From assembly GCF_022008365.1 (NCBI RefSeq), contig NZ_JAIRBA010000002.1, positions 1-64,000 on the forward strand: 64,000 bases of DNA. The letters run 5' to 3'. The translations under genes were made by a program, and so were the position numbers. This stretch comes from Aequorivita vitellina (GTDB lineage Bacteria; Bacteroidota; Bacteroidia; Flavobacteriales; Flavobacteriaceae). The notes under the pieces are model-generated. The model worked only from the letters and a program-made list of their open reading frames with translations. It ran no database searches and was not told where the DNA came from. How positions within the stretch are numbered: the stretch's first letter is position 1; each line of letters starts with the position of its first letter. Positions 1 through 64,000 of the stretch are shown one piece after another.

Positions 1-979
1 ATTTTTCTGATGCAATAACAATTCTTCCATTAATATCCATAATGGAAACGGAATCGAAATTATTGGTTTCAGATTGAATAATCAGTTTGTCTTGAGCGGG
101 ATTTGGATAAATAACCAATTCAGCCAAACTATTCTCATTTACTGACAATATTTGACTGGAGAAATAGGAAATAAAGCCAGCAAAGGTTTCATATTGGAAA
201 TAGTCTATTCCGTCGTTTCCTGTATATAAAGTACAGCCCAAAGGCGGATTGCGATACATTAGGTCATATAATACATAACCAACGGATCCGGGCGGGCAAT
301 TACTTTCATCCTGTTGATAGTTTTGTGCTTGCAACTTAAAATCATAATCCTCCCCATTTCCCAAAATAAAATCTCCACTTATTAAAGCACAGCCTTCAAT
401 CCCCGTATATGTAAAATCTGGGTTTATGGTAAATTGTGGAGGATTGGGGCCTGGATAAAAAACCGGATCGCCAAGATCTACTTCAGTCATATATAAATAC
501 CAAGTTTGAAATAACCTTGTATCTGGCACTGGAGCTGGCTCTGTGCTAAAATATGCCCAATTGTAGTCAGGATCCCTCAGTGATAGGTATTTATAACCGT
601 TTCTTTCATTGTAATAATAGGTGAAGGTTTTAGATTCGAGATTTTGGGTGGTTAAAATCTCATAAAAATAAAGGTCTTCGTAATAACAATTTGGCTCCAC
701 ACAATCGTTTAACGTGACGCCGTAAGAATGAAGCGTTAATGAATTACCATTAAAATTTGCTCCAGCATTCAGCACATTTGAAATACCTTCAGCTTCTAAA
801 ACATAACTGTTTGGAAGATCGTAAAAGGCCACAGTTGGGGTTTCTCCATTTGGGGTGAAAAAAAGATCATTTGTTTCAATAAATTTTAAATTGAAAGTCT
901 CGTTCAGCAATCCTGCTGGCTGAGCAAAAGAAGTCAGGATCGAAAAACAGATGGCGAAAAGAAGTATAAGTTTTTTCAT
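1..979 (-). CDS. T9SS-sorted secreted protein (3' end outside window)
   Basis: This gene starts at the ATG at 979 and runs off the left edge of the window, so about 326 codons are visible and the C-terminus is missing. The N-terminus (MKKLILLFAICFSILTSFAQ) is a signal peptide. The middle is rich in Tyr, Asn and Gly and matches no family I recognise. Near residue 290 it shows LVIYPNPAQDKLIIQS, the start of a T9SS type A sorting domain, followed by IMDINGRIVIAS. The protein is therefore probably exported to the periplasm by Sec and then secreted across the outer membrane by T9SS. The sorting domain is probably cut about 35 residues short of its end. The function of the cargo is unknown. Confidence 0.85.
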   Translation of the reverse strand, partial: MKKLILLFAICFSILTSFAQPAGLLNETFNLKFIETNDLFFTPNGETPTVAFYDLPNSYVLEAEGISNVLNAGANFNGNSLTLHSYGVTLNDCVEPNCYYEDLYFYEILTTQNLESKTFTYYYNERNGYKYLSLRDPDYNWAYFSTEPAPVPDTRLFQTWYLYMTEVDLGDPVFYPGPNPPQFTINPDFTYTGIEGCALISGDFILGNGEDYDFKLQAQNYQQDESNCPPGSVGYVLYDLMYRNPPLGCTLYTGNDGIDYFQYETFAGFISYFSSQILSVNENSLAELVIYPNPAQDKLIIQSETNNFDSVSIMDINGRIVIASEK

Positions 980-1019
980 AACTGAAAGATTAGTAATTAA
1001 ATATACTAAAATTTCAGCT

Positions 1020-2360
1020 TTAATCTTTAAGTGTCTTACGAATTTCCCGATTTAAAAAATAACCTGTTACAAGGGTTGAAAGTACATCTGCGGCAGGAAA
1101 GGAAATCCAAACTCCGAGCTCTCCAAAGTAATGTGGCAGTATAAAAATTAATGGAATAAAGAAGAATCCTTGTCGCGTTAAAGTAAGTAGTAAAGCAGGA
1201 ACAGCTTTTCCAATGGCCTGAAAATACGCCGAGCCAATCAACTGAATTGCAATAACGGGCGTTGCTGCAAAAACCCATCGCATATAATACGGTGTTTTAG
1301 AAAGTATGTTGGGATCATTTGTAAACACTGAAACAATTGCTTCGGGAAAAATCATTATTACGGTAAAAATGACGAGTCCCAAACCACCCGCATACAGGAT
1401 TGCCTTGTTGATACTTTCGCGAACCCGCTGAAATTTATGTGCACCATAATTATAACCTGCAATTGGTAAAAATCCTTGCGTAACCCCTAAAACAGGGAAG
1501 AGTGCAAACATCAACATTCTGGCGATGATGCCGTAAGATGCGACCGAAGACTCGCCCCCTATATCGAATAAAATATTGTTCATTAAAAGATAGGTGACGC
1601 TTACAACGGCCTGTCTGGCTAAGGTTACAAAACCTAGTGCCGACATTTCTTTTAAAATAGAAAAATCTAATCCAAAGTGGGGTAGACTAATTTGCAATTC
1701 AGATTTATCGCTTAAAAAGAACCAAAGTACATATAGAAAACACAAACCATACGAAATGGTTGTAGCCCAAGCGGCACCTGCCATTCCCATATCTAATTGA
1801 TAAATTAAAATATAGTCTAAAAGTAGATTCCCAACGGAGGGGATTATCATGGCAATCATGGCGAACTTGGGTTTACCTTCGGCGCGAATTACGTTGTTTC
1901 CCATCATACAAAGCGCCAAAAGTGGCACCCCGTAAAGTACAATACGGTAATAGATTTTTGCAGGTTCAAAAATATCACCCTTACCACCGAATGCGGGAAT
2001 AAGTTCGTTTATAAAAATTAAACCAAAAACCACCATTGCCGTAGTAAGCAACAGTGTTAATGTAATTTGATTGCCAAAAGTTTTTAGCGCACGCGCTTTG
2101 TTGTTGGCTCCTAAAGCACGCGAAATAATTGAAGAACCGCCAATACCAATTGCCATCCCAAGTGCAGCAATAAAGAAAGAAACTGGTAAAACAACATTAA
2201 TTGCAGCAATGGCAATAGAGCCAATCCAGTTGCCCACAAAAATAGTATCCACCAATATATTTAGCGACATCACCAAAATACCGATGGAAGCTGGAACGGC
2301 TTGTTTAATTAATAAACTTCCAATGGAATCGGTTCCTAAAGCGGCGGATTTATTGTTCAT
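1020..2360 (-). CDS. MATE family efflux transporter
   Basis: This 446-residue integral membrane protein belongs to the multidrug and toxin extrusion family, which exports drugs or metabolites in exchange for Na+ or H+. It has the usual length and the two-repeat layout: one MatE half starts at the N-terminus (LLIKQAVPASIGILVMSLN, then the VDTIFVGNWIG motif) and a second starts near residue 238 (SALGFVTLARQAVVSVTYL). About twelve hydrophobic segments are visible. It stands alone, 40 bp from the start of the upstream-edge T9SS gene on the same strand, and 76 bp from hemH. The substrate cannot be told from sequence. A relation to heme or porphyrin export would be speculation based only on position. 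Confidence 0.93.
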   Translation of the reverse strand: MNNKSAALGTDSIGSLLIKQAVPASIGILVMSLNILVDTIFVGNWIGSIAIAAINVVLPVSFFIAALGMAIGIGGSSIISRALGANNKARALKTFGNQITLTLLLTTAMVVFGLIFINELIPAFGGKGDIFEPAKIYYRIVLYGVPLLALCMMGNNVIRAEGKPKFAMIAMIIPSVGNLLLDYILIYQLDMGMAGAAWATTISYGLCFLYVLWFFLSDKSELQISLPHFGLDFSILKEMSALGFVTLARQAVVSVTYLLMNNILFDIGGESSVASYGIIARMLMFALFPVLGVTQGFLPIAGYNYGAHKFQRVRESINKAILYAGGLGLVIFTVIMIFPEAIVSVFTNDPNILSKTPYYMRWVFAATPVIAIQLIGSAYFQAIGKAVPALLLTLTRQGFFFIPLIFILPHYFGELGVWISFPAADVLSTLVTGYFLNREIRKTLKD

Positions 2361-2436
2361 TGTTTATTATTATTTTCTATTTCTTACAAATTGAATTTTA
2401 GCTTAATAAAAAATAACAATAGTTAATATAGAATAA

Positions 2437-3474
2437 TTAAGCGATTGCTGTTTTTACATCGACGATGCGCCATTGATCTATCCATCCTGTCAAAACTTCG
2501 GCCCAGTCATCGCGGTCGTTTAAGCATGGAATAACTGTAAATTCTTTTCCGCCAGCTTCGTGGAATATTTCTTCTCCTTCCATTGCAATTTCTTCCAAAG
2601 TTTCTAAACAGTCGCTTACAAATGCGGGTGTAACGATTGCCATTTTTTTAGTTCCTTCCAATCCTAAACGCTCAATGGTTCTGTCTGTTGGGGGTTTTAA
2701 CCACGGATCGAAACCCAAACGCGATTGAAACGCATTGGAGTAGGTGCCGGGTTTCAAATTCAGTTTGTCGGCAACTAAAGCAGTGGTTTTAAAACATTGA
2801 TGGCGATAGCAAAATTGGTGTGCTGGCGATTCTGTTACACAACAGCTACCGTCAATTTTACAATGACTTTTTGTTATGTCTCGCTTGTAAATATGTCTTT
2901 CTGGAACGCCGTGATAGCTGAACAAAAGATGTTCGTAGTCTAAACCTTCCAGTTTTTCGGCTATACTTCTTGACAGTACTTCAATGTACTCCGGCTTGTT
3001 GTAAAATGCAGGAAGTGATGTAATTTCTAATTGTGGAAAATACTTCTTTTTAAGCTCTTCAACTTTCACATCAATAGTTTCGGTAGTTGCCATTGCAAAC
3101 TGTGGATAAAGTGGAATAGTCAAAACTTCATCTACGCCTTGATCCACTAATTCCTGTAATCCTTTTTTTAGCGTCATACTGCCGTAACGCATTGCTAATG
3201 CTACCGGAATAGTGGTTTTATCTTGAATTTTTTTCTGTAGTCTTTCAGAAAGGACAATAAGCGGCGAGCCCTCGTCCCACCAAATTTTCTGATACGCTTC
3301 AGCAGATTTTTTAGGGCGTGTATTTAAAATAATGCCTCGAACAATAAATGAACGCAACCAAAACGGCACGTCGATTACCCGAGGGTCCATCAAAAACTCA
3401 TCGAGGTATTTTTTAACATCTTTGGGGTCGGTGCTGTCTGGCGAACCGAGATTTACAAGGAGGACTCCTTTCAT
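2437..3474 (-). CDS. hemH: Ferrochelatase HemH
   Basis: Ferrochelatase inserts Fe2+ into protoporphyrin IX, the last step of heme synthesis, at the inner face of the cytoplasmic membrane. The 345 residues fit the family length. Visible motifs are the N-terminal GVLLVNLGSPDS, the metal-binding histidine in LLFSYHGVPERH, the porphyrin-site SNAFQSRLGFDPWLKP stretch, and the catalytic acidic segment VTPAFVSDCLETLEEI. The gene has its own promoter candidate just upstream and is separated from the main heme operon by the AraC regulator gene, on the opposite strand to hemA. Together with the hemA-hemB cluster this gives a protoporphyrin-dependent heme route; no protoporphyrinogen oxidase gene is seen in the window. 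Confidence 0.97.
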   Translation of the reverse strand: MKGVLLVNLGSPDSTDPKDVKKYLDEFLMDPRVIDVPFWLRSFIVRGIILNTRPKKSAEAYQKIWWDEGSPLIVLSERLQKKIQDKTTIPVALAMRYGSMTLKKGLQELVDQGVDEVLTIPLYPQFAMATTETIDVKVEELKKKYFPQLEITSLPAFYNKPEYIEVLSRSIAEKLEGLDYEHLLFSYHGVPERHIYKRDITKSHCKIDGSCCVTESPAHQFCYRHQCFKTTALVADKLNLKPGTYSNAFQSRLGFDPWLKPPTDRTIERLGLEGTKKMAIVTPAFVSDCLETLEEIAMEGEEIFHEAGGKEFTVIPCLNDRDDWAEVLTGWIDQWRIVDVKTAIA

Positions 3475-3491
3475 AGCAGAAAAATTTTTCG

Positions 3492-3522
3492 CAAAAATAC
3501 TCTTTTAAAATACAATGCTCAA
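3492..3522 (-). promoter_or_regulatory. Promoter candidate for hemH
   Basis: On the minus strand a TTG (3520-3522) is followed after 20 bases by TATTTTTG (3492-3499), matching the Bacteroidetes pattern TTG-N17-23-TAnnTTTG. The box ends 17 bases before the hemH ATG, so the leader would be about ten bases long. Confidence 0.6.
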
Positions 3523-3562
3523 AAAGCGTGGTATTTAATAACAATGGAGCTATTTTGTTTAT

Positions 3563-4453
3563 TTATGTATTCAGCCCCATCAAAAACTTCTTGGGTGTGG
3601 TGCCAAATTTCTTTTTAAAAGCAGCAATAAAATGACTGGCGGCGCTGTAACCCACTTTCAATCCTACCTCGTTCACGTTATGCGAACCTGTTGCTAAAAG
3701 TTGGCGGGCTACCTCCATTTTATAATCAAATAAAAAACTGAAAACCGAATCGCCATAAATTTGCTTAAAACCTTCCTTTAACTTGTTTAGCGGCAAGTTT
3801 ATTTCGTCTGCCAATTGCTGTAAAGTGGGTGGTTCGGTCATTCGGTTAATCATAATTTGCTTCGCCCTTTTTATTTTTGAAACATTGTCTTCATCTGCTA
3901 AAAACGGACATTGTTCCACATCGACATCTGAAGGTCTATTAAAATAAAGACTTAGCAATTCGTATGCTTTCGCCTTAAAATAAAGGGGTTTTATAGTGGG
4001 ATGCAAATTGTAATTCATCAATTGGTTCAACACAATTGCCATTGATGGCGAAATACGCGCGTCTTTATAATATTTGCGATCTTTATTTTCTTCACTTAAA
4101 AAGGTTATATAATTAGCTTCAGTAGAAAAAAGACTGTGAAACTTATTAATAGGAAGCAAAACCGAAAGTACCCACGAATTGGGGTTTAACGACAAATCTA
4201 GTGGCAAATCGCGCTGTGGATTATAAAGTAATAACGAATTTCCTTCCTGAATTGGTAGCTTGTAATTTCCTTCATTAAAAACAAAAGAAGCCGATCCTTT
4301 TATACAAAAGTGAAACTGAATAAAATTAGAGCTCACCTCCCGCTTAAAAGTTTGATTTTCATTGCTTTCGTTATTGAATTTTAAAATGAAAAACCCTGAT
4401 TCTATTGTTGTTTCTTTATAAAAACCTTGAGCGACATTTTTTTGTAATTCCAT
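3563..4453 (-). CDS. AraC family transcriptional regulator
   Basis: This 296-residue DNA-binding regulator has a C-terminal AraC/XylS double helix-turn-helix domain at about residues 195-296. The first helix-turn-helix reads LQQLADEINLPLNKLKEGF. The second is the family signature VGYSAASHFIAAFKKKFG, followed by TTPKKF. The N-terminal 190 residues look like a small-molecule or dimerisation domain but show no metal- or heme-binding motif I can name. It is transcribed divergently from hemA with a 300-bp shared control region and lies next to hemH. Control of heme synthesis is therefore a reasonable inference, but nothing in the protein proves it. A palindrome lies in its own leader and might be an operator. 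Confidence 0.92.
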   Translation of the reverse strand: MELQKNVAQGFYKETTIESGFFILKFNNESNENQTFKREVSSNFIQFHFCIKGSASFVFNEGNYKLPIQEGNSLLLYNPQRDLPLDLSLNPNSWVLSVLLPINKFHSLFSTEANYITFLSEENKDRKYYKDARISPSMAIVLNQLMNYNLHPTIKPLYFKAKAYELLSLYFNRPSDVDVEQCPFLADEDNVSKIKRAKQIMINRMTEPPTLQQLADEINLPLNKLKEGFKQIYGDSVFSFLFDYKMEVARQLLATGSHNVNEVGLKVGYSAASHFIAAFKKKFGTTPKKFLMGLNT

Positions 4454-4473
4454 ATCGTTTTTAAAATAATTCT

Positions 4474-4492
4474 ATTTAGAATTGTTCTAAAT
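4474..4492. promoter_or_regulatory. Perfect palindrome in the AraC-gene leader
   Basis: ATTTAGAA (4474-4481) and TTCTAAAT (4485-4492) form a perfect inverted repeat with a 3-base spacer. It lies 21 bases upstream of the regulator ATG and downstream of its -7 box candidate. It could be an operator for autoregulation or a site for another dimeric regulator. Confidence 0.45.
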
Positions 4493-4532
4493 AAAAAACT
4501 GTTGAACTTGGTTGGAAACCGCGAATTTAGGG

Positions 4533-4540
4533 CAAAAGTA
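4533..4540 (-). promoter_or_regulatory. -7 box candidate for the AraC-type gene
   Basis: The minus strand reads TACTTTTG, a full match to TAnnTTTG. No TTG is seen at the expected -33 distance. Transcription from here would give a leader of about 75 bases that contains the palindrome. Confidence 0.45.
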
Positions 4541-4624
4541 TGATAAAAGTCATTTTTTAGTTATTTTTAACAGACATCGACATAAAAGATACCGCTGGCG
4601 TTACTTTTTAAAAAACAATGCACT

Positions 4625-4632
4625 TACATTTG
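4625..4632 (+). promoter_or_regulatory. -7 box candidate for the hem operon
   Basis: TACATTTG matches TAnnTTTG fully; a -33 TTG is not seen at the usual spacing. A start just downstream would give a leader of about 115 bases before hemA, containing the hairpin described at 4678-4709. Confidence 0.45.
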
Positions 4633-4677
4633 CTTTGTTTTTATATGAAATGTCCAACTACAAAATTTAAGTTAACC

Positions 4678-4709
4678 AAAAGAAATGCTTTGGACGTTGC
4701 ATTTCTTTT
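4678..4709 (+). promoter_or_regulatory. Hairpin in the hemA leader
   Basis: AAAAGAAATGC (4678-4688) and GCATTTCTTTT (4699-4709) form a perfect 11-bp stem with a 10-base loop, 44 bases before the hemA ATG. The 3' arm ends in TTTT, so it could act as a weak attenuator, an RNA-stability element or, in DNA form, a binding site. Confidence 0.5.
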
Positions 4710-4753
4710 CAGCCGGAGTCTTAGCATTCCAATTTCTCAAATATAATCTGTGA

Positions 4754-6016
4754 ATGAAAACTAATTTGAAGACTTATTCTGGGGAAGGCCTCGAAGGTAA
4801 TTTTTATGCCATTGGCCTTAACTACAAAAAAGCAGATGCCGAAATTCGTGGCCATTTTAGCATTGACGATATTGCGAAAGAAAAAATATTGGTGCAGGCC
4901 AAAGCAGATGGAATTCCTTCTCTTACCGTAATTTCTACCTGTAACCGCACCGAACTTTACGGGTTTGCCCAGCACCCATACCAACTTATAAAATTACTTT
5001 GCGAGCACACCAACGGTACTGTTGAAGCGTTTGAAAAAGTAGCGTATATTTATAAAAATCGCGATGCCGTTTCGCACCTCTTCACGGTAGGAACCGGCCT
5101 TGACAGCCAAATATTGGGCGATTTTGAAATCATTAGCCAATTGCGCAATGCTTTCCGTGAGTCGAAAAAACACGAGATGATTAATCCGTTTATGGAACGA
5201 CTTGCCAATGCGGTTATTCAGGCTAGTAAACGTATAAAAAATGAAACTGGAATTTCTTCTGGTGCTACTTCCGTCAGTTTTGCGGCAGTGCAATATATTA
5301 TGTCGCATGTGCCACACATTTCTGAAAAAAACATTTTGCTTTTCGGAACTGGGAAAATTGGTAGAAATACCTGCGAAAACTTAATAAAACACACCAAAAA
5401 CGATCATATAACTCTTATTAATCGCACAAAGGAAAAAGCTGAAAAAGTTGCGGGAAAATTCAATTTAGTAGTTAAAGATTACGCCGATATTCAGAGTGAA
5501 ATTGCCCAAGCCGATGTGCTTATTGTGGCTACTGGCGCACAGTTACCCACCATTTCGCAGGAACTTTTGTATCTAAAAAGACCGTTACTTATTTTAGATC
5601 TTTCTATTCCCAAAAATGTTTCAGACGATGTGTTAGAAAATGAATTTGTGACCTTGGTGCACATGGACGAACTTTCAGCATTAACCGATCATACTTTGGA
5701 GCAACGCGCGGCACAACTTCCGCTTGCGAAAAGAATTATAGCTGAAATTGAAAAAGATTTTAACAAGTGGGCAGATCACAGAAAATATGCGCCGACCATA
5801 AATGCTTTAAAAAATAAACTGGTTGAAATTAAAGCGGGTGAAATAGACTATCAGCGCAAAAAAATTGACGGTTTTAACGAAGAGCAAGCCCAGATTATCA
5901 GTGACCGACTTATTCAAAAAATTACTACTCATTTCGCCAACCACTTAAAAGGTGAAGAAGGTTCCGCCGAAAGTATAGAACTTATACGAAGAGTTTTCCA
6001 ACTTGAAACTGCCTAA
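4754..6016 (+). CDS. hemA: Glutamyl-tRNA reductase HemA
   Basis: HemA reduces glutamyl-tRNA(Glu) to glutamate-1-semialdehyde with NADPH, the committed step of the C5 route to tetrapyrroles. The protein has 420 residues, the usual length. The N-terminal catalytic domain shows GLNYKKADAEIRGHFSI and STCNRTELYG with the catalytic Cys near residue 63. The NADPH-binding domain has ILLFGTGKIGRNTCENL near residue 191. The C-terminal part is the helical dimerisation domain. It is the first gene of the heme operon; hemC begins two bases after its stop codon. No hemL (the next enzyme) is in this window, so that gene must lie elsewhere. Confidence 0.97.
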   Translation: MKTNLKTYSGEGLEGNFYAIGLNYKKADAEIRGHFSIDDIAKEKILVQAKADGIPSLTVISTCNRTELYGFAQHPYQLIKLLCEHTNGTVEAFEKVAYIYKNRDAVSHLFTVGTGLDSQILGDFEIISQLRNAFRESKKHEMINPFMERLANAVIQASKRIKNETGISSGATSVSFAAVQYIMSHVPHISEKNILLFGTGKIGRNTCENLIKHTKNDHITLINRTKEKAEKVAGKFNLVVKDYADIQSEIAQADVLIVATGAQLPTISQELLYLKRPLLILDLSIPKNVSDDVLENEFVTLVHMDELSALTDHTLEQRAAQLPLAKRIIAEIEKDFNKWADHRKYAPTINALKNKLVEIKAGEIDYQRKKIDGFNEEQAQIISDRLIQKITTHFANHLKGEEGSAESIELIRRVFQLETA

Positions 6017-6018
6017 TC

Positions 6019-6960
6019 TTGAAAAAAACAATCCGAATTGGTACCCGCGACAGTGAACTTGCACTTTGGCAAGCCAATACTGTACAAGCTAAACTAGAAA
6101 GTTTAGGTTATAGCACACAACTCGTTCCCGTAAAATCTGTTGGCGATCTTGTACTAGACAAGCCACTTTATGAAATGGGCATCACTGGTATTTTTACCAA
6201 AACCTTAGATGTTGCTATGATAAATGGCACCGTAGATATTGCTGTGCACAGCATGAAAGATGTACCCACCCAATTGCCCAACGGCATTGTGCAAACAGCC
6301 GTTTTGGAACGCGCAACTTCGCACGATGTTTTGGTGAGAAACCACGAAATTGATTTTGAAAAACCAAGCGTAATTGCCACCGGAAGTTTAAGGCGTCAAG
6401 CGCAGTGGCTTAACAGATATCCAAACCATCAAGTTGTAGATTTACGCGGAAACGTTAACACCCGTCTTCAAAAGTTAAAAGACAATAAATGGGAAGGTGC
6501 AATTTTTGCGAAAGCCGGATTGGAACGCTTAGGATTTATTAAAGGCGAACAAGTAAAAAGTCCTGCTTTTGAAGGAAAAGCAGATGTTTTAGATTGGATG
6601 CTTCCCGCGCCAGCTCAAGGCGCAATGGTAATTGTGGCTTTAGAAAACGATGATTTTTGTAAAGAAGCAACTTCAAAGTTGAACAATGCTGCTTCCGAAA
6701 TTTGTACGCATATTGAACGTGAGTTTTTACGAAAATTGGAAGGCGGTTGTTCAGCTCCTATTGGCGCTTTCGCAGAAATAATTGGCGATGAGGTGCTCTT
6801 TAAAGGATGTCTTTTCTCCTTAGATGGCAAGACAAAACTAGAAATTGAAAGGAAAGTTTTAACATCGAAATACAAAGGTTTTGGAAAGGATTGTGCTACT
6901 TTTATTCTAAATAATGGTGGAACTAAACTCATGCTTTCCATAAAAGAACAAATGAAATGA
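6019..6960 (+). CDS. hemC: Porphobilinogen deaminase HemC
   Basis: HemC (hydroxymethylbilane synthase) joins four porphobilinogen molecules into the linear tetrapyrrole hydroxymethylbilane in the cytoplasm. The 313 residues include the N-terminal RIGTRDSELALWQA, the ATGSLRRQAQWL segment, the basic DLRGNVNTRL loop, and the cofactor-binding Cys244 in KLEGGCSAPIGAF that carries the dipyrromethane. The start is TTG, two bases after the hemA stop; the N-terminal motif begins within five residues of it, so no other start fits. It overlaps the next gene by four bases (ATGA), pointing to coupled translation with trkH. Confidence 0.97.
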   Translation: MKKTIRIGTRDSELALWQANTVQAKLESLGYSTQLVPVKSVGDLVLDKPLYEMGITGIFTKTLDVAMINGTVDIAVHSMKDVPTQLPNGIVQTAVLERATSHDVLVRNHEIDFEKPSVIATGSLRRQAQWLNRYPNHQVVDLRGNVNTRLQKLKDNKWEGAIFAKAGLERLGFIKGEQVKSPAFEGKADVLDWMLPAPAQGAMVIVALENDDFCKEATSKLNNAASEICTHIEREFLRKLEGGCSAPIGAFAEIIGDEVLFKGCLFSLDGKTKLEIERKVLTSKYKGFGKDCATFILNNGGTKLMLSIKEQMK

Positions 6961-8711
6961 GCCTTTGGAAAAAAACGAGTCTGACGAACATCGTCGTTTG
7001 GTTTTTGGACCTTGGCTTGTTGGCTTTTTTAATTTTCGACTTTGGTTTTGAAAACTTTCAAGATTTTAGAAAATACAAACTCATTGTCCTACCCAGTTTA
7101 TTGTTGGCGCTTATTGCTTTTAACTCCTACAAATATTACAAATACAGAAAAGATTCCGAAGTAAACCGAAGCAGTAGAATTAGCCTATTAATTCTTTTGT
7201 TGCTAATTGTGCTGGAAATAATAATGATTTCGGCTAATTACGAAACATCACTCGTTGAAACATTCTTTAACGCGCGTTACGTTATAGAATACGGGTTGCT
7301 GTTTTACTTCTTTATTCGGCTTACCTTACTGCTTCGAAGAGTTTACAGTATGTATTTTAACCCTGCCATTCTTTTTGTTGGCAGTTTTGCAATTATAGCC
7401 TTAGCTGGCACTTTTTTGCTAATGCTTCCAAGTGCCACTACGCACGGAATTACTTTTACCGATGCACTTTTTACGGCAACTAGCGCTACTGCAGTTACGG
7501 GCCTAATTGTACTTGATACTGCCAAAGATTTTACACCTTTCGGGCAATCAATAATTATGGTGCTTTTTCAAATTGGTGGCTTGGGAATGCTAACTTTCAC
7601 TTCGTTCTTTGCTTATTTTTTTAAAAGTGGTGCTTCGTTTAAAGAAAGCCTGTATATGAAAGATATTTTAGGCCACGACAAATTGAACAGCGTCATGCGA
7701 ACCGTGATGCAGATTGTGGTGTTTTCATTGATTTTGGAAGGCATCGGCGCCTTCTTAATTTATCAATCTCTGTCTCATATAGATTCCTATAGTAGCAGAG
7801 GATTTTTTGCAGTTTTTCACGCTATTTCGGCATATTGTAACGCAGGGTTTTCACTAGCTTCAGATGGGTTAATGGACACGGGACTTCGTTTTAACTACTA
7901 CATGCAGTGGGTGCTAATGGGGCTTATAATTTTTGGTGGACTTGGGTATCATATTGCTTACAACGTGATTCAATATTTTAAAAAATTTGTAACCAATATT
8001 TTCAGTAAAAGAGACGACCGTTTATTTATTTCGCGGGTTATTAATCTAAATACTAAAATTGTTCTTTACACAACATTAATTCTAATTGTTGCCGGAACAA
8101 CCTTCTTTCTATTTTCGGAACAACAAACTAATCTTTTACCACATACAACGGCATTCGGAAAATTTACCACCGCTATGTTTTCTTCGGTAACATCACGTAC
8201 CGCTGGTTTTAGCACGGTAGATATGACTAATTTTACCATTCCAGGCGTATTGTTTATGATTTTTTTAATGTGGATTGGAGCATCGCCAGCGTCAACCGGG
8301 GGTGGTATTAAAACCTCTACATTTGCACTGGCTACCTTAAATATTTTCGCCATCGCGCGCGATAAAAAATACATAGAAATAGGAACTCGCAGAATTGCTG
8401 TTGAAGCAGTACATCGCGCGTTTGCCATTATTTCCATCTCTTTGGGAAGCATAGGGATGGGTGTACTATTATTGCTTATTTTTAACCCTGAATTTTCGCT
8501 GCTACAGATTGCTTTTGAAGTGTTTTCTGCCTTTTCAACCGTAGGGCTTTCTATGGGAATCACTTCCCAACTTTCTGAATACAGCAAATACGTTGTTATA
8601 TTTTTAATGTTTTTTGGAAGAATTGGCTTGCTTAACTTAATGATTGGTTTGTTAAAAAGTGTAGCAAAAACCGATTATACCTATCCCGAAGAAAACATTT
8701 TAATAAACTAA
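6957..8711 (+). CDS. trkH: TrkH/KtrB-type potassium uptake channel subunit
   Basis: This 584-residue membrane protein forms the K+-conducting pore of a Trk/Ktr uptake system. The four pore loops of the family are visible: TATSATAVTGLIVLD, SAYCNAGFSLASDG, TSRTAGFSTVDM and SAFSTVGLSMG. The N-terminus carries extra hydrophobic segments ahead of the first pore repeat. Its start codon overlaps the hemC stop, and the regulatory subunit gene trkA follows after 32 bases. Placing K+ uptake in the middle of a heme operon is not what the pathway would predict; co-transcription is inferred from the tight spacing. Confidence 0.94.
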   Translation: MSLWKKTSLTNIVVWFLDLGLLAFLIFDFGFENFQDFRKYKLIVLPSLLLALIAFNSYKYYKYRKDSEVNRSSRISLLILLLLIVLEIIMISANYETSLVETFFNARYVIEYGLLFYFFIRLTLLLRRVYSMYFNPAILFVGSFAIIALAGTFLLMLPSATTHGITFTDALFTATSATAVTGLIVLDTAKDFTPFGQSIIMVLFQIGGLGMLTFTSFFAYFFKSGASFKESLYMKDILGHDKLNSVMRTVMQIVVFSLILEGIGAFLIYQSLSHIDSYSSRGFFAVFHAISAYCNAGFSLASDGLMDTGLRFNYYMQWVLMGLIIFGGLGYHIAYNVIQYFKKFVTNIFSKRDDRLFISRVINLNTKIVLYTTLILIVAGTTFFLFSEQQTNLLPHTTAFGKFTTAMFSSVTSRTAGFSTVDMTNFTIPGVLFMIFLMWIGASPASTGGGIKTSTFALATLNIFAIARDKKYIEIGTRRIAVEAVHRAFAIISISLGSIGMGVLLLLIFNPEFSLLQIAFEVFSAFSTVGLSMGITSQLSEYSKYVVIFLMFFGRIGLLNLMIGLLKSVAKTDYTYPEENILIN

Positions 8712-8743
8712 ATTCAACGAATTTTTTATAAAAAAGAATCAAT

Positions 8744-9448
8744 ATGAAGGTAGTAGTTATAGGACTTGGAAATTTTGGGATGTCCCTAGCCATTCATCTT
8801 TCAAACACCGGCAACGAGGTGATAGGAGCAGATCACGACCTCGAAAAAATTGAACAAATAAAAGACAAAGTAGCACACGCAGTAGCCATAGACGCTACTA
8901 ATGAAAGTGCCTATCAAGCGCTGCCACTAAACAATGCAGATTTGGCTATTATTGCTATTGGTCAGAAAAATGGCGCCTCTATTATGAGTACCGCTATTTT
9001 AAAAAAACTCACTAAAGCAAAAATAATTTCACGTTCCGCATCTGCTTTGGAAGACACGATTTTGGAAGCGATGGGGGTAGATCAAATTATTCATCCGGAG
9101 CAGGAATACGCAGAACGTTTCACCAAAAAAATAAATTTAAAAGGAAGTATAGACAACTTTGAAATTGACGATGAATACTTGGTTTCAGAAATAGAAGTTT
9201 CTAAAACTTTGGTTGGAAAGACAATTCAGGAATTAGATTTTCGCAAAAAATTCAACTTAAATATTATAACTATTATTCGAAAAAAACAGCATACCAATTT
9301 ATTGGGTAGACCCGTTCAAAAACGTGAAGTCGTTGGGCTTCCCACGCCAGATATGGTTTTTCAGCACGGAGATATATTGGCTGTTTTTGGAAGAGATGCA
9401 GATATAAAAAAATACTTAAAAAACCATGCCGACGGTTTTAGCAACTAA
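8744..9448 (+). CDS. trkA: TrkA/KtrA-type NAD-binding potassium channel regulator
   Basis: This 234-residue cytoplasmic protein has one RCK module: an N-terminal Rossmann domain with VVIGLGNFGMSLA and a C-terminal TrkA_C domain from about residue 140. It is half the length of enterobacterial TrkA, which has two modules, so it resembles KtrA. Such proteins form rings under the TrkH/KtrB pore and gate it in response to nucleotides. It lies directly after trkH and its last 23 bases overlap the start of hemD, so all of hemC-trkH-trkA-hemD is probably one transcript. Confidence 0.93.
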   Translation: MKVVVIGLGNFGMSLAIHLSNTGNEVIGADHDLEKIEQIKDKVAHAVAIDATNESAYQALPLNNADLAIIAIGQKNGASIMSTAILKKLTKAKIISRSASALEDTILEAMGVDQIIHPEQEYAERFTKKINLKGSIDNFEIDDEYLVSEIEVSKTLVGKTIQELDFRKKFNLNIITIIRKKQHTNLLGRPVQKREVVGLPTPDMVFQHGDILAVFGRDADIKKYLKNHADGFSN

Positions 9449-10106
9449 AAAATTAAAAGAAAATCAAAGGTCACTTCTGCTTAATGCGGATGTCTCTTTG
9501 GTGGAATACAACGCCATAAAAATTGAATTTGTGCCTTTTACAATTCCTAAAAATATAGTGAACGCTATTTTTACGAGTCAAAATGGGGTGAATTCTTTTT
9601 TCGCGAGTGTGCGTTCAAACAATGCCACTTCACCAGTTATAAATTCTATTAAAAATTGTTTTTGCGTTGGCGAAAAAACAAAAGCACTTTTGGAAGAAAA
9701 TGGTTTAAAAGTGATGAAAATGACCGAATACGCTTCGGAATTGTCTGAATATTTGGTAAAAAATCATAAAAACGACACCTTTCATTTTTTCTGCGGAAAT
9801 ATTAGAAGCGAAGAAATTCCTTCAAAATTGAAAGAAAATAACATTTCATTTAAAGAAATAGAAGTGTATAGAACCGCGTTAAACCCTAAAAAAATTGAAA
9901 GACAGTTTGACGCAATTTTGTTTTTTAGCCCGAGTGGCGTTCGAAGCTTTATTTCAGAAAACAAAATTAATAACAGCGCAGCCATCTGCATAGGAACAAC
10001 AACTGCTTCCGAAGCAAAAAAATATACAGAAAATGTGGTGATATCAAACACTACAACCGTAGAAAGCGTAATTGCAAAAGCGGTAAAAATATTAAATAAC
10101 GAATGA
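9426..10106 (+). CDS. hemD: Uroporphyrinogen-III synthase HemD
   Basis: HemD closes hydroxymethylbilane into uroporphyrinogen III while inverting ring D. The family is poorly conserved, but the 226 residues fit the HEM4 domain. Typical features are AIFTSQNGVNSFF, CFCVGEKTKALLEENG, the FHFFCGNIRSEEIP segment and AILFFSPSGVRSFI, plus a late AICIGTTTASEAKKY. The start lies 23 bases inside trkA; MPTVLATKKLKENQ is the expected N-terminal strand, so the overlap looks real. Position after hemC (through trkHA) and before hemE supports the call. Confidence 0.92.
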   Translation: MPTVLATKKLKENQRSLLLNADVSLVEYNAIKIEFVPFTIPKNIVNAIFTSQNGVNSFFASVRSNNATSPVINSIKNCFCVGEKTKALLEENGLKVMKMTEYASELSEYLVKNHKNDTFHFFCGNIRSEEIPSKLKENNISFKEIEVYRTALNPKKIERQFDAILFFSPSGVRSFISENKINNSAAICIGTTTASEAKKYTENVVISNTTTVESVIAKAVKILNNE

Positions 10107-10174
10107 CTGGATTGAGGGCAGAAGAGTAATACGTACACCTCGCAACTGCAATCAAAGAGACAAAAACTAATGCT

Positions 10175-11203
10175 ATGATTAAAAACGATTTATTTTTAAA
10201 GGCCCTTCGCGGCGAAACTGTTGAAAGACCCCCAGTTTGGATGATGCGCCAAGCCGGAAGATATTTACCGGAATTTCAAGAAATAAAGGCGAAATACGAC
10301 TTTTTTACACGCTGCCAAACGCCGGAACTTGCCAGTGAAATTACCGTGCAACCCATTCGCAGATACGGGATGGATGCGGCAATTTTGTTTAGCGACATCT
10401 TGGTAATTCCGCAAGCAATGAATATTCACGTAGAAATGAAACCAAATTTTGGTCCGTGGGTGCCAGACCCAATTCGTTCACAAAAAGATTTGGAACGCGT
10501 AATTGTTCCAGATATAAATGAAACACTTGGTTACGTTATGGACGCCATAAAAATGACCAAAGAAAAGTTGAATGACGAAGTTCCTCTAATTGGTTTTGCA
10601 GGTAGCCCGTGGACTATTTTATGTTATTGTGTGCAGGGCCAAGGCAGTAAAAATTTCGACAAAGCAAAAGAGTTTTGTTTTACCCAACCCGCTGCAGCAC
10701 ACGAGTTGCTTCAGAAAATAACCGATACTACAATTTTATATTTAAAGGAAAAAGTAAAAGCGGGCGTAAATGCCGTGCAGGTTTTTGACAGTTGGGGCGG
10801 CATGTTATCGCCAGTAGATTATCAAGAATTTAGCTGGCAATATATACAACAGATTATAGATGCATTAAAGGGCGAAACACCTGTAATTGCCTTCGGAAAG
10901 GGATGCTGGTTTGCCTTAGATACTATGGCAAAAAGTGGCGCTTCGGCATTGGGTGTAGATTGGACTTGTTCGCCAAGAAATGCCCGTTATTTAACTGGCG
11001 GCAATATTACTTTGCAAGGAAATTTTGATCCCACACGTCTTTTTAGTCCGCCATCGGAAATAAAGAAAATGGTAAAGCAGATGATAGATGCATTTGGAAA
11101 AGATAAATATATTGTGAATTTAGGTCACGGTATTTTACCAAATATTCCGCTGGAAAATGCAGGTGCTTTTATTGAAGCAGTGAAGGAATACAAACAAGAT
11201 TAG
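10175..11203 (+). CDS. hemE: Uroporphyrinogen decarboxylase HemE
   Basis: HemE removes four carboxyl groups from uroporphyrinogen III to give coproporphyrinogen III. The 342-residue protein shows the family motifs [17 protein letters not shown] near the N-terminus, [23 protein letters not shown], and [15 protein letters not shown] near the C-terminus. It follows hemD after 68 bases and its TAG is directly followed by the ATG of the next gene, with no intergenic base. Confidence 0.98.
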
Positions 11204-11686
11204 ATGCTTTGGCGGATTTTTAAGAAGCTGGATTTTATGCAGCTTTTCGGCTTGTTTTGGTTGTTTCTAAAAAATCCTGTTTATGCGTTACCCACTATTT
11301 TTGCTACAAAACGATGTATGAATATTGCGTATCGCGAATACGGAAGTAAGCATCATTTAAGCAATAAAGCAAACGCATTTAGACATGCGCTTTGGGTTGT
11401 TTTAATAATCAAAAGATGCTTAAAATGGCGCGACAACGAAGAAAAAGTTAAGACGTGGGCGAAAGCATTTACCGATTGGCACGAAGATTTTTCGCCCAAC
11501 GAAGCTTTGGAACGCACTATGGATTTGCACAATAATGCGGTGGGAGTTATTCTTTTTGAAAAAATAAAAGATAAAAGTGAAGCAGAAATTGTTTCCTTTT
11601 TAAAACGAAAAGCTTCGGAAGCAGTGCAAATTAAAACTGTGAACGACGTTGAGAATATTGAGACAGATTTAATTTACATAGTATGA
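11204..11686 (+). CDS. DUF6973-like conserved protein in heme operon
   Basis: This 160-residue protein of unknown function starts immediately after hemE. It has a short hydrophobic region near residues 10-30. Two motifs stand out: NKANAFRHALWVV around residue 55, and WHEDFSPNEALERTMDLHNN around residue 95. Their conserved His, Arg, Glu and Asn residues resemble the DUF6973 group that I associate with Flavobacteria. The motif spacing could suit a small hydrolase or metal site, but that is a guess. Zero spacing to hemE argues for translation coupling and for a role linked to this operon. Confidence 0.65.
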   Translation: MLWRIFKKLDFMQLFGLFWLFLKNPVYALPTIFATKRCMNIAYREYGSKHHLSNKANAFRHALWVVLIIKRCLKWRDNEEKVKTWAKAFTDWHEDFSPNEALERTMDLHNNAVGVILFEKIKDKSEAEIVSFLKRKASEAVQIKTVNDVENIETDLIYIV

Positions 11687-11695
11687 TTTGTCCGT

Positions 11696-11733
11696 TCGAG
11701 CGCAGTCGAGAACTCCGTCTCGACTGCGCTCGA
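11696..11733. repeat. REP-like palindrome, 16-bp arms
   Basis: TCGAGCGCAGTCGAGA (11696-11711) and its exact reverse complement (11718-11733) flank a 6-base loop. It sits in a 66-bp gap inside the operon and is much more GC-rich than its surroundings. It looks like a repetitive extragenic palindrome; the element at 51743-51786 shares its core. Confidence 0.8.
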
Positions 11734-11752
11734 CCAGACAGAAGTTTGACCA

Positions 11753-12511
11753 ATGATAAAAAACATTCTAAAAGGAATAAAAGCTTACACAGGAACTTTC
11801 AATCTCATCAATAAACTTGGGCTTTGGAAGTACTTTGGCGTGCCAATGGCCATCAGTTTTTTTACTGCTGTATTAATTGGATTTTCGGCTTGGGGTTTGA
11901 GTGATAATCTGGGGGCATTCATTTCAAAAATATGGTTTTGGGAATGGGGTGCAGAAACTTTTAGAACAATCAGCGAATTTATTGGAGCACTTATAATTAT
12001 TGCTTTTGGACTTATAATTTACCGCCACGTTGTAATGGCATTAAGCGCACCGTTTATGAGCCCAGTTTCAGAAAAAATTGAAAAGCATCTTTTTGGAACA
12101 AACCATTCGCACAGGAATACTTCAAACGCAGCACAGCTATGGCGTGGCGTTCGAATAAACGTTCGGAATTTAGTAATGGAGTTATTGCTTACAATTCCAA
12201 TAATTTTGATAGGTTTTATACCTGTAATAGGAATTATTTCGTCGGTGCTTTTGTTTTTGGTGCAGTGCTATTACGCAGGCTTTGGAAACATGGATTACAC
12301 GTTGGAACGGCATTATAAATATTCGGAGAGCATTCAATTTGTGCGCGCAAATCGGGGTTTGGCAATAGGCAATGGCATTGTTTTTATGCTCATGCTTTTA
12401 ATTCCCGTTGTGGGAATAATTTTAGTTTTACCACTTTCAGTAACAGCGGCTAGTACCGAGACTTTAAGAGTTTTGGAAAATTCGAAGGCAATAAAAAGAA
12501 ATATTCAATGA
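11753..12511 (+). CDS. EI24/CysZ-like membrane protein
   Basis: This 252-residue integral membrane protein resembles the EI24 (etoposide-induced 2.4 / CysZ) domain family. Long hydrophobic segments lie at about residues 30-50, 80-105, 145-175 and 210-235, with the family features SAPFMSPVSEKIE and a C-terminal LPLSVTAASTETL. CysZ relatives move sulfate, but most EI24 homologues are uncharacterised and I do not assign a substrate. The stop codon overlaps the hemF start by four bases (ATGA), so it is probably co-translated with hemF. Confidence 0.85.
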   Translation: MIKNILKGIKAYTGTFNLINKLGLWKYFGVPMAISFFTAVLIGFSAWGLSDNLGAFISKIWFWEWGAETFRTISEFIGALIIIAFGLIIYRHVVMALSAPFMSPVSEKIEKHLFGTNHSHRNTSNAAQLWRGVRINVRNLVMELLLTIPIILIGFIPVIGIISSVLLFLVQCYYAGFGNMDYTLERHYKYSESIQFVRANRGLAIGNGIVFMLMLLIPVVGIILVLPLSVTAASTETLRVLENSKAIKRNIQ

Positions 12512-13416
12512 AAAAACAATTTGTAGCATATATAAAAAATTTGCAAAACGAAATCACTTCAGCTTTGGAAGAAATTGACGGGAAAGCAACGTTTAAAGAA
12601 GATAAATGGAAACGTGACGAAGGAGGCGGTGGCCAAACCCGGGTAATTGAAAACGGAGCTGTTTTTGAAAAAGGCGGCGTAAACATCAGTGAAGTGCACG
12701 GAAAATTACCCGAAAGCATGCAGCAATATTTTGGTGTAAAAGACGCCGATTTCTTCGCTTGTGGATTGAGTTTAGTACTTCACCCAAAAAGTCCGATGGT
12801 GCCAACAGTGCATGCAAACTGGCGCTATTTTGAAATGTACGATTCCGAAGGAAATATCGTGGATAGTTGGTTTGGCGGCGGACAAGATTTAACGCCCTAT
12901 TATTTGTTTGAAGAAGATGCAATACATTTTCATCAAATATGCAAAACCGCTTGCGATAAGCACAATCCAGCGTTTTACGAAACTTATAAAAAACGGTGCG
13001 ACGAATATTTTTGGAACACACATCGCAATGAAGCGCGTGGCATTGGCGGCTTATTCTTCGATTATTTGAAAGAAACTGATACCATGAAAATGCAAGATTG
13101 GTATAACTTTGTAACCGAAATTGGCAACAGCTTTTTAGATTGCTATCTTCCCATAGTTGAAAAAAGAAAGGATATTTTATATACCGAAGAAAACAGAAAT
13201 TGGCAGGAAATTCGTCGCGGACGTTATGTTGAATTCAATTTGGTTCACGATAAAGGAACGCTTTTCGGATTGAGAACCAATGGCAGAATTGAAAGTATTT
13301 TGATGAGTTTGCCACCACACGTGCAATGGAAATACGATCATCATCCAGAAAAAGGAAGTGAAGAAGAGAAGCTTGTTGAGGTTCTGGAGAATCCAAAAAA
13401 TTGGGTGAAAAGTTAA
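12508..13416 (+). CDS. hemF: Oxygen-dependent coproporphyrinogen-III oxidase HemF
   Basis: HemF uses O2 to convert coproporphyrinogen III to protoporphyrinogen IX. The 302 residues carry the highly conserved blocks GGGGQTRVIENGAVFEKGG, VHANWRYFE, SWFGGGQDLTPYYLFEED, RGIGGLFFDYL, and RYVEFNLVHDKGTLFGLRT near the C-terminus. Use of this enzyme rather than a radical-SAM HemN in the operon indicates aerobic heme synthesis. The start overlaps the EI24-like gene. The stop codon lies within the left arm of the inverted repeat that brackets the next gene. Confidence 0.98.
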   Translation: MKKQFVAYIKNLQNEITSALEEIDGKATFKEDKWKRDEGGGGQTRVIENGAVFEKGGVNISEVHGKLPESMQQYFGVKDADFFACGLSLVLHPKSPMVPTVHANWRYFEMYDSEGNIVDSWFGGGQDLTPYYLFEEDAIHFHQICKTACDKHNPAFYETYKKRCDEYFWNTHRNEARGIGGLFFDYLKETDTMKMQDWYNFVTEIGNSFLDCYLPIVEKRKDILYTEENRNWQEIRRGRYVEFNLVHDKGTLFGLRTNGRIESILMSLPPHVQWKYDHHPEKGSEEEKLVEVLENPKNWVKS

Positions 13417-13441
13417 AAGTTTACAGCTTAAAGTTTACAGC
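13411..13441. repeat. Left inverted repeat flanking the four-helix-bundle gene
   Basis: This 31-bp arm starts inside the hemF stop region and ends exactly before the next ATG. It matches the reverse complement of 13804-13834 at 26 of 31 positions, including an 11-bp identical run (ACAGCTTAAAG). Confidence 0.7.
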
Positions 13442-13801
13442 ATGGTTGATTATAGAAATTATATAGTTTGGCAAAAATCACATAGATTAGTCATTGATAT
13501 ATATAAAACCACTGCTTCATTTCCTAAAAGCGAACAATTTAACTTTACCTCACAAATTAACAGGGCGGCGCTGTCAATTCCAATAAATATTGTTGAAGGT
13601 TGTGGTCGAGAAACTCAAAAGGAATTAGTAAGGTTTTTATATATTTCCTCAGGTTCTGCACACGAATTAGAATATTTAATTCAAGCTGCTACCGAACTCA
13701 ATTTTATTGACTCCAATGAATCTTTAAAATTACTATCAGAAGTTGCTGAAATAAAAAAAATGCTTTACGCATTAATTCAAACAATAAAAAAACAACTCTA
13801 A
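13442..13801 (+). CDS. Four-helix-bundle protein (23S rRNA intervening-sequence type)
   Basis: This 119-residue protein belongs to the S23/IVP four-helix-bundle family, first known from open reading frames in intervening sequences of bacterial 23S rRNA. Typical features are the N-terminal DYRNYIVWQKSHRLVIDIY, the QINRAALSIPINIVEGCGR segment, RFLYISSGSAHELEYLI and a charged C-terminal helix. Members pack as small helical oligomers and some bind nucleic acid; the cellular role is unclear. The gene is bracketed by imperfect 31-bp inverted repeats that abut hemF and hemB, which suggests a small mobile insert in the operon. Confidence 0.93.
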   Translation: MVDYRNYIVWQKSHRLVIDIYKTTASFPKSEQFNFTSQINRAALSIPINIVEGCGRETQKELVRFLYISSGSAHELEYLIQAATELNFIDSNESLKLLSEVAEIKKMLYALIQTIKKQL

Positions 13802-13803
13802 AA

Positions 13804-13834
13804 GCTTTATGCTTTAAGCTGTTAACTTTAAACT
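13804..13834. repeat. Right inverted repeat flanking the four-helix-bundle gene
   Basis: This is the partner of 13411-13441. It begins two bases after the four-helix-bundle stop codon and ends six bases before hemB. Folding of the two arms in RNA would loop the whole gene out as a long hairpin, as in rRNA intervening sequences. Confidence 0.7.
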
Positions 13835-13840
13835 AGAAAT

Positions 13841-14830
13841 ATGTACCCGTTAAGAAGAAACCGAAGATTGCGAACCAATGAAAGTATGCGAAGCTTGGTT
13901 CGCGAAACTATCATTAGCCCAAACGACTTTATAGCGCCACTTTTTGTGGTGGAAGGAAAGGGCGTAAAAGAAGAAATTGCTTCCATGCCCAATTATTTTA
14001 GACTGAGTTTAGATTTGCTTGAAAAGGAAGTAAAGGAACTATGGAAACTTGGTTTAAAATCTGTTTTGCTTTTTGTAAAAGTGGATGATAAGCTGAAAGA
14101 CAATACTGGTAAAGAAGCATTAAACCCTGATGGTTTGATGCAGCGAGCCATAAAAACAGTGAAAAATGCAGTGCCAGAAATGATTGTAATGACTGATGTG
14201 GCTATGGATCCTTTTTCCAATTTTGGTCACGATGGAATTGTTTCTGAAGGACAAATTCTTAATGACGACACCAATGCAGTTTTAGCAGAAATGTCGTTAA
14301 GTCACGCCATGGCTGGTGCCGATGTTGTTGCGCCCAGCGATATGATGGACGGTCGCATTTTTGAAATACGAACACTTTTAGAAGACGAAGGTTTCTTCAA
14401 TACGGGAATTATGGCCTACAGTGCAAAATATGCTTCAGCTTTTTACGGCCCTTTCCGCAATGCGTTGGACTCAGCCCCAGTAGATGTAAAGGATATTCCG
14501 AAGGATAAAAAAACCTATCAAATGGATTTTGCAAACCGCGAAGAAGCTATCCGCGAAACTATAATGGATATTGACGAAGGCGCCGATATTGTGATGGTAA
14601 AACCCGGACTGTGCTATTTAGATATTGTTCGCGAAATTAAGGATGCTGTAAACGTTCCTGTGGCGGTGTATCAAGTTAGTGGCGAATATGCAATGCTAAA
14701 AGCTGCCGCAGAAAAAGGGTGGCTAGATCACGATGCTGTAATGATGGAGCAAATTACCGCAATAAAAAGAGCGGGTGCGTCACTTATTGCCAGCTATTTT
14801 GCAAAAGATGTTGCGAAACTGATTAATTAG
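13841..14830 (+). CDS. hemB: Porphobilinogen synthase HemB
   Basis: HemB condenses two 5-aminolevulinate molecules to porphobilinogen. The 329 residues contain PLFVVEGKGVKEEIASMP, the metal segment DVAMDPFSNFGHDGIV, the Schiff-base lysine region YSAKYASAFYGPFR, and the second active-site lysine in DIVMVKPGLCYLDIV. The metal segment has Ala and Asp where zinc enzymes have a Cys triad, so this is the Mg-dependent, aspartate-rich type. It is the last recognisable heme gene of the operon and follows the right inverted repeat by six bases. Confidence 0.98.
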   Translation: MYPLRRNRRLRTNESMRSLVRETIISPNDFIAPLFVVEGKGVKEEIASMPNYFRLSLDLLEKEVKELWKLGLKSVLLFVKVDDKLKDNTGKEALNPDGLMQRAIKTVKNAVPEMIVMTDVAMDPFSNFGHDGIVSEGQILNDDTNAVLAEMSLSHAMAGADVVAPSDMMDGRIFEIRTLLEDEGFFNTGIMAYSAKYASAFYGPFRNALDSAPVDVKDIPKDKKTYQMDFANREEAIRETIMDIDEGADIVMVKPGLCYLDIVREIKDAVNVPVAVYQVSGEYAMLKAAAEKGWLDHDAVMMEQITAIKRAGASLIASYFAKDVAKLIN

Positions 14831-14875
14831 CAAAATTTTATTACATCGGATGCATATTTCGAATACATTTGTGCT

Positions 14876-15235
14876 GTGAAACACATCGAAAAACATATCG
14901 ATAGACTTTTCATTTCTATTGCCATCTTTTTGGTTTTCGGAAATGTGGTTTTTGCTCATGAAGCTATTACAATTAATAGCCAATTGGCCGTTCTATCTGA
15001 GCTTCAAGATGAAGACCAAGGTAAACCATTTGTTTTTGATGCAATTTCTGTTGGCGAAGTTTCGCAGACTGTTTCGCAGAATGAATATTTAGGTTTAGAT
15101 TTGGGGGGAGCGTTTGTAACGCACCAAAACCTTCCGTTTGCCCATGTTTCGTTAAACTACAAATGTTATTACGCTTCAAAAGACAAGCGAGAGCTTATCT
15201 TTAAGCATCTGTTTCCATTCCATTTTTTTTGGTGA
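14876..15235 (+). CDS. Small exported or membrane protein, unknown
   Basis: I do not recognise this 119-residue protein. It starts with GTG, 45 bases after hemB. A single hydrophobic stretch, FISIAIFLVFGNVVFAHEA at about residues 12-30, could be a signal peptide ending at FAH-EA or an N-terminal anchor. The rest is polar, and the C-terminus is an aromatic and His-rich tail (KHLFPFHFFW). Codon use is like that of its neighbours. It may be the end of the heme transcript or the start of a new unit with the next gene. Without a clear ribosome-binding site the exact start is uncertain. Confidence 0.55.
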   Translation: MKHIEKHIDRLFISIAIFLVFGNVVFAHEAITINSQLAVLSELQDEDQGKPFVFDAISVGEVSQTVSQNEYLGLDLGGAFVTHQNLPFAHVSLNYKCYYASKDKRELIFKHLFPFHFFW

Positions 15236-15318
15236 GTTTTTGATGGTTCTTCAGCTTGTTTAATTACTTATTCAAGCATTTACTTATTCAAATTTATTCA
15301 CTTAAAAATTTATTTATC

Positions 15319-15789
15319 ATGGAATTAAACACAACCCTAGTTGGGGTAGTTATACTATTATTAGTTTTTGTGCCAATTATATATTTAGTTATTAAAACTA
15401 CAGGGAAAGAAAAGAAAATTAGAAAGGCTATTTCGCAACTTTCGCTGAACAATGGTATTCAATTAAAAAACATCGATTTTATTGGCAATTGCATTATTGC
15501 CGTGGATGAAAATTCTAAGAAACTAATCTATTCTTCAAAATCTAATCCAACGGCAGATTTTAAGATTATCGATATGACAGAAATGAAGGATTGCCGTGCT
15601 AAAAGTATAAAACAATCTGACAAAATCCTTGATTGGGTAGGGTTGGAGTTTGTTGCAAAAACGGGCCGGTTCGAAATTCCTTTCTATATTGAAACAAACG
15701 ACGAAGAATTCACAAAAGATCCCTATGTATGTTTGCAAGATGCCAAACGCTGGGAAATCACTTTAAAACCGTTGCTTAAAGCTTCGTAA
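15319..15789 (+). CDS. Membrane-anchored protein of unknown function
   Basis: This 156-residue protein has one N-terminal membrane segment (VGVVILLLVFVPIIYLVIK, residues 8-26). A soluble domain of about 125 residues follows, rich in alternating strands, and I cannot match it to a named family. I start it at the ATG at 15319 rather than an in-frame ATG 63 bases upstream. The upstream part encodes a poor extra segment, and MELNTTLVG is a normal short lead-in to the membrane helix. It is followed by a strong terminator at 15808. Confidence 0.6.
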   Translation: MELNTTLVGVVILLLVFVPIIYLVIKTTGKEKKIRKAISQLSLNNGIQLKNIDFIGNCIIAVDENSKKLIYSSKSNPTADFKIIDMTEMKDCRAKSIKQSDKILDWVGLEFVAKTGRFEIPFYIETNDEEFTKDPYVCLQDAKRWEITLKPLLKAS

Positions 15790-15807
15790 TAAATTGTATT
15801 ATACTAC

Positions 15808-15834
15808 AAACCGCCCCTTATGGCGGTTTTTTTA
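15808..15834 (+). terminator. Terminator after the heme region
   Basis: AAACCGCC and GGCGGTTT form the stem around a CCTTAT loop, followed by a T-run. It ends the plus-strand run of genes that begins at hemA. Confidence 0.85.
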
Positions 15835-15907
15835 TGTAATTAACAAAGTGTTGCACTTAAAAATTGTTATAAATCTTTATTTTAGATGAAAATTATCTCA
15901 GCTACTT

Positions 15908-17014
15908 ATGACATTATTAATCGTCTATGCATTTATCTCTATTTTCATTTCTTTTTTGTGCTCCATTTTAGAAGCGGCGCTGCTAAGCTTTACACCCACT
16001 TATCTGCGAATGAAAACTACTGAAGGAAAATCGTATGCCACTTCATTAACTAATTTTAAAAAGGATATTGACAAACCTTTAATAGCCATTCTCACTTTAA
16101 ATACCATTGCCCATACAGTTGGTGCAATTTTGGTGGGAGTGCAAGCCGAAAAACTTCCTTTTAAAGTTGAAATTTTAGGCATGAATATAGTTGGAATAGT
16201 TTCAGCTATAATGACGATTCTAATTCTAATAGTCTCTGAAATTATCCCTAAAACTATTGGCGCTACCTATTGGAAAAAGTTAGGGTCGTTTACAGCTCTT
16301 TTTTTAAAACTAATTATTTTTCCCTTAAAATATACCGGTATTCTTTGGATACTTATGCTCGTAACGCGCATGGTTGGCAAATCTGCTCACGTGAGCACTA
16401 TGAGCCGCGAAGAATTTATGGCAATAACCGATGCCGCCGAAGAAGAAGGGGTTTTTGAAGAAAACGAAACAACCGTAATTAAAAACTTGCTGGTGTTTAA
16501 AAGTGTACACGCAAAAGATGTAATGACGCCTTTTACCGTGGTTACTTTAGAAGATGAAACAAAAAGTCTCGAAGCTTTTCACCAAAACCATAAAAGTCTG
16601 CGTTTTTCGCGCATCCCGGTATATAAAGATAAATCGCACAACATTACAGGATTTGTACTTCGCGATGATGTGCTTGAAGAAATTGTGGAAGATCGCGGCG
16701 ATAAATTGTTGAGCGACTTAAAACGGGAAATTTTTGTGGTTTCGGCCGAAAAACCAATCCCCGAACTCTTTGAAACCTTCATAAAACAACGGGTGCATAT
16801 TGCCTCTGTTGTTGACGATTTTGGAAATACCATTGGCGTGGTGACAATGGAAGATATTATTGAAACCCTTTTGGGGCTCGAAATTATGGACGAGAGCGAC
16901 AGTATTGAAGATATGCAACTACAAGCCCGTAAAAACTGGGAAAAACGTGCCAAACGAATGGGTATTCAAATAAATGAAGATATTCTAAAAAAGGATGAGG
17001 AGAAAGACCAATAA
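15908..17014 (+). CDS. CNNM/DUF21-CBS domain membrane protein
   Basis: This 368-residue protein has a DUF21 (CNNM) transmembrane domain at about residues 1-180 and a tandem CBS pair at about 200-330, with the link VHAKDVMTPFTVV and the second repeat IASVVDDFGNTIGVVTMEDI. Relatives export Mg2+ or Co2+ or regulate ion balance, and many are misnamed hemolysins. The C-terminal CorC_HlyC domain found in longer members is absent; the protein ends soon after the CBS pair. The stop shares one base with the ogt start, so the two are probably co-translated. The transported ion is unknown. Confidence 0.88.
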   Translation: MTLLIVYAFISIFISFLCSILEAALLSFTPTYLRMKTTEGKSYATSLTNFKKDIDKPLIAILTLNTIAHTVGAILVGVQAEKLPFKVEILGMNIVGIVSAIMTILILIVSEIIPKTIGATYWKKLGSFTALFLKLIIFPLKYTGILWILMLVTRMVGKSAHVSTMSREEFMAITDAAEEEGVFEENETTVIKNLLVFKSVHAKDVMTPFTVVTLEDETKSLEAFHQNHKSLRFSRIPVYKDKSHNITGFVLRDDVLEEIVEDRGDKLLSDLKREIFVVSAEKPIPELFETFIKQRVHIASVVDDFGNTIGVVTMEDIIETLLGLEIMDESDSIEDMQLQARKNWEKRAKRMGIQINEDILKKDEEKDQ

Positions 17015-17490
17015 TGAAAAGGGTTTTTATACAATCACCAATTGGAGTTTTGGAGCTAAAAGGAAATGCTGAAAGGCTTACATCTGTACTTTTTAAGGAT
17101 GCTGAAACGGTTACTAATCCTAAAAAAATTCCGAATGAATTAATAGATGCAGTTGTTCAACTTCAGGAGTATTTTGATGGAGAACGGAAGAAATTCAATT
17201 TAAAACTTTCTCCGGAAGGAACCGATTTTCAAAAGCGAGTTTGGCAACAATTACAGGAAATACCTTTCGGAAAAACTATGAGCTACCAACAAATGGCGAA
17301 CCAACTCGGCAATCCAAAAGTAATTCGAGCGGCAGCTTCAGCAAATGGGAAAAACCCGATTTCTATAATTATTCCGTGTCATCGAGTTATTGGAAGCGAC
17401 GGATTGCTCACGGGTTATGCGGGCGGACTTCACCGTAAAAAGTGGTTGTTGGAACACGAAAATCCCTCGCCACAGCAAACTTTGTTTTAG
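17014..17490 (+). CDS. ogt: Methylated-DNA-protein-cysteine methyltransferase
   Basis: This 158-residue enzyme repairs O6-methylguanine in DNA by moving the methyl group onto its own cysteine, a single-use reaction. The active site is plain: IIPCHRVIGSDG with the acceptor Cys, preceded by the DNA-binding helix FQKRVWQQLQEIPFG and the AASANGKNP segment, and followed by LTGYAGGLHRKKWLLEHE. It is the short Ogt type without an Ada activator domain. The ATG shares a base with the upstream stop, and the next gene starts directly after its TAG. Confidence 0.96.
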   Translation: MKRVFIQSPIGVLELKGNAERLTSVLFKDAETVTNPKKIPNELIDAVVQLQEYFDGERKKFNLKLSPEGTDFQKRVWQQLQEIPFGKTMSYQQMANQLGNPKVIRAAASANGKNPISIIIPCHRVIGSDGLLTGYAGGLHRKKWLLEHENPSPQQTLF

Positions 17491-18648
17491 ATGAAAAAGT
17501 TTAAGAAATTCTTGAAGTGGTTTTTGGCACTAGTGTTTGTTTTAGTAATTGGCCTTTACATTACTGGCTACGGCTATATTTTTAAAGGGGTTTGGGTAGT
17601 TTATCTTCACGGGCACACGACTGCTTATATTGATGATTTTAAATTTTTTGAATCTGAAAAAATTCCCGCAAGTACCAATCCACAGCCTTGGCCTATTTAT
17701 AAAAATTACAACTCCGTTGAAGCTACGCAAACGCTTTCAAAGACGAACAATTCGTTGGGAACGATTGCTTTTTTAATCATTAAGAATGATAGTATTTGGT
17801 TTGAAGAATATTTTGAAGGCTTCGGAAAAAACTCGCAAACCAACTCTTTTTCTATGGCGAAGAGTATTACTTCTGCTTTACTGGGGAAGGCTATTGATGA
17901 TGGTTTTATAAAAAGTTTGAAGCAACCCGTTAGCGATTTTTACCCGCAGTATGCAAATACTGGTTTAACAGTGGGCGATCTTTCCTCAATGGCTTCGGGA
18001 TTGGATTGGGATGAATCCTACTCCAATCCTTTTGGAATGACGGCGCGCGCTTATTACGACGCTAATTTGGCTGAAACTATTTTAAAGTTAAAAGTAGTTG
18101 AAAAACCGGGTGAAAGCTTCAAATATTTAAGCGGAAACACACAGCTTTTGGCGATGGTTATCCAGAAATCACTTCAAAATGCAAGTATGGATTTAAGTGA
18201 ATATTTACAGGAAAGCTTTTGGCAACCCATGGGTTTTGAACAACCCGCACTTTGGCAAATTGACGATAAAAAGAACAGATTGGTAAAAGCTTATTGCTGT
18301 ATTGGAAGTAATGCGCGGGATTTTGCGCGCTTTGGAAAACTCTATAAAGATTACGGCAAGTGGAATGACGCGCAAATTTTGGATTCTGCTTTTGTAGCGA
18401 AATCTATTACGCCGAGATTTCCGAAAAGTCCAGAATATGGCTATGGGTTTTGGTTAAGCGATTTTTTAGAGAAGCACATTTTTGTAATGCAGGGAATTCT
18501 CGGGCAATATGTAATCGTGATACCCGAAGATAACTTGATAATTGTGCGTTTGGGCCATCAACGAGGAAGTAAAAATGGAATGCCTTTTAGTTCAGATTTT
18601 TATGTTTATGTGGATGAAGTATACAAGATGCTTGGTGAAAATCAATAA
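17491..18648 (+). CDS. Serine hydrolase of the beta-lactamase (class C/PBP) fold
   Basis: This 385-residue protein has an N-terminal membrane segment (WFLALVFVLVIGLYITGYGY) and a beta-lactamase-fold domain. The SxxK nucleophile motif is SMAK in NSFSMAKSITSALLG near residue 130. The second motif is probably YLSGN. The third is less clear, with HQRG near the C-terminus where KTG is common. It may be a membrane-anchored esterase or peptidase acting outside the cytoplasmic membrane; there is no evidence for resistance. It starts immediately after ogt. Confidence 0.88.
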   Translation: MKKFKKFLKWFLALVFVLVIGLYITGYGYIFKGVWVVYLHGHTTAYIDDFKFFESEKIPASTNPQPWPIYKNYNSVEATQTLSKTNNSLGTIAFLIIKNDSIWFEEYFEGFGKNSQTNSFSMAKSITSALLGKAIDDGFIKSLKQPVSDFYPQYANTGLTVGDLSSMASGLDWDESYSNPFGMTARAYYDANLAETILKLKVVEKPGESFKYLSGNTQLLAMVIQKSLQNASMDLSEYLQESFWQPMGFEQPALWQIDDKKNRLVKAYCCIGSNARDFARFGKLYKDYGKWNDAQILDSAFVAKSITPRFPKSPEYGYGFWLSDFLEKHIFVMQGILGQYVIVIPEDNLIIVRLGHQRGSKNGMPFSSDFYVYVDEVYKMLGENQ

Positions 18649-18692
18649 TTTTACGTAGCTTTAAGCATCTTCCCGATTGTAAATTTCGAAAT

Positions 18693-19406
18693 ATGATTAA
18701 GCGTATTAATCTGGAACACATCCTTTTTTTGGATATTGAAACCGTTCCGCAGCAAGAACATTTTAACGACCTTGACGATACTTCAAAAACACTTTGGGAA
18801 CTGAAAAGCAAGTACCAACGCAAAGACGATATTTCGGCAGAAGACTTTTACGAACGCGCCGGTATTTGGGCGGAGTTTGGTTTAATAGTCTGCATTTCGG
18901 TAGGTTATTTTGTGTTAAGGGGCGACGTTCGCAATTTTCGCGTTACCAGTTTTCACGGCGATGAAGTGAAAATTCTGAAGGATTTTAAAACCCTGCTTGA
19001 AACACATTTCAACAAGCCGCATCATTTGCTTTGCGCACACAACGGCAAGGAATTCGACTTTCCCTATATTGCCCGAAGAATGATAATTAATGGAATAGAC
19101 ATTCCGTTTAAACTGGATCTCTTCGGAAAAAAGCCTTGGGAAGTTCCGCATTTAGATACGCTGGAACTTTGGAAATTCGGGGACTACAAAACCTATACTT
19201 CACTTAAATTAATGGCTCACGTTTTAGGCATTCCTTCGCCAAAAGACGATATAGACGGGAGCGAAGTGCGCAATGTTTTTTACGAAGAAAAGGATATTGA
19301 CAGAATTATTATTTACTGCGAAAAGGACACCGTTACGGTTGCGCAAATTTTTTTAAGACTTCGGAATGAAGAAATTTTGGATAATGACGAAATACTTTCA
19401 GTTTAG
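18693..19406 (+). CDS. DnaQ-fold 3'-5' exonuclease, PolB-like
   Basis: This 237-residue protein has the three exonuclease motifs of the RNase H-like superfamily: Exo I in LFLDIETVPQQ (Asp and Glu), Exo II in LLCAHNGKEFDFPYIARRM, and Exo III in IIYCEKDTVTVAQIF. It resembles the stand-alone 'predicted 3'-5' exonuclease related to DNA polymerase B' group. It probably trims nucleic acid ends in repair or RNA turnover, but the substrate is not known. It lies 44 bases after the hydrolase gene and may share its transcript. Confidence 0.88.
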   Translation: MIKRINLEHILFLDIETVPQQEHFNDLDDTSKTLWELKSKYQRKDDISAEDFYERAGIWAEFGLIVCISVGYFVLRGDVRNFRVTSFHGDEVKILKDFKTLLETHFNKPHHLLCAHNGKEFDFPYIARRMIINGIDIPFKLDLFGKKPWEVPHLDTLELWKFGDYKTYTSLKLMAHVLGIPSPKDDIDGSEVRNVFYEEKDIDRIIIYCEKDTVTVAQIFLRLRNEEILDNDEILSV

Positions 19407-19492
19407 GCCCCTTTTTTTGAAGCTAAATCTTTCGGTATGGTATTCTATCTAAAATTTAGTAGATTTACCAGCTATATTCAAAATATATTTTT

Positions 19493-19909
19493 ATGACTAG
19501 TCTAAGATTCAATTCAAAATTATTTTTAATTCCAGTGTTTGCAGTGTCTATATTCTTTATTTCTTGTAAAGACAATAAAACCAGTGAAGAAGTAGCACCT
19601 GCAACCGTACAGGAAGCAACTCTTGAACAAAAGAAACAAGCGTTACAGAATGTAGCTCCTACTTCAAATACAAGTACCACAACAAATACTGCGGGTGGAA
19701 TAAACCCTGCCCACGGACAACCGGGTCACCGTTGTGATATTCCAGTAGGTGCGCCTTTGAACGCTGCTGCGGGAAGCACAAATGCTACGCCAGCAATAAA
19801 TTCGACTAATGCCGTGCCTGTTTCAACACCAGCTTCGGGAAGTGGTTTAAATCCACCTCACGGACAACCAGGACACAGATGCGATATTAAAGTAGGCGAT
19901 CCGCTTTAA
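19493..19909 (+). CDS. Lipoprotein with duplicated NPxHGQPGHRCDI motif
   Basis: This 138-residue protein has a lipoprotein signal with the lipobox ending FFISC-KDN near residue 25, so it is probably anchored in the membrane facing the periplasm. After a coiled, Thr/Ala-rich linker it carries two copies of a near-identical motif, NPAHGQPGHRCDIPVGAPL and NPPHGQPGHRCDIKVGDPL, the second at the very C-terminus. Each has two His and one Cys in fixed positions, which suggests metal or cofactor binding, but I know no assigned function. It is transcribed alone and ends at a strong terminator. Confidence 0.8.
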   Translation: MTSLRFNSKLFLIPVFAVSIFFISCKDNKTSEEVAPATVQEATLEQKKQALQNVAPTSNTSTTTNTAGGINPAHGQPGHRCDIPVGAPLNAAAGSTNATPAINSTNAVPVSTPASGSGLNPPHGQPGHRCDIKVGDPL

Positions 19910-19926
19910 GAAAAACTTATTTATAA

Positions 19927-19962
19927 AAAACGGCCCGTTTCAATTGTGAAGCGGGCCGTTTT
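19927..19962. terminator. Bidirectional terminator
   Basis: AAAACGGCCCG pairs with CGGGCCGTTTT, extended inward by further pairs to a 4-base loop. It lies between convergent genes ending at 19909 and 19982 and has suitable runs on both sides. Confidence 0.85.
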
Positions 19963-19981
19963 GTTTGTTTCAATTAATTAA

Positions 19982-22900
19982 TTACTCTTTCACAAATCGT
20001 TTCATAAGTTTGTTCGTGTTGGTATTTACTTCAAGTATGTAAACACCGCTTTGCAAAGTTGAAACATCTAAGCTTGCCGAAAACGCACCTTTACCAACTA
20101 CTTGCCCAATTACGTTATAAATAACATAATCTGCCCCAGTTGCGTTAACCAGTGAAATATTTAGCGTGTGTTTAGCAGGGTTTGGATAGATGGAAATTTC
20201 AGAATTGTTAAAACCTGTATCGCCTGTAATTCCTTGATTGACCGAATTGCTGATAATTACGGTATAATCTTCCACTTCGCCATAACTGAAGGTTTCACAA
20301 GAAGATGGATTTGAATTGTATTTCATAGAAACGCGCATTCTCGTCGCTCCTGAAAGTGCAGATGACGGCACAGTAAAACTTCCAGAGATAGAAGTAGAAG
20401 TGGTTCGGGAACGTGAATACACTTGTTCGCCAGAGTCGTTAAAATCGCCATCTTGATTGTAGTCAATCCAAACTCTATAAGCTTCACGATATTTTCTTCC
20501 AGTCCATCTTGGAGTAATGGTAATGGTGTTACTACTTCCTTTGGCTAATGTAGTGGACATACTCGTGAAATCTGCATAACCACCATTATTGCCAGAAAGA
20601 TTGTTGATACTTCCTAATTGAACCCTGTCTATGTATTCGTCATTTGTATTGTTTCCATTAGAAGTACAATACGTTACAGTGTTTGAGAGTGTAGTAACAT
20701 TTACCGTATTACTGAAACCAGAATTGTTGCCAGCTGCATCGTGCGCACGTACTTTAAAGGAATACGCGGTTGAAGGCGACAAACCAGTAATATTTGCTGA
20801 AGTACCCGAAACACTTCCTAAATTTGAACTGCCTTCAAAAACATCGTAACCTGTAACACCCACATTGTCTGTGGAAGCATTCCACGAAAGTGTAAGCGTT
20901 GTTTGTGTTACATTTGAAGCTGCTAAGCTAGATGGCGCGCTAGGCGCTTGGGTATCTGCACCGCCGCCGCCTAAGTTGATGGTGTAATCTTCTACTTCGC
21001 CATAACTAAATGTTTCACAAGAAGTTGGAATTCCGTTGTATTTCATAGAAACCCGCATTCTAGTTTCTCCGTCTACTGTGCCCGAGGGTACTGTAAACGT
21101 TCCGCTATTGGGAGTGTTTTTTGAAGCGGCTTTAGACCAAACCAATTCGCCGGCATCGCCAAAATCACCATCTCCGTTATAGTCAATCCACACCGCGTAA
21201 CCTTCGTTCCAAGTAGACCCGGTCCAAGTTGGGGTTACAGTAATAGTGTAAGAAGAACCTTCATTTAAAGAAGTAGAAATACTCGTAAAGTCTGAATAAA
21301 ACTGCGGGCCCGAAGCATTGTCAATTGTGTTTAATTGTACACGGCTAATATATTCGTCATTCACATTATTTCCTTGCGAAGTACAATAGCCGCTTCCGCC
21401 GCCACCGCCGCCATAAGCTGCGCCTACGCCAACTGCGTACCAAGCGTTTGTTGTTGCAATTTCTTCGGGGCTATCTGCACCGTATAAATCTCTAGCAGCT
21501 TGTATAGCACCGTTTCGGGCATCGCTGTACTGTGAGTTTGAGTTTAAATAAACGGTAAGATTTCTATAAGCAATTGCAGCAGCTTTATCCATTCCTAATC
21601 CGGTAACGTTATAGCTGTCTCCTTTATCGTTTGTTCCACTTTTACCTACGCTTAAAATGTAAAACCAAAAGTTTTGAACGCCAGAATTTGTATGAACACC
21701 GCCAGAATCTCCTGATCCTCCGTACCAATTTGTTCCTTGGTAGGTATCTGGATCGCCGTATGCATTGGGATTGCTCATGGAACGAAGTGCGCCACCGCTT
21801 CCGCCAGCACCAATGTCGTCACCCATTAACCAATCGTTTGAGCCAGAGGCAAATTTTTCAATTGATTCTCCAAAAATATCTGAAAACGATTCATTCAAAG
21901 CTCCAGATTGGTAACTGTAAACAAGGTTTGCTGAATACTCAGTTACGCCGTGGGTTATTTCGTGACCGCAAATATCTAGCGAAACCAATGGACCGTAATT
22001 TACACCATCGCCATCGCCATAGGTCATTCTACTGCCGTCCCAAAATGCATTTACATAATTAGATGAATAGCTAACGTACGATTTTATTACAGCTCCCGCA
22101 TTATTGTATGAGTTTCTGCCGTGTTTTTGGCTGAAGTATTTATGCGTGCGTTCTGCTCCAAAATGTGCTTGAACTCCTGTTGCATTCGATGTAAAATTTG
22201 TTGAATTACTTGTAACATCAACCGCATTGTTATAATTGGTGCTGTTGTTTAAATCGAAAGTTTGAATTCCATTGCCGTCTGCAGTTTGTCGCAAACGGTA
22301 CGGCCCCGAAGCATTATCTGCCGTAAATGAAACGTTTCCATTGTAAAGACTGGTTCCGGTAGCAGGCACGTTTGCGTGATGGATTCTTTTGTTTTCCATA
22401 ATAAATTGCCCCGTTTTTGCGTCAATATAAACGTCGGCTCTGTAAAGAGGCGAGGTGGCATAAATGTCAAATTTGTACGCGAGCCGATTTGTTTCAGAAA
22501 TATTCTCCATAGCTGGAAAAATCACCAAATCGCCCGTTGGTTTTTGATAGTTTGCCAAAGCCGCATTTACAGGATTCTGCCACATATATTTTGTGGCTCC
22601 CACGTGGGCAATGGCGCTGTTAAAAGCTTGCGATTTACTAACGTTTGGTGTTACATTAAAATCTTCAGCAATTGGAGCGTAGGCAGAATTTAAGGTTTGT
22701 ACCGTGCCATTTTTGCTGCTAAGCGTAACGGTGGCAAATTCTACTTTTACACCATTAAAATACTGCTGCATTTTTTGGTGTGTAAATCCTAAAGGGTCGT
22801 GTTCTTGTTTTAGCGAAGTGAAAGAAGTGGGGGATGCTGGATTTAAAACTTCTTTGAAAATTTGTGCAGAATTTTGAAGCGAGTACGATTGTGAAGCATC

Positions 22901-23029
22901 AAAAACTACAAGGCTTTGATGCTGCTTGACGTTTTTCTTTTCATCGTCTTTGTTTTGGGCGGAAACAACCGCCGAAGTCCCAAAGATTAACAATGAAAAT
23001 AATAATACGAAATTGTTAAAGTTTTTCAT
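19982..23029 (-). CDS. Secreted M4 (thermolysin-type) metalloprotease with T9SS signal
   Basis: This 1015-residue protease is exported by a signal peptide (FVLLFSLLIFGTSAVVSAQ) and secreted by T9SS through its C-terminal sorting domain (EISIYPNPAKHTLNIS to MKRFVKE). An N-terminal propeptide of about 200 residues is followed by the M4 domain with the zinc motif HEITH and the third ligand in NESFSDIFGESIE, and then HTNSGVQNFWFY. Downstream lie a GEVED domain (SYGEVEDYTINLG), a fibronectin type III domain (APSSLAASNVTQTTLTL) and a second GEVED domain. The accessory domains probably bind substrate or surfaces. It is a monocistronic gene. Confidence 0.96.
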   Translation of the reverse strand: MKNFNNFVLLFSLLIFGTSAVVSAQNKDDEKKNVKQHQSLVVFDASQSYSLQNSAQIFKEVLNPASPTSFTSLKQEHDPLGFTHQKMQQYFNGVKVEFATVTLSSKNGTVQTLNSAYAPIAEDFNVTPNVSKSQAFNSAIAHVGATKYMWQNPVNAALANYQKPTGDLVIFPAMENISETNRLAYKFDIYATSPLYRADVYIDAKTGQFIMENKRIHHANVPATGTSLYNGNVSFTADNASGPYRLRQTADGNGIQTFDLNNSTNYNNAVDVTSNSTNFTSNATGVQAHFGAERTHKYFSQKHGRNSYNNAGAVIKSYVSYSSNYVNAFWDGSRMTYGDGDGVNYGPLVSLDICGHEITHGVTEYSANLVYSYQSGALNESFSDIFGESIEKFASGSNDWLMGDDIGAGGSGGALRSMSNPNAYGDPDTYQGTNWYGGSGDSGGVHTNSGVQNFWFYILSVGKSGTNDKGDSYNVTGLGMDKAAAIAYRNLTVYLNSNSQYSDARNGAIQAARDLYGADSPEEIATTNAWYAVGVGAAYGGGGGGSGYCTSQGNNVNDEYISRVQLNTIDNASGPQFYSDFTSISTSLNEGSSYTITVTPTWTGSTWNEGYAVWIDYNGDGDFGDAGELVWSKAASKNTPNSGTFTVPSGTVDGETRMRVSMKYNGIPTSCETFSYGEVEDYTINLGGGGADTQAPSAPSSLAASNVTQTTLTLSWNASTDNVGVTGYDVFEGSSNLGSVSGTSANITGLSPSTAYSFKVRAHDAAGNNSGFSNTVNVTTLSNTVTYCTSNGNNTNDEYIDRVQLGSINNLSGNNGGYADFTSMSTTLAKGSSNTITITPRWTGRKYREAYRVWIDYNQDGDFNDSGEQVYSRSRTTSTSISGSFTVPSSALSGATRMRVSMKYNSNPSSCETFSYGEVEDYTVIISNSVNQGITGDTGFNNSEISIYPNPAKHTLNISLVNATGADYVIYNVIGQVVGKGAFSASLDVSTLQSGVYILEVNTNTNKLMKRFVKE

Positions 23030-23157
23030 AATAATTAAGGTTAAGTGAATAAAAGGGTTTGTTGTTTTATTAAAAACATATAAAAGAACGACAATAATTG
23101 TGAAAATAAAATTTTATTCGACCAACTACTGTTAAATAAATATTCCGCCGATTATTC

Positions 23158-23165
23158 TATCTTTG
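23158..23165 (+). promoter_or_regulatory. -7 box five bases before the ABC gene ATG
   Basis: TATCTTTG, a full match to TAnnTTTG, ends five bases before the ATG at 23171. The mRNA would begin at or within a base or two of the start codon. Confidence 0.55.
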
Positions 23166-23170
23166 AAATA

Positions 23171-24859
23171 ATGAAAAATCCTCCCTTATTATCGGTTAAA
23201 GAATTATCGGTTTCCTTTGGAAATAAGAAAGGTTTCAAAGAAGTTTTGCACCGTATTTCTTTTGAAGTTTTTAAAAACGAAATCGTCGGGATTGTTGGCG
23301 AATCTGGTTCGGGAAAGTCTGTAACTTCGCTCGCAATTATGGGGTTGCTGCCCAAAAAACAGAGTGTGCTTTCGGGAACTATTTCGTTTGAAGAAAAAAA
23401 TCTTTTAAAAACTTCGGAAAGGGATTTTCGAAAAATACGCGGCAGCGAAATTGCAATGATTTTTCAAGAACCGATGAGCGCTTTAAACCCATCGTTAAAA
23501 TGTGGATATCAAGTTTCCGAAATACTTCAACTTCATTTAAATATGAATTCTTCGGAAGCAAAAAAAGAAACCATTTCACTTTTCAAAAAAGTGAAATTAC
23601 CACGACCAGATGAAATTTTCAACAGTTACCCGCATCAAATTAGCGGCGGACAAATGCAACGGGTTATGATTGCGATGGCAATTGCATGCAAACCAAAATT
23701 GTTAATTGCAGACGAACCCACCACCGCGCTCGATGTGACGGTGCAGAAGGAGATCATTTCACTTTTAAAATCCATTCAACAGGAAACAAAAATGGCGATG
23801 CTTTTTATATCGCACGACTTAAGTTTGGTTTCCGAAATTGCCGATAGCGTAGTGGTTATGTATAAAGGAAATATCGTTGAAAATGCTACCACAACTGAGA
23901 TTTTTAAAACCCCCAAAGCTGAATACACAAAAGCGTTGTTGGCCTCACGACCGGCATTGAACGTACGTTTGGCTAAATTGCCAACCATTGCTTCAATTTC
24001 TGACGAAAGTTTTAAAGCGAGGGAGGTCAAACCTGTAGAACGTGCTAAAAGACACAAAAATATTTATACCCAAAAACCAATTTTGGAGGTTGACAATTTA
24101 GAAAAATATTATTTCAGCAATGTAGGCCTCTTTGCTAGGAAGGAAATAGTGAAAGCCGTGGACAATGTTAGCTTTGCGGTTTTTGAGGGGGAAACTTTAG
24201 GGCTGGTTGGCGAATCGGGTTGCGGAAAATCTACCTTGGGTAAAACAATTCTTCAACTTGAAAAAGCTACATCCGGAAACATAAAATATCGCGGAAAGGA
24301 ACTCACAAAACTTTCCACAACCGAAATACGAAATCTCCGGAAAGAAATACAAATTATTTTTCAGGATCCGTATTCATCATTAAACCCGCGTATAATGATT
24401 GGCCAAGCTTTAATGGAGCCAATGGAGGTTCATCATTTGGGAAATTCTAAAAAGGAACGCAAGAAACGCGTACTTTCGTTACTTGATAGAGTAGGGTTGG
24501 ACGAGAGTTATTTTTATCGATATCCGCACGAACTTTCCGGTGGGCAGCGCCAGCGAGTGGGCATTGCACGTACTATTGTTGTGGAACCAAAACTTGTTAT
24601 TTGCGACGAATCTGTTTCTGCGCTGGATATTTCGGTGCAGGCGCAAGTGCTTAATTTATTGAATGAACTAAAAAACGATTTCGGGTTTACCTATATATTT
24701 ATATCGCACGATTTGGCAGTGGTAAAATATATGTCGGATCAGCTTTTGGTTATGAATAAAGGGAAGATAGAAGAATTAGGCGATGCAGACGAGATTTACG
24801 AAAACCCACAAACCGAATATACAAAAAGGTTAATAGCTGCAATTCCAAAAGGTATTTAG
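23171..24859 (+). CDS. Fused dipeptide/oligopeptide-type ABC ATPase
   Basis: This 562-residue protein joins two ABC ATPase domains, like DppD-DppF or YejF. Domain 1 has Walker [12 protein letters not shown], signature ISGGQMQR and Walker [13 protein letters not shown]. Domain 2, from about residue 300, has [19 protein letters not shown] and [12 protein letters not shown]. Peptide-transporter C-terminal extensions follow each domain. It would power import of peptides, nickel or similar solutes, but no permease or binding-protein gene is adjacent, so its partners lie elsewhere. It is alone on its transcript, which probably ends at the hairpin of repeat unit 1. Confidence 0.94.
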
Positions 24860-24861
24860 AC

Positions 24862-25077
24862 AAAAAATAAAACCCGTCCTCTGAGAGAACGGGTTTTAAG
24901 AACAATCTGTGCTTATGACAGATTTGGGGCAAAAAATACCATAAAAAAGGATTGGACTGTTAAAAACATTTTTTTAAATAATGAAATGTCGTAGGTTACA
25001 ATTCATGTATGTATTTTAATGATCCAACCACTTTTCTATATGAGGTTAAGCTGGTAAGATTTGGGGCTGTAAAGATG
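24862..25077 (-). ncRNA. Candidate small RNA, repeat unit 1
   Basis: Read on the minus strand, the unit begins with a conserved CATCTTTACAG (25067-25077) and ends about 209 bases later in a terminator stem (24869-24877 with 24889-24897) followed by a T-rich tail. Between these are a long stem, TTGGA-type core (24953-24957 with 25023-25027) extended by G-C and A-T pairs, and a small hairpin (24904-24910 with 24918-24924). Compared with units 2 and 3, two core base pairs are changed on both sides, which keeps pairing. No reading frame is conserved. I read it as a stand-alone structured RNA; transcription is inferred. Confidence 0.6.
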
Positions 25078-25129
25078 CATGTATTAGTTTATATAAACGA
25101 TGAAAAGCATATAAATTCGATGAAATGCA
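25078..25129 (-). promoter_or_regulatory. Conserved upstream block of unit 1
   Basis: This block, containing TAAACGA, AAAAGCATATAAATTCGATG and AAATGCA on the plus strand, recurs before all three units at the same distance. It probably holds the promoter, although the match to TTG-TAnnTTTG is poor. Confidence 0.45.
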
Positions 25130-25345
25130 CATAACTTTAACATAATTTAAATTATTTCACCTATATTATCTTAATTGAATGTTAAATCCGCTACTGAAAA
25201 ATATTATTTTCAATATTAAATAACTTTTATAAAATTGATATAACTGTATAAATACGAAAGTCAATTTCCAGTAAACCTGATTTGCTGAAATCGTTTTTTA
25301 ATTTTTATAGAAACTATAGAAGAAAAATAAATGAAGCAGCGCTTT

Positions 25346-25562
25346 AAAAAAAAATAAAAACCCGTTCTGTCAAAAAGAACGGGTTTTGTAATAAATCTGC
25401 TTATGACAGATTTAGGGCAAAAAAACCATTAAGAGAAATCAGATTTGTAATAATACTTTTTTAGAGATGCAAAGTAGGTTGCTGTACAAACTCCAGTATT
25501 GTTTCAATGATCTGACTACTTTTATTAAATTAGGATTTGTAAGATTTGGGACTGTAAAGATG
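25346..25562 (-). ncRNA. Candidate small RNA, repeat unit 2
   Basis: This second copy has the same order on the minus strand: CATCTTTACAG (25552-25562), long stem core TCAGAT/ATCTGA (25439-25444 with 25510-25515), hairpin AAATCTG/CAGATTT (25393-25399 with 25407-25413), and a 12-bp terminator stem (25357-25368 with 25376-25387) with an A/T tail. The distance from the first motif to the terminator is 206 bases. The loop of the long stem is divergent from the other copies, while stem and flanks are kept. Confidence 0.6.
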
Positions 25563-25615
25563 TGACTTAAATTCGACATAGACGACAAAAAGCATATATA
25601 ATCGATGAAATACAT
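25563..25615 (-). promoter_or_regulatory. Conserved upstream block of unit 2
   Basis: This is the same block as before unit 1 (GACGACAAAAAGCATAT and ATCGATGAAATACAT on the plus strand), with somewhat more changes. A promoter role is inferred from its fixed position. Confidence 0.4.
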
Positions 25616-25769
25616 TTATATTTAACATATCGATGTATTTTTAGTGCTATCTGTCTTAAAATAATGTTAAATTATTCACAGTTATAAATTTGAGAGCTCA
25701 TTTTTTAAATTCACATTTAGTACAATTTATAAAACATATAAGAATTTCGGACGAGTTTGTTAAATATTT

Positions 25770-25985
25770 AAAAACCCGTTCTAACCTCACGAAGAACGGG
25801 TTTTAAATTATATCTGTAACTATGACAGATTTGGGGTAAAAAAACCATAAAAAAAGATCAGACTAAAAAAAACACTTTTTTAAAGAGGATAAGTACATTA
25901 CGTAACAATCCAATTGTGCTTTTTAATGATCTGATTACTTTTTCCATATGAGGTTAAGTTGGTAAGATTTGGGACTGTAAAGATG
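25770..25985 (-). ncRNA. Candidate small RNA, repeat unit 3
   Basis: This third copy has CATCTTTACAG (25975-25985), long stem core ATCAGA/TCTGAT (25857-25862 with 25930-25935), hairpin ATCTGT/ACAGAT (25812-25817 with 25825-25830), and a 12-bp terminator stem (25771-25782 with 25793-25804). The motif-to-terminator length is 215 bases. It is the copy nearest scoB, from which it is separated by the scoB terminator. A 29-codon frame crosses the long stem in this copy only; the other copies lack its start codon. Confidence 0.6.
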
Positions 25986-26038
25986 CATGTATTATTTAAT
26001 ATAAACGACAAAACGCATATAAATTCGATGAAATGCAT
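25986..26038 (-). promoter_or_regulatory. Conserved upstream block of unit 3
   Basis: This block is nearly identical to the one before unit 1 over about 50 bases (ATATAAACGACAAAACGCAT and AAATTCGATGAAATGCAT on the plus strand). It is probably the promoter region of unit 3. Confidence 0.45.
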
Positions 26039-26078
26039 TAAAAATTAACATTTAAGGAGGGTTCATACTTATATCACA

Positions 26079-26106
26079 TAAAAAAACCATGAAAATCATG
26101 GTTTTT
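26079..26106 (-). terminator. Terminator of scoAB
   Basis: AAAAACCATGA (26082-26092) pairs with TCATGGTTTTT (26096-26106) around a 3-base loop, with a T-run on the minus strand. It separates scoB from the small-RNA repeat region. Confidence 0.85.
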
Positions 26107-26130
26107 GATAGCGTGATTTTTATTTTGTAT

Positions 26131-26787
26131 TTAAAATTTCATCTCTGCAATCGCTCCATCTACAATTAAATCTCCCTCTGTAGCTTTTTGAATTTCTTCA
26201 ACAGTTACGCCCGGAGCGCGTTCAAGCAAGTGGAATTTTCCGTCTTTAATTTCGAGAACAGCGAGATTGGTTACTATTTTTTTAACGCATTGTACGCCGG
26301 TTAAAGGAAGACTACATTCTTTTAACAGTTTTGATTCTCCTGCCCTATTGGTGTGCATCATTGCAACAATTATATTTTCTGCCGAAGCGACCAAATCCAT
26401 GGCGCCGCCCATGCCTTTCACCATTTTACCGGGGATTTTCCAGTTGGCGATATCGCCATTTTGCGCAACTTCCATTGCCCCAAGTATTGTTAAATCTACG
26501 TGTTGTCCGCGAATCATTCCAAAACTCATTGCCGAATCGAAAAAGGAAGCGCCGGGAAGTGCTGTTATTGTCTGTTTTCCCGCATTGATTAAATCGGGGT
26601 CTTCTTCGCCTTCAAAAGGAAAAGGCCCCATGCCGAGTATTCCGTTTTCACTTTGAAATTCTACATTTATATCGTCGCGCACAAAATTAGCAACCAAAGT
26701 TGGAATTCCGATCCCTAAGTTAACGTAATACCTATCCTTTACTTCTTTTGCAATGCGCTGTGCTATTTGTTCTTTAGTTAAAGCCAT
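26131..26787 (-). CDS. scoB: 3-oxoacid CoA-transferase subunit B
   Basis: This 218-residue beta subunit moves CoA between succinyl-CoA and acetoacetate (or a similar 3-oxoacid), in ketone-body or short-chain acid use. The active-site glutamate is in the SENGILGMGPFP motif near residue 46. Other family features are YYVNLGIGIPTLV and KGMGGAMDLVA. Its ATG is separated from the end of the alpha-subunit gene by an overlap of one base, the usual arrangement for the two subunits. Length is standard. Confidence 0.96.
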   Translation of the reverse strand: MALTKEQIAQRIAKEVKDRYYVNLGIGIPTLVANFVRDDINVEFQSENGILGMGPFPFEGEEDPDLINAGKQTITALPGASFFDSAMSFGMIRGQHVDLTILGAMEVAQNGDIANWKIPGKMVKGMGGAMDLVASAENIIVAMMHTNRAGESKLLKECSLPLTGVQCVKKIVTNLAVLEIKDGKFHLLERAPGVTVEEIQKATEGDLIVDGAIAEMKF

Positions 26788-27488
26788 TAGTTTCGTTTTC
26801 TAACTGTTAATTGCTCAATTCTCTTTTCAAATTTTTCTCCTTGGAAAATGCGCTGCACAAATATGCCAGGAATATGAATTTGATTGGGATCTAATTCGCC
26901 AGCAGGAACAAGTTCTTCTACTTCGGCAACCGTAATTTTTCCGGCGCCGCACATCGCTGGATTGAAATTTCTAGCAGTACCTTTAAAGATGAGGTTTCCG
27001 GCTTCGTCGCCTTTCCAAGCTTTTACGAAGGAGAAATCTGCTTTAAAAGCTTCTTCCATTACGTACATTTTTCCGTTGAATTCGCGGATTTCCTTTCCTT
27101 CCGCAACTTCGGTTCCGTAGCCCGCGGGGGTGAAAAAAGCTGGAATTCCACTTCGTGCGGCTTCGCATCGTTGTGCCAAAGTTCCCTGCGGAACCAGTTC
27201 AACCTCCATTTCGCCACTGAGCATTTGGCGTTCAAATTCAGCGTTTTCTCCTACATACGAAGAAATCATTTTCTTTATTTGATGCTTTTTCAGCAAAAGT
27301 CCGAGTCCAAAATCATCCACGCCCGCATTGTTTGAAATACAGGTAACGTTTTGGATATTTTTTCGAACCAATTCTGAAATAATATTTTCGGGAATGCCAC
27401 AGAGACCGAAGCCGCCAAGCATAAAAGTCATTCCGTCTTCAATGCCTTCACAGGCTTCGCGAACGTTTGCAACTGTCTTTTTTATCAT
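26787..27488 (-). CDS. scoA: 3-oxoacid CoA-transferase subunit A
   Basis: This is the alpha subunit (233 residues) of the same CoA-transferase. The N-terminus MIKKTVANVREACEGIEDG leads into MLGGFGLCGIPENIISELV, the family glycine-rich motif, followed by CISNNAGVDDFGLGLL. I use the ATG at 27488. An in-frame ATG 66 bases upstream would add 22 residues that overlap the terminator of the upstream gene, so it is unlikely. scoA and scoB form a two-gene operon. Confidence 0.95.
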   Translation of the reverse strand: MIKKTVANVREACEGIEDGMTFMLGGFGLCGIPENIISELVRKNIQNVTCISNNAGVDDFGLGLLLKKHQIKKMISSYVGENAEFERQMLSGEMEVELVPQGTLAQRCEAARSGIPAFFTPAGYGTEVAEGKEIREFNGKMYVMEEAFKADFSFVKAWKGDEAGNLIFKGTARNFNPAMCGAGKITVAEVEELVPAGELDPNQIHIPGIFVQRIFQGEKFEKRIEQLTVRKRN

Positions 27489-27525
27489 TTTTAAAATTTT
27501 CTGAAAATTACAAAATTTCAACCTA

Positions 27526-27563
27526 TAAAAAAACCTCACAGTCTGTAAAAACAAGTGAGGTTT
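27526..27563 (-). terminator. Terminator of the ricT-gldH-PBP1A cluster
   Basis: AAACCTCAC (27531-27539) pairs with GTGAGGTTT (27555-27563); on the minus strand the stem is followed by a run of T. Confidence 0.85.
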
Positions 27564-27585
27564 AACTTTAATAAAGTAGGATTAA

Positions 27586-29898
27586 TTAGAAATCGAATTC
27601 ATCTGGAATTTCCTCTACCTCCGGGTTGCCTTGGCGCCATTTAGAACAATCGGTTTCAATTGAAAGATTTGCCGGACGTTTAAAGTTACCGGTTGAAACG
27701 TCTAAATCTTCGTCTGCGTAGCAACTTTTCATATAAGTACCCCAAATAGGAAGCGCCATGGTTGCGCCTTGGCCATAACGGGTAGATCCAAAATGAGTTG
27801 CGCGATCGTCGCCACCTACCCAAACTCCAGTTACTAAATTAGGGACCATTCCCATAAACCAACCGTCACTGTTATTTTGGGTTGTCCCTGTTTTTCCGGC
27901 AATTGGGTTTTTAAAATCGTATGGATAACCAGTAATTACACTTTTATAGTAGGCGTTGTCTTTTGCCCATGTGCCTCTTAAACGCGCACCTGTACCAGAC
28001 TGGGTTACCCCTTCCATTAAACTTACGGTTACATAGGCTGTTTCATTGCTAATAACGTCTTTGGTTTTGGGGACATTTTGATAAAGTACCGTCCCGTTTT
28101 TATCTTCAATTCTTTGAATTAAAATAGGTTCAATATAAACTCCTTCGTTTGCAAAAGTACTGTAAGCGCCAACCATTTCATAAACCGACAGATCTGCGGT
28201 ACCCAATGCAATAGATGGAACGGCGGGCATGTTTTTGGTATCGACGCCCATCTTTTTCACCAAATCAATAACGGGTTCTGGACCAACACGGTCTATTAGT
28301 CTGGCGGTAATTGTATTTATTGAATTTGCCAGTGCGTATTTAAGTGTTACCATTCCGCCGTAGCCACCACCAGAGTTTTTAGGAGTCCACGGCTCTAATA
28401 GATGGTGTTTGCCTGCGGGAATGGTATAAAGGGTATTGGGTAAAGTATCGCAGGGCGACATATGCATTTGGTCCATAGCAGTAGCATATACAAACGGTTT
28501 AAAGGTGGAGCCTATTTGGCGTCTTCCTTTTTTTACCATATCGTATTTGTAATGTTTGTAGTCAATACCGCCAACCCAAGCTTTTACTTCGCCAGTTTGG
28601 GGGGTCATCGACATCATTGCGGCTTGCAAAAATGATTTGTGATAACGGATGGAATCCATTGGCGTCATAATAGTATCAATATCGCCTTTCCACGAAAAGA
28701 CGCGCATGGGCACTTTCTTTTTAAAGCTCTTTATTATTTCTTCTTCATCCTTTCCTTGCTTTGTCATTTCGCGCCAGCGGTCGCTTTTTCGCATGGCTGA
28801 GTTCATAATATGCTCAGTTTCTTTTTCGGTAATATCGCGAAAGGGAGCGGTTTTATTTTTTTCGTTTTGCTCGTCAAAAGCTTTCTGCAGCCTGGTCATA
28901 TGTGTTTTAACAGCTTGTTCGGCATATTCTTGCATTTTGCTGTCTATGGTCACGTAAACTTTTAAACCATCTTCATAAATATTGTATTTACTACCATCCG
29001 ATTTTGGATGTTCCTTTATCCAATCTTCCATAAATTGGCGGGCGTATTCACGAAAATATGTTGCGCTTCCCTCGTCGTGACCTTGGGGGGTAAAATTTAA
29101 GTTTAACGGGAGCGCTTGAAGTGAATCCATTACGGTTTCTGAAATATAATTGTACTTCTCCATTTGCGCCAAAACTACGTTTCTTCGGTTGCGAACCAAT
29201 TCTGGTCTTCGGTTCGGATTGAAAAGTGAAGAGTTTTTAAACATACCCACCAACATAGCAGCTTCGGCAGTTGATAGTTGCGAAGGGGGCTTGTCAAAAT
29301 AAATATGTGCTGCACTCTCTATACCTACCGCTTGATTTAAAAAGTCGTACTCATTAAAGTACATAGTTATTATTTCTTCTTTTGTATAACGACGTTCTAA
29401 ACGAGTGGCGATAATCCATTCTTTTATTTTTTGAAGTACTCTTTCAACTTTGTTTGAAGCGCGCTGGTCTGTAAAAAACAATTTTGCCAACTGCTGGGTG
29501 ATTGTACTTGCACCGCCCCGTGAACCTAAAAATGCAATTGCGCGTACGGTACCTCTTCCGTCAATGCCCGAATGTTCGTAAAAACGTACGTCTTCGGTGG
29601 CAACTAAAGCGTTTATTAAATGATCGGGAAGGGAGTCGTAAGGTACGGGTGTTCTGTTTTCTTTATAAAATTTACCGATTGTTTTTCCGTCTGAAGAAAT
29701 AATCTCAGTTGCGAGATTTTTTTCGGGATTTTCAAGGCTCGTTTCATCGGGAAGACTTCCGAAGAGGCCCCAAGAAGCAAATAGAAAGAATAATATAAAT
29801 ACGAGAATACACCCTGCAAATATTTTCCAAAAAGTCTTAATGTGACGGCTCACATCGCGTTGTTTCTTTTTTTTCGGAGCTGCTTTTTTTGTTGCCAT
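27586..29898 (-). CDS. Bifunctional penicillin-binding protein 1A
   Basis: This 770-residue class A PBP polymerises lipid II and cross-links peptidoglycan. A Lys-rich cytoplasmic start is followed by one membrane helix (FAGCILVFILFFLFASWGLF). The transglycosylase domain has the catalytic Glu in ATEDVRFYEHSGIDGRG and the GGASTITQQLAKLFF motif. The transpeptidase domain has SxxK in GSTFKPFVYATA, SIN in ANSINTITARLI, and KTG in AGKTGTTQNNSDGWF. It is eight bases from gldH and belongs to the ricT-gldH-PBP1A unit, linking cell-wall growth with the gliding/secretion lipoprotein by position. Confidence 0.96.
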   Translation of the reverse strand: MATKKAAPKKKKQRDVSRHIKTFWKIFAGCILVFILFFLFASWGLFGSLPDETSLENPEKNLATEIISSDGKTIGKFYKENRTPVPYDSLPDHLINALVATEDVRFYEHSGIDGRGTVRAIAFLGSRGGASTITQQLAKLFFTDQRASNKVERVLQKIKEWIIATRLERRYTKEEIITMYFNEYDFLNQAVGIESAAHIYFDKPPSQLSTAEAAMLVGMFKNSSLFNPNRRPELVRNRRNVVLAQMEKYNYISETVMDSLQALPLNLNFTPQGHDEGSATYFREYARQFMEDWIKEHPKSDGSKYNIYEDGLKVYVTIDSKMQEYAEQAVKTHMTRLQKAFDEQNEKNKTAPFRDITEKETEHIMNSAMRKSDRWREMTKQGKDEEEIIKSFKKKVPMRVFSWKGDIDTIMTPMDSIRYHKSFLQAAMMSMTPQTGEVKAWVGGIDYKHYKYDMVKKGRRQIGSTFKPFVYATAMDQMHMSPCDTLPNTLYTIPAGKHHLLEPWTPKNSGGGYGGMVTLKYALANSINTITARLIDRVGPEPVIDLVKKMGVDTKNMPAVPSIALGTADLSVYEMVGAYSTFANEGVYIEPILIQRIEDKNGTVLYQNVPKTKDVISNETAYVTVSLMEGVTQSGTGARLRGTWAKDNAYYKSVITGYPYDFKNPIAGKTGTTQNNSDGWFMGMVPNLVTGVWVGGDDRATHFGSTRYGQGATMALPIWGTYMKSCYADEDLDVSTGNFKRPANLSIETDCSKWRQGNPEVEEIPDEFDF

Positions 29899-29906
29899 AT
29901 ATATGT

Positions 29907-30392
29907 TTACTTGATGGTGGCTTCTTCAATGCTGAAACCAACATCTGTAACGCCTTCTAGTTTTGTAACGCCTTCTACTTCGCCATTATTGCGCATTGCT
30001 TGGCCTATGGTTACCGTGTAATTTCCGGGTTCAAGAAACCTTACATTTTCTTTATACCACAGTTTGTTTTCTTTTACATCGCCAATTCCTTGACCTATCC
30101 ATGAGCCGTCTGGATTTGCCATTCGGTATTCAAGTGTGTCAGTTACGGTTTTGCCGTGTGGAAAATTCATTGAAACTATTAAAAATAAATTATTAAACTT
30201 GTATTCGTTCGTATTTCTAATATTTACAAATAAATTATATTGTTTAAGCGAATCTAACTGTGGAAGGGTAAACGCGACCACTTCCTCAGCACCCCAATGG
30301 TCGTCCATTGCTCGAATTTCGCTATACACTGTATTAGATTCGCAGGAAACGAAGAAGATGGTAATCAAAAAAAATGCCAATACTTTATTCAT
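29907..30392 (-). CDS. gldH: Gliding motility lipoprotein GldH
   Basis: GldH is a lipoprotein needed for gliding, and probably for T9SS function, in Flavobacteria. The 161 residues start with a lipoprotein signal (VLAFFLITIFFVSC with the lipobox Cys near residue 17). Typical features are WGAEEVVAFTLPQLDSL, NLFLIVSMNFPHG, DTLEYRMANPDGSWIGQGIG and a C-terminal GVTDVGFSIE. Its start overlaps the end of ricT by eight bases. The window also encodes several T9SS cargo proteins, so the secretion system it serves is expected to be active here. Confidence 0.94.
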   Translation of the reverse strand: MNKVLAFFLITIFFVSCESNTVYSEIRAMDDHWGAEEVVAFTLPQLDSLKQYNLFVNIRNTNEYKFNNLFLIVSMNFPHGKTVTDTLEYRMANPDGSWIGQGIGDVKENKLWYKENVRFLEPGNYTVTIGQAMRNNGEVEGVTKLEGVTDVGFSIEEATIK

Positions 30393-31641
30393 CTTTTTTA
30401 GGCTTGCGGTTTCTGTTTTTATGGGGCCTGTTTCCTCCTTGTTTGGAAGCTTTATTTTTTGGCTTATTTCTAGGAGAATTTGCTGCAGTTACTTCAGTTT
30501 TACTTCTTTTATTTCGGCTTTTACTTCGGCGTTTTTTATTCGTTTTTTTCGGTTTATCAAAACGCGTTAGGCTGTCTTGACCCACAACATTGCCATACGG
30601 CTCTTTTTCCTCTTTTGGAGCTTCAATTATAAACTCTTCCAGTGCTATTGGTTTCTTGCCTTTTTTGTTCAGTTCAATTATTTCGTTGGCTTTTTCAACG
30701 GTTAATTCGTGCCAATTCATAAATTCCTTTTCATAAGCGTACCACAATACACCTTTAAAAATATCTATTTTTTGGCAAGTAGCGTATCCTTTTTCAGTTT
30801 GAAGTTTGGTATCTGTACTTGGGAACGATTCCAAAGCCTCCAAGTACGTATCTAGTTCATAATTTAAACAGCACTTGAGTTTTCCACATTGCCCGGCAAG
30901 TTTTTGCGGATTTAAAGAAAGTTGCTGATAACGCGCTGCGGAAGTATTTACCGAACGAAAATCTGTTAACCACGTAGAGCAACAAAGCTCGCGACCACAA
31001 CTTCCAATTCCTCCCAAACGAGCGGCTTCTTGGCGGAAACCTACTTGTTTCATTTCAATTCGCGTGTTGAAAGTACGAGCAAATTCTTTAATTAGCTCAC
31101 GAAAATCTACGCGCTCTTCGGCGGTGTAATAAAAAATAACTTTTGAAGCATCGCCCTGAAATTCCACATCGCTAATCTTCATTTGAAGTCCGTGGCGGAT
31201 TGCAATTTCGCGCGAACGTTTTTGAACGTCGGCTTCTTTATCGCGAACGCCTTGCCAAATATCAATATCTTTTTGTGAAGCTTTTCGGTAAATTTTGGGC
31301 AATGCTTCAACTTTTAATGGAATTTTTTTCTTCTTCATTTGCACGCGAACCAATTCGCCGGTAAGCGTGATTATACCAATATCGTGTCCTGGTGCAGCTT
31401 CGGTGGCTACAATATCGCCAATGCTTAAAGTAAGATTTTCTGAATTTTGGAAGAATTCTTTTCTTCCGTTTTTAAAACGCACTTCGGCCGCATTGAAGGG
31501 TTCCATATTTGCGGGAAGTTGCATATTTGAAAGCCAGTCGAACACCGTTAGTTTGTTACAGCCATCGGTTCCGCAAGTACCATTGTTCTTGCATCCCTTT
31601 GGCTGGCCGTTGGCGCCTGTGGCACAGCTGGTACAGCCCAT
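30385..31641 (-). CDS. ricT: PSP1-domain protein RicT
   Basis: This 418-residue cytoplasmic protein belongs to the YaaT/RicT family. In Bacillus, RicT joins RicA and RicF in an Fe-S-containing complex that affects RNA processing and differentiation. The N-terminus is rich in Cys (MGCTSCATGANG, CKNNGTCGTDGCNK), more than in Firmicutes homologues. The PSP1 core has GFRQEAARLGGIGSCGRELC and PQKLAGQCGKLKCCLNYE. The C-terminal 60 residues are a Lys/Arg/Asn-rich basic tail that could bind nucleic acid. It is the first gene of the ricT-gldH-PBP1A cluster. Confidence 0.93.
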   Translation of the reverse strand: MGCTSCATGANGQPKGCKNNGTCGTDGCNKLTVFDWLSNMQLPANMEPFNAAEVRFKNGRKEFFQNSENLTLSIGDIVATEAAPGHDIGIITLTGELVRVQMKKKKIPLKVEALPKIYRKASQKDIDIWQGVRDKEADVQKRSREIAIRHGLQMKISDVEFQGDASKVIFYYTAEERVDFRELIKEFARTFNTRIEMKQVGFRQEAARLGGIGSCGRELCCSTWLTDFRSVNTSAARYQQLSLNPQKLAGQCGKLKCCLNYELDTYLEALESFPSTDTKLQTEKGYATCQKIDIFKGVLWYAYEKEFMNWHELTVEKANEIIELNKKGKKPIALEEFIIEAPKEEKEPYGNVVGQDSLTRFDKPKKTNKKRRSKSRNKRSKTEVTAANSPRNKPKNKASKQGGNRPHKNRNRKPKKDE

Positions 31642-31776
31642 ATTTTTTATATATAAAGCCCTTTTCCAAATGAAGAGGGACGAAAATTAAACAAAAGAGT
31701 TAATCGGTAAAGATACCAATAATTAATTACGAATTCGAAATTCAATTTTTAAAATAATGAAGTAATAATTCAGCTT

Positions 31777-32232
31777 TTAATCAATGGTGTCATTTCTTTT
31801 GGACTGAAAATTTATATTTAATTCTTTGTTGAAAAATTCAGTAAATTCTTCCATGGTTTCAAAACGTAAGCTGTTGTTTGGGCTAAGTGAATCTATAAAC
31901 TCAAAACGATCATTATCGCCCATAAGTCTTTCCATTTTCAAAGACATCAACAATTGTGTTTCAGAATAGTTATCCAATAAAAAGGAATCCAACCTGCGTT
32001 TTATTCTAGGGACCTTCACAGAATCTTTAATTGTAAGATATAATTCTGAAATTATAGTGTCTTTAGATGCAATGCGATTAATTGCTGTAGAATCTAATTT
32101 CAGACTATCAATCAAAATGTTAAGCTTCTCTTTCTCGCCGAAACCTGGTGATTCATTTTTTTGGGAGAATGCCGAGATTGAAAATAATATTGAGAAAAAC
32201 AAAAAGAATAATATGTTTTTATTACTTGTCAT
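31777..32232 (-). CDS. Small exported protein, unknown
   Basis: I do not recognise this 151-residue protein. It has a clear signal peptide (NILFFLFFSILFSISAFSQ) ending near residue 23. The mature part is charged and predicted mainly helical, with no Cys after cleavage. It is probably periplasmic. It has its own -7 box candidate (TATATTTG on the minus strand at 32256-32263) and lies between ricT and trhO on the same strand with gaps of 135 and 66 bases, so it may be a single-gene unit. Confidence 0.65.
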   Translation of the reverse strand: MTSNKNILFFLFFSILFSISAFSQKNESPGFGEKEKLNILIDSLKLDSTAINRIASKDTIISELYLTIKDSVKVPRIKRRLDSFLLDNYSETQLLMSLKMERLMGDNDRFEFIDSLSPNNSLRFETMEEFTEFFNKELNINFQSKRNDTID

Positions 32233-32255
32233 TTGAGGCTTTTTATGATGAAAAA

Positions 32256-32263
32256 CAAATATA
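32256..32263 (-). promoter_or_regulatory. -7 box candidate for the small exported protein
   Basis: The minus strand reads TATATTTG, a full match to TAnnTTTG, 23 bases upstream of the ATG. No clear -33 TTG is at the usual distance. Confidence 0.4.
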
Positions 32264-32298
32264 ACAAATTACACAAAATCACTTTTTCACTATAATTA

Positions 32299-33330
32299 TC
32301 ACTTTTTGAACTTCAATTTTTCTGAACGCCCCTTCTTAAATATTTTGTTGCTATTCGGAATACCTTGTCGAAGCCTTTTTTGTTCTTCTTCGGGCAGGTG
32401 AATAATTTCGATACACTCCTCGCTACAACAGTTTTCCATAGCTGCTTCGCACTTTGGGCATTGAATAAAAAGCAAGTGGCAGGCTTCGTTTGCACAGTTG
32501 GTGTGCGTATCGCAAGGTTCTCCACATTGGTGGCAATGGCTAATAACATCTTCGGTAATACGCTCGCCACGGCGATGGTCGAAAACGAAATTTTTCCCGA
32601 TGAATTTATTTTCCAAACCTTGGTTTTCAACTTGTCGCGCGTATTCAATAATGCCGCCTTCAAGCTGAAATACGTTTTTAAAACCTTTGTGTTTGTAGTA
32701 AGCGCTGGCTTTTTCGCAACGGATGCCGCCCGTGCAGTACATAACCAGTTTTTTATCTTCTTTGTGGTCTTTTAGGTCTTCCTCAATTATATCCAATGAA
32801 TCGCGAAACGTATCTACATCTGGCGTTACGGCGTTTTTAAAATGGCCTATTTCGCTTTCGTAATGGTTTCGCATATCTACCAAAACCACGTTAGGATCTT
32901 CAATAAGTTCGTTGAATTTGGAAGCATCTACGTGAATTCCTTTGTTGGTAACGTCAAAGGTTTCGTCGTTCAATCCATCGGCAACAATCTTATCGCGCAC
33001 TTTTACTTTCAGTTTTAAAAACGATTTTAAATCCTGCTCAATGGCGATGTTTAAACGCACATTTTTCAGAAAATAAATACCGTCCAGAAATTCCTTGAAT
33101 TCCTTAAAGCGTTTTGCCGGAACAGATAGTTGGGCATTTATGCCTTCGTGGGCAACGTAAATACGGCCCAAAACATCCTGCTCGTGCCAAGCAATAAATA
33201 AATGATTTCTGAAAAGATGCGGATTGCCAATCTTGGCGTACTGATAAAAAGAAAGGGTAAGCCGTTCTTCGCCGGCCTGTTCCAAAAGTGTTTCCCTCTC
33301 TTTTGCACTTAATTTATTGTACAGTTGCAT
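32299..33330 (-). CDS. trhO: tRNA uridine(34) hydroxylase TrhO (rhodanese family)
   Basis: This 343-residue protein matches YceA/TrhO, which hydroxylates U34 in certain tRNAs to 5-hydroxyuridine using O2. An N-terminal UPF0176 domain (SFYQYAKIGNPHLFRN, GRIYVAHEGINAQLS) precedes a rhodanese domain with VLVDMRNHYESEIGHF and the active-site loop MYCTGGIRCEKAS. The C-terminus has a Cys-rich stretch (CHQCGEPCDTHTNC, QCPKC, CCSEEC) that looks like a metal-binding knuckle and is typical of the longer family members. It appears to be monocistronic. Confidence 0.94.
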   Translation of the reverse strand: MQLYNKLSAKERETLLEQAGEERLTLSFYQYAKIGNPHLFRNHLFIAWHEQDVLGRIYVAHEGINAQLSVPAKRFKEFKEFLDGIYFLKNVRLNIAIEQDLKSFLKLKVKVRDKIVADGLNDETFDVTNKGIHVDASKFNELIEDPNVVLVDMRNHYESEIGHFKNAVTPDVDTFRDSLDIIEEDLKDHKEDKKLVMYCTGGIRCEKASAYYKHKGFKNVFQLEGGIIEYARQVENQGLENKFIGKNFVFDHRRGERITEDVISHCHQCGEPCDTHTNCANEACHLLFIQCPKCEAAMENCCSEECIEIIHLPEEEQKRLRQGIPNSNKIFKKGRSEKLKFKK

Positions 33331-33437
33331 GCTATACTTTTTTTAGAGTGAAAAGAATTAGTTTTTGAATCCTGCAAATGTACGGGTTTTAATGAAAAAG
33401 GGGAAATCCCATACAGCAACAGGAAAAACCCCCTTAA

Positions 33438-33459
33438 AAAACAGGGAAAATCCTGTTTT
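33438..33459. other. Terminator-like hairpin upstream of a T9SS gene
   Basis: AAAACAGG (33438-33445) and CCTGTTTT (33452-33459) form an 8-bp stem around GAAAAT. It lies between the divergent trhO and T9SS-cargo genes, where no terminator is needed, so it may be a control element of the plus-strand gene. A GGGAAATCCC palindrome lies nearby. Confidence 0.45.
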
Positions 33460-33581
33460 ATATCATAAAATATTAGGCTAGATTTAACAGATCGACTAAC
33501 TTTAATCGAACAAAATATGAAAACTCACGCCCAGACGCTCACACGCCCACACGCCCACTTTCCCCCAGACCCACACTCCAA

Positions 33582-34574
33582 ATGCTGAAAACTTTTATAA
33601 CCATACTCTTACTGGGCTTTACAACTACCTTTTTTGCCCAAATAACCCAAATCCCAGATCCCAACTTTGAACAGGCCCTAATTGACCTCGGTATCGACAG
33701 CGATGGCATCGTTAACGGGCAAGTGTTAACAAGTGATATTGAATTTGTAACCGATCTTAATGTTGCGAGTAAAGGCATACAGGATTTAACAGGTCTTGAA
33801 GACTTTTCAGCCTTGGAAAATTTAAATGTTTCTTTTAATATGATGACCTCATTAACATTAACAAATAATATAAACCTTAAAGAATTGATTTTTAACACTA
33901 GCTTCAATCTTCTAAACATTGATATTTCTAATAATATTAATTTGGAAACGTTGCGCAGTAGTTATTCCTTACTTACCCAATTAGATCTAACAAACAACCC
34001 AAACCTTGTGGAACTAGTTCTCGGGGAGCCTTCTCCCGCGGGTAATCATTTAATAGAGTTTCTAGACTTGAGTGTACATAGCGCTTTGATTAAACTTCAA
34101 TTGATAAACTTGGAATATTTAAGTATAGTCGATTTACGTTCGGGAAGCAATAACATTCTTACAGATGTATTTGTAGAATGCACTTTGGATGGCGGGTTTA
34201 ACTGTGAACCCTTCCCATGTTTTATGGTAGATGATGTGGATGCAGCCCAAAACAATCAATTTCCCTATTCAGAATGGGATGTTATGGCCATCTATTCAGA
34301 GGATTGTACTGCTGGACTAAATGATAATTCTTCTTCTATATTTACCATCCATCCTAACCCCGCCAAAAACGAACTCTTTATTACTGCCCAAAACACCACA
34401 GGAAACCTAAAAATCAAAATCTTCAACATTGAAGGCAAACTATTAAGCACCCATAATTTAGAAGTTGCAAATCAAACTTCCATAGATGTTTCAAGCTTAA
34501 CAAGCGGCATCTGCTTTCTAAACATAGAAGATGAAAACGGCAACACCACCATCAAAAAATTCGTAATGGAATAA
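33582..34574 (+). CDS. T9SS-sorted leucine-rich-repeat-like protein
   Basis: This 330-residue secreted protein has a signal peptide (TFITILLLGFTTTFFAQ) followed by the ITQIPDPNFEQALIDLGID segment, which is typical of Flavobacterial leucine-rich-repeat surface proteins. Repeating LTNNINLKEL and ISNNINLETL units at about residues 80-160 give a short irregular leucine-rich-repeat array. The C-terminus (IFTIHPNPAKNELFITA to TTIKKFVME) is a T9SS type A sorting domain. It may be an adhesin or binding protein at the cell surface. The leader has an unusual C-rich tract at 33527-33578. Confidence 0.87.
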   Translation: MLKTFITILLLGFTTTFFAQITQIPDPNFEQALIDLGIDSDGIVNGQVLTSDIEFVTDLNVASKGIQDLTGLEDFSALENLNVSFNMMTSLTLTNNINLKELIFNTSFNLLNIDISNNINLETLRSSYSLLTQLDLTNNPNLVELVLGEPSPAGNHLIEFLDLSVHSALIKLQLINLEYLSIVDLRSGSNNILTDVFVECTLDGGFNCEPFPCFMVDDVDAAQNNQFPYSEWDVMAIYSEDCTAGLNDNSSSIFTIHPNPAKNELFITAQNTTGNLKIKIFNIEGKLLSTHNLEVANQTSIDVSSLTSGICFLNIEDENGNTTIKKFVME

Positions 34575-34598
34575 ATTTAAAACAATCATTAATTCTCG

Positions 34599-34633
34599 AA
34601 CAGCCGCTATCCAAACGGCTGTTTATTTTTTTG
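34599..34633 (+). terminator. Terminator of the leucine-rich-repeat-like gene
   Basis: AACAGCCG (34599-34606) pairs with CGGCTGTT (34616-34623), followed by a T-rich tail. Confidence 0.85.
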
Positions 34634-34634
34634 C

Positions 34635-34667
34635 AACTTTGACAAAGTTTTAAACTTTGTCAAAGTT
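34635..34667. repeat. Palindromic repeat AACTTTGACAAAGTT type
   Basis: AACTTTGACAAAGTTT (34635-34650) and its exact reverse complement (34652-34667) form a 33-bp palindrome directly after the terminator. This sequence type is, as I recall, common between genes in Flavobacteria. Confidence 0.65.
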
Positions 34668-34741
34668 AGGGTCGTGTTTCAAACCGTTTTGGGTCAGAGC
34701 GTCCTTTGTTAACAAATATCCTACTGCCTTCCATTAAAATT

Positions 34742-34772
34742 TTGCCCCACGCCCAAAGAAATAGTATCTTAG
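34742..34772 (+). promoter_or_regulatory. recA promoter candidate
   Basis: TTG (34742-34744), a 20-base spacer and TATCTTAG (34765-34772, seven of eight matches to TAnnTTTG) lie 33 bases before the recA ATG. No LexA-type box is visible. Confidence 0.5.
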
Positions 34773-34805
34773 CTACTTAAAATTCCATCATAAAACACAC
34801 TGAAA

Positions 34806-35813
34806 ATGAGCACTGAAAAAGACGCAAAACTAAAAGCTTTAAAGCTTACTCTCGATAAATTAGACAAGACTTACGGCAAAGGAACTGTAATGAAAATGGG
34901 CGATAGGGCCGTGGAAGATGTAGATGTAATCCCCACCGGGTCATTGGGTCTGGACGTTGCCCTTGGCGTTGGCGGTTACCCACGCGGAAGAGTTATTGAA
35001 ATATACGGTCCTGAATCTTCGGGTAAAACTACACTTACGCTTCACGCAATGGCTGAGGCCCAGAAAAAAGGAGGCATAGCAGCCTTTATTGATGCAGAAC
35101 ACGCTTTTGATCGTGGCTATGCCGAAAAACTTGGGGTGGATGTTGAAAACCTAATAATCTCGCAACCCGACAATGGGGAGCAAGCTTTGGAAATTGCAGA
35201 CAACTTAATTAGAAGTGGTGCGATAGATATAGTAGTAATTGACTCGGTTGCAGCATTAACGCCAAAAAGCGAAATTGAAGGCGAAATGGGCGACAGTAAA
35301 ATGGGGCTCCACGCGCGTTTAATGAGCCAGGCACTTAGAAAACTTACGGGTTCCATCAGCAAAACAAAATGTACGGTAATCTTCATTAACCAATTGCGTG
35401 AAAAAATAGGTGTAATGTTTGGAAATCCAGAAACCACAACGGGTGGAAACGCCTTAAAATTCTACGCTTCCGTGCGTTTGGACATTCGTCGTTCTACACA
35501 AATTAAAGATACTTCTAGTACGGCAACGGGTAATAAAACACGCGTTAAAGTTGTAAAGAACAAAGTAGCACCGCCTTTCAAACAAGTAGAATTCGACATT
35601 ATGTATGGCGAAGGAATCTCTAAAGTTGGTGAAATTATAGACTTGGGTGTTGATTTTGAAATAGTTAAAAAAGCGGGCTCTTGGTTTAGCTACGACGATA
35701 CAAAACTAGGGCAGGGTCGCGATGCTGTAAAAACACTTCTACTAGACAATCCTGAATTGATGGACGAGTTAGAAACTAAAATTAAAGCCGCCATTGCTGC
35801 AATTAACGAATAA
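34806..35813 (+). CDS. recA: Recombinase RecA
   Basis: RecA forms filaments on single-stranded DNA, pairs homologous DNA and triggers the SOS response. The 335 residues contain Walker [12 protein letters not shown], the MAW motif region [19 protein letters not shown], Walker [21 protein letters not shown], the DNA-binding loop [20 protein letters not shown], and [19 protein letters not shown]. The C-terminus is slightly shorter and less acidic than in Escherichia. It is transcribed alone from the promoter candidate at 34742; the next gene starts 126 bases later with its own control region. Confidence 0.99.
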
Positions 35814-35829
35814 AAATTCAGCAATCCAC

Positions 35830-35857
35830 GCAACCCTTTTGATACTGTGGTATCTAC
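35830..35857 (+). promoter_or_regulatory. Putative ECF-type promoter before the sigma-factor gene
   Basis: GCAACC (35830-35835) and GTATCTAC (35850-35857) are spaced like the -35 (AACC) and -10 (TCTA) elements of ECF promoters. I recall the CGCAACC motif before Bacteroidetes ECF genes, so autoregulation by the encoded sigma factor is a reasonable inference. Confidence 0.45.
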
Positions 35858-35939
35858 AAAGTGTAGGAACCTTGATTAGTACGGTTGCCCTCTAAAAAAA
35901 GAGGTATTTACAACGGAACGATAACTCACGGTACCGCAT

Positions 35940-36479
35940 TTGACATTAGACGAGCTCATAATACAATGCAAAAAGCAGAATGCAACGGCGCAGGGCGAAT
36001 TGTACAAAAAGTACAATAGCGTTCTTTTTGCCATCTGTCTTCGCTATTCGCCTAATTATACAGAGGCTGAGGACAATTTGCAGGATGCTTTTATAACCAT
36101 TTTTAAAAAAGTGGAGCAGTATAATGGCAAAGGTTCTTTTGAAGGCTGGATGAAACGGGTAACCGTTAACACCGTACTTCAGAAATACCGAAAGCAACGC
36201 ACTTTTGATATTGTTGATGAAGGCCAGATAGCAGATGAAGCCGAGGTTGAAATTGAAAGTGAAGAAATTCCGTTGGAATTTTTGCTGAAAATTGTGCAAG
36301 AGCTGCCAGACAGATACAGATTGGTGTTCAGTATGTATGTTATGGATGGCTATCAGCACAAAGAAATAGCAGAAATGTTAGGAATTAGCGATGGAACGTC
36401 TAAATCAAATCTAGCACGTGCCAGAGCGATTTTGAAAAATAAAATTGAAGAATATAATGCTAAAAATTATAACACTTAA
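35940..36479 (+). CDS. ECF RNA polymerase sigma factor
   Basis: This 179-residue sigma-70 family factor of the ECF group has only domains 2 and 4. Region 2 shows ELYKKYNSVLFAICLRYSP and EDNLQDAFITIFKKVEQY with KGSFEGWMKRVTVNTVLQKYRK. Region 4 shows LPDRYRLVFSMYVMDGYQHK with the helix-turn-helix EIAEMLGISDGTSKSNLARAR. The start is TTG, because no in-frame ATG precedes the conserved LDELIIQCKKQNATAQGEL. The anti-sigma-like gene follows after a hairpin, so the pair is probably one regulatory unit responding to the envelope. Confidence 0.94.
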   Translation: MTLDELIIQCKKQNATAQGELYKKYNSVLFAICLRYSPNYTEAEDNLQDAFITIFKKVEQYNGKGSFEGWMKRVTVNTVLQKYRKQRTFDIVDEGQIADEAEVEIESEEIPLEFLLKIVQELPDRYRLVFSMYVMDGYQHKEIAEMLGISDGTSKSNLARARAILKNKIEEYNAKNYNT

Positions 36480-36509
36480 AGCATTGTATGATTGTTTAGA
36501 TTGAAAGAG

Positions 36510-36541
36510 AAAACCCCTGCTTCAGGGTTTGGGGTTTTTTT
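36510..36541 (+). terminator. Hairpin with T-run between sigma-factor and anti-sigma-like genes
   Basis: AAAACCCC (36510-36517) pairs with GGGGTTTT (36531-36538), then T7. An alternative stem CCCTG/CAGGG (36515-36519 with 36523-36527) cannot form at the same time. It may limit readthrough to the downstream gene. Confidence 0.6.
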
Positions 36542-36572
36542 AAAAAGATTCACGCCTTCGCGGGAACTAAAG

Positions 36573-38111
36573 ATGAAAGAAAAGAAAAACATAGACAACA
36601 TTTTTAACGAAGGTTTCAAAAATTTTGAAGCCACTCCTTCGTCGCGCGTTTGGGAAAACATCCAAGCATCGTTGAAAGAGGAGAAAAAAGATCGCAAGGT
36701 TATTCCGCTATGGATTAAACTTGGCGGTGTTGCTGCGTTAATTGCATTGTTGTTAACTGTTGGCGATTCACTTTACAATTCTTCAAATTCTACTGCTCCT
36801 TCAATTTCAAATGAAAATGTAAACGAAATAGAAAATCAAATTCAGAAAGATAAATCTGAAATTGAAGATTTTAATAATGCTTCGCAAGTAGCTTCGGAAG
36901 AAACAATAATAGAAAGCAAGGCCGTTGAAACCGAAACTGCTTCAAAAACGAACACTTCAGAAAACATTACCGAAACAAAATCTTCGAATAAAGTTTTCAA
37001 AAATAATGCTGAAAAAACAAACCGCTCTGTAATTGCTTCAAACGATTCTGAAGAAAATTCGAATAAAAATGCAATTCAAAAAAACACTTCAAAAAATAAT
37101 TTGGAGGAAGGAATTGCCACTTCAAAAAATATTTCTGAAAAAGTAAAAGTCGATAATATTTCAGATAAAACCCACGAGAATATTATCAGAAAAGACGACC
37201 CAATTTTTGATTCCAAAAAGGAAAACCTCGCTGTTAACAAACCTTCAAAAAAAGACTCTTCCGAAGAAAGTAGTGTTAAAACCGAGGCACAATTAGCAGA
37301 AGAGAATAAAAACAAAAAGTCAATTTTTGAAGCAATCGCTGAACAAGACGAAGAAATAATTTCAGAAAAGAAAATAAATCAAAAACCGGAGCGCCGCTGG
37401 AATATTGCACCAAACGTTGCGCCAGTTTATTATAGTAGTTTAGGCAATGGTTCTTCCATAGATCCAACTTTTGGCGACAATCCGCAGGAGGGCGATGTTA
37501 ATATGAGTTATGGCGTGCAAGTGAGTTATGCACTAAATAACCGATTGAGCGTTCGCACGGGGATAAATAATGTAGATTTAAGTTATAGTACGGGGGGCAT
37601 TGAGATAGGTTCAGGCCCTGTTGCACTGGCGCTGCGCACTGTAGATTACGGCGGTAGAGAAATAGTGCTTACCGCGGTTGATAAAGGTGCCTTGGCCAAT
37701 GCCGCGCCATCAAATGGTTTTGGCGAAATTATGCCGAAATCTACAAAAGGAGAAGCGAGACTTATTCAAAATATAAACTATTACGAAGTGCCTGTAGAAC
37801 TTAAATACGCCGTAATTGATAGCAGATTTGGCATTAATGTAATTGGAGGTTTAAGTACTTTATTTTTGGGTAATAATGAAATTTCGGTAAATGCTGATAA
37901 TTTTAATAGTGTGTTGGGAGAAGCAAATAATCTCTCATCAGTAAGTTTTTCAACTAACGTAGGGCTGGGAGTGGACTACAAATTGTCCAAAAAATTTACG
38001 TTTAATATTGAACCCATGTTTAAATACCAGCTCAACCCTTATACCGATTCGGCTGTAAACTTTAAGCCATACTATTTAGGCGTTTACAGTGGATTGAGTT
38101 TCAAGTTTTAG
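36573..38111 (+). CDS. Anti-sigma-like N-terminus joined to outer-membrane beta-barrel
   Basis: This 512-residue protein has an unusual layout. Residues 1-45 are cytoplasmic and resemble the sigma-binding start of Bacteroidetes anti-sigma factors (NIFNEGFKNFEATPSSRVWE). One membrane helix follows (LGGVAALIALLLTVGDSLY). A disordered Ser/Asn/Lys/Glu-rich linker of about 210 residues comes next. The last 220 residues have alternating strands of an outer-membrane barrel and end in Phe (GVYSGLSFKF). One chain could thus span inner membrane, periplasm and outer membrane. I start at the ATG at 36573, preceded by GGGAACTAAAG; an upstream in-frame start would encode through the hairpin. Confidence 0.8.
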   Translation: MKEKKNIDNIFNEGFKNFEATPSSRVWENIQASLKEEKKDRKVIPLWIKLGGVAALIALLLTVGDSLYNSSNSTAPSISNENVNEIENQIQKDKSEIEDFNNASQVASEETIIESKAVETETASKTNTSENITETKSSNKVFKNNAEKTNRSVIASNDSEENSNKNAIQKNTSKNNLEEGIATSKNISEKVKVDNISDKTHENIIRKDDPIFDSKKENLAVNKPSKKDSSEESSVKTEAQLAEENKNKKSIFEAIAEQDEEIISEKKINQKPERRWNIAPNVAPVYYSSLGNGSSIDPTFGDNPQEGDVNMSYGVQVSYALNNRLSVRTGINNVDLSYSTGGIEIGSGPVALALRTVDYGGREIVLTAVDKGALANAAPSNGFGEIMPKSTKGEARLIQNINYYEVPVELKYAVIDSRFGINVIGGLSTLFLGNNEISVNADNFNSVLGEANNLSSVSFSTNVGLGVDYKLSKKFTFNIEPMFKYQLNPYTDSAVNFKPYYLGVYSGLSFKF

Positions 38112-38161
38112 GTTAATTTTTAGTTGAACTTGTTTGATATACTTCAAGCAAAATGATTGAG

Positions 38162-38193
38162 AAAACCGTTCTGCGCCATAGGACGGTTTTTTT
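38162..38193 (+). terminator. Terminator of the sigma/anti-sigma unit
   Basis: AAAACCGTTCT pairs with AGGACGGTTTT (38162-38172 with 38080-region partner at 38180-38190, one G-T pair) and is followed by a T-run. Confidence 0.8.
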
Positions 38194-38317
38194 ATTTCTG
38201 CGAAGGCAGGAATCTCAAAAGTCAGTTTCACAACTAACGGTAAACGAATGTCTGGAATTTTATTTCAAAAAACTGCGTAGTATTTGGCAGCCCATTGTAA
38301 TTAGGTAAAGAACCATC

Positions 38318-39058
38318 TTAAACCGTGGGCTGCAACAATTCACTCAAAATTACTTCGCGGGTTTCTTTTTTCAATTCTTTTCTATTTTCTAAAGTGAGTC
38401 CGGCAGTTGGTATAAGTTTGTGTATTTTCACCCGCATTTTTCCGGGCCCGCCTCTAAAAAAGGAATATGGAAAACGTTTTTTATTGTCGTGAAAAGTCAT
38501 TGGTGCAATGGGAATTTGGTGTTCTATTGAAAGCCTAAAAGCACCATCTTTAAATTCGTCTAAAAGCAGTGAAAGATCCTCGGGCACACCGCCTTCGGGA
38601 AAAATGCAAACACTCAATCCTTCATCCAACCGTTTTTCGGCTCTTCGGAAAGCTTCAACGCGACTCTTTGTATTGCCGCGATCTACTAAAATACAGGTGC
38701 GTTTATAAATATATCCGAAAAGTGGAATTTTCGCCAATTCCTTTTTTCCAACAAAAACGAATGGATTTTTGGTTGCGTAAAACATCAACATTATATCGGT
38801 CATCGATGTGTGGTTGGCCACAAACATATAGCTTCTCCCTTTTTCGTATTCCACTTCGCGTTTAATAATAGGGTAACAGCCAATGCCATAAATAATAAAT
38901 GCCGACCAAGTTCGCGCAACCTTAAAGAAAAGCGGGTACCAAGAATGTTTTAAAATGCTAATTATAAGAAATGGAAACAGTAAAATGGTAGCTAATGCAA
39001 TTACTAAGTAGAACCAAAAACGGTAAAATGCTGCAAATATTTTTTGAAATAGTTTCAT
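38318..39058 (-). CDS. plsC: 1-acyl-sn-glycerol-3-phosphate acyltransferase
   Basis: This 246-residue membrane enzyme acylates lysophosphatidic acid to phosphatidic acid in phospholipid synthesis. N-terminal hydrophobic segment FWFYLVIALATILLFPFLII is followed by the acyltransferase motifs VANHTSMTDIMLMFY (the HxxxxD catalytic pair), CILVDRGNTKSR, and VCIFPEGGVPED. It is divergent from trpS. Its -7 box candidate ends seven bases before the ATG. Related acyltransferases could accept ornithine or other lipids, so the substrate is assigned by family only. Confidence 0.92.
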   Translation of the reverse strand: MKLFQKIFAAFYRFWFYLVIALATILLFPFLIISILKHSWYPLFFKVARTWSAFIIYGIGCYPIIKREVEYEKGRSYMFVANHTSMTDIMLMFYATKNPFVFVGKKELAKIPLFGYIYKRTCILVDRGNTKSRVEAFRRAEKRLDEGLSVCIFPEGGVPEDLSLLLDEFKDGAFRLSIEHQIPIAPMTFHDNKKRFPYSFFRGGPGKMRVKIHKLIPTAGLTLENRKELKKETREVILSELLQPTV

Positions 39059-39065
39059 TGAAGTT

Positions 39066-39073
39066 CAAAAGTA
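39066..39073 (-). promoter_or_regulatory. -7 box seven bases before plsC ATG
   Basis: The minus strand reads TACTTTTG, a full TAnnTTTG match, ending seven bases before the plsC start. The transcript would be leaderless or nearly so. Confidence 0.45.
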
Positions 39074-39106
39074 ACAATTTGAACGATGCAAATAAATCAA
39101 ATAAAG

Positions 39107-39114
39107 TACCTTTG
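39107..39114 (+). promoter_or_regulatory. -7 box candidate for trpS
   Basis: TACCTTTG matches TAnnTTTG and ends 18 bases before the ATG at 39133, which supports that start. A TTG lies 25 bases upstream, longer than usual. Confidence 0.5.
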
Positions 39115-39132
39115 CTGAAATTTTTTAAAACA

Positions 39133-40101
39133 ATGTCTAGAATACTCACAGGAATACAAAGCACAGGCACGCCACATCTCGGAAACCTTTTGGGAGCAAT
39201 CATTCCAGCAATTGAAATGACAAACGATCCAAAAAACGATTCGTTTCTTTTTATTGCAAATATGCACTCGTTGACGCAAATTAAAAATGCCAAAACACTT
39301 CGCGAAAACACATATAGCGTCGCAGCAACTTGGTTGGCCTTTGGCTTAAACATTGAGCGTGTGGTTTTTTACCGGCAAAGTGATGTGCCACAAACCACAG
39401 AGCTAAGTTGGTATTTAAGTTGTTTTTTTCCGTTTCAGCGATTAACGTTAGCACATTCTTTTAAAGACAAAGCCGATCGTTTGGAAGATGTAAATGCAGG
39501 CCTTTTTTCGTACCCGATGCTAATGGCAGCCGACATACTTTTGTACGATGCCGAAATTGTTCCCGTTGGGAAAGACCAAATGCAACATCTTGAAATTACC
39601 CGCGATGTCGCTTCTCGTTTTCACGCACAAATGGGTGAAACTTTTGTGATGCCAACCGGAAAAGTTCACGAAGAAACAATGTATGTTCCGGGAACTGATG
39701 GCTCCAAAATGAGTAAGTCTAAAGGAAATTATATAAACATATTTTTGAACGACAAGCAACTTCGGAAGCAAGTTTTAAGTATTGAAACCGATAGCACGCC
39801 GCTGGAAGAACCCAAAAATCCTGATACTTGCAACGTTTTCGGTATTTATAAATTATTGGCTTCAAAAGAAGAAGTTGTGCAGATGCGAAAAAATTACGAA
39901 GCCGGAAACTACGGTTACGGTCACGCAAAACAAGCTTTGTTTGAATTAATAGTTGAGAAATTTTCTGAAGAGCGCAGTCGTTATAAATATTATATGGAAA
40001 ACCTTCCAGAAATAGATGCTGCTTTAGCTGCCGGCGCCGAAAAGGCCCGAAAAGTTGCCGATGGCGTTTTGAAAAGAGTTCGGGAGAAAGTTGGGTATTA
40101 G
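39133..40101 (+). CDS. trpS: Tryptophanyl-tRNA synthetase
   Basis: TrpS charges tRNA(Trp) with tryptophan. From the ATG at 39133 the protein has 322 residues and begins directly with the class I core MSRILTGIQSTGTPHLGNLLGA, which includes the HIGH-like signature (PHLGN). The second signature is GSKMSKSKGNYINIF (KMSKS). Other family features are ADILLYDAEIVPVGKDQMQH and PLEEPKNPDTCNVF. An in-frame ATG 138 bases upstream overlaps plsC and precedes the promoter box, so it is rejected as the start. Confidence 0.96.
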   Translation: MSRILTGIQSTGTPHLGNLLGAIIPAIEMTNDPKNDSFLFIANMHSLTQIKNAKTLRENTYSVAATWLAFGLNIERVVFYRQSDVPQTTELSWYLSCFFPFQRLTLAHSFKDKADRLEDVNAGLFSYPMLMAADILLYDAEIVPVGKDQMQHLEITRDVASRFHAQMGETFVMPTGKVHEETMYVPGTDGSKMSKSKGNYINIFLNDKQLRKQVLSIETDSTPLEEPKNPDTCNVFGIYKLLASKEEVVQMRKNYEAGNYGYGHAKQALFELIVEKFSEERSRYKYYMENLPEIDAALAAGAEKARKVADGVLKRVREKVGY

Positions 40102-40142
40102 CTTTGGCTTCGTTCAGCGACCAACAGTTGTTAGAATTTGTT

Positions 40143-41246
40143 TTAAACCAACTGAAACAACTTCCCCGGCAGTGGCCGCACAACACCTTTCAATTCCATA
40201 TTCATTAAAATGCTCGCAGCTTTATAGGCCGGAATGTTGCATTCCAACGCAATGGTGTCTAACAGTTCTTTTTCTTTTTCTTTTAAAAATCGAAATATTA
40301 CTTTTTCCGCTTCGTCTAATTCTACAAAGAGTTGGGTTTGCTTGGGTTTTTGGTTTTCTTTCAATTCCCAACCGAGCATATAAATAATATCTGCGGCATT
40401 TGTAAGTAAGTGCGCTTTTTGCTGTTTTATTAAATTGTTGCAGCCACGACTTTGGCTATCGGTTGCTCTTCCGGGAACGGCAAATACTTCACGGTCGTAT
40501 GAATTTGCAATATCTGCTGTCACTAAACTTCCTCCTTTTTCGGCAGATTCAATAACGATGGTTGCTTCGGAAAGACCGGCGATAATTCGGTTTCGTTTTA
40601 AAAAATTATTGCGGTCGAAGGCATCACTACTCCAAAACTCTGAAATGAAACCACCATTTTCCTCGATTTTTTGAACGTATTTTTTGTGATCTTTCGGGTA
40701 TATTTGATTCAGCCCGTGCGCTAAACACGCAATGTTTTGCAAGTTGTTTTCTATGGCTGCTTTGTGCGCACAAATATCAACTCCGTATGCCAAACCCGAA
40801 ACAATCACTGGGTTTAACGGCGCAATTTCTTCAATTAAATTTTGACAAAATGTATTGCCATAACTCGTAATTTTACGTGTGCCAACGACGCTTATTATCT
40901 TTTTCCCTACCAAATCTATATTTCCACGGTGGAAAAAAAGTATGGGTCCATCGATGCAATGTTTTAATTTTTCGGGATAGGTTTTGTCTTTAAAATAGCG
41001 GTATTCAATATTATTTTCTTCAATAAAACGCAATTCTTCATCTGCTTGATCCAACTGTAATTTCAGATTTATTTCCTTTAACCGAATAATACCGATTCCA
41101 TCAATTTTAGCGAGATTGCTTTTTTTCTCCTTAAAAACCGCTTCCGCAGAACCTAGTTTTCGCAGAAGTTTTTTTGCCGAAATATCGCCCATATTTGGTA
41201 TTCGCTGTAAAGCGAGTGTATAACGCAGTTCGTTTTTCGAAAGCAT
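40143..41246 (-). CDS. dprA: DNA processing protein DprA
   Basis: DprA loads RecA onto incoming single-stranded DNA in natural transformation. The 367 residues have an N-terminal helix-hairpin-helix/SAM-like part (LQRIPNMGDISAKKLL, IDGIGIIRLKEI) and the Rossmann-type core with IISVVGTRKITSYG, VSGLAYGVDICAHKAAI, LAHGLNQIYPKDH, NRIIAGLSEATIVIESAEKG and FAVPGRATDSQSRGCNNLI. A winged-helix domain closes the C-terminus. It converges with trpS, 41 bases apart. Its presence suggests, but does not prove, competence, because dprA is widespread in non-competent bacteria. Confidence 0.95.
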   Translation of the reverse strand: MLSKNELRYTLALQRIPNMGDISAKKLLRKLGSAEAVFKEKKSNLAKIDGIGIIRLKEINLKLQLDQADEELRFIEENNIEYRYFKDKTYPEKLKHCIDGPILFFHRGNIDLVGKKIISVVGTRKITSYGNTFCQNLIEEIAPLNPVIVSGLAYGVDICAHKAAIENNLQNIACLAHGLNQIYPKDHKKYVQKIEENGGFISEFWSSDAFDRNNFLKRNRIIAGLSEATIVIESAEKGGSLVTADIANSYDREVFAVPGRATDSQSRGCNNLIKQQKAHLLTNAADIIYMLGWELKENQKPKQTQLFVELDEAEKVIFRFLKEKEKELLDTIALECNIPAYKAASILMNMELKGVVRPLPGKLFQLV

Positions 41247-41324
41247 AATTTAAAATTTAAAAACGGGGGAATCTTGTTAAAAATACGAAATTTTTAAGTT
41301 GTTAATAAATTACCAAAACAAAAA

Positions 41325-41354
41325 TTGGATTGCTTTAAAAAAAGGCTAATTTTG
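41325..41354 (+). promoter_or_regulatory. Promoter directly abutting the HU/SPOR gene
   Basis: TTG (41325-41327), 19 bases, then TAATTTTG (41347-41354). The box ends five bases before the ATG at 41360, so the mRNA is expected to be leaderless. Confidence 0.6.
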
Positions 41355-41359
41355 TTTAT

Positions 41360-42298
41360 ATGCAACTTACAACCTACATATCCGATCTGCTTTATCGTTA
41401 CGAATGTGTTATTATTCCTGGGTTTGGCGCATTTTTAACGCGTTACAAATCTGCACAAATTGACGAGACTTCAAATACATTTAATCCGCCTTCAAAAATT
41501 GTTTCGTTTAATAAACAATTACAGGCGAATGATGGCTTGTTTGCAAATTATGTAGCTTCGGTTGAAAAATGCAGCTATGAGACGGCTTTGCAGAGAATTC
41601 GAAATTTTACGGCTCAAATTTCCAACGAACTTGCAGACGGTAAAAATGTTGTCTTTAAAAATATTGGTGAATTCTCCCTAAATGCCGAAAAATCGTTGCA
41701 GTTTGAACCTATTCAGCAGCAAAATTACAGTACAACTGCATTTGGGTTATCGTCGTTTGTTTCGCCAAAAATAAGTCGCGAAGCGTACAAAGAAGAAGTT
41801 GCTGCATTGGAAGAAAAAGCTCCAATTCATTTTACACCTACTAGGCGAGAAGCAAAACCGTATCTTAAATACGCTGCAATTGCGGTTATTGCACTTTCAG
41901 CCATCGGTTTCGGAAGTATGAAAATGTACGAAGGTCAGGTTCAAAAGTATAATTATGCGGAACGAGAAAAGGCTAATTCGCTTGTTGAAAACCAAATTCA
42001 GGAAGCTACGTTTGTAATTGAAAATCCGCTTCCGGTGCTGAGTTTACAAGTTCCAAAACACACGGGAATTTATCACCTCGTTGCGGGTGCTTACCGTATG
42101 GAAGAAAACGCTTCTAAAAAAGTTGAACAATTACGTGAAAAGGGATACTCTCCTTTAAAAATGGATGCTAATCGCTATGGACTTCATCAAGTGCTCTATG
42201 CAAGTTTTGATGATAAAGTAGAAGCACAGCGTAAACTGCATGAAATTCAAAAAACCGAAAATGCCGATGCTTGGCTCTTGGTACAGGAAATCAAGTAG
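41360..42298 (+). CDS. HU-CCDC81/SPOR domain membrane protein
   Basis: This 312-residue protein has an N-terminal domain like the HU-CCDC81 pair of Bacteroidetes (YISDLLYRYECVIIPGFGAF at the start, then IGEFSLNAEKSLQFEP). A membrane helix follows (YLKYAAIAVIALSAIGFGSM, about residues 170-190), and a C-terminal SPOR domain (GIYHLVAGAYRMEENASKKV to LVQEIK). SPOR domains bind denuded peptidoglycan at division sites, so the SPOR part should lie in the periplasm with the HU-like part in the cytoplasm, perhaps on DNA or protein. The start at the ATG is fixed by the conserved N-terminus. Confidence 0.88.
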   Translation: MQLTTYISDLLYRYECVIIPGFGAFLTRYKSAQIDETSNTFNPPSKIVSFNKQLQANDGLFANYVASVEKCSYETALQRIRNFTAQISNELADGKNVVFKNIGEFSLNAEKSLQFEPIQQQNYSTTAFGLSSFVSPKISREAYKEEVAALEEKAPIHFTPTRREAKPYLKYAAIAVIALSAIGFGSMKMYEGQVQKYNYAEREKANSLVENQIQEATFVIENPLPVLSLQVPKHTGIYHLVAGAYRMEENASKKVEQLREKGYSPLKMDANRYGLHQVLYASFDDKVEAQRKLHEIQKTENADAWLLVQEIK

Positions 42299-42343
42299 TG
42301 TTACTTTATTCAATTTTTACTTCTCCTTAATTTTATACTTAGG

Positions 42344-42351
42344 TATCTTTG
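42344..42351 (+). promoter_or_regulatory. -7 box candidate for the acyl-CoA thioesterase gene
   Basis: TATCTTTG matches TAnnTTTG and ends 15 bases before the ATG at 42367. It excludes the in-frame TTG at 42349, which lies inside the box. Confidence 0.5.
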
Positions 42352-42366
42352 CAAAAATTTTCACAG

Positions 42367-42876
42367 ATGCAAGCCAAAACACCGCAACAGTCTTTAACCA
42401 TTTATACCGATATGGTATTGCCCAGCGAAACAAACCCCATTGGCAATATGTTTGGGGGCGAACTTTTGGCGCGCATGGATCGTGCAGCCAGTATTGCCGC
42501 ACGCCGCCACAGTCGCAGAATTGTAGTTACCGCTTCGGTAAACCACGTGGCATTTAATAAAATGATTCCGTTGGGGAGTGTGGTTACGGTCGAAGCCAAG
42601 GTTTCAAGGGCTTTTAGTAGTTCAATGGAAGTGTATATGGATGTGTTTATTGAAGATCGCGAAAGTGGCGAGCGGAGTCTTTCAAACGAAGCTATTTATA
42701 CGTTTGTGGCTGTAGATGAAACTGGCAATCCCGTACGTGTTCCCGAAATTGTTCCTGAAACAGAACTTGAAAAAGCTCGATTTGAAGCTGCACTTCGAAG
42801 AAAACAATTAAGCTTAGTACTTGCTGGCAAAATGAAACCGAAAGATGCTACTGAGCTTAAAGCTTTATTTCAATAG
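42367..42876 (+). CDS. Acyl-CoA thioesterase, hot-dog fold
   Basis: This 169-residue enzyme of the YciA/cytosolic acyl-CoA hydrolase type splits acyl-CoA into free acid and CoA. It shows VLPSETNPIGNMFGGELLARMD (catalytic Asn/Asp region), ASVNHVAFNKMIPLGSVVTV and the AIYTFVAVDETGNP strand. The C-terminal 40 residues form a charged helical tail. I choose the ATG at 42367 because the in-frame TTG 18 bases upstream falls within the -7 box. It is separated from the HU/SPOR gene by 68 bases and has its own promoter candidate. Confidence 0.92.
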   Translation: MQAKTPQQSLTIYTDMVLPSETNPIGNMFGGELLARMDRAASIAARRHSRRIVVTASVNHVAFNKMIPLGSVVTVEAKVSRAFSSSMEVYMDVFIEDRESGERSLSNEAIYTFVAVDETGNPVRVPEIVPETELEKARFEAALRRKQLSLVLAGKMKPKDATELKALFQ

Positions 42877-42985
42877 AACAGCATTCTTTCGCAAATTGGT
42901 GATTTAGTTGGACTAAAGTGAGAGCTTTTTAGTTAAAACTTGAATATTTCATCAAAATAATGATGGCTATCATAGTGGTATTAAA

Positions 42986-42993
42986 TATATTTG
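42986..42993 (+). promoter_or_regulatory. -7 box candidate for the S8 protease gene
   Basis: TATATTTG matches TAnnTTTG; transcription from here gives a leader of about 70 bases. No -33 TTG is obvious. Confidence 0.4.
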
Positions 42994-43069
42994 GAATCCT
43001 TTCTTGAAAATTTCGCAAGAATTTTTCTTAAGGGATTTTTTCGAATCTATTTCAAAATCTATATCAACT

Positions 43070-46000
43070 ATGAGAAAAACTACCATTCCTTCATTTCGAA
43101 GTATCCTCATTTTATCGTTGACATTGGTGTTTACAATGTCTTTCGGTCAAAATTCAACAGACATTAATTTTCAGGGTGAAACCATTTCAATGCCTGAAAA
43201 TATTGCCAATTTTCAATGGAGCCAAATGCCAGAATCTTCAAAACTGGCCAACGGTTATGTGGGTTGGGTTCAATTTTATGAAACTCCCACCCAGCAAATT
43301 CAAGATGATTTTAAAAGGAACAACTTAAAGTTATTAGAATATATTCCGCACAAAACTTATCTTTTCTATTTTCCGAATAATACTGCTGTAAGCTATTTAA
43401 GAAATAGCGGTGTGCGTACTATCGTTCCGGTGGCAGCGAGTGCAAAAATTTCTTCAACTTTAAAAAATCCGCCGTATGATAACTGGGCGATGGACGGCGA
43501 TAATATTTTGGTTACGCTTCAGTTTCACAAATTTGTTGATGTTAATTATGTAATTCAGCAATTGGCGGAGCATCAAATAGCGGTAAAACAACAATACAAG
43601 GGTGCAAATAACATAGACCTTTCCATTCCAAATAATTGTTTAGAAGATTTGGCAAATATGCCTTTCGTAAAATGGGTTGAATTAATAGTGGCGCCATCTG
43701 TTAAGGATGATACGCGTGGCCGAAGCTTGCACCGCTCCAGCAATTTAGATACGCAAACTACAGCTGGAAGAAATTACACAGGTCTTGATATAGGCGTAAT
43801 GTGCCGTGATGATGGTATTGTGGGACCACACATTGATTTTCAAGGAAGAATAGACAATACTATGGCAACTGGTACGGGCCAAACCCACGGCGATGGTGTT
43901 TCGGGTATTATGGCTGGAGCCGGAAATCTTAATCCGTCTAATAGAGGAATGGCCGCGGGGTCAATGCTATATGTGGTGAACTATCAGCCCAACTTTTTAG
44001 ATACTCCAACTGTTTCACTTATTAATAGTGGAGATGCTGTAATTACCAATTCTTCATATAGTAACGGATGTAACGCAGGGTATACTACTATTACCCAAAC
44101 GGTAGATACACAAGTAAAAACGTTACCGAATTTACAACATACTTTTTCGGCTGGAAATTCTAACAATAACAATTGTGGATATGGCGCCGGCAATCAATGG
44201 GGTAATATTACAGGTGGGCACAAACAAGGAAAAAACGTAATTGCAACTGCAAACGTATTTTTTGATGGTTCATTGGTAAATTCAAGTAGCCGTGGTCCAG
44301 CACACGATGGCCGCATTAAGCCCGATATTGCTGCTAATGGCCAAAACCAAATTTCTACTGCTGAAAATAATACGTATCAAAGTTTTGGTGGTACTTCGGG
44401 TGCTTCACCTGGAATTGCGGGTGTGGCTGCGCAGCTTTATCAAGCATATTCCGAAGCAAACGGCAATGTGTTACCACCGTCTGCACTTATTAAGGCAGCA
44501 ATGCTTAACACTGCAAACGACGCCGGAAATGTAGGGCCCGATTATAAATTTGGTTGGGGAATTGTAAACGGTCTGCGCGCTGCAAAGCTTATTGAAGATA
44601 ACCGTTTTCTATCTGATCAAGTTACACAGGGCAATTCAAACAACCACAACATAAATGTGCCTGCAGGAACCAAACAAGTTCGATTTATGGTTTATTGGAG
44701 TGATACTCCGGCTTCACCAGGAGCAAATCCTGCATTGGTAAACGATTTAGATTTATTGGTTACAGATCCGTCAAGCACGGTTTTAGAGCCTTTTATTTTA
44801 GATCCAACACCAAATCCGGTTACCTTGAATCTTCCTGCCACCAATGGTCCCGACCATTTAAATAATATGGAACAAGTTCTTATTAATAATCCGGCGGCGG
44901 GTAATTACACAATTAATGTTGACGGATTTAATGTTCCCGTTGGTCCTCAGGAATATTTTGTAGTTTATGAAATTATTTCAGATAACATTACAGTTACCTA
45001 CCCAAATGCGGGTGAAAGTTTTGTTCCGGGCGAGACAGAATCAATTCATTGGGATGCGGTTCCTGTAAACACTACTTCAGACTTTGTACTTGAGTATTCA
45101 GTTGACAACGGAGGGAGTTGGAATGCCATTGCAACAGTGTCAAACACAACTACCAATTATGGTTGGAATGTTCCTAATTCTGTAACAGGGAGTGCTTTAA
45201 TTAGGGTTAGTAACGGAGCTTCGCAAGATGTTAGCGACGAAAATTTCTCTATCGCACCATTGGTTACTGGATTACAATTAAACCAAGTTTGTCCAGATGA
45301 AGCAACCTTTGCATGGAGTGCAGTAACTGGAGCTGAATCGTATGATTTATATATTCTGGGTGATAAATATATGGAAGTAGTTGGTACTTCTGCTACCAAT
45401 AGTATTACAGTTCCAATCACCGATCCAACTGAGCCAATGTGGTTTGCAGCTGTTGCAAAAAATGCAACCGATAATTGGGAAAGTAGAAGAACTATTGCTA
45501 CTTATTATGCGGGTGGATTATTAAATTGTTCGTTAGCAAATGATGTGGGAATTGTTAGTAATAACGACCCGAGCGATTTCAACTTAGTTTGTAATCCTGG
45601 ACCTGCAATTGTTTCGGTATTAATAATTAATACAGGTGTAGCTTCGCAAAGTAATTTTCCTGTTAGTTATCAATTAGATAGCGGATCTGTTGTAACTGAA
45701 ACCTTTTCTGGAACCGTTGCTTCGGGCCAACAAGAGGTTTATGACTTTACTACTCCATTAGAAATTACAACTGCCGGCACTTATACTCTTAATGTATCTG
45801 TAGATTTAAGTGGCGATGAAAACCCGAATAACGACACAGACGCACTTACTTTTTATGCTGCCACCAGCGCCGAACAGTTAGATTATGCCGAACCATTTGA
45901 TGTAAACGGAGTGCCACCAGCTGGATGGACTATTATAAATCCAGATAATGAAGATACTTGGGTTCAACGTACAACTGTGGGTAGCGATGGCTCTCAGACG

Positions 46001-46669
46001 GTAACTGCTTATATAGATAACTTTGGTTATAATGGGCAAGGTGCAGAAGACAGTTTAGAAACATTGTTTATAGATTTAACAATGGCAAGCTCAGCTGCTT
46101 TAGATTTTGATTTAGCAAAAGCTCAATATTCATCTGGTTTCTCAGACGCATTTAGAGTTGATATTTCGGTTGATTGTGGCGCCACTTTCACGCAAATCTA
46201 TTATAAAGATGGGCTAGATTTATCTACTGTTTCAGGATATGTAACTAGTAATTGGAGTCCTACCTCTGCTGGAGATTGGCGTACTGAAACTATTGATTTA
46301 GCTCCTTATTTGGGAGAAAATGTTCAATTTCGTTTTGTAAATATCAATGGTTATGGTAATGGTACATTTATCGATAATATTAATGTAAGCGGTGTTTTAA
46401 ACGTTGTGGAAGAAGATTTTGCAAAGCTTGCAGTTTATCCAAATCCAGCTTCGAGCGAAGTATTTATTAATTTAAATAATGCTGTGCAAGACAATGTTTC
46501 CATTAGCTTATTCAACAGCTTGGGGCAACGCCTTCAAACTGTTTCAGAAAGCCAAATGGCTGGGAAAACGGTGGGTGTACTAAATGTTTCAGGGTATGCA
46601 AGCGGCGTTTATTTTATAACTATTAAAGCAGGAGAGAAGCTTGCAACCAAAAAATTGATAGTTCAATAA
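43070..46669 (+). CDS. Secreted S8 (subtilisin-type) protease with T9SS signal
   Basis: This 1199-residue protein is a secreted serine peptidase. A signal peptide (ILILSLTLVFTMSFGQ) is followed by a propeptide of about 200 residues and the S8 domain. The catalytic Asp lies in IGVMCRDDGIVGPHIDFQG, the His in GQTHGDGVSGIMAGAG, and the Ser in FGGTSGASPGIAGVAA. A P-domain-like beta-sandwich, a fibronectin-like region and a CARDB-like region follow. The C-terminus is a T9SS type A domain (KLAVYPNPASSEVFINL to KLIVQ). I start at the ATG at 43070, which begins the signal peptide; an in-frame TTG 66 bases earlier adds a non-signal extension. Confidence 0.93.
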   Translation: MRKTTIPSFRSILILSLTLVFTMSFGQNSTDINFQGETISMPENIANFQWSQMPESSKLANGYVGWVQFYETPTQQIQDDFKRNNLKLLEYIPHKTYLFYFPNNTAVSYLRNSGVRTIVPVAASAKISSTLKNPPYDNWAMDGDNILVTLQFHKFVDVNYVIQQLAEHQIAVKQQYKGANNIDLSIPNNCLEDLANMPFVKWVELIVAPSVKDDTRGRSLHRSSNLDTQTTAGRNYTGLDIGVMCRDDGIVGPHIDFQGRIDNTMATGTGQTHGDGVSGIMAGAGNLNPSNRGMAAGSMLYVVNYQPNFLDTPTVSLINSGDAVITNSSYSNGCNAGYTTITQTVDTQVKTLPNLQHTFSAGNSNNNNCGYGAGNQWGNITGGHKQGKNVIATANVFFDGSLVNSSSRGPAHDGRIKPDIAANGQNQISTAENNTYQSFGGTSGASPGIAGVAAQLYQAYSEANGNVLPPSALIKAAMLNTANDAGNVGPDYKFGWGIVNGLRAAKLIEDNRFLSDQVTQGNSNNHNINVPAGTKQVRFMVYWSDTPASPGANPALVNDLDLLVTDPSSTVLEPFILDPTPNPVTLNLPATNGPDHLNNMEQVLINNPAAGNYTINVDGFNVPVGPQEYFVVYEIISDNITVTYPNAGESFVPGETESIHWDAVPVNTTSDFVLEYSVDNGGSWNAIATVSNTTTNYGWNVPNSVTGSALIRVSNGASQDVSDENFSIAPLVTGLQLNQVCPDEATFAWSAVTGAESYDLYILGDKYMEVVGTSATNSITVPITDPTEPMWFAAVAKNATDNWESRRTIATYYAGGLLNCSLANDVGIVSNNDPSDFNLVCNPGPAIVSVLIINTGVASQSNFPVSYQLDSGSVVTETFSGTVASGQQEVYDFTTPLEITTAGTYTLNVSVDLSGDENPNNDTDALTFYAATSAEQLDYAEPFDVNGVPPAGWTIINPDNEDTWVQRTTVGSDGSQTVTAYIDNFGYNGQGAEDSLETLFIDLTMASSAALDFDLAKAQYSSGFSDAFRVDISVDCGATFTQIYYKDGLDLSTVSGYVTSNWSPTSAGDWRTETIDLAPYLGENVQFRFVNINGYGNGTFIDNINVSGVLNVVEEDFAKLAVYPNPASSEVFINLNNAVQDNVSISLFNSLGQRLQTVSESQMAGKTVGVLNVSGYASGVYFITIKAGEKLATKKLIVQ

Positions 46670-46696
46670 TCAAATCAATTTATAATTCAAATTAAG

Positions 46697-46725
46697 AAGG
46701 GAGCCATTGCGGCTCCCTTTTTTTA
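46697..46725 (+). terminator. Terminator of the S8 protease gene
   Basis: AAGGGAGCC (46697-46705) pairs with GGCTCCCTT (46711-46719), then T7. The tail overlaps the end of the convergent EnvC-like gene. Confidence 0.9.
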
Positions 46726-48012
46726 CATTCTATAAATCCAATCCGCTGGATTTATTTTTGTTTTATTTTGATAAATATAAAACTTTAAAACGGTTCGTCC
46801 TTCGGTTGGACTTTTGGCCACAGTGCCAATGGTTTGCTTGGTGGCAACCTTATCGCCTTTTTTCACTGTAACGGAAGCAAGATTGCTATAAACCGAAATA
46901 TAATCGCCGTGTTGAATAAAGATTACCTTGTTAGCGCCTTTAATAATTTGAATAGACATAACCTGCCCTTCAAAAATAGAGCGAACTTGCTCGTTATCTG
47001 CTGTTGCAATTTCAACACCGCTACTGTTTGTGGTTACATTCGGAAACTGTGGGTGTTGATGTCTTCCAAAACTTTTTACAACCATTCCTTTTTCCACCGG
47101 CCACGGAAGTTTTCCTTTATTGCTTGTAAAACTTGCTGCTAAAGCTTTGTCTTCAGCTGTTAAGGCAAACTCTTCTGCTTTTGCAGGTTTGGTAATCACA
47201 TTTTTTGTATCGGGTGAGGAAGATCCGCTGCCTTTTGCCTTCGCTGCTGCAAGTGCTTTTTCGCGGGCAATTCTATTGGCTTCTTCAATTGCAGCTCTAA
47301 TAAGTTCATCTATCTGTTTGTCTATGGCATCTGCTTGTTTTTGTTTTGTTTTAATTTGTGCGGCAAACTTACTTTCGTCTTTTTTCAAAGTAGCTATCAA
47401 TGTGCGTTGATCTTTTCGCTCTTCGGTTAATTGCGCTTTGGCAACTTCGTTTTCGGCTATTAGTTTTTGTTTTCTTTTCTTTTGTGAAATTAAATCTGCG
47501 TTCAGTTGTTGCAGCTCCTCTGTTTTTATTCGAATTCCTTCGCCTTGCTTTTTTCTGAATTTAGCATATTGCTTCATATATTGAACGCGTTTGTACGCCT
47601 GTAAAAAATTCTGTGAAGACAGTAAAAACATTATCCGACTCTGCTGATTTTTGCTTTTGTAAGATTTCTGAATCATCGCAGCATAATCTGCTTTCATTAT
47701 TTTTAATTCTTCGCGGAGCGTACTAATTTTCTCAATATTATTATTAATATTTCGGGTAAGTAAGTTGGCTTGTTGATTGGTGACGCGAATTAAATTTTCG
47801 GTTGCCGAAATGCGTTGGTTTAAATCTTCTACCTGCGAAAGCACAGATTTTTCCTCCTTTTTTGTTTTGAAAAGAAGCGAATTTATCTGCTTTATTTCTT
47901 CAAGAATAGCTTGTCGTTTTTCTTCCAGTTGCTTCTGTTTATCTATTTGAGCAGAAACAGAAACCGAAATTATACAAACGAATAAAATAAGATATGTGCG
48001 AAACTGCTTCAT
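46723..48012 (-). CDS. EnvC-like amidase activator (degenerate LytM/M23)
   Basis: This 429-residue exported protein has a signal peptide (YLILFVCIISVSVSAQ), a long coiled coil at about residues 25-250 (KQLEEKRQAILEEIKQINS and on), an Ala/Lys linker and a C-terminal LytM domain. The LytM domain lacks the usual zinc ligands: SSGVEIAT replaces HxGxDIA, and YSNL stands where YxHL is expected. It is therefore probably not a hydrolase but an activator of cell-wall amidases at division, as EnvC is. It is directly followed upstream by the DUF4292 gene without a gap, suggesting one operon. Confidence 0.92.
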   Translation of the reverse strand: MKQFRTYLILFVCIISVSVSAQIDKQKQLEEKRQAILEEIKQINSLLFKTKKEEKSVLSQVEDLNQRISATENLIRVTNQQANLLTRNINNNIEKISTLREELKIMKADYAAMIQKSYKSKNQQSRIMFLLSSQNFLQAYKRVQYMKQYAKFRKKQGEGIRIKTEELQQLNADLISQKKRKQKLIAENEVAKAQLTEERKDQRTLIATLKKDESKFAAQIKTKQKQADAIDKQIDELIRAAIEEANRIAREKALAAAKAKGSGSSSPDTKNVITKPAKAEEFALTAEDKALAASFTSNKGKLPWPVEKGMVVKSFGRHQHPQFPNVTTNSSGVEIATADNEQVRSIFEGQVMSIQIIKGANKVIFIQHGDYISVYSNLASVTVKKGDKVATKQTIGTVAKSPTEGRTVLKFYIYQNKTKINPADWIYRM

Positions 48013-48777
48013 TTAATTAAGTTGGATTTCTTCGTAACCTTGTGGAATTTCAAACGGGAAACTCACGTTTGCATTTACATCTATTTTTCTGTAATTGATT
48101 TCTATTTTTGTTTTTGAACCTTTTTCCGAAGTGTCTATCAATATAGTTGAAGGAAAATATTGCCGCTCAATATTTTGATAATCGCCATAACGAATACTCA
48201 ACAGACGCTCCGCGCTGGGTTGGTACAGGTTTTCAGATGCAATTTTGAAATTTTCAGAATTTAAAAGCAAGGAATGTATAAAATCTTGCGGTTGTTGTTT
48301 GGGTTGTATTTTGAATTTATTCAAAGAAACTTCCGATTTATATTCTGAAGGATTTAAGGTGAAAATTGACTGTCCCAAAAGTAAATTTTGCGTTTGCTGA
48401 AAATTAATGGGTGTGCCAAGCCATTCGCCCAATAGAGCGAAATCGCCTTCAAAATAAGTTTTCCCGATGGTTTCGTAATAACTTACACTTGTTGGTGTTA
48501 TTAAAACTTTGGCAACGGTAATTCCTAAAATGGAAGCTTTTATCCAAATATTTTTATCTTTTTCCATCCGAAGACTTACCGTTATACTCTGCGATTTATC
48601 TTCGGTATCGTACACCAATTGTACACGCCCGGCTAAAGTTGTAAAATCTGGAGCTGCAGCTTGGTGAGCAGAAATTACTTCTTTTGCCGAAGCACTTTCA
48701 ATATTTACAATATTCTTGGCACCACCGCAGGAAGCGAGCACCAATAAAATCAATAAATAGTAGGGTTTTAGTTTCAT
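48013..48777 (-). CDS. DUF4292 lipoprotein (LolB-like fold)
   Basis: This 254-residue lipoprotein has the lipobox LLVLASC-GGA near residue 17. The mature part matches DUF4292, a Bacteroidetes family related in fold to the LolA/LolB lipoprotein carriers: FTTLAGRVQLVYDTEDKSQS, NIWIKASILGITVAKVLITP and KTYFEGDFALLGEWLG. It probably resides in the periplasmic leaflet of a membrane and may handle lipoproteins or lipids; that function is inferred. Its stop codon directly abuts the EnvC-like start, and it follows the TPR gene by six bases. Confidence 0.88.
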   Translation of the reverse strand: MKLKPYYLLILLVLASCGGAKNIVNIESASAKEVISAHQAAAPDFTTLAGRVQLVYDTEDKSQSITVSLRMEKDKNIWIKASILGITVAKVLITPTSVSYYETIGKTYFEGDFALLGEWLGTPINFQQTQNLLLGQSIFTLNPSEYKSEVSLNKFKIQPKQQPQDFIHSLLLNSENFKIASENLYQPSAERLLSIRYGDYQNIERQYFPSTILIDTSEKGSKTKIEINYRKIDVNANVSFPFEIPQGYEEIQLN

Positions 48778-48783
48778 AGAATT

Positions 48784-50160
48784 TTAGTTGGGCAATTTTG
48801 TTGCTGCGGCTTTTTCAGAATACATTTTTGCCTTTTCAGCATTGCCTTTTGCAGTGTACGCAAATGCGAGCTGTTTGTAAAAGTCTTGTTCCATTTTTGG
48901 GTCTTCCAAAATAAAATCTAAACCAGTTTCTAAACTTTCAATCGCAGCATTGCTGTTTTCGAGTGCATTATTAGCAACGCCGTTTAGCAAATAAAGAAGT
49001 GCTTGAGCAGGAAATATTTCGAGGCCTTCCGAACTCAGTTTTGCCGCGGCTTCATATTTTTTGAAATCAATTTGAAACAGAAGCGTATTTTTTAAAAGAT
49101 TGTAATTATCGGGGTCTCGAGCGATTCCTTTTTCGTAGGCATTTAGCGCATCTTCTTTTCTATTTTTTGTGGAGTAGTAATCGCCCAGTTTTTCGTAAAC
49201 GCGTCCATTTTCAACTGAAAATTGATTTACAATTTCGTTTAATTCGGACTCAAATGTGGGGTTTTCGTTCACAAACTGAATAAAATCGCCCAACACTTTA
49301 TACTTGGTTTCTTTGTCAACATCTTCCGAAGAAAAAATAATTTTCATAGACTTTATAGCTTCCGAAGAATTGTCTGCATCTAAATAAAACTTGTAAAGTG
49401 CTAAATGTACCAACTGCGATTTTGGATTACTTTTTAGCAGGCTTTTAGCGGCCTCGAAAGCTTTTTCTTTGTTGCCTTGCTCGCTATAAAGAAAAATGAG
49501 GTTTAGGTATTCTTTTTCATTTTTAGGGTTGTTGTCTATCTTTTCCTCCAGATTTTCAATGGCGCCTTCGGTATTGCCCGTAGCACGATAGATTTGAGCG
49601 CGTAAGGCATTGCGAATGTCGCTTTCACCCCAATCGTCGTCTAATGCATCTAACTGTTCCAAAGCCTTGTCATATTGCTTTGTTAACGTGTAAAGGTTGG
49701 CTAAATCTTCTCTGTAATCTTCATCAAAAGCAATTAGCCGCTGTACGAGCGGAATGGATTTTTTGTATTCTTTTTGTCGGTGATATAATTCGTAAAACTG
49801 CTCTAAAACATCAAGCCTATCGCCTTGGCTTTTCAATACTTTGTTGAAATCTGCTTCGGCTTCGTCGTATTGTTTTAAATAGGTGTGGTTTTTACCCATT
49901 TCAAAATACACAACCGCTTTGTTTTCTTCACTTTTTGCAGCTTTTTCTGCTTTGTGCAAAGCAGTGAGCGCCAATTCATAATTTTCTATGCCTTTTTGTT
50001 TTAAAGCTTCAAAAAAGTATTCCTGAAAATCATCGGTAACATCACCCAATTGATCCATTGGGTTGTGGATGGAATCGTTTTTAATTTCTTGCGCGACAAA
50101 TTGCTTAGGAAGAATTATCCCGAAGAGAATTAAAAATATGTATTTATGTTTTAGCTTCAA
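48784..50160 (-). CDS. Exported tetratricopeptide-repeat protein
   Basis: This 458-residue protein has an N-terminal signal (YIFLILFGIILPKQFVAQ) and about ten TPR helix pairs covering nearly the whole chain (for example YFEMGKNHTYLKQYDEAEADF, and KLGDYYSTKNRKEDALNAYE). TPR proteins act as scaffolds for other proteins. Its position ahead of the DUF4292 lipoprotein and EnvC-like genes suggests a periplasmic assembly factor for envelope or cell-wall proteins. No enzymatic domain is visible. Confidence 0.9.
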   Translation of the reverse strand: MKLKHKYIFLILFGIILPKQFVAQEIKNDSIHNPMDQLGDVTDDFQEYFFEALKQKGIENYELALTALHKAEKAAKSEENKAVVYFEMGKNHTYLKQYDEAEADFNKVLKSQGDRLDVLEQFYELYHRQKEYKKSIPLVQRLIAFDEDYREDLANLYTLTKQYDKALEQLDALDDDWGESDIRNALRAQIYRATGNTEGAIENLEEKIDNNPKNEKEYLNLIFLYSEQGNKEKAFEAAKSLLKSNPKSQLVHLALYKFYLDADNSSEAIKSMKIIFSSEDVDKETKYKVLGDFIQFVNENPTFESELNEIVNQFSVENGRVYEKLGDYYSTKNRKEDALNAYEKGIARDPDNYNLLKNTLLFQIDFKKYEAAAKLSSEGLEIFPAQALLYLLNGVANNALENSNAAIESLETGLDFILEDPKMEQDFYKQLAFAYTAKGNAEKAKMYSEKAAATKLPN

Positions 50161-50189
50161 ATTATATGAATCCTTTTTTCGCAGGAATT

Positions 50190-51206
50190 TTATTTCAATT
50201 CAGAATAATCGCCAATACTCACATTGGTAAACTTGCCATTAAAAGTAGCATAATTACCGATCATTGCGTTGTCTAAATTTGCATTCTTAATTGTTGAATT
50301 AGTTTGAATAATACTGTTTTTAATCGTGCTATCTTCAATTACCGTGCCTTCGCCAATAGAGGCGAATGGGCCAACAGTACTATTTTTTAGCGTTACATTT
50401 TTGCCTATAAAACAAGGCGCAATTATTTTTGAATTTTCATTGCAAATGTTTTCTGAAATCAACGGACTGTTTGCTTCGGAAAGAAAGCCTAACATTCGCT
50501 GATTGGTTTCTACAGTTACCTCTTTATTGCCGCAATCCATCCATTCATCAACCGTTCCGGTTTTGAAAATTTTCCCTGCAGCCATCATTCTTTTAATACC
50601 GTCGTTAATTTGATATTCGCCACCGTTGATAATGTTATTGTCTAAAACGTGCTGTAATTCATTTTTAAGTTGCGACACATCTTTAAAATAGTAAATACCT
50701 ATAACGGCTTGGTCGCTTACATATTCTTCGGGTTTTTCAACTAGTTCAATTATTTCGTTCTTTTCGTTGAGGTTTACTACCCCGTAAGCTTCCGGATTTT
50801 CAACTTTTTTGGTCCAGATTACAGCATCTGCTTCTTTGTTTAAATCGAAATCGGCGCGAATTAAAGTATCGGCATACGCGATGACCGCTGATCCCGAAAG
50901 TGAATCTTTGGCGCACATTATAGCGTGGCCCGTACCTTTGGGATCAAGTTGGCGATAAATAGTAGGTTTAGCGCCTAGATTTTTAGCAAGCGCTTCAAGT
51001 TCTTTAATTACATCATCGCCGAAAAAGGCGGGATCGCCCAAAATAAAAGCGATTTCATCTATTTCTTCATTTAAAACTCCAGCAATATCTTCAACCAAAC
51101 GATGAACGATTGGTTTTCCTGCAACGGGAATTAAAGGTTTTGGTACTGTAAGTGTATGTGGTCTTAAACGTGAGCCTCTCCCGGCCATTGGTACAATTAT
51201 CTTCAT
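50190..51206 (-). CDS. Sugar-phosphate nucleotidyltransferase with left-handed beta-helix
   Basis: This 338-residue protein starts with the nucleotidyltransferase signature MKIIVPMAGRGSRLRPHTLT followed by PKPLIPVAGKPI, and has AYADTLIRADFDL and GVVNLNEKNEIIELVEKPEEY. The C-terminal 90 residues have hexapeptide-like repeats (IAPCFIGKNVTLKNSTVGPF, IGEGTVIED). It probably makes a nucleotide sugar (UDP- or GDP- or dTDP-activated) for cell-surface glycans. The sugar cannot be told. The nearby flippase gene supports a role in surface polysaccharide synthesis. Confidence 0.9.
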   Translation of the reverse strand: MKIIVPMAGRGSRLRPHTLTVPKPLIPVAGKPIVHRLVEDIAGVLNEEIDEIAFILGDPAFFGDDVIKELEALAKNLGAKPTIYRQLDPKGTGHAIMCAKDSLSGSAVIAYADTLIRADFDLNKEADAVIWTKKVENPEAYGVVNLNEKNEIIELVEKPEEYVSDQAVIGIYYFKDVSQLKNELQHVLDNNIINGGEYQINDGIKRMMAAGKIFKTGTVDEWMDCGNKEVTVETNQRMLGFLSEANSPLISENICNENSKIIAPCFIGKNVTLKNSTVGPFASIGEGTVIEDSTIKNSIIQTNSTIKNANLDNAMIGNYATFNGKFTNVSIGDYSELK

Positions 51207-51212
51207 ATATAT

Positions 51213-51229
51213 GCCCTGCCAAAGGCAGG
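51213..51229. repeat. Small palindrome CCTGCC-AAA-GGCAGG
   Basis: A 6-7-bp perfect stem with a 3-base loop lies just upstream of the nucleotidyltransferase start and resembles short repeats scattered through Flavobacterial intergenic regions. Confidence 0.5.
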
Positions 51230-51256
51230 TGTTTTATTAAATTGATTATTTATTTT

Positions 51257-51285
51257 AATGTGTACGCCACAAATCGCGTCTCTAC
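51257..51285. repeat. Degenerate palindromic repeat next to dut
   Basis: GTGTACGC...GCGTCTCTAC forms an imperfect palindrome abutting the dut stop codon. It looks like a decayed copy of a GTAGAGACGCGAT-type repeat. Confidence 0.35.
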
Positions 51286-51287
51286 AA

Positions 51288-51722
51288 TTACTTTGTTCCA
51301 GTAGAGCCAAAACCCCCAGCACCGCGCGAAGTATCGCTCAATTCGTCTGCCTCTTCCCAAACGGCGCGTTCGTGTTTTGCAATTACTAATTGGGCAATGC
51401 GCTCGCCGTGTTCTATGGTAAAATCTTCGTTGGAAAGGTTTACTAAAATCACTCCAATTTCGCCGCGGTAATCGGCATCGATGGTTCCGGGGGAATTTAA
51501 AACCGTGACTCCTTTTTTGGCTGCCAAACCGCTTCGTGGGCGAACTTGCGCCTCATAACCAATCGGCAATTCTATAAAAAGTCCGGTTTTTACAATGGCA
51601 CGCTGCAATGGTTTTAAAGTTGAAGGCGCGTCAACGTTTGCCCGCAAATCCATTCCTGCCGAAGCAATGGTTTCGTACGAAGGCAGCGGATGGTTTGATT
51701 TGTTGATTATTTTAATTTTCAT
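51288..51722 (-). CDS. dut: dUTP diphosphatase
   Basis: Dut hydrolyses dUTP to dUMP, keeping uracil out of DNA and supplying dTMP synthesis. The 144 residues show the trimeric dUTPase motifs: ASAGMDLRA (motif 1), [18 protein letters not shown] (motifs 2 and 3), [15 protein letters not shown] and a C-terminal GAGGFGSTG (motif 5). It lies in the minus-strand envelope cluster between a flippase and a nucleotidyltransferase, with repeat elements on both sides. Confidence 0.97.
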
Positions 51723-51742
51723 ATATTTTTTAATGGTTCCAA

Positions 51743-51786
51743 TCGACTCCGCTCAGGGAACAATTACGATTATTGAACGGAGCCGA
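51743..51786. repeat. REP-like imperfect palindrome
   Basis: TCGACTCCGCTCA (51743-51755) pairs at 11 of 13 positions with TGAACGGAGCCGA (51774-51786). Its GAGCGnAGTCGA core matches the perfect palindrome at 11696-11733, so both belong to one repeat family. Confidence 0.65.
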
Positions 51787-51791
51787 AATGA

Positions 51792-53246
51792 TTATTTTCT
51801 AATTATTTTTAAAAATTCACTCTTTTCAGAATAAAGCATAATAGCTGCAAATACTAATATTAACGTTGTTCCTATCCAAATATTTCCGTTAAAAATGTAA
51901 AAGGAAATTGCAGCAAATACAATTGCCAACACTAAGTACGAGGCTATTTTTTTCACATCGTAAGGCACGTTATAATATTTACGGCCATAAAGATACGAAA
52001 GCACCATCATACTGCCATAGGCCGCAAGTGTTGCAATTGCGGAACCCATATAACCCATATAAGGTATTAAAATATAATTTAACACAAGTGTTACTATGGC
52101 GGCGAATGCCGAGATATATGCGCCGTATTTTGTGCGGTCCGTCACTTTATACCAAACAGAGAGGTTGTGGTAAATTCCTAAAAATAAATTTGCCAAAAGG
52201 ATGAGTGGTACAATTTTTAACGCTTCCCAATATTGGCTATTCGGGATTAAAATTTGCTTGAAAATATCGATATAAACAACCACTCCCAAAAGTATTAAAC
52301 ACCCAAAAAGTGTAAAATATTTTGTGATGGTAGCATAGGTAGTTTTTGCGTTGCTCTCTTTAGAATGATTAAAAAAGAAGGGTTCAATCCCCAATCTAAA
52401 AGCCATCACAAAAAGCGTCATAAACATTCCCAGTTTGTAGCAAGCCGAATAAAGCCCTACTTGAACTTCGGCAATATTTTCGGGTAGTAAATATTTTAGA
52501 AGAATTCGGTCAAAAGCTTCGTTTATACTAAAAGCAATCCCAGCGAAAAGTACTGGCAATGCGTACTTCATCATTTGTTTCCAAATGGTTTTGCTGAAGC
52601 CGAAACCTATTTTAATATAAAGCGGAAGCAGCACCAACAACGTTACAGCACTCGCAATTAAATTAGCGATAAAGACATAGGCCACTTTGTTTTCGGGAAA
52701 CCACAATGAATTCCAATATGCGCTGGTTTCTGCCAATTTTGGAAGGGCTAATAGGAAAAACAGATTAAAGGCGAGATTTATTACAACGTTGAAAATTTTA
52801 ATTACGGCATATCGAGTAGGTTTTTCGTTAACTCGAAACCATGCAAAAGGCAAAACTACCAAAGCGTCTAAAGCTAAAATTATCAAGCCGTAGGTTACGT
52901 ATTCGGATTTGAACTCTGCAATTTCGGCTATATTATTTCTAAAGAGCAATGTAATTCCTAAAAAAACGAAAGACGAAATTGTAAGAGAAGTGAGGGTCGT
53001 AGATTGCACAATTTTTTGCTGGGAAACGTTTTTGGTAATAAACCTAAAAAACGCCGTTTCCATTCCGTAGCTGAGCAGCACATTACCTAAAATAAGAAAA
53101 GCCATCACGGTTGAATAAATTCCGTATTCCTCGGGCAACAATACTTTTACATAAAGCGGCACAAGTATAACAGTCAATAAGCGCGGCAGTACAGTGGCAA
53201 GCCCGTAAATAAAAGTCTGTTTAAAAAGTTTTTTGAAAACGCTCAA
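51792..53246 (-). CDS. Polysaccharide flippase (Wzx/MOP superfamily)
   Basis: This 484-residue membrane protein has about fourteen hydrophobic segments and starts with KQTFIYGLATVLPRLLTVILVPLY, the typical N-terminus of lipopolysaccharide or teichuronic-acid flippases of the MOP superfamily. It also shows PEEYGIYSTVMAFLILGNVL and NEAFDRILLKYLLPEN. It probably moves lipid-linked glycans across the cytoplasmic membrane. Together with the nucleotidyltransferase downstream it points to surface polysaccharide synthesis, though no glycosyltransferase is present in the window. Confidence 0.9.
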   Translation of the reverse strand: MSVFKKLFKQTFIYGLATVLPRLLTVILVPLYVKVLLPEEYGIYSTVMAFLILGNVLLSYGMETAFFRFITKNVSQQKIVQSTTLTSLTISSFVFLGITLLFRNNIAEIAEFKSEYVTYGLIILALDALVVLPFAWFRVNEKPTRYAVIKIFNVVINLAFNLFFLLALPKLAETSAYWNSLWFPENKVAYVFIANLIASAVTLLVLLPLYIKIGFGFSKTIWKQMMKYALPVLFAGIAFSINEAFDRILLKYLLPENIAEVQVGLYSACYKLGMFMTLFVMAFRLGIEPFFFNHSKESNAKTTYATITKYFTLFGCLILLGVVVYIDIFKQILIPNSQYWEALKIVPLILLANLFLGIYHNLSVWYKVTDRTKYGAYISAFAAIVTLVLNYILIPYMGYMGSAIATLAAYGSMMVLSYLYGRKYYNVPYDVKKIASYLVLAIVFAAISFYIFNGNIWIGTTLILVFAAIMLYSEKSEFLKIIRK

Positions 53247-53314
53247 TAGGGTGCGGTTTTATAGCGTAAAAGTATTGAAAATATTGGGGATTGAATTAAT
53301 TAAGTTATTGGATG

Positions 53315-53710
53315 TCAACGAAAAATCTCACCAATTTCTTTCGGAATTTTTGTAGGTCGAAATGTTTTTCCGTCTAAAAAGCACCAAAGTGTTTGCGCCT
53401 CAACAATGGTTTTGCCATCTGCAGGGCGGATAATTTTGTAGTGGCGTTCGCTTTTTACGCCGTCGTAGCTTGCAATCCAGGTTTGGGTTTCGAGTTCTTC
53501 ACCTAAATAGGAAGGATTTTTATATGAAATAAAATGGTTTAAAACTACCCAAACATTTTCTGTGCGTTGGGTTTCCGAAGTTTTTGAAATCCAATGTGCT
53601 TCGGCAGCATCGAGACACCATTGTAAATAGGTTACGTTGTTAACATGGTTTAACTCGTCGATAGCTGAAGCCGGAACGGTAAAGCGCTGTTTAAAAATAT
53701 CTGATTTCAA
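53315..53710 (-). CDS. Acyl-CoA thioesterase, 4HBT hot-dog family
   Basis: This 131-residue hot-dog protein shows VPASAIDELNHVNNVTYLQW, the 4-hydroxybenzoyl-CoA thioesterase signature with the catalytic region (Asp/Asn-His), and WVVLNHFISYKNPSYLGEEL. It probably hydrolyses an acyl-CoA. The start overlaps the mgtE stop by four bases (ATGA), so it is co-translated with mgtE. No specific substrate is evident. Confidence 0.88.
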   Translation of the reverse strand: MKSDIFKQRFTVPASAIDELNHVNNVTYLQWCLDAAEAHWISKTSETQRTENVWVVLNHFISYKNPSYLGEELETQTWIASYDGVKSERHYKIIRPADGKTIVEAQTLWCFLDGKTFRPTKIPKEIGEIFR

Positions 53711-55062
53711 AACCCTAAAATTAATTTTGCGATTAGAAAATAGGTAAGTATTCCAAAAATATCGTTACTGGTAGTAATAAATGGACCGGTGGCTACGGCA
53801 GGGTCAATTCCTCTTTTGTCTAAAATAATAGGAATAAACGTACCAATAAGTGCGGCCAAAAGTATAACCGAAATAAGCGCCGCACCTATACTAATAGATT
53901 CTAAATAACTGGTGTGAAATACAAAATGACTTATAAGTAAAACAATTAGTGCAATAGAACAACCATTGACCAATGCCAACCCAGATTCTTTAAAAAGGCG
54001 CGCAAGAATATTGCCTTTTAAGGTATTATTTGCCAAACCTTGTACAACAATAGCACTTGATTGTACCCCTACATTACCCGCGGTTGCTTGGATAAGCGGA
54101 ACAAAAATTAAAATTCGCGGAAAACTTTCTAAAATTTCCTGAAATCCAGAGATAATACTGGCAGCTCCCAAACCGCCAAACATTCCAATTAACAGCCATG
54201 GCAAGCGGGCACGGGTTTGTTTAAAAACACCGTCATCTGCCTCTACATCTTGAGAAATACCAGCAGCCATTTGGTAATCTTTTTCGGCTTCTTCTTTAAT
54301 GAAATCTACAATATCATCAATGGTGATTCGTCCCACTAAAATACCGTTATCGTCCACTACGGGGATGGCTTCCAAGTCGTATTTTTGCATGATTCGCGCT
54401 ACGTCTTCGGCTTCGGTGTGTACGTTTACATAATCTACTTTTGGAATATAAACTTCGCTTATATGCGCACGTCCTGGCGCTGTTAGCAAATCTTTTAAGG
54501 AGAGTCTTCCTTTTAGTTTTCCGTGTTTATCGGTTACGTAAATAGAGTGGACGCGCGTTACGTTTTCGGCTTGCCTGCGCATTTCGCGTACACAACCTGC
54601 GACGGTCCAACTCTCCTTTACACGAACAAGCTCCTTTGCCATTAAACCACCCGCAGTATCTTCGTCATAACGAAGAAGATCAACAATATCGGCAGCGTGT
54701 TCTTCGTCTTCAATGTGCCCAATTACTTGCTTTTGAACATCGTCATCCAGCTCTGCAATAATATCTGCAGCATCATCCGTGTCCATTTCATCTAGCTCGT
54801 CGGCAATTTCGGAGGGCGTAAGATTGTCTAAAATTCGCTCTCGATAATCGTCGTCTAGCTCTATTAAAACTTCACTAGTTACTTCACTATCCAGTAATTT
54901 TACAATGTACGTAGCCTCGTCTGTATTGAGTTCGTGCAGTAATTCGGCAATATCGGCAAAGTGAAATTCTTCTAAAAGTGAGGTAAGCGTTTCATCATCG
55001 TTGTTGGCAATGAGCTGTTCAACTTGCTCGATAAATTCATCTGTGAGTTGAAATTGCATCAT
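53707..55062 (-). CDS. mgtE: Magnesium transporter MgtE
   Basis: This 451-residue Mg2+ channel has an N-terminal superhelical MgtE_N domain ([39 protein letters not shown]), a tandem CBS pair ([40 protein letters not shown]) and five membrane helices with the pore segment around [13 protein letters not shown]. The acidic N-terminal and CBS domains sense intracellular Mg2+ and close the pore. The N-terminal 26 bases overlap the end of rsmA, and the C-terminus overlaps the thioesterase gene. Confidence 0.96.
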
Positions 55063-55870
55063 TTTCTAATTTTTGGGTGAGTGCTATAAATTGTGAAACG
55101 GAAAGCTGTTCCGGGCGCTGGCCAAAGATAGCATCTTCTTTTATTTTATCGGAAAGATTGAAGGATTTTAAACTGTTGCGAAGCGTTTTCCGGCGTTGCT
55201 GAAAAGCGGTTTTCACTACTTTATAAAGCATTTTTTCGCTACAAGCAATTGCGAAGTTTTCTTTACGCCGAAGCCTGAGTACACCACTATCTACTTTTGG
55301 CGGGGGATTAAAAACCGTAGGCGGAACGGTAAAAAGATATTCGGCATCGTAAAATGCTTGTGCCAAAACCGATAGAATACCGTAGGCTTTGCTGCCTTCT
55401 TTTTCGCAAATGCGCTCTGCTACTTCTTTTTGAAACATTCCGGTAAATTCTGGAATTTGCTCCTTCCATTCCAACATTTTAAAAACAATTTGTGTTGAAA
55501 TATTATACGGAAAATTTCCCGTTATACCGAATTGGGCTTCCCCAAAAAGCTGCGAAAGATCGTATTTTAAAAAATCGGCTTCAAGTATTTTTAGGTTTTT
55601 GTTCGGATATTTTTCTTCCAAATAGGCAATGGACTCTGTATCGAGGTCCATTGCAATTACATCAACATCTTTGTTAATAAGATATTTGGTGAGTACGCCC
55701 ATTCCGGGACCTATTTCCAACACGTTTTTATAACCTTGCATCGAAAGCGTATCGCCAATTTTTTCGGCAATAACTTCATCCTTCAAAAAATGTTGGCCAA
55801 GGTGTTTTTTGGCGCGAACGGTTCCTGTGTCAGCGTTTTCTCTGAGCTTATTTGAATTTTCCTTTTTCAT
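55037..55870 (-). CDS. rsmA: 16S rRNA (adenine1518/1519-N6)-dimethyltransferase RsmA
   Basis: RsmA (KsgA) dimethylates two adenosines in the 3' hairpin of 16S rRNA during small-subunit assembly. The 277 residues have [18 protein letters not shown], the SAM-binding [15 protein letters not shown], the catalytic [17 protein letters not shown] (NLPY-type), and the C-terminal [17 protein letters not shown]. The Lys/Arg-rich extension at the start ([16 protein letters not shown]) is longer than usual. The stop lies inside mgtE. Confidence 0.97.
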
Positions 55871-55916
55871 TTAAAAATTTACAACCTTGGTTCCTGCAAA
55901 GTACTGCGTAACTTCA

Positions 55917-56246
55917 CTATTTATTGAAAAGTTCGTTGTGTGCTTCGCCAATAACTTCTAATTCGGTGCGGAAGGCTACAAACTTTCCTTCAAAAGGTTT
56001 GCTTTGTGCGCGCAGTTCTTCAGCATTTTCAGAAAAATATTTTTCGAGGGTTTTTTTGCTGTCGGTTGTGTATTGTACTGAATAGGTTTTGCTGCCCTTT
56101 TCTTCTTCTACCATGACCCGTGTCATTAATGCTTTTTGGAATTTTCCAGTAGCTAACATGGCGGGAATGTGTTCGGCTTTCATCCATTGGAGCCAAGTGT
56201 CATGGGCGGCCTTGTCTATATTTATTGTTACGTTGTAGATATACAT
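55917..56246 (-). CDS. DUF4286 family protein
   Basis: This 109-residue protein matches DUF4286, a small ferredoxin-like-fold (dimeric alpha/beta barrel) family of Bacteroidetes. Features are MYIYNVTINIDKAAHDTWLQ, MKAEHIPAMLATGKFQKALM and YFSENAEELRAQSKPFEGKF. It is cytoplasmic, with no signal or membrane segment. Its function is unknown; the fold is used by monooxygenases and stress proteins. It lies upstream of rsmA and could share its transcript. Confidence 0.85.
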   Translation of the reverse strand: MYIYNVTINIDKAAHDTWLQWMKAEHIPAMLATGKFQKALMTRVMVEEEKGSKTYSVQYTTDSKKTLEKYFSENAEELRAQSKPFEGKFVAFRTELEVIGEAHNELFNK

Positions 56247-56326
56247 ATTTTTAAAATTTTAAATTTTGGGTTCTAAATTTCGAATTGAGAAAACCTACAA
56301 ATTTTTTAAAACCTTGCAGGTTTGGA

Positions 56327-58108
56327 TTAATTAATAGCATCTCCGCGCAAAGACCGATACTTTTTACGCGCTTCCACAAAATAAATACTATCGGCATAAT
56401 TAAAGATAATAGCTTCGTATTGCGCCCTCGCTTTATTGGGTTGATTTAGATTTTCTTCATAAATTTTTGCAAGTCGGAAGTGGGCATTGTCGGCCAGAAT
56501 ATCGTCGCTGTAAAATTCAATTATTTTTAAATAGTTGGCTTCGGCTTTTGCGTATTCGTGCAGTTTTTCATATATCTGGCCTTGTTTAAGAAGGGCTTCG
56601 TCTTCAATTTTTTCACCTTTATGATTGGTTAAAATGTCTTCCAAAACGACGATGGCCTCTGTGTTTTTATCTTGAAAAGATAACAAATCTGCACGTGCGT
56701 ATTTTTTAAGTGCAGTTTGGGTAGAATCTTCGAGTGAATTATCGCGAATTAACAAACTGAGTTCCATTGCGTCGTTAGCAATTAATTGCGAAGTAGATTT
56801 TTTTAACACATCTAATTGTACTTGCGCCCATTCAAAATCGCCTTTAAAATAACTGGTGCGAGCAACTTTAAAACGTGCGTCCTGCGCCAAAACGTCGTTC
56901 TGTACTTTTTTCTGAATTTGCGAATAATAAATAAGGGCTTCGTTAAATTTTTCATCAAAAACCAAAATATCTGCCAGTTCCATTTTTACACGAGCTTCCT
57001 GATAGCTAGTTAAGTTTTGTTTCACCAAAGCCTTTAAATTGTCTATTGCCAATTCTTTTTTATTTGCTTGAAAGGCTAAAAAATGGTTGTAATCTACTTG
57101 CAACAAATAGGTTTCGCGATTGCGTCCAAATTCATCTAAAAGCTTTTCAAATTTTTCTTCAATTTCGGGGTATTGTTTGGCTGTGGCGGTTTTCACCTCC
57201 ATTTTCATCAAAATTTGATTGCCCTGCAACTTATTTTGCGGCGTAAATGAATTTTCAATAATGTAATTTACAATTTCCCTTCCGGCTTCGTAATCTTCAT
57301 CGGCAATGGCAATATACGCGAGGTTTGTAATTCCGCTGAGGTCATCGCCAATGCGTTTGTAAATTGCTTTTTCCTGTGTAAAAGCTTTGTTGTATTCTTT
57401 TTGCTGAATAAATAACCAGCTTAATAATTGATTGTAAAGTATGTCTGGATTTTGTTGCAACCGTTGCAAAAGGGTTTTTCGCAGGAGCAAGTTAGCTTCG
57501 TTATTGGGGTCTTCAGTAGTATAAAGACTGAAATAACGCTGCGCATTTCCTTTAAATGAATTGTTCTTTTCCACAAGCCCCAGATAGCTGTTAAACATTT
57601 TTTCTAAATTGCCCTGTTCGCCGTAAATCTGCGCGAGTTGCATATTGAAATCTAATTTATCACTCAGCGCCATTGCTTTTTCATAAGCTGTAACGGCTTG
57701 GTCTAAAAGGCTATATTTTTGAAAAGTATTGCCAATACTGTAGGAGAAATTAGGGTTTTCTTCAATAGCGTTAATGGCCTTGTTATAATTTAAAGTGGCG
57801 AGTTCCGTATTATTTTGAAGCGAATAATTATAGCCTAATTCTACATAAAGTTGTGGGTAATTACGACCGGTGTTCAATTTTTCTTTTATGAGGCGTTCGG
57901 CTTCGGTAAAATTTTCTAGCTGTTGATTGCTTTGCACTACACCCATAAAATAGTCTAGCCGATATGGGTTTTCTTTATTCAGCTTTTCATAAATACGCAA
58001 TGATTTTTCAAACTGGCCTTGTTCAAAATAATTTTTCGCCAATGCATCGCTCTGTGAAAAGCTCGCTGTTACGGTAAAAAAGAATAATATAAATAGAGTT
58101 TTGCGCAT
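56327..58108 (-). CDS. Large exported tetratricopeptide-repeat protein
   Basis: This 593-residue protein has a signal peptide (LFILFFFTVTASFSQ) and many TPR-like helix pairs from about residue 20 to 590 (YFEQGQFEKSLRIYEKL, ELGYNYSLQNNTELATLNY, LKQGQIYEKLHEYAKAEANY). It is probably periplasmic or outer-membrane attached and acts as a scaffold. The C-terminal part (DNAHFRLAKIYEENLNQPNK) resembles YbgF/BamD-type TPRs. I cannot assign a partner. It stands alone on the minus strand with its own leader. Confidence 0.88.
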   Translation of the reverse strand: MRKTLFILFFFTVTASFSQSDALAKNYFEQGQFEKSLRIYEKLNKENPYRLDYFMGVVQSNQQLENFTEAERLIKEKLNTGRNYPQLYVELGYNYSLQNNTELATLNYNKAINAIEENPNFSYSIGNTFQKYSLLDQAVTAYEKAMALSDKLDFNMQLAQIYGEQGNLEKMFNSYLGLVEKNNSFKGNAQRYFSLYTTEDPNNEANLLLRKTLLQRLQQNPDILYNQLLSWLFIQQKEYNKAFTQEKAIYKRIGDDLSGITNLAYIAIADEDYEAGREIVNYIIENSFTPQNKLQGNQILMKMEVKTATAKQYPEIEEKFEKLLDEFGRNRETYLLQVDYNHFLAFQANKKELAIDNLKALVKQNLTSYQEARVKMELADILVFDEKFNEALIYYSQIQKKVQNDVLAQDARFKVARTSYFKGDFEWAQVQLDVLKKSTSQLIANDAMELSLLIRDNSLEDSTQTALKKYARADLLSFQDKNTEAIVVLEDILTNHKGEKIEDEALLKQGQIYEKLHEYAKAEANYLKIIEFYSDDILADNAHFRLAKIYEENLNQPNKARAQYEAIIFNYADSIYFVEARKKYRSLRGDAIN

Positions 58109-58221
58109 GTCGTAAATATAAACAAATGACCCGATAGCTACAGGATTCTTGTAAAATTTATCAAAAAGAAAGCCACGATAGCGAAGTGGCGCAATTTTTT
58201 TAGAAACTTATTTGGGTAAAA

Positions 58222-58253
58222 TAAAAAGCCGAAAACACAGGTGTTCTCGGCTT
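58222..58253 (-). terminator. Terminator of the small lipoprotein gene
   Basis: AAGCCGA (58226-58232) pairs with TCGGCTT (58247-58253), extended inward by AACAC/GTGTT, and the minus-strand product is followed by TTTTTATTTT. Confidence 0.85.
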
Positions 58254-58273
58254 AATTTTATTGCGGATGATTT

Positions 58274-58879
58274 TTACCCGAGATCTTCTATGTCTAATTC
58301 ATCTATTGCGTCCCAAGTTTCATCAATGTCCATATTGGTGCCTTTGGCTTCCAAATAGAAACGATTGCCTTGCATTAATTGAATATTACTGCGATTGTTG
58401 CTATTGCGGTATTCTTCAATTGCTTTTTTACCGTTTTTAGTAACCGTTCTTCGCGAGCCGTTTTCGTCTTCTTCTTCAAAATCCTGCGACATTACCATGC
58501 GCATGCCCATAGTTGCGGCAGCGCCCACTTGCCCGGCACCATCGATTATATTTATTGAAAATTTTTTCGATTTGTCTTCGTTGGCATAGGTAGCTTCAAT
58601 AGACGAAATGTTCATCATTCCCGCTTGTCCTGCTTTGTAGCTTATACGTTTCATTCCGTTTACCTCCTCTGGCATCCAAGATTTTAATTCTTCGTTAGTA
58701 AGTGGAGTCATTTCTTGCAGTTCTTGTATATCGTCCTGCATATTGGTCATTTCTTGTACCGCATTGGTCGTGTTGGAAACAGCATCTTTTGTTTCCTTTA
58801 TTTTCTTGCTCACCGGATTGTCTTTACAACTTACAAAGGCCGCAAGAACGAGTAAGGATAATACATATTTTTTCATCAT
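58274..58879 (-). CDS. Lipoprotein of unknown function
   Basis: This 201-residue lipoprotein has the lipobox LAAFVSC-KDN near residue 18. A coiled-coil-like segment (KETKDAVSNTTNAVQEMTN) is followed by a compact domain with KSWMPEEVNGMKRISYKAG and SINIIDGAGQVGAAATMGMR and an acidic C-terminus. I do not recognise the domain. Tandem ATG codons allow a start one codon later. It ends with a strong terminator and appears to be a single-gene unit. Confidence 0.75.
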   Translation of the reverse strand: MMKKYVLSLLVLAAFVSCKDNPVSKKIKETKDAVSNTTNAVQEMTNMQDDIQELQEMTPLTNEELKSWMPEEVNGMKRISYKAGQAGMMNISSIEATYANEDKSKKFSINIIDGAGQVGAAATMGMRMVMSQDFEEEDENGSRRTVTKNGKKAIEEYRNSNNRSNIQLMQGNRFYLEAKGTNMDIDETWDAIDELDIEDLG

Positions 58880-58975
58880 TAAAAATTTTAGTTAGTGAAT
58901 AAATTAATTTGAAACACTAATATAGTTAATATGAATAAGATAAGAGAATTAAGAAAAGGAAGAAAGTTAAAAATG

Positions 58976-59539
58976 TTACATTTCTGAAGCAACTTTTTCA
59001 AGTTGGGTGTACCAGTTTTCGCCAAATTTTCGGATGAGGGCCGTTTTTACAAATTTATAAACGGGCACTTGTAGTTCTTTTCCCAAAGTACAAGCATCGT
59101 CGCAAATAGGCCAACGATGATAGTTAACGGCAGAAAACTCGCTGTACTCTTGAACGCGCACAGGATATAAATGGCAAGAAACTGGTTTTATAAAATCAAT
59201 AGCACCGGCATTGTGGGCATCTTCAATACCACAGCTTGCAATTCCACTGTCGGTAAATGTTACGTATGCACATTCTTTACCATCCACCAATGGGGTTTCC
59301 AATTCGTTGTTTTTAGTTTTAATGTGGGTGCCTTGTTTCTCGATAGCGGCAATTCCTTCGGGGCGTAGAAATGGTTTTACTTTTGGGTATATTTCTTTAA
59401 GAATTGAAACCTCTTCTTCGGTAATAGGTGCGCCGGCTTCGCCTTCAATGCAGCATGCGCCTTTGCATGCGTGAAGGTTACACACAAAATCTTTTTCGAT
59501 TATATCTTCAGAAACTATTGTTTTGCCCAGTTGAAACAT
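58976..59539 (-). CDS. DUF3109 family Cys-rich protein
   Basis: This 187-residue cytoplasmic protein matches DUF3109, related to the YkgJ-type zinc or Fe-S binding proteins. Conserved cysteines lie in FVCNLHACKGACCIEGEAGA near the N-terminus, KECAYVTFTDSGIASCGIE, VSCHLYPVRV and WPICDDACTLGK. The pattern suggests a metal or Fe-S cluster, but the function is unknown. A -7 box on the minus strand lies only four bases before the ATG. Confidence 0.87.
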   Translation of the reverse strand: MFQLGKTIVSEDIIEKDFVCNLHACKGACCIEGEAGAPITEEEVSILKEIYPKVKPFLRPEGIAAIEKQGTHIKTKNNELETPLVDGKECAYVTFTDSGIASCGIEDAHNAGAIDFIKPVSCHLYPVRVQEYSEFSAVNYHRWPICDDACTLGKELQVPVYKFVKTALIRKFGENWYTQLEKVASEM

Positions 59540-59543
59540 GCGG

Positions 59544-59551
59544 CAAAGATA
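59544..59551 (-). promoter_or_regulatory. -7 box four bases before the DUF3109 gene ATG
   Basis: The minus strand reads TATCTTTG, ending four bases before the ATG at 59539. No TTG is found at the usual -33 distance. The mRNA would be leaderless. Confidence 0.45.
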
Positions 59552-59631
59552 GCTTGTTTTACCAATTGGACATAGTAAAATTTATGCTTTTATTAACCTG
59601 TATTAATTCTGTTCTTACCGATTATATTTTA

Positions 59632-59639
59632 TAATTTTG
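59632..59639 (+). promoter_or_regulatory. -7 box candidate for the MarC-type gene
   Basis: TAATTTTG matches TAnnTTTG and ends 18 bases before the ATG at 59658, excluding an in-frame TTG at 59637 as the start. Confidence 0.5.
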
Positions 59640-59657
59640 CCCCCTCAAAAAAAAGGT

Positions 59658-60242
59658 ATGACTTTAAATTTCAAAGAAATAGCAACCGCCACTATGGTTC
59701 TTTTTGCAGTAATTGATATTGTGGGTAGTATCCCCATTATAATTGGGCTGCGTGAAAAAGCCGGTCATATTAATTCGGGTAAGGCTTCAATAATTGCTGC
59801 GGTAGTTATGGTGGTTTTCCTTTTTTTGGGAGAAAGTATTCTGCATCTTATTGGGGTTAACGTAAACGAATTTGCCGTTGCGGGATCGCTGATACTTTTC
59901 TTTATTGCTTTAGAAATGATTCTGGGCGTTACTCTTTTTAAAGAAGGCGACACGAGTCCGGATTTGGCTTCTATTTTTCCGCTGGCTTTTCCGTTGCTCG
60001 CAGGGCCGGGTAGTTTAACCACCTTGTTATCTTTGCGCGCAGAGTATGCAATTCAAAATATAATTGTTGCGATAATTGTAAATATTATTGTTATTTATGT
60101 CGTGCTAAAAACTTCGGGTAAATTGCAGCGTTTTTTAGGAAAAAATGGAATTGCGGTGATTCAAAAAATATTTGGTGTAATTTTGCTTGCGATTGCGGTG
60201 AAGCTTTTCACTTCAAATATTCAAGAATTATTTAATCATTGA
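59658..60242 (+). CDS. MarC family membrane protein
   Basis: This 194-residue integral membrane protein of the MarC/NAAT family has six hydrophobic segments. Family features are ATATMVLFAVIDIVGSIPI, the GSLILFFIALEMILGVTLF helix, and FPLAFPLLAGPGSLTTLLSL with the conserved P-A-G-P-G motif. Some homologues move neutral amino acids; for most the substrate is unknown. The ATG at 59658 is preceded by AAAAAAAAGGT. It forms a two-gene unit with the small membrane protein four bases downstream. Confidence 0.9.
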   Translation: MTLNFKEIATATMVLFAVIDIVGSIPIIIGLREKAGHINSGKASIIAAVVMVVFLFLGESILHLIGVNVNEFAVAGSLILFFIALEMILGVTLFKEGDTSPDLASIFPLAFPLLAGPGSLTTLLSLRAEYAIQNIIVAIIVNIIVIYVVLKTSGKLQRFLGKNGIAVIQKIFGVILLAIAVKLFTSNIQELFNH

Positions 60243-60246
60243 TATT

Positions 60247-60444
60247 ATGAAAATTTTAATTTATATAATGCTCGCTTTAGCTGCTGGATTGGTAGTTTTT
60301 AACATCACAAAATTAGATTTTGAAAACCTATTGATTGGCGATAGTGCAGTAGCATTTATTTGTACGTTGGCAGGTTTTTGCGCTATGCTGCTTTTAACTA
60401 TTCTGCTTATTTCAAAAAGAATTGAAGCACAGTCTAAAAAGTAA
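60247..60444 (+). CDS. Small two-helix membrane protein
   Basis: This 65-residue protein has two hydrophobic helices, IYIMLALAAGLVVFNITKL and SAVAFICTLAGFCAMLLLTI, and a short charged tail (LISKRIEAQSKK). I cannot name the family. It starts four bases after the MarC-type stop, so the two are probably co-translated and it may be an accessory subunit. It converges with the S41 protease gene five bases away. Confidence 0.75.
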   Translation: MKILIYIMLALAAGLVVFNITKLDFENLLIGDSAVAFICTLAGFCAMLLLTILLISKRIEAQSKK

Positions 60445-60449
60445 AAATT

Positions 60450-62075
60450 TTAGTTTTCAGCTATTGGTTTGTTAGCCTCCAGTTCTAAAACTTTTAGGAG
60501 CATTGGGTCGTTTTCGTTTAGAATAATTTCGTATTCGTTTGGGCCGAAAAGTTGTTGTGCAATATTGGCTTTTAAGGTTCTTCTTAATTCTTCGGCGTAG
60601 TTTGTAAGATCTATTTGCGCTTCGTTAAACTTAGCGTATTCAATAAATTCTTCGGAAAGACTTTTATCTATTTTAAAGTTTCTTCTAAAATCCTCAAAAT
60701 CCATGTCGTTAAATTGTGTTCGATTTTTTTCGAGATATTCAAAGATGAAATAACTCATAAATCCGCTTCGCGAAACAAATTGGAGTGTTTCGTTTTCAAC
60801 ACTGGTGTCTTTTGCCACAAAAACGTCTGGAATAATTCCACCACCGCCATAAACTACTTTGCCTTTTGGCGTTGTGTATTTTAGCGAATCTGCCACTTTT
60901 ATGCTGTCGGCGTGAATTAGCTCACCATTGCGGTAGCGTTTTTCGTAATCGTTGTAATAAGTGTCGTTTCCTTTTCCATACGGACGTTGAATAGAACGAC
61001 CGGTAGGAGTATAATAGCGCGCAATGGTTAAACGCACTGCGCTACCATCGCCAAGCGACATTTCGCGCTGCACCAAACCTTTTCCGAAAGAACGACGACC
61101 AATTATGGTTCCTTTGTCGTTGTCTTGCAATGCGCCGGCTACAATTTCGCTCGCAGAAGCAGAGTTTTCGTTGATAAGCACATATAATCTTCCGTGCTCA
61201 AAATCGCCGCGACGGGTGGCGTAGGTTTTATTTATTTCGCCACTTTTATTTTTTGTAATAAGTACCAGTTTTTCATTTTCTAAAAATTCATCTACAATAC
61301 GTTCGGCTGTTGAAATATAGCCGCCGGGATTATCGCGAAGATCCAAAACCAGTCTGTTGACGCCATGGTCTTTTAGTTTATCATGTGCCGATTCAAATTC
61401 TCTAAAAGTAGTTTCGGAAAAACGATTAATTTTTATGTAACCCAAGCCGTCTTCAATCATATAAGACGCGTCAACGCTCACTAATGGAACTTGCTTTCTT
61501 CGCACTTTAAATTCTAGCACTTTGTTCTCGCTTGGTCTGTAAACATCGAGTGCGACCTTGCTATTTATTTCGCCTTTTAAGTAGTTTGAGATGCTGTCGC
61601 GCTGTATCAATTCGCCAAAGAGTTTTTTGCCATCTGCATAAATAATTCTATCGCCGCCTTTAATTCCAGCTTTTTCGGCCGGTCCGCCTTTAATAGCGCG
61701 AATTACCGCGATAGAATCCTTATAAATATAAAAACTCACACCAATGCCAATAAAAGCGCCGCGCATATCATCTGCGCTATGCTGGTATTCTTTTTTAGGA
61801 ATATAAACCGAATGCGGATCTAGATTTGAAAGAATACCGTAAACAGTAACATCTACAATGCTGTCTGTATTTACTTTATCTACGTATTCGTAGTCTATAT
61901 AATCTATAAGTCTGTTGAGTTTGTCTTTTTTGGAACTAGTGGCAAATATTTTTTCGGTTTTGTCGCTAAAATTGAGTTTCGAGCCAATTAGTACGCCAAT
62001 GGCAAGCGCCAATCCAATCCACAAAGGCAGGTATTTTTTTTGTTTGCTAAATGTAGTTGACGTTTTATTTTCCAT
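60450..62075 (-). CDS. CtpA-type S41 carboxy-terminal processing protease
   Basis: This 541-residue protease has an N-terminal membrane anchor (LPLWIGLALAIGVLIGSKL), an S41 N-terminal helical part, a PDZ domain (IGVSFYIYKDSIAVIRAIKG, GGDRIIYADGKKLFGE) and the S41 domain. The catalytic serine is in NENSASASEIVAGALQD and the lysine in GRRSFGKGLVQREM. Such enzymes trim periplasmic or envelope proteins at their C-termini. The ATG shares one base with the stop of the dCMP deaminase gene, so the two are translationally coupled. Confidence 0.95.
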   Translation of the reverse strand: MENKTSTTFSKQKKYLPLWIGLALAIGVLIGSKLNFSDKTEKIFATSSKKDKLNRLIDYIDYEYVDKVNTDSIVDVTVYGILSNLDPHSVYIPKKEYQHSADDMRGAFIGIGVSFYIYKDSIAVIRAIKGGPAEKAGIKGGDRIIYADGKKLFGELIQRDSISNYLKGEINSKVALDVYRPSENKVLEFKVRRKQVPLVSVDASYMIEDGLGYIKINRFSETTFREFESAHDKLKDHGVNRLVLDLRDNPGGYISTAERIVDEFLENEKLVLITKNKSGEINKTYATRRGDFEHGRLYVLINENSASASEIVAGALQDNDKGTIIGRRSFGKGLVQREMSLGDGSAVRLTIARYYTPTGRSIQRPYGKGNDTYYNDYEKRYRNGELIHADSIKVADSLKYTTPKGKVVYGGGGIIPDVFVAKDTSVENETLQFVSRSGFMSYFIFEYLEKNRTQFNDMDFEDFRRNFKIDKSLSEEFIEYAKFNEAQIDLTNYAEELRRTLKANIAQQLFGPNEYEIILNENDPMLLKVLELEANKPIAEN

Positions 62076-62509
62076 TATGCTGATTCCAAATCTGAAATGT
62101 GCTGAATGCTCACGCCTGCTTTTTCTAAAAAGGCGATGCCAGCGTTGTCTTTGTATTGGTTAAGATAGACCATTCGTTTTATACCTGCTTGGTGTATTAA
62201 TTTGCTACATTCCTTACAGGGCGACATTGTAATATAAAGTGTTGCGCCTTGACAGGCTTGGGTGCTTGAGGCTACTTTTAATATGGCATTTGCTTCGGCG
62301 TGAAGTACGTACCACTTTGTGTAACCTTCATCGTCTTCGCAAATGTTTTCAAAACCTGTGGGGGTGCCGTTGTAACCATCGCTTATTATCATTTTATCTT
62401 TTACAATAAGCGCGCCAACCTGTCTTCTTTTGCAATAGGAAAGTTTGCTCCACTCTAACGCCATTCTAAGATACGCAATATCGTATTTGCGCTGTTTACT
62501 GTCTTTCAT
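62075..62509 (-). CDS. dCMP deaminase (ComE-like cytidine deaminase family)
   Basis: This 144-residue zinc enzyme converts dCMP to dUMP for dTMP synthesis. The zinc ligands and proton shuttle are in VLHAEANAILK (HAE) and MSPCKECSKLIHQAG (PCxxC), with an extra zinc motif region in SYCKRRQVGALIVK. I start at the ATG at 62509 (MKDSKQRKYD). An in-frame ATG 36 bases upstream adds a hydrophobic extension not typical of the family. Length then matches late-competence ComEB-type proteins. Confidence 0.93.
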   Translation of the reverse strand: MKDSKQRKYDIAYLRMALEWSKLSYCKRRQVGALIVKDKMIISDGYNGTPTGFENICEDDEGYTKWYVLHAEANAILKVASSTQACQGATLYITMSPCKECSKLIHQAGIKRMVYLNQYKDNAGIAFLEKAGVSIQHISDLESA

Positions 62510-62760
62510 TGGTATAAAATATTCTAGAAATAGGAAAATGCCCAAATTAATTATTTCAGTTGGATTGCAAATAGTTAGGGAGCATTTCTTTCTTTTAAAT
62601 AGACAACGAAATTACTTTGAAGTTACACCACTGCCAAAAAAAATGATGTTAACTTCTTGCTAAAGAAAAACGGTGCGTGTTGAATTAAGTGTTTTAACTG
62701 TTTTAATATTTCGAAAAAGGATCGCTTATGCTACTACTGTTGAAGTATTCTACATAGTTG
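62510..62760. other. Intergenic region without recognised feature
   Basis: This is 251 bases of AT-rich sequence between the HupE/UreJ-like gene end and the dCMP deaminase start. It should hold the promoter of the deaminase-protease pair, but I see no full TAnnTTTG match in the right place and no hairpin of note. Confidence 0.5.
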
Positions 62761-63339
62761 TTAAAAAATCCAGTTGTTCATAAGCATGGGAATTACCATT
62801 CCTATTACCAACGAAGAAACCACTAGCACCCAATCTCTTTTATTGAAACGGAATATAGTTTGAAAGATAAAAGCGATAATTAAAATGATAATTACAACAA
62901 TAATTTGAGCAGCTTCAATACCGAGGGCAAATTCAAGCAATGGTAAAAAATCTCTGCCACTGTCTAAGGCTGTAAAAAATGAAGCGAAGCCCAAACCATG
63001 TATTATTCCAAAGAAAATAGTAGCAATATAAAGAATGCCCATTTTTTCAACCTTTTTCTCTTTTCCCGCAGTAAAGAGATTAAAGAGTGCGGTAGTTAAA
63101 ATGGTTACGGGTATTAAAAACTCAATGAGTTTCCCCGAGACACTAACCACATTGTACGCAGCCAAAAGCAACGAAAGTGTGTGGCCAATGGTAAACATAG
63201 TTACCAAGATCAATAACTTTTTCCACGAAGAAAAATTATAAGCGGCGCATAAAACAATTAAAAATAAAATGTGATCGTATGCCTTCCAGTCCAAAACATG
63301 GTGGAGGCCAAGATTAAAGTAGAGCCAGAAATCAGTCAT
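62761..63339 (-). CDS. HupE/UreJ-like membrane protein
   Basis: This 192-residue integral membrane protein resembles the HupE/UreJ_2 family. Conserved motifs are GLHHVLDWKAYDHILFL near the N-terminus (His and Asp), TIGHTLSLLLAAYNVV and GIIHGLGFASFF, with six or seven helices. Relatives may move nickel or cobalt across the membrane, but nothing nearby (no hydrogenase or urease gene in the window) supports a substrate. It has a good promoter upstream. Confidence 0.9.
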   Translation of the reverse strand: MTDFWLYFNLGLHHVLDWKAYDHILFLIVLCAAYNFSSWKKLLILVTMFTIGHTLSLLLAAYNVVSVSGKLIEFLIPVTILTTALFNLFTAGKEKKVEKMGILYIATIFFGIIHGLGFASFFTALDSGRDFLPLLEFALGIEAAQIIVVIIILIIAFIFQTIFRFNKRDWVLVVSSLVIGMVIPMLMNNWIF

Positions 63340-63365
63340 TAAGGGGATTGGTTTTCAAAATTGTT

Positions 63366-63396
63366 CAAATATACAGTTTTGTAAGGAAGATATCAA
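63366..63396 (-). promoter_or_regulatory. Promoter of the HupE/UreJ-like gene
   Basis: On the minus strand TTG (63394-63396), 20 bases, then TATATTTG (63366-63373), a full match to the Bacteroidetes consensus, 26 bases before the ATG. Confidence 0.65.
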
Positions 63397-63703
63397 TGAA
63401 TTCACTCAAGATTGAGGTTTTTGCAAAGGTTGTTATGTTTTCATTTCTCCGGAATGGAGCGCGGAAGTTTCTAAAAAAATAATTGTTTCTATTAATGGTT
63501 GTAAAACGCAATAAATCAGTTTCTTGCGGGTTGCACTTCAAAAATAATTTCAACTAAGTGGCACTGTGTTTTTCATTTTTATTTTACGGTGTTTTTGACA
63601 TTACGCTACTCCTTTAACACCTAAGCTGTCAACATCATAAAAATTAGGTTCAAATTAGTTGAAAACGCGAATATTGGCTCAAGTTTTTAGCCTTCTAAAA
63701 CGC

Positions 63704-63734
63704 TTGGTACGGGTAGGGTTGTTTGATATATTTG
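63704..63734 (+). promoter_or_regulatory. Promoter of the right-edge exported-protein gene
   Basis: TTG (63704-63706), 20 bases, then TATATTTG (63727-63734), a full consensus match, 20 bases before the ATG at 63755. Confidence 0.65.
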
Positions 63735-63754
63735 CGGAAAATCCTTAAAACAAA

Positions 63755-64000
63755 ATGATGAAAAAATTACAAATCTATTTAGTATTGCTTTTGGTTTCCA
63801 TTACGGTTGCCCAAGCACAAACCTACCCCACAACAAATTGGAGCGATCTTGCCGATGTAAGTTGGTACGATGCCGCTCAAGATGAATTCACCCTCTCCAC
63901 TGCCGAAACATTGGCTGGTTTGGCTCAATTAGTAGCCGATGGAAATTCATTTGAAGGTAAAACCATTTTAATAGGAGCAGACATAGACCTTGACGGTAAC
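63755..64000 (+). CDS. Exported GLUG-type surface protein (5' part only)
   Basis: Only the first 82 codons lie in the window. Two ATG codons in tandem begin MMKKLQIYLVLLLVSITVAQAQ, a clear signal peptide. The mature start (TLAGLAQLVADGNSFEGKTI, then IGADIDLDG) matches the opening unit of secreted Bacteroidetes proteins with GLUG or right-handed beta-helix repeats, many of which end in a T9SS sorting domain. The full gene is likely to be long, but its end is outside the window, so the T9SS signal is only expected. Confidence 0.8.
   Translation, partial: MMKKLQIYLVLLLVSITVAQAQTYPTTNWSDLADVSWYDAAQDEFTLSTAETLAGLAQLVADGNSFEGKTILIGADIDLDGN

What the first reader, a model, noticed from the sequence alone, without database searches (positions are those of the whole stretch)
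24862..26038. Three tandem structured units that look like an undescribed small-RNA family
Seen in sequence: three non-coding units repeat at 488 and 414 bp intervals. Each has, on the minus strand, a conserved 50-bp upstream block, CATCTTTACAG, a long imperfect stem, a small hairpin and a GC-rich terminator, with the motif-to-terminator length kept at 206-215 bases. In the long stem, unit 1 has TTGGA/TCCAA where units 2 and 3 have TCAGA/TCTGA, so two base pairs changed on both sides while pairing was kept. The units sit between the 3' ends of convergent genes, so they are not leaders. Inference: three paralogous stand-alone RNAs, each with its own promoter and terminator. Repeated sRNA copies elsewhere often act on several targets or provide dose control. 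Two copies of CCCCAAATCT-type sequence per unit (minus strand) are candidate single-stranded contact sites.
Basis: partly seen in the sequence, partly recalled or inferred. Interest (0 to 1): 0.88.

Follow-up and report, generated by a model that had tools for sequence, protein, structure and literature searches.

The report
Tiny-peptide gene in triplicated structured RNA
The three repeats are copies of one short, folded transcript that in its intact form encodes a conserved 29-amino-acid, probably membrane-acting peptide found across one family of bacteria; two of the three copies here have lost the peptide but kept the RNA parts.

Summary
The three tandem minus-strand units are real; each has a conserved box, a promoter-like motif, a stem, a hairpin and a terminator. 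They are not simply a non-coding RNA family. The unit nearest the CoA transferase (u3) holds an intact 29-codon ORF. In the genus (Aequorivita, by contig-length matches) 23 of 29 copies keep it (pN/pS 0.29; 0 of 500 column shuffles as low). A peptide profile gives one stop-free hit in each of 149 of 397 Flavobacteriaceae genomes, 98 of 237 genera. Of 41 fetched hit loci, 40 lie beside the same ABC-transporter and/or CoA-transferase genes and 40 have the box. The peptide is cationic and amphipathic; five scanned members match no Pfam or NCBIfam model over its cut-off. u1 and u2 have lost the ORF but keep box, C-rich sites, hairpin and terminator. The box is a 20-bp-period direct repeat resembling LytTR-regulator sites and recurs before other genes. 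Best reading: a LytTR-type-controlled small-protein mRNA, possibly dual-function like staphylococcal RNAIII, with two ORF-less paralogues. Transcription, translation, regulator and targets are inferred, not shown.

The parts
25858..25947 (-). u3: intact 29-codon ORF, MEKVIRSLKSTIGLLRNVLILFKKVFFLV, stop TGA
   Evidence: pN/pS; profile hit 25861-25947, E 5.1e-12, no stop
26006..26050 (-). u3: upstream box, TGTTAA plus 20-bp-period direct repeat, LytTR-like
   Evidence: (2 mismatches), comparison with PMC4847170 passages
25975..25985 (-). u3: CATCTTTACAG, probable -7 promoter element (consensus recalled)
   Evidence: alignment
25960..25973 (-). u3: C-rich leader site CCCAAATCTTACCA
25951..25956 (-). 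u3: TAACCT just before the start codon, complementary to the terminator loop
   Evidence: pairing inferred
25821..25836 (-). u3: second C-rich site CCCCAAATCTGTCATA, opens the 3' hairpin
25770..25804 (-). u3: terminator, loop with AGGTTA at 25782-25787
   Evidence: by eye; the same loop motif in relatives
25583..25627 (-). u2: upstream box
   Evidence: 1 mismatch
25356..25563 (-). u2: transcript region from the -7-like motif to the terminator; canonical ATG lost, no 29-aa ORF; C-rich sites at 25540-25550 and 25402-25417
25098..25142 (-). u1: upstream box
   Evidence: 0 mismatches
24869..25078 (-). u1: transcript region from the -7-like motif to the terminator; ATG lost and frame shifted; C-rich sites at 25052-25066 and 24914-24929
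23171..24859 (+). flank: double ABC ATPase (oligopeptide type), convergent with the units
   Evidence: syntenic in related loci
26131..26787 (-). flank: CoA-transferase subunit (scoB-like), upstream of the units on the same strand
   Evidence: syntenic in related loci
19982..23029 (-). M4 metallopeptidase with Por_Secre_tail; a box lies 5' of its orthologue in some relatives, degenerate here

Best explanation
The unit is a stand-alone small-protein gene. A box that looks like a LytTR response-regulator site drives a transcript of about 200 nt with a C-rich leader, a 29-codon ORF for a cationic amphipathic peptide that probably acts at the membrane, a C-rich 3' hairpin and a terminator with a conserved loop. 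Translation is probably restrained by the RNA itself: in many Aequorivita copies the start codon lies in a long stem, and the terminator loop AGGUUA can pair with UAACCU just before the start codon. The locus was triplicated before this species split from a close relative. u3 keeps the peptide; u1 and u2 have lost it but keep promoter region, C-rich sites, hairpin and terminator and may act as RNAs. Shown by computation: the ORF, purifying selection, distribution, synteny, box, predicted fold, tree. Inferred: transcription, translation, regulator, membrane action, translational control, RNA role of u1 and u2.
For: ORF intact in 23 of 29 genus copies, pN/pS 0.29, 0 of 500 column shuffles as low. 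Peptide profile: 149 of 397 family genomes, one stop-free hit each (some of these seeded the profile). Sixteen loci of other genera: pN/pS 0.29, C-terminal half 0.13, 0 of 300 shuffles. Synteny 40 of 41 and box 40 of 41 fetched hit loci, which are among the best-scoring hits. Helical moment significant in 23 of 28, net positive charge in 27 of 28. Box pattern in 75 of 149 genomes, reversed control in none. Terminator loop AGGUU[A/G] in 22 of 22 ORF-intact copies with sequence, 0 of 6 ORF-less, and 18 of 18 loci of the 29/36-aa type in other genera.
Against: No expression data. One reverse frame also has low pN/pS (0.40). Start-codon burial is strong (pairing at least 0.8) in only 15 of 22 intact genus copies and 6 of 25 loci of other genera. 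RNAalifold did not choose the long stem on 26 copies. The 41-57-aa variants lack the AGGUUA terminator (0 of 7 by pattern). Box spacing is a base shorter than the range given for LytTR sites. Six of 28 genus genomes lack the unit, so it is dispensable.
Confidence: 0.62

Rival explanations
1. Dual-function RNA resembling RNAIII: the transcript encodes the amphipathic peptide and also regulates other mRNAs through its C-rich CCCAAAUCU sites; u1, u2 and a second box-driven RNA would be RNA-only members of the same network.
For: C-rich 3' site kept in 4 of 6 ORF-less copies by pattern, with a near variant in the other two. u2 and its orthologue in G009 both lack the 29-aa ORF yet keep box and C-rich hairpin (80% and 85% identical, ORF region 70%). 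u1's 3' arm pairs best with its own 5' arm. A second box-driven, apparently non-coding RNA carries CCC[CT]AAATCTA. The box also precedes a secreted protease in some relatives.
Against: No target was searched for or shown. u2 and G009a keep only 17 stem pairs, and u2 and G009b stems are weak. Retention of promoter and terminator could be slow decay. RNAIII's C-rich loops dock on Shine-Dalgarno sequences, which this phylum lacks (PMC6847099 passages).
Confidence: 0.25
2. Type I toxin: the peptide is a membrane toxin whose mRNA is held inactive by its fold and silenced by an antisense RNA; u1 and u2 are decoys or remnants.
For: Short, hydrophobic, cationic peptide; tandem copies; buried start codon in 15 of 22 intact genus copies; possible terminator-leader pairing.
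Against: Single copy at one conserved chromosomal locus in 149 genomes, unlike mobile toxin loci (recalled). No antisense promoter found by eye. Shared regulatory box suggests a regulon gene.
Confidence: 0.12
3. Peptide signal: the peptide is secreted and sensed by a two-component system that drives the box, giving a positive feedback loop.
For: A LytTR regulator beside a TPR histidine kinase co-occurs with the unit in the genus: 21 of 22 versus 1 of 6.
Against: Over the family the association is weak: 103 of 149 versus 104 of 248 (7 candidates scored per genome, no phylogenetic correction). No export or processing gene lies beside the peptide gene. The kinase link is untested.
Confidence: 0.07
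4. Purely non-coding sRNA family with a fortuitous ORF.
For: ORF-less copies exist (6 of 29) and the stem covaries.
Against: In-frame codon selection in two independent sets; stop-free profile hits in 149 genomes, including genera where the start-codon stem is absent.
Confidence: 0.05

Closest known systems
Staphylococcus aureus RNAIII (agr system)
   Same: Stand-alone RNA that is also the mRNA of a short PSM peptide and has C-rich regulatory sites (PMC2837412 passages); AgrA has a LytTR domain (title PMC4227749, listing; that AgrA drives RNAIII is recalled).
   Different: No sequence relation tested or claimed; shorter; different phylum; no regulation of other mRNAs shown here; C-rich sites lie in leader and 3' hairpin.
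psm-mec RNA (peptide mRNA acting as RNA; title in listing PMC3617227)
   Same: Short peptide mRNA with an RNA activity.
   Different: Carried on a mobile element; RNA activity experimentally shown there, only inferred here.
Rfp18 sRNA of Flavobacterium psychrophilum (PMC9723704 passages)
   Same: Structured independent transcript in the same bacterial family; its deletion lowers two metalloprotease mRNAs; our unit lies near a metalloprotease gene.
   Different: Position and sequence of Rfp18 were not available, so homology is untested; it is reported as an sRNA.
Type I toxin mRNAs (recalled; review PMC8309996 seen in listing)
   Same: Small hydrophobic peptide, structured mRNA.
   Different: No antisense RNA or toxicity shown; chromosomal, syntenic, single copy in most genomes.
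Flavo-1 RNA motif
   Same: A computed RNA motif said to be widespread in Flavobacteriaceae (PMC9723704 passage).
   Different: No gathering-level Rfam hit in the window or six related loci; Flavo-1 is not among the 29 sub-threshold matches of the region.

Membership tests
Non-coding trans-acting sRNA | own promoter and intrinsic terminator | tested here: inconclusive
   Conserved box, -7-like motif and terminator; no transcript data
Non-coding trans-acting sRNA | no conserved ORF | tested here: not met
   u3 and 149 of 397 genomes carry the ORF; u1 and u2 do lack it
Non-coding trans-acting sRNA | base-pairs with target mRNAs | not tested
   no target search was made
Dual-function RNA of the RNAIII kind | encodes a short amphipathic peptide | tested here: met
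   (sequence level; translation not shown)
Dual-function RNA of the RNAIII kind | unpaired C-rich regulatory motif | tested here: inconclusive
   CCCAAAT sites conserved; leader mostly unpaired in predictions; function unknown
Dual-function RNA of the RNAIII kind | promoter activated by a LytTR regulator | tested here: inconclusive
   Box resembles a LytTR site; candidate regulator co-occurs in the genus, weakly in the family
Dual-function RNA of the RNAIII kind | RNA regulates other genes independently of the peptide | not testable with these tools
   needs mutants
LytTR binding site | direct or inverse repeats of 9-11 nt with 11-13 nt between (PMC4847170 passage) | tested here: inconclusive
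   10-nt repeats with 10 nt between; TGCATTTCAT versus the YpdB motif GGCATTTCAT
Type I toxin-antitoxin | antisense RNA to the toxin mRNA | tested here: inconclusive
   only an inspection by eye of the plus strand; nothing convincing
Type I toxin-antitoxin | toxicity when overexpressed | not testable with these tools
   bench test
Rfam Flavo-1 or another Rfam family | covariance-model match over the gathering score | tested here: not met
   0 matches in the window and in six related loci
Rfp18 | sequence or positional homology | not testable with these tools
   sequence and coordinates are in supplements that were not available

The most novel reading that the evidence does not exclude
A Flavobacteriaceae counterpart of RNAIII that arose independently: a LytTR-type two-component system switches on a syntenic RNA that is both the mRNA of a conserved amphipathic peptide and a regulatory RNA with C-rich contact sites, controlling secreted proteins such as the neighbouring T9SS metalloprotease together with a second box-driven RNA; in this genome the two roles have been divided among tandem copies, one coding and two RNA-only.
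Probability: 0.2. Interest if true: 0.85.

Novelty: new variant of a known kind. Interest (0 to 1): 0.62.

Why it matters
It points to a small protein that is conserved and syntenic over 98 of 237 sampled Flavobacteriaceae genera yet matches no Pfam or NCBIfam model over its cut-off in five scanned members. It gives that protein a specific mRNA anatomy and a shared regulatory box. Because the box also precedes a secreted protease in some relatives and a second conserved RNA, it offers a concrete, testable entry into two-component and RNA regulation in this family. The ORF-less tandem copies are a natural experiment that separates the peptide from the RNA.

Tried and rejected
Rfam: none at the gathering score; the 29 sub-threshold matches were taken as chance. 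Purely non-coding family: rejected as the whole story. Start-codon burial as a family-wide mechanism: rejected outside Aequorivita (pairing at least 0.8 in 6 of 25 loci). In one search a different 29-aa frame (MCFSF...) was picked up by mistake in some copies; one search is the corrected count. RNAalifold's consensus lacked the long stem; I used an averaged-probability structure and counted its pairs, which leans towards that structure. In one search the slid controls of -2 and -1 reach 13 and 11 pairs with double changes against 12, so that single measure does not separate; cells paired (91.7% against 52.4% at most) and the covariation score (0.108 against 0.051 at most) do. Regulator identification over the family is inconclusive. 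Complementarity of terminator loop and leader in the 41-57-aa variants was set aside because that region also reads antisense to the ABC gene's last codons (by eye). An antisense promoter on the plus strand was looked for only by eye. No structure prediction was run (29 aa is below the tool's minimum of 30) and no covariance model was built. Papers: searches of open-licence PMC; in their listings I saw no title or abstract describing this gene, and subscription journals are not covered. Seen: PMC9723704 outline, abstract and passages; PMC4847170, PMC6847099 and PMC2837412 passages; all others as search listings.

Full report
What is there. Three minus-strand units lie between a double ABC ATPase gene (23171-24859 +) and a CoA-transferase subunit (26131-26787 -). 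They align over 323 columns with 82% mean column identity, and a DNA search of the 3.63-Mb genome finds no other copy. Each has an upstream box, CATCTTTACAG, CCCAAATCTTAC, a long stem, CCC[CT]AAATCTGTCATA with a small hairpin, and a terminator. No Rfam family reaches its gathering score in the window. The genus is Aequorivita, judged by equal contig lengths (for example 246724, 585722 and 668711 bases); no tool names the window's own genome.

The units are a gene, not only an RNA. A DNA search finds matches in 23 of 28 genus genomes; one of these (G023) is a 48-bp box match only, so 22 carry the unit, two of them with reservations (G013 has two shortened copies; G018 is 69% complete). The 30 fetched loci that hold a unit or part of one lie beside the same flanking genes; three loci with short partial matches (L026, L032, L033) do not. 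Aligning 29 copies shows a 29-codon ORF that starts inside the long stem. It is intact in 23 of 29 copies (20 distinct). pN/pS in frame is 0.29, against 1.19 and 1.44 in the other forward frames and 1.28, 0.40 and 1.82 in the reverse frames; 0 of 500 column shuffles are as low. Six copies lack it: u1, u2, two in G009 and two in G013.

Distribution. A DNA query matched 166 of 397 sampled Flavobacteriaceae genomes, many through the box alone. A profile of 28 peptides gave one hit in each of 149 of 397 genomes, 98 of 237 genera, at E <= 1e-4, all listed as free of stops. The profile's own sequences are among these, so the hits are not all independent. In an order-wide sample of 395 genomes, 31 matched at E <= 0.01; the 12 below 1e-5 were all in the same family. 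Of 41 fetched hit loci (among the best-scoring), 40 lie beside the same ABC and/or CoA-transferase genes and 40 have the box within 7 of 29 mismatches. Sixteen loci of other genera give pN/pS 0.29, and 0.13 in the C-terminal 15 codons; 0 of 300 shuffles are as low. Five peptides scanned against NCBIfam and Pfam gave only sub-cut-off matches (E 0.036 and 0.087). Net charge is positive in 27 of 28 members and the helical moment is significant in 23 of 28. Variants of 36-57 aa exist. Six genus genomes have neighbouring flanks but no unit.

The terminator as a tag. The pattern CCCGTTCTTNGTGAGGTTRGAACGGG gave 73 stretches in genome contigs, 72 with one match and one with two; named records include Aequorivita, Altibacter, Ulvibacter, Patiriisocius and Marixanthomonas.

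RNA structure. u3 and two relatives fold well below shuffles (z -4.0 to -4.6). RNAalifold on 26 units did not pick the long stem; averaged pair probabilities did. That structure has 91.7% of cells paired and 12 pairs with changes on both sides, against 90.2% and 5.7 in shuffles (0 of 500 each); slid by -2 or -1 columns it still gives 13 and 11 such pairs, but only 46-52% of cells paired. One covarying pair joins the third base of codon 5 (ATT/ATC) to the second base of the stop (TAA/TGA), so coding and pairing constraints overlap. The start codon is paired with probability of at least 0.8 in 15 of the 22 intact copies of that alignment, but in only 6 of 25 loci of other genera. The stem arms of u1 and of G006 fit their own partner well; u2 and G009a keep only 17 pairs.

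Two modules. In Aequorivita the terminator loop AGGUU[A/G] occurs in 22 of 22 ORF-intact copies whose terminator is sequenced and in 0 of 6 ORF-less copies. In other genera it is in 18 of 18 loci of the 29/36-aa type and was not found by the pattern in 7 loci of the 41-57-aa type (25 of 27 fetched loci, L085 and L094 left out as holding no complete unit in the stretch shown). It is complementary to UAACCU upstream of the start codon; UAACC[UA] is in 23 of 23 intact copies, 2 of 6 ORF-less copies and 12 of the 18 loci. The C-rich 3' site is kept in 4 of 6 ORF-less copies by pattern, and the two G013 copies show a near variant. This suggests a translation module lost with the ORF and an RNA module kept without it; only about four independent losses underlie the contrast, by my reading of the tree.

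History. In a tree of 28 copies u2 groups with G009b (96/83) and u3 with G009c (90/78, below the program's mark for firm support), so the triplication probably predates the split of these two species. G019 has two copies, identical in ORF and 97-100% in the 3' part but 74-85% upstream, separated by remnants of both flanking genes: a segmental duplication.

The box. Its core is a direct repeat with a 20-bp period, TGCATTTCATCG-N8-TGCTTTTTATCG, behind TGTTAAA. The YpdB LytTR site is a direct repeat of GGCATTTCAT, and LytTR sites are described as 9-11-nt repeats with 11-13-nt spacers (PMC4847170 passages); ours has 10-nt repeats with 10 nt between. The pattern with up to 3 mismatches hits 75 of 149 genomes (74 of 148 genera), and its reversed control hits none. 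Downstream of 30 fetched sites lie this peptide gene or its ORF-less copy (7 clear cases), a second conserved RNA (16 of 30) and several secreted-type proteins. In 5 of 28 genus genomes a box lies about 2 kb from the unit, where the M4 metallopeptidase begins (confirmed by sequence in one); that protein has a T9SS tail, and in this window the site is degenerate.

Candidate regulator. I compared 84 of 85 LytTR-domain regions of 5 unit-bearing and 6 unit-less genomes (one region with stops was left out). A 243-aa receiver-LytTR protein beside a TPR histidine kinase stood out. In the genus it is in 21 of 22 unit-bearing genomes (the miss is 69% complete) and 1 of 6 others (Fisher p 0.0004, not corrected for phylogeny). 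Over the family 103 of 149 peptide genomes and 104 of 248 others have it, with 7 candidates per genome scored. It is a lead, not a finding.

Interpretation. The best-supported account is a box-driven mRNA for a small amphipathic peptide, with probable built-in translational restraint in this genus and two derived ORF-less copies here. Whether the RNA also regulates other genes is open. The nearest working analogue is RNAIII, which encodes a PSM peptide and uses C-rich loops (PMC2837412 passages); no sequence relation is claimed. Against a close analogy, RNAIII's loops meet Shine-Dalgarno sequences, which Bacteroidetes mRNAs lack (PMC6847099 passages). Rfp18 of F. psychrophilum affects metalloprotease mRNAs (PMC9723704 passages) and could be related; its location was not available to me.

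Noticed in passing
L172-L177, L180, L183, L185, L186, L191, L192, L194-L197, L094, within about 300 bases downstream of the box: A second conserved, apparently non-coding RNA behind the same box, with TTAGTTCAATGGATTAATTAATTAATATTTGCAT, a CCC[CT]AAATCTA motif and a terminator loop with GAGGG; in some loci a gene that looks like a D-Ala-D-Ala dipeptidase (label recalled, not tested) follows. No Rfam gathering hit in L172, L192, L094.
   Followed up: partly
L058 738-1451 (-); G000:C164:118525-118552: A box variant precedes a secreted-type leucine-rich-repeat protein in L058; a very similar site occurs in nine genus genomes and, with one change, in the window's genome; the gene was checked in one locus only and the LRR label is by eye.
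   Followed up: partly
L379 7120-10061 (-): Two-component pair: histidine kinase of 736 aa with TPR repeats and a 243-aa LytTR response regulator, candidate reader of the box.
   Followed up: partly
L005 / L027: Two copies of the unit separated by remnants of both flanking genes, showing how tandem copies arise.
   Followed up: partly
L193, from about 253 bases downstream of the box start: A box-preceded small ORF of 79 aa, lipoprotein-like by eye, with repeated GGGVDERDTEATTF.
   Followed up: no
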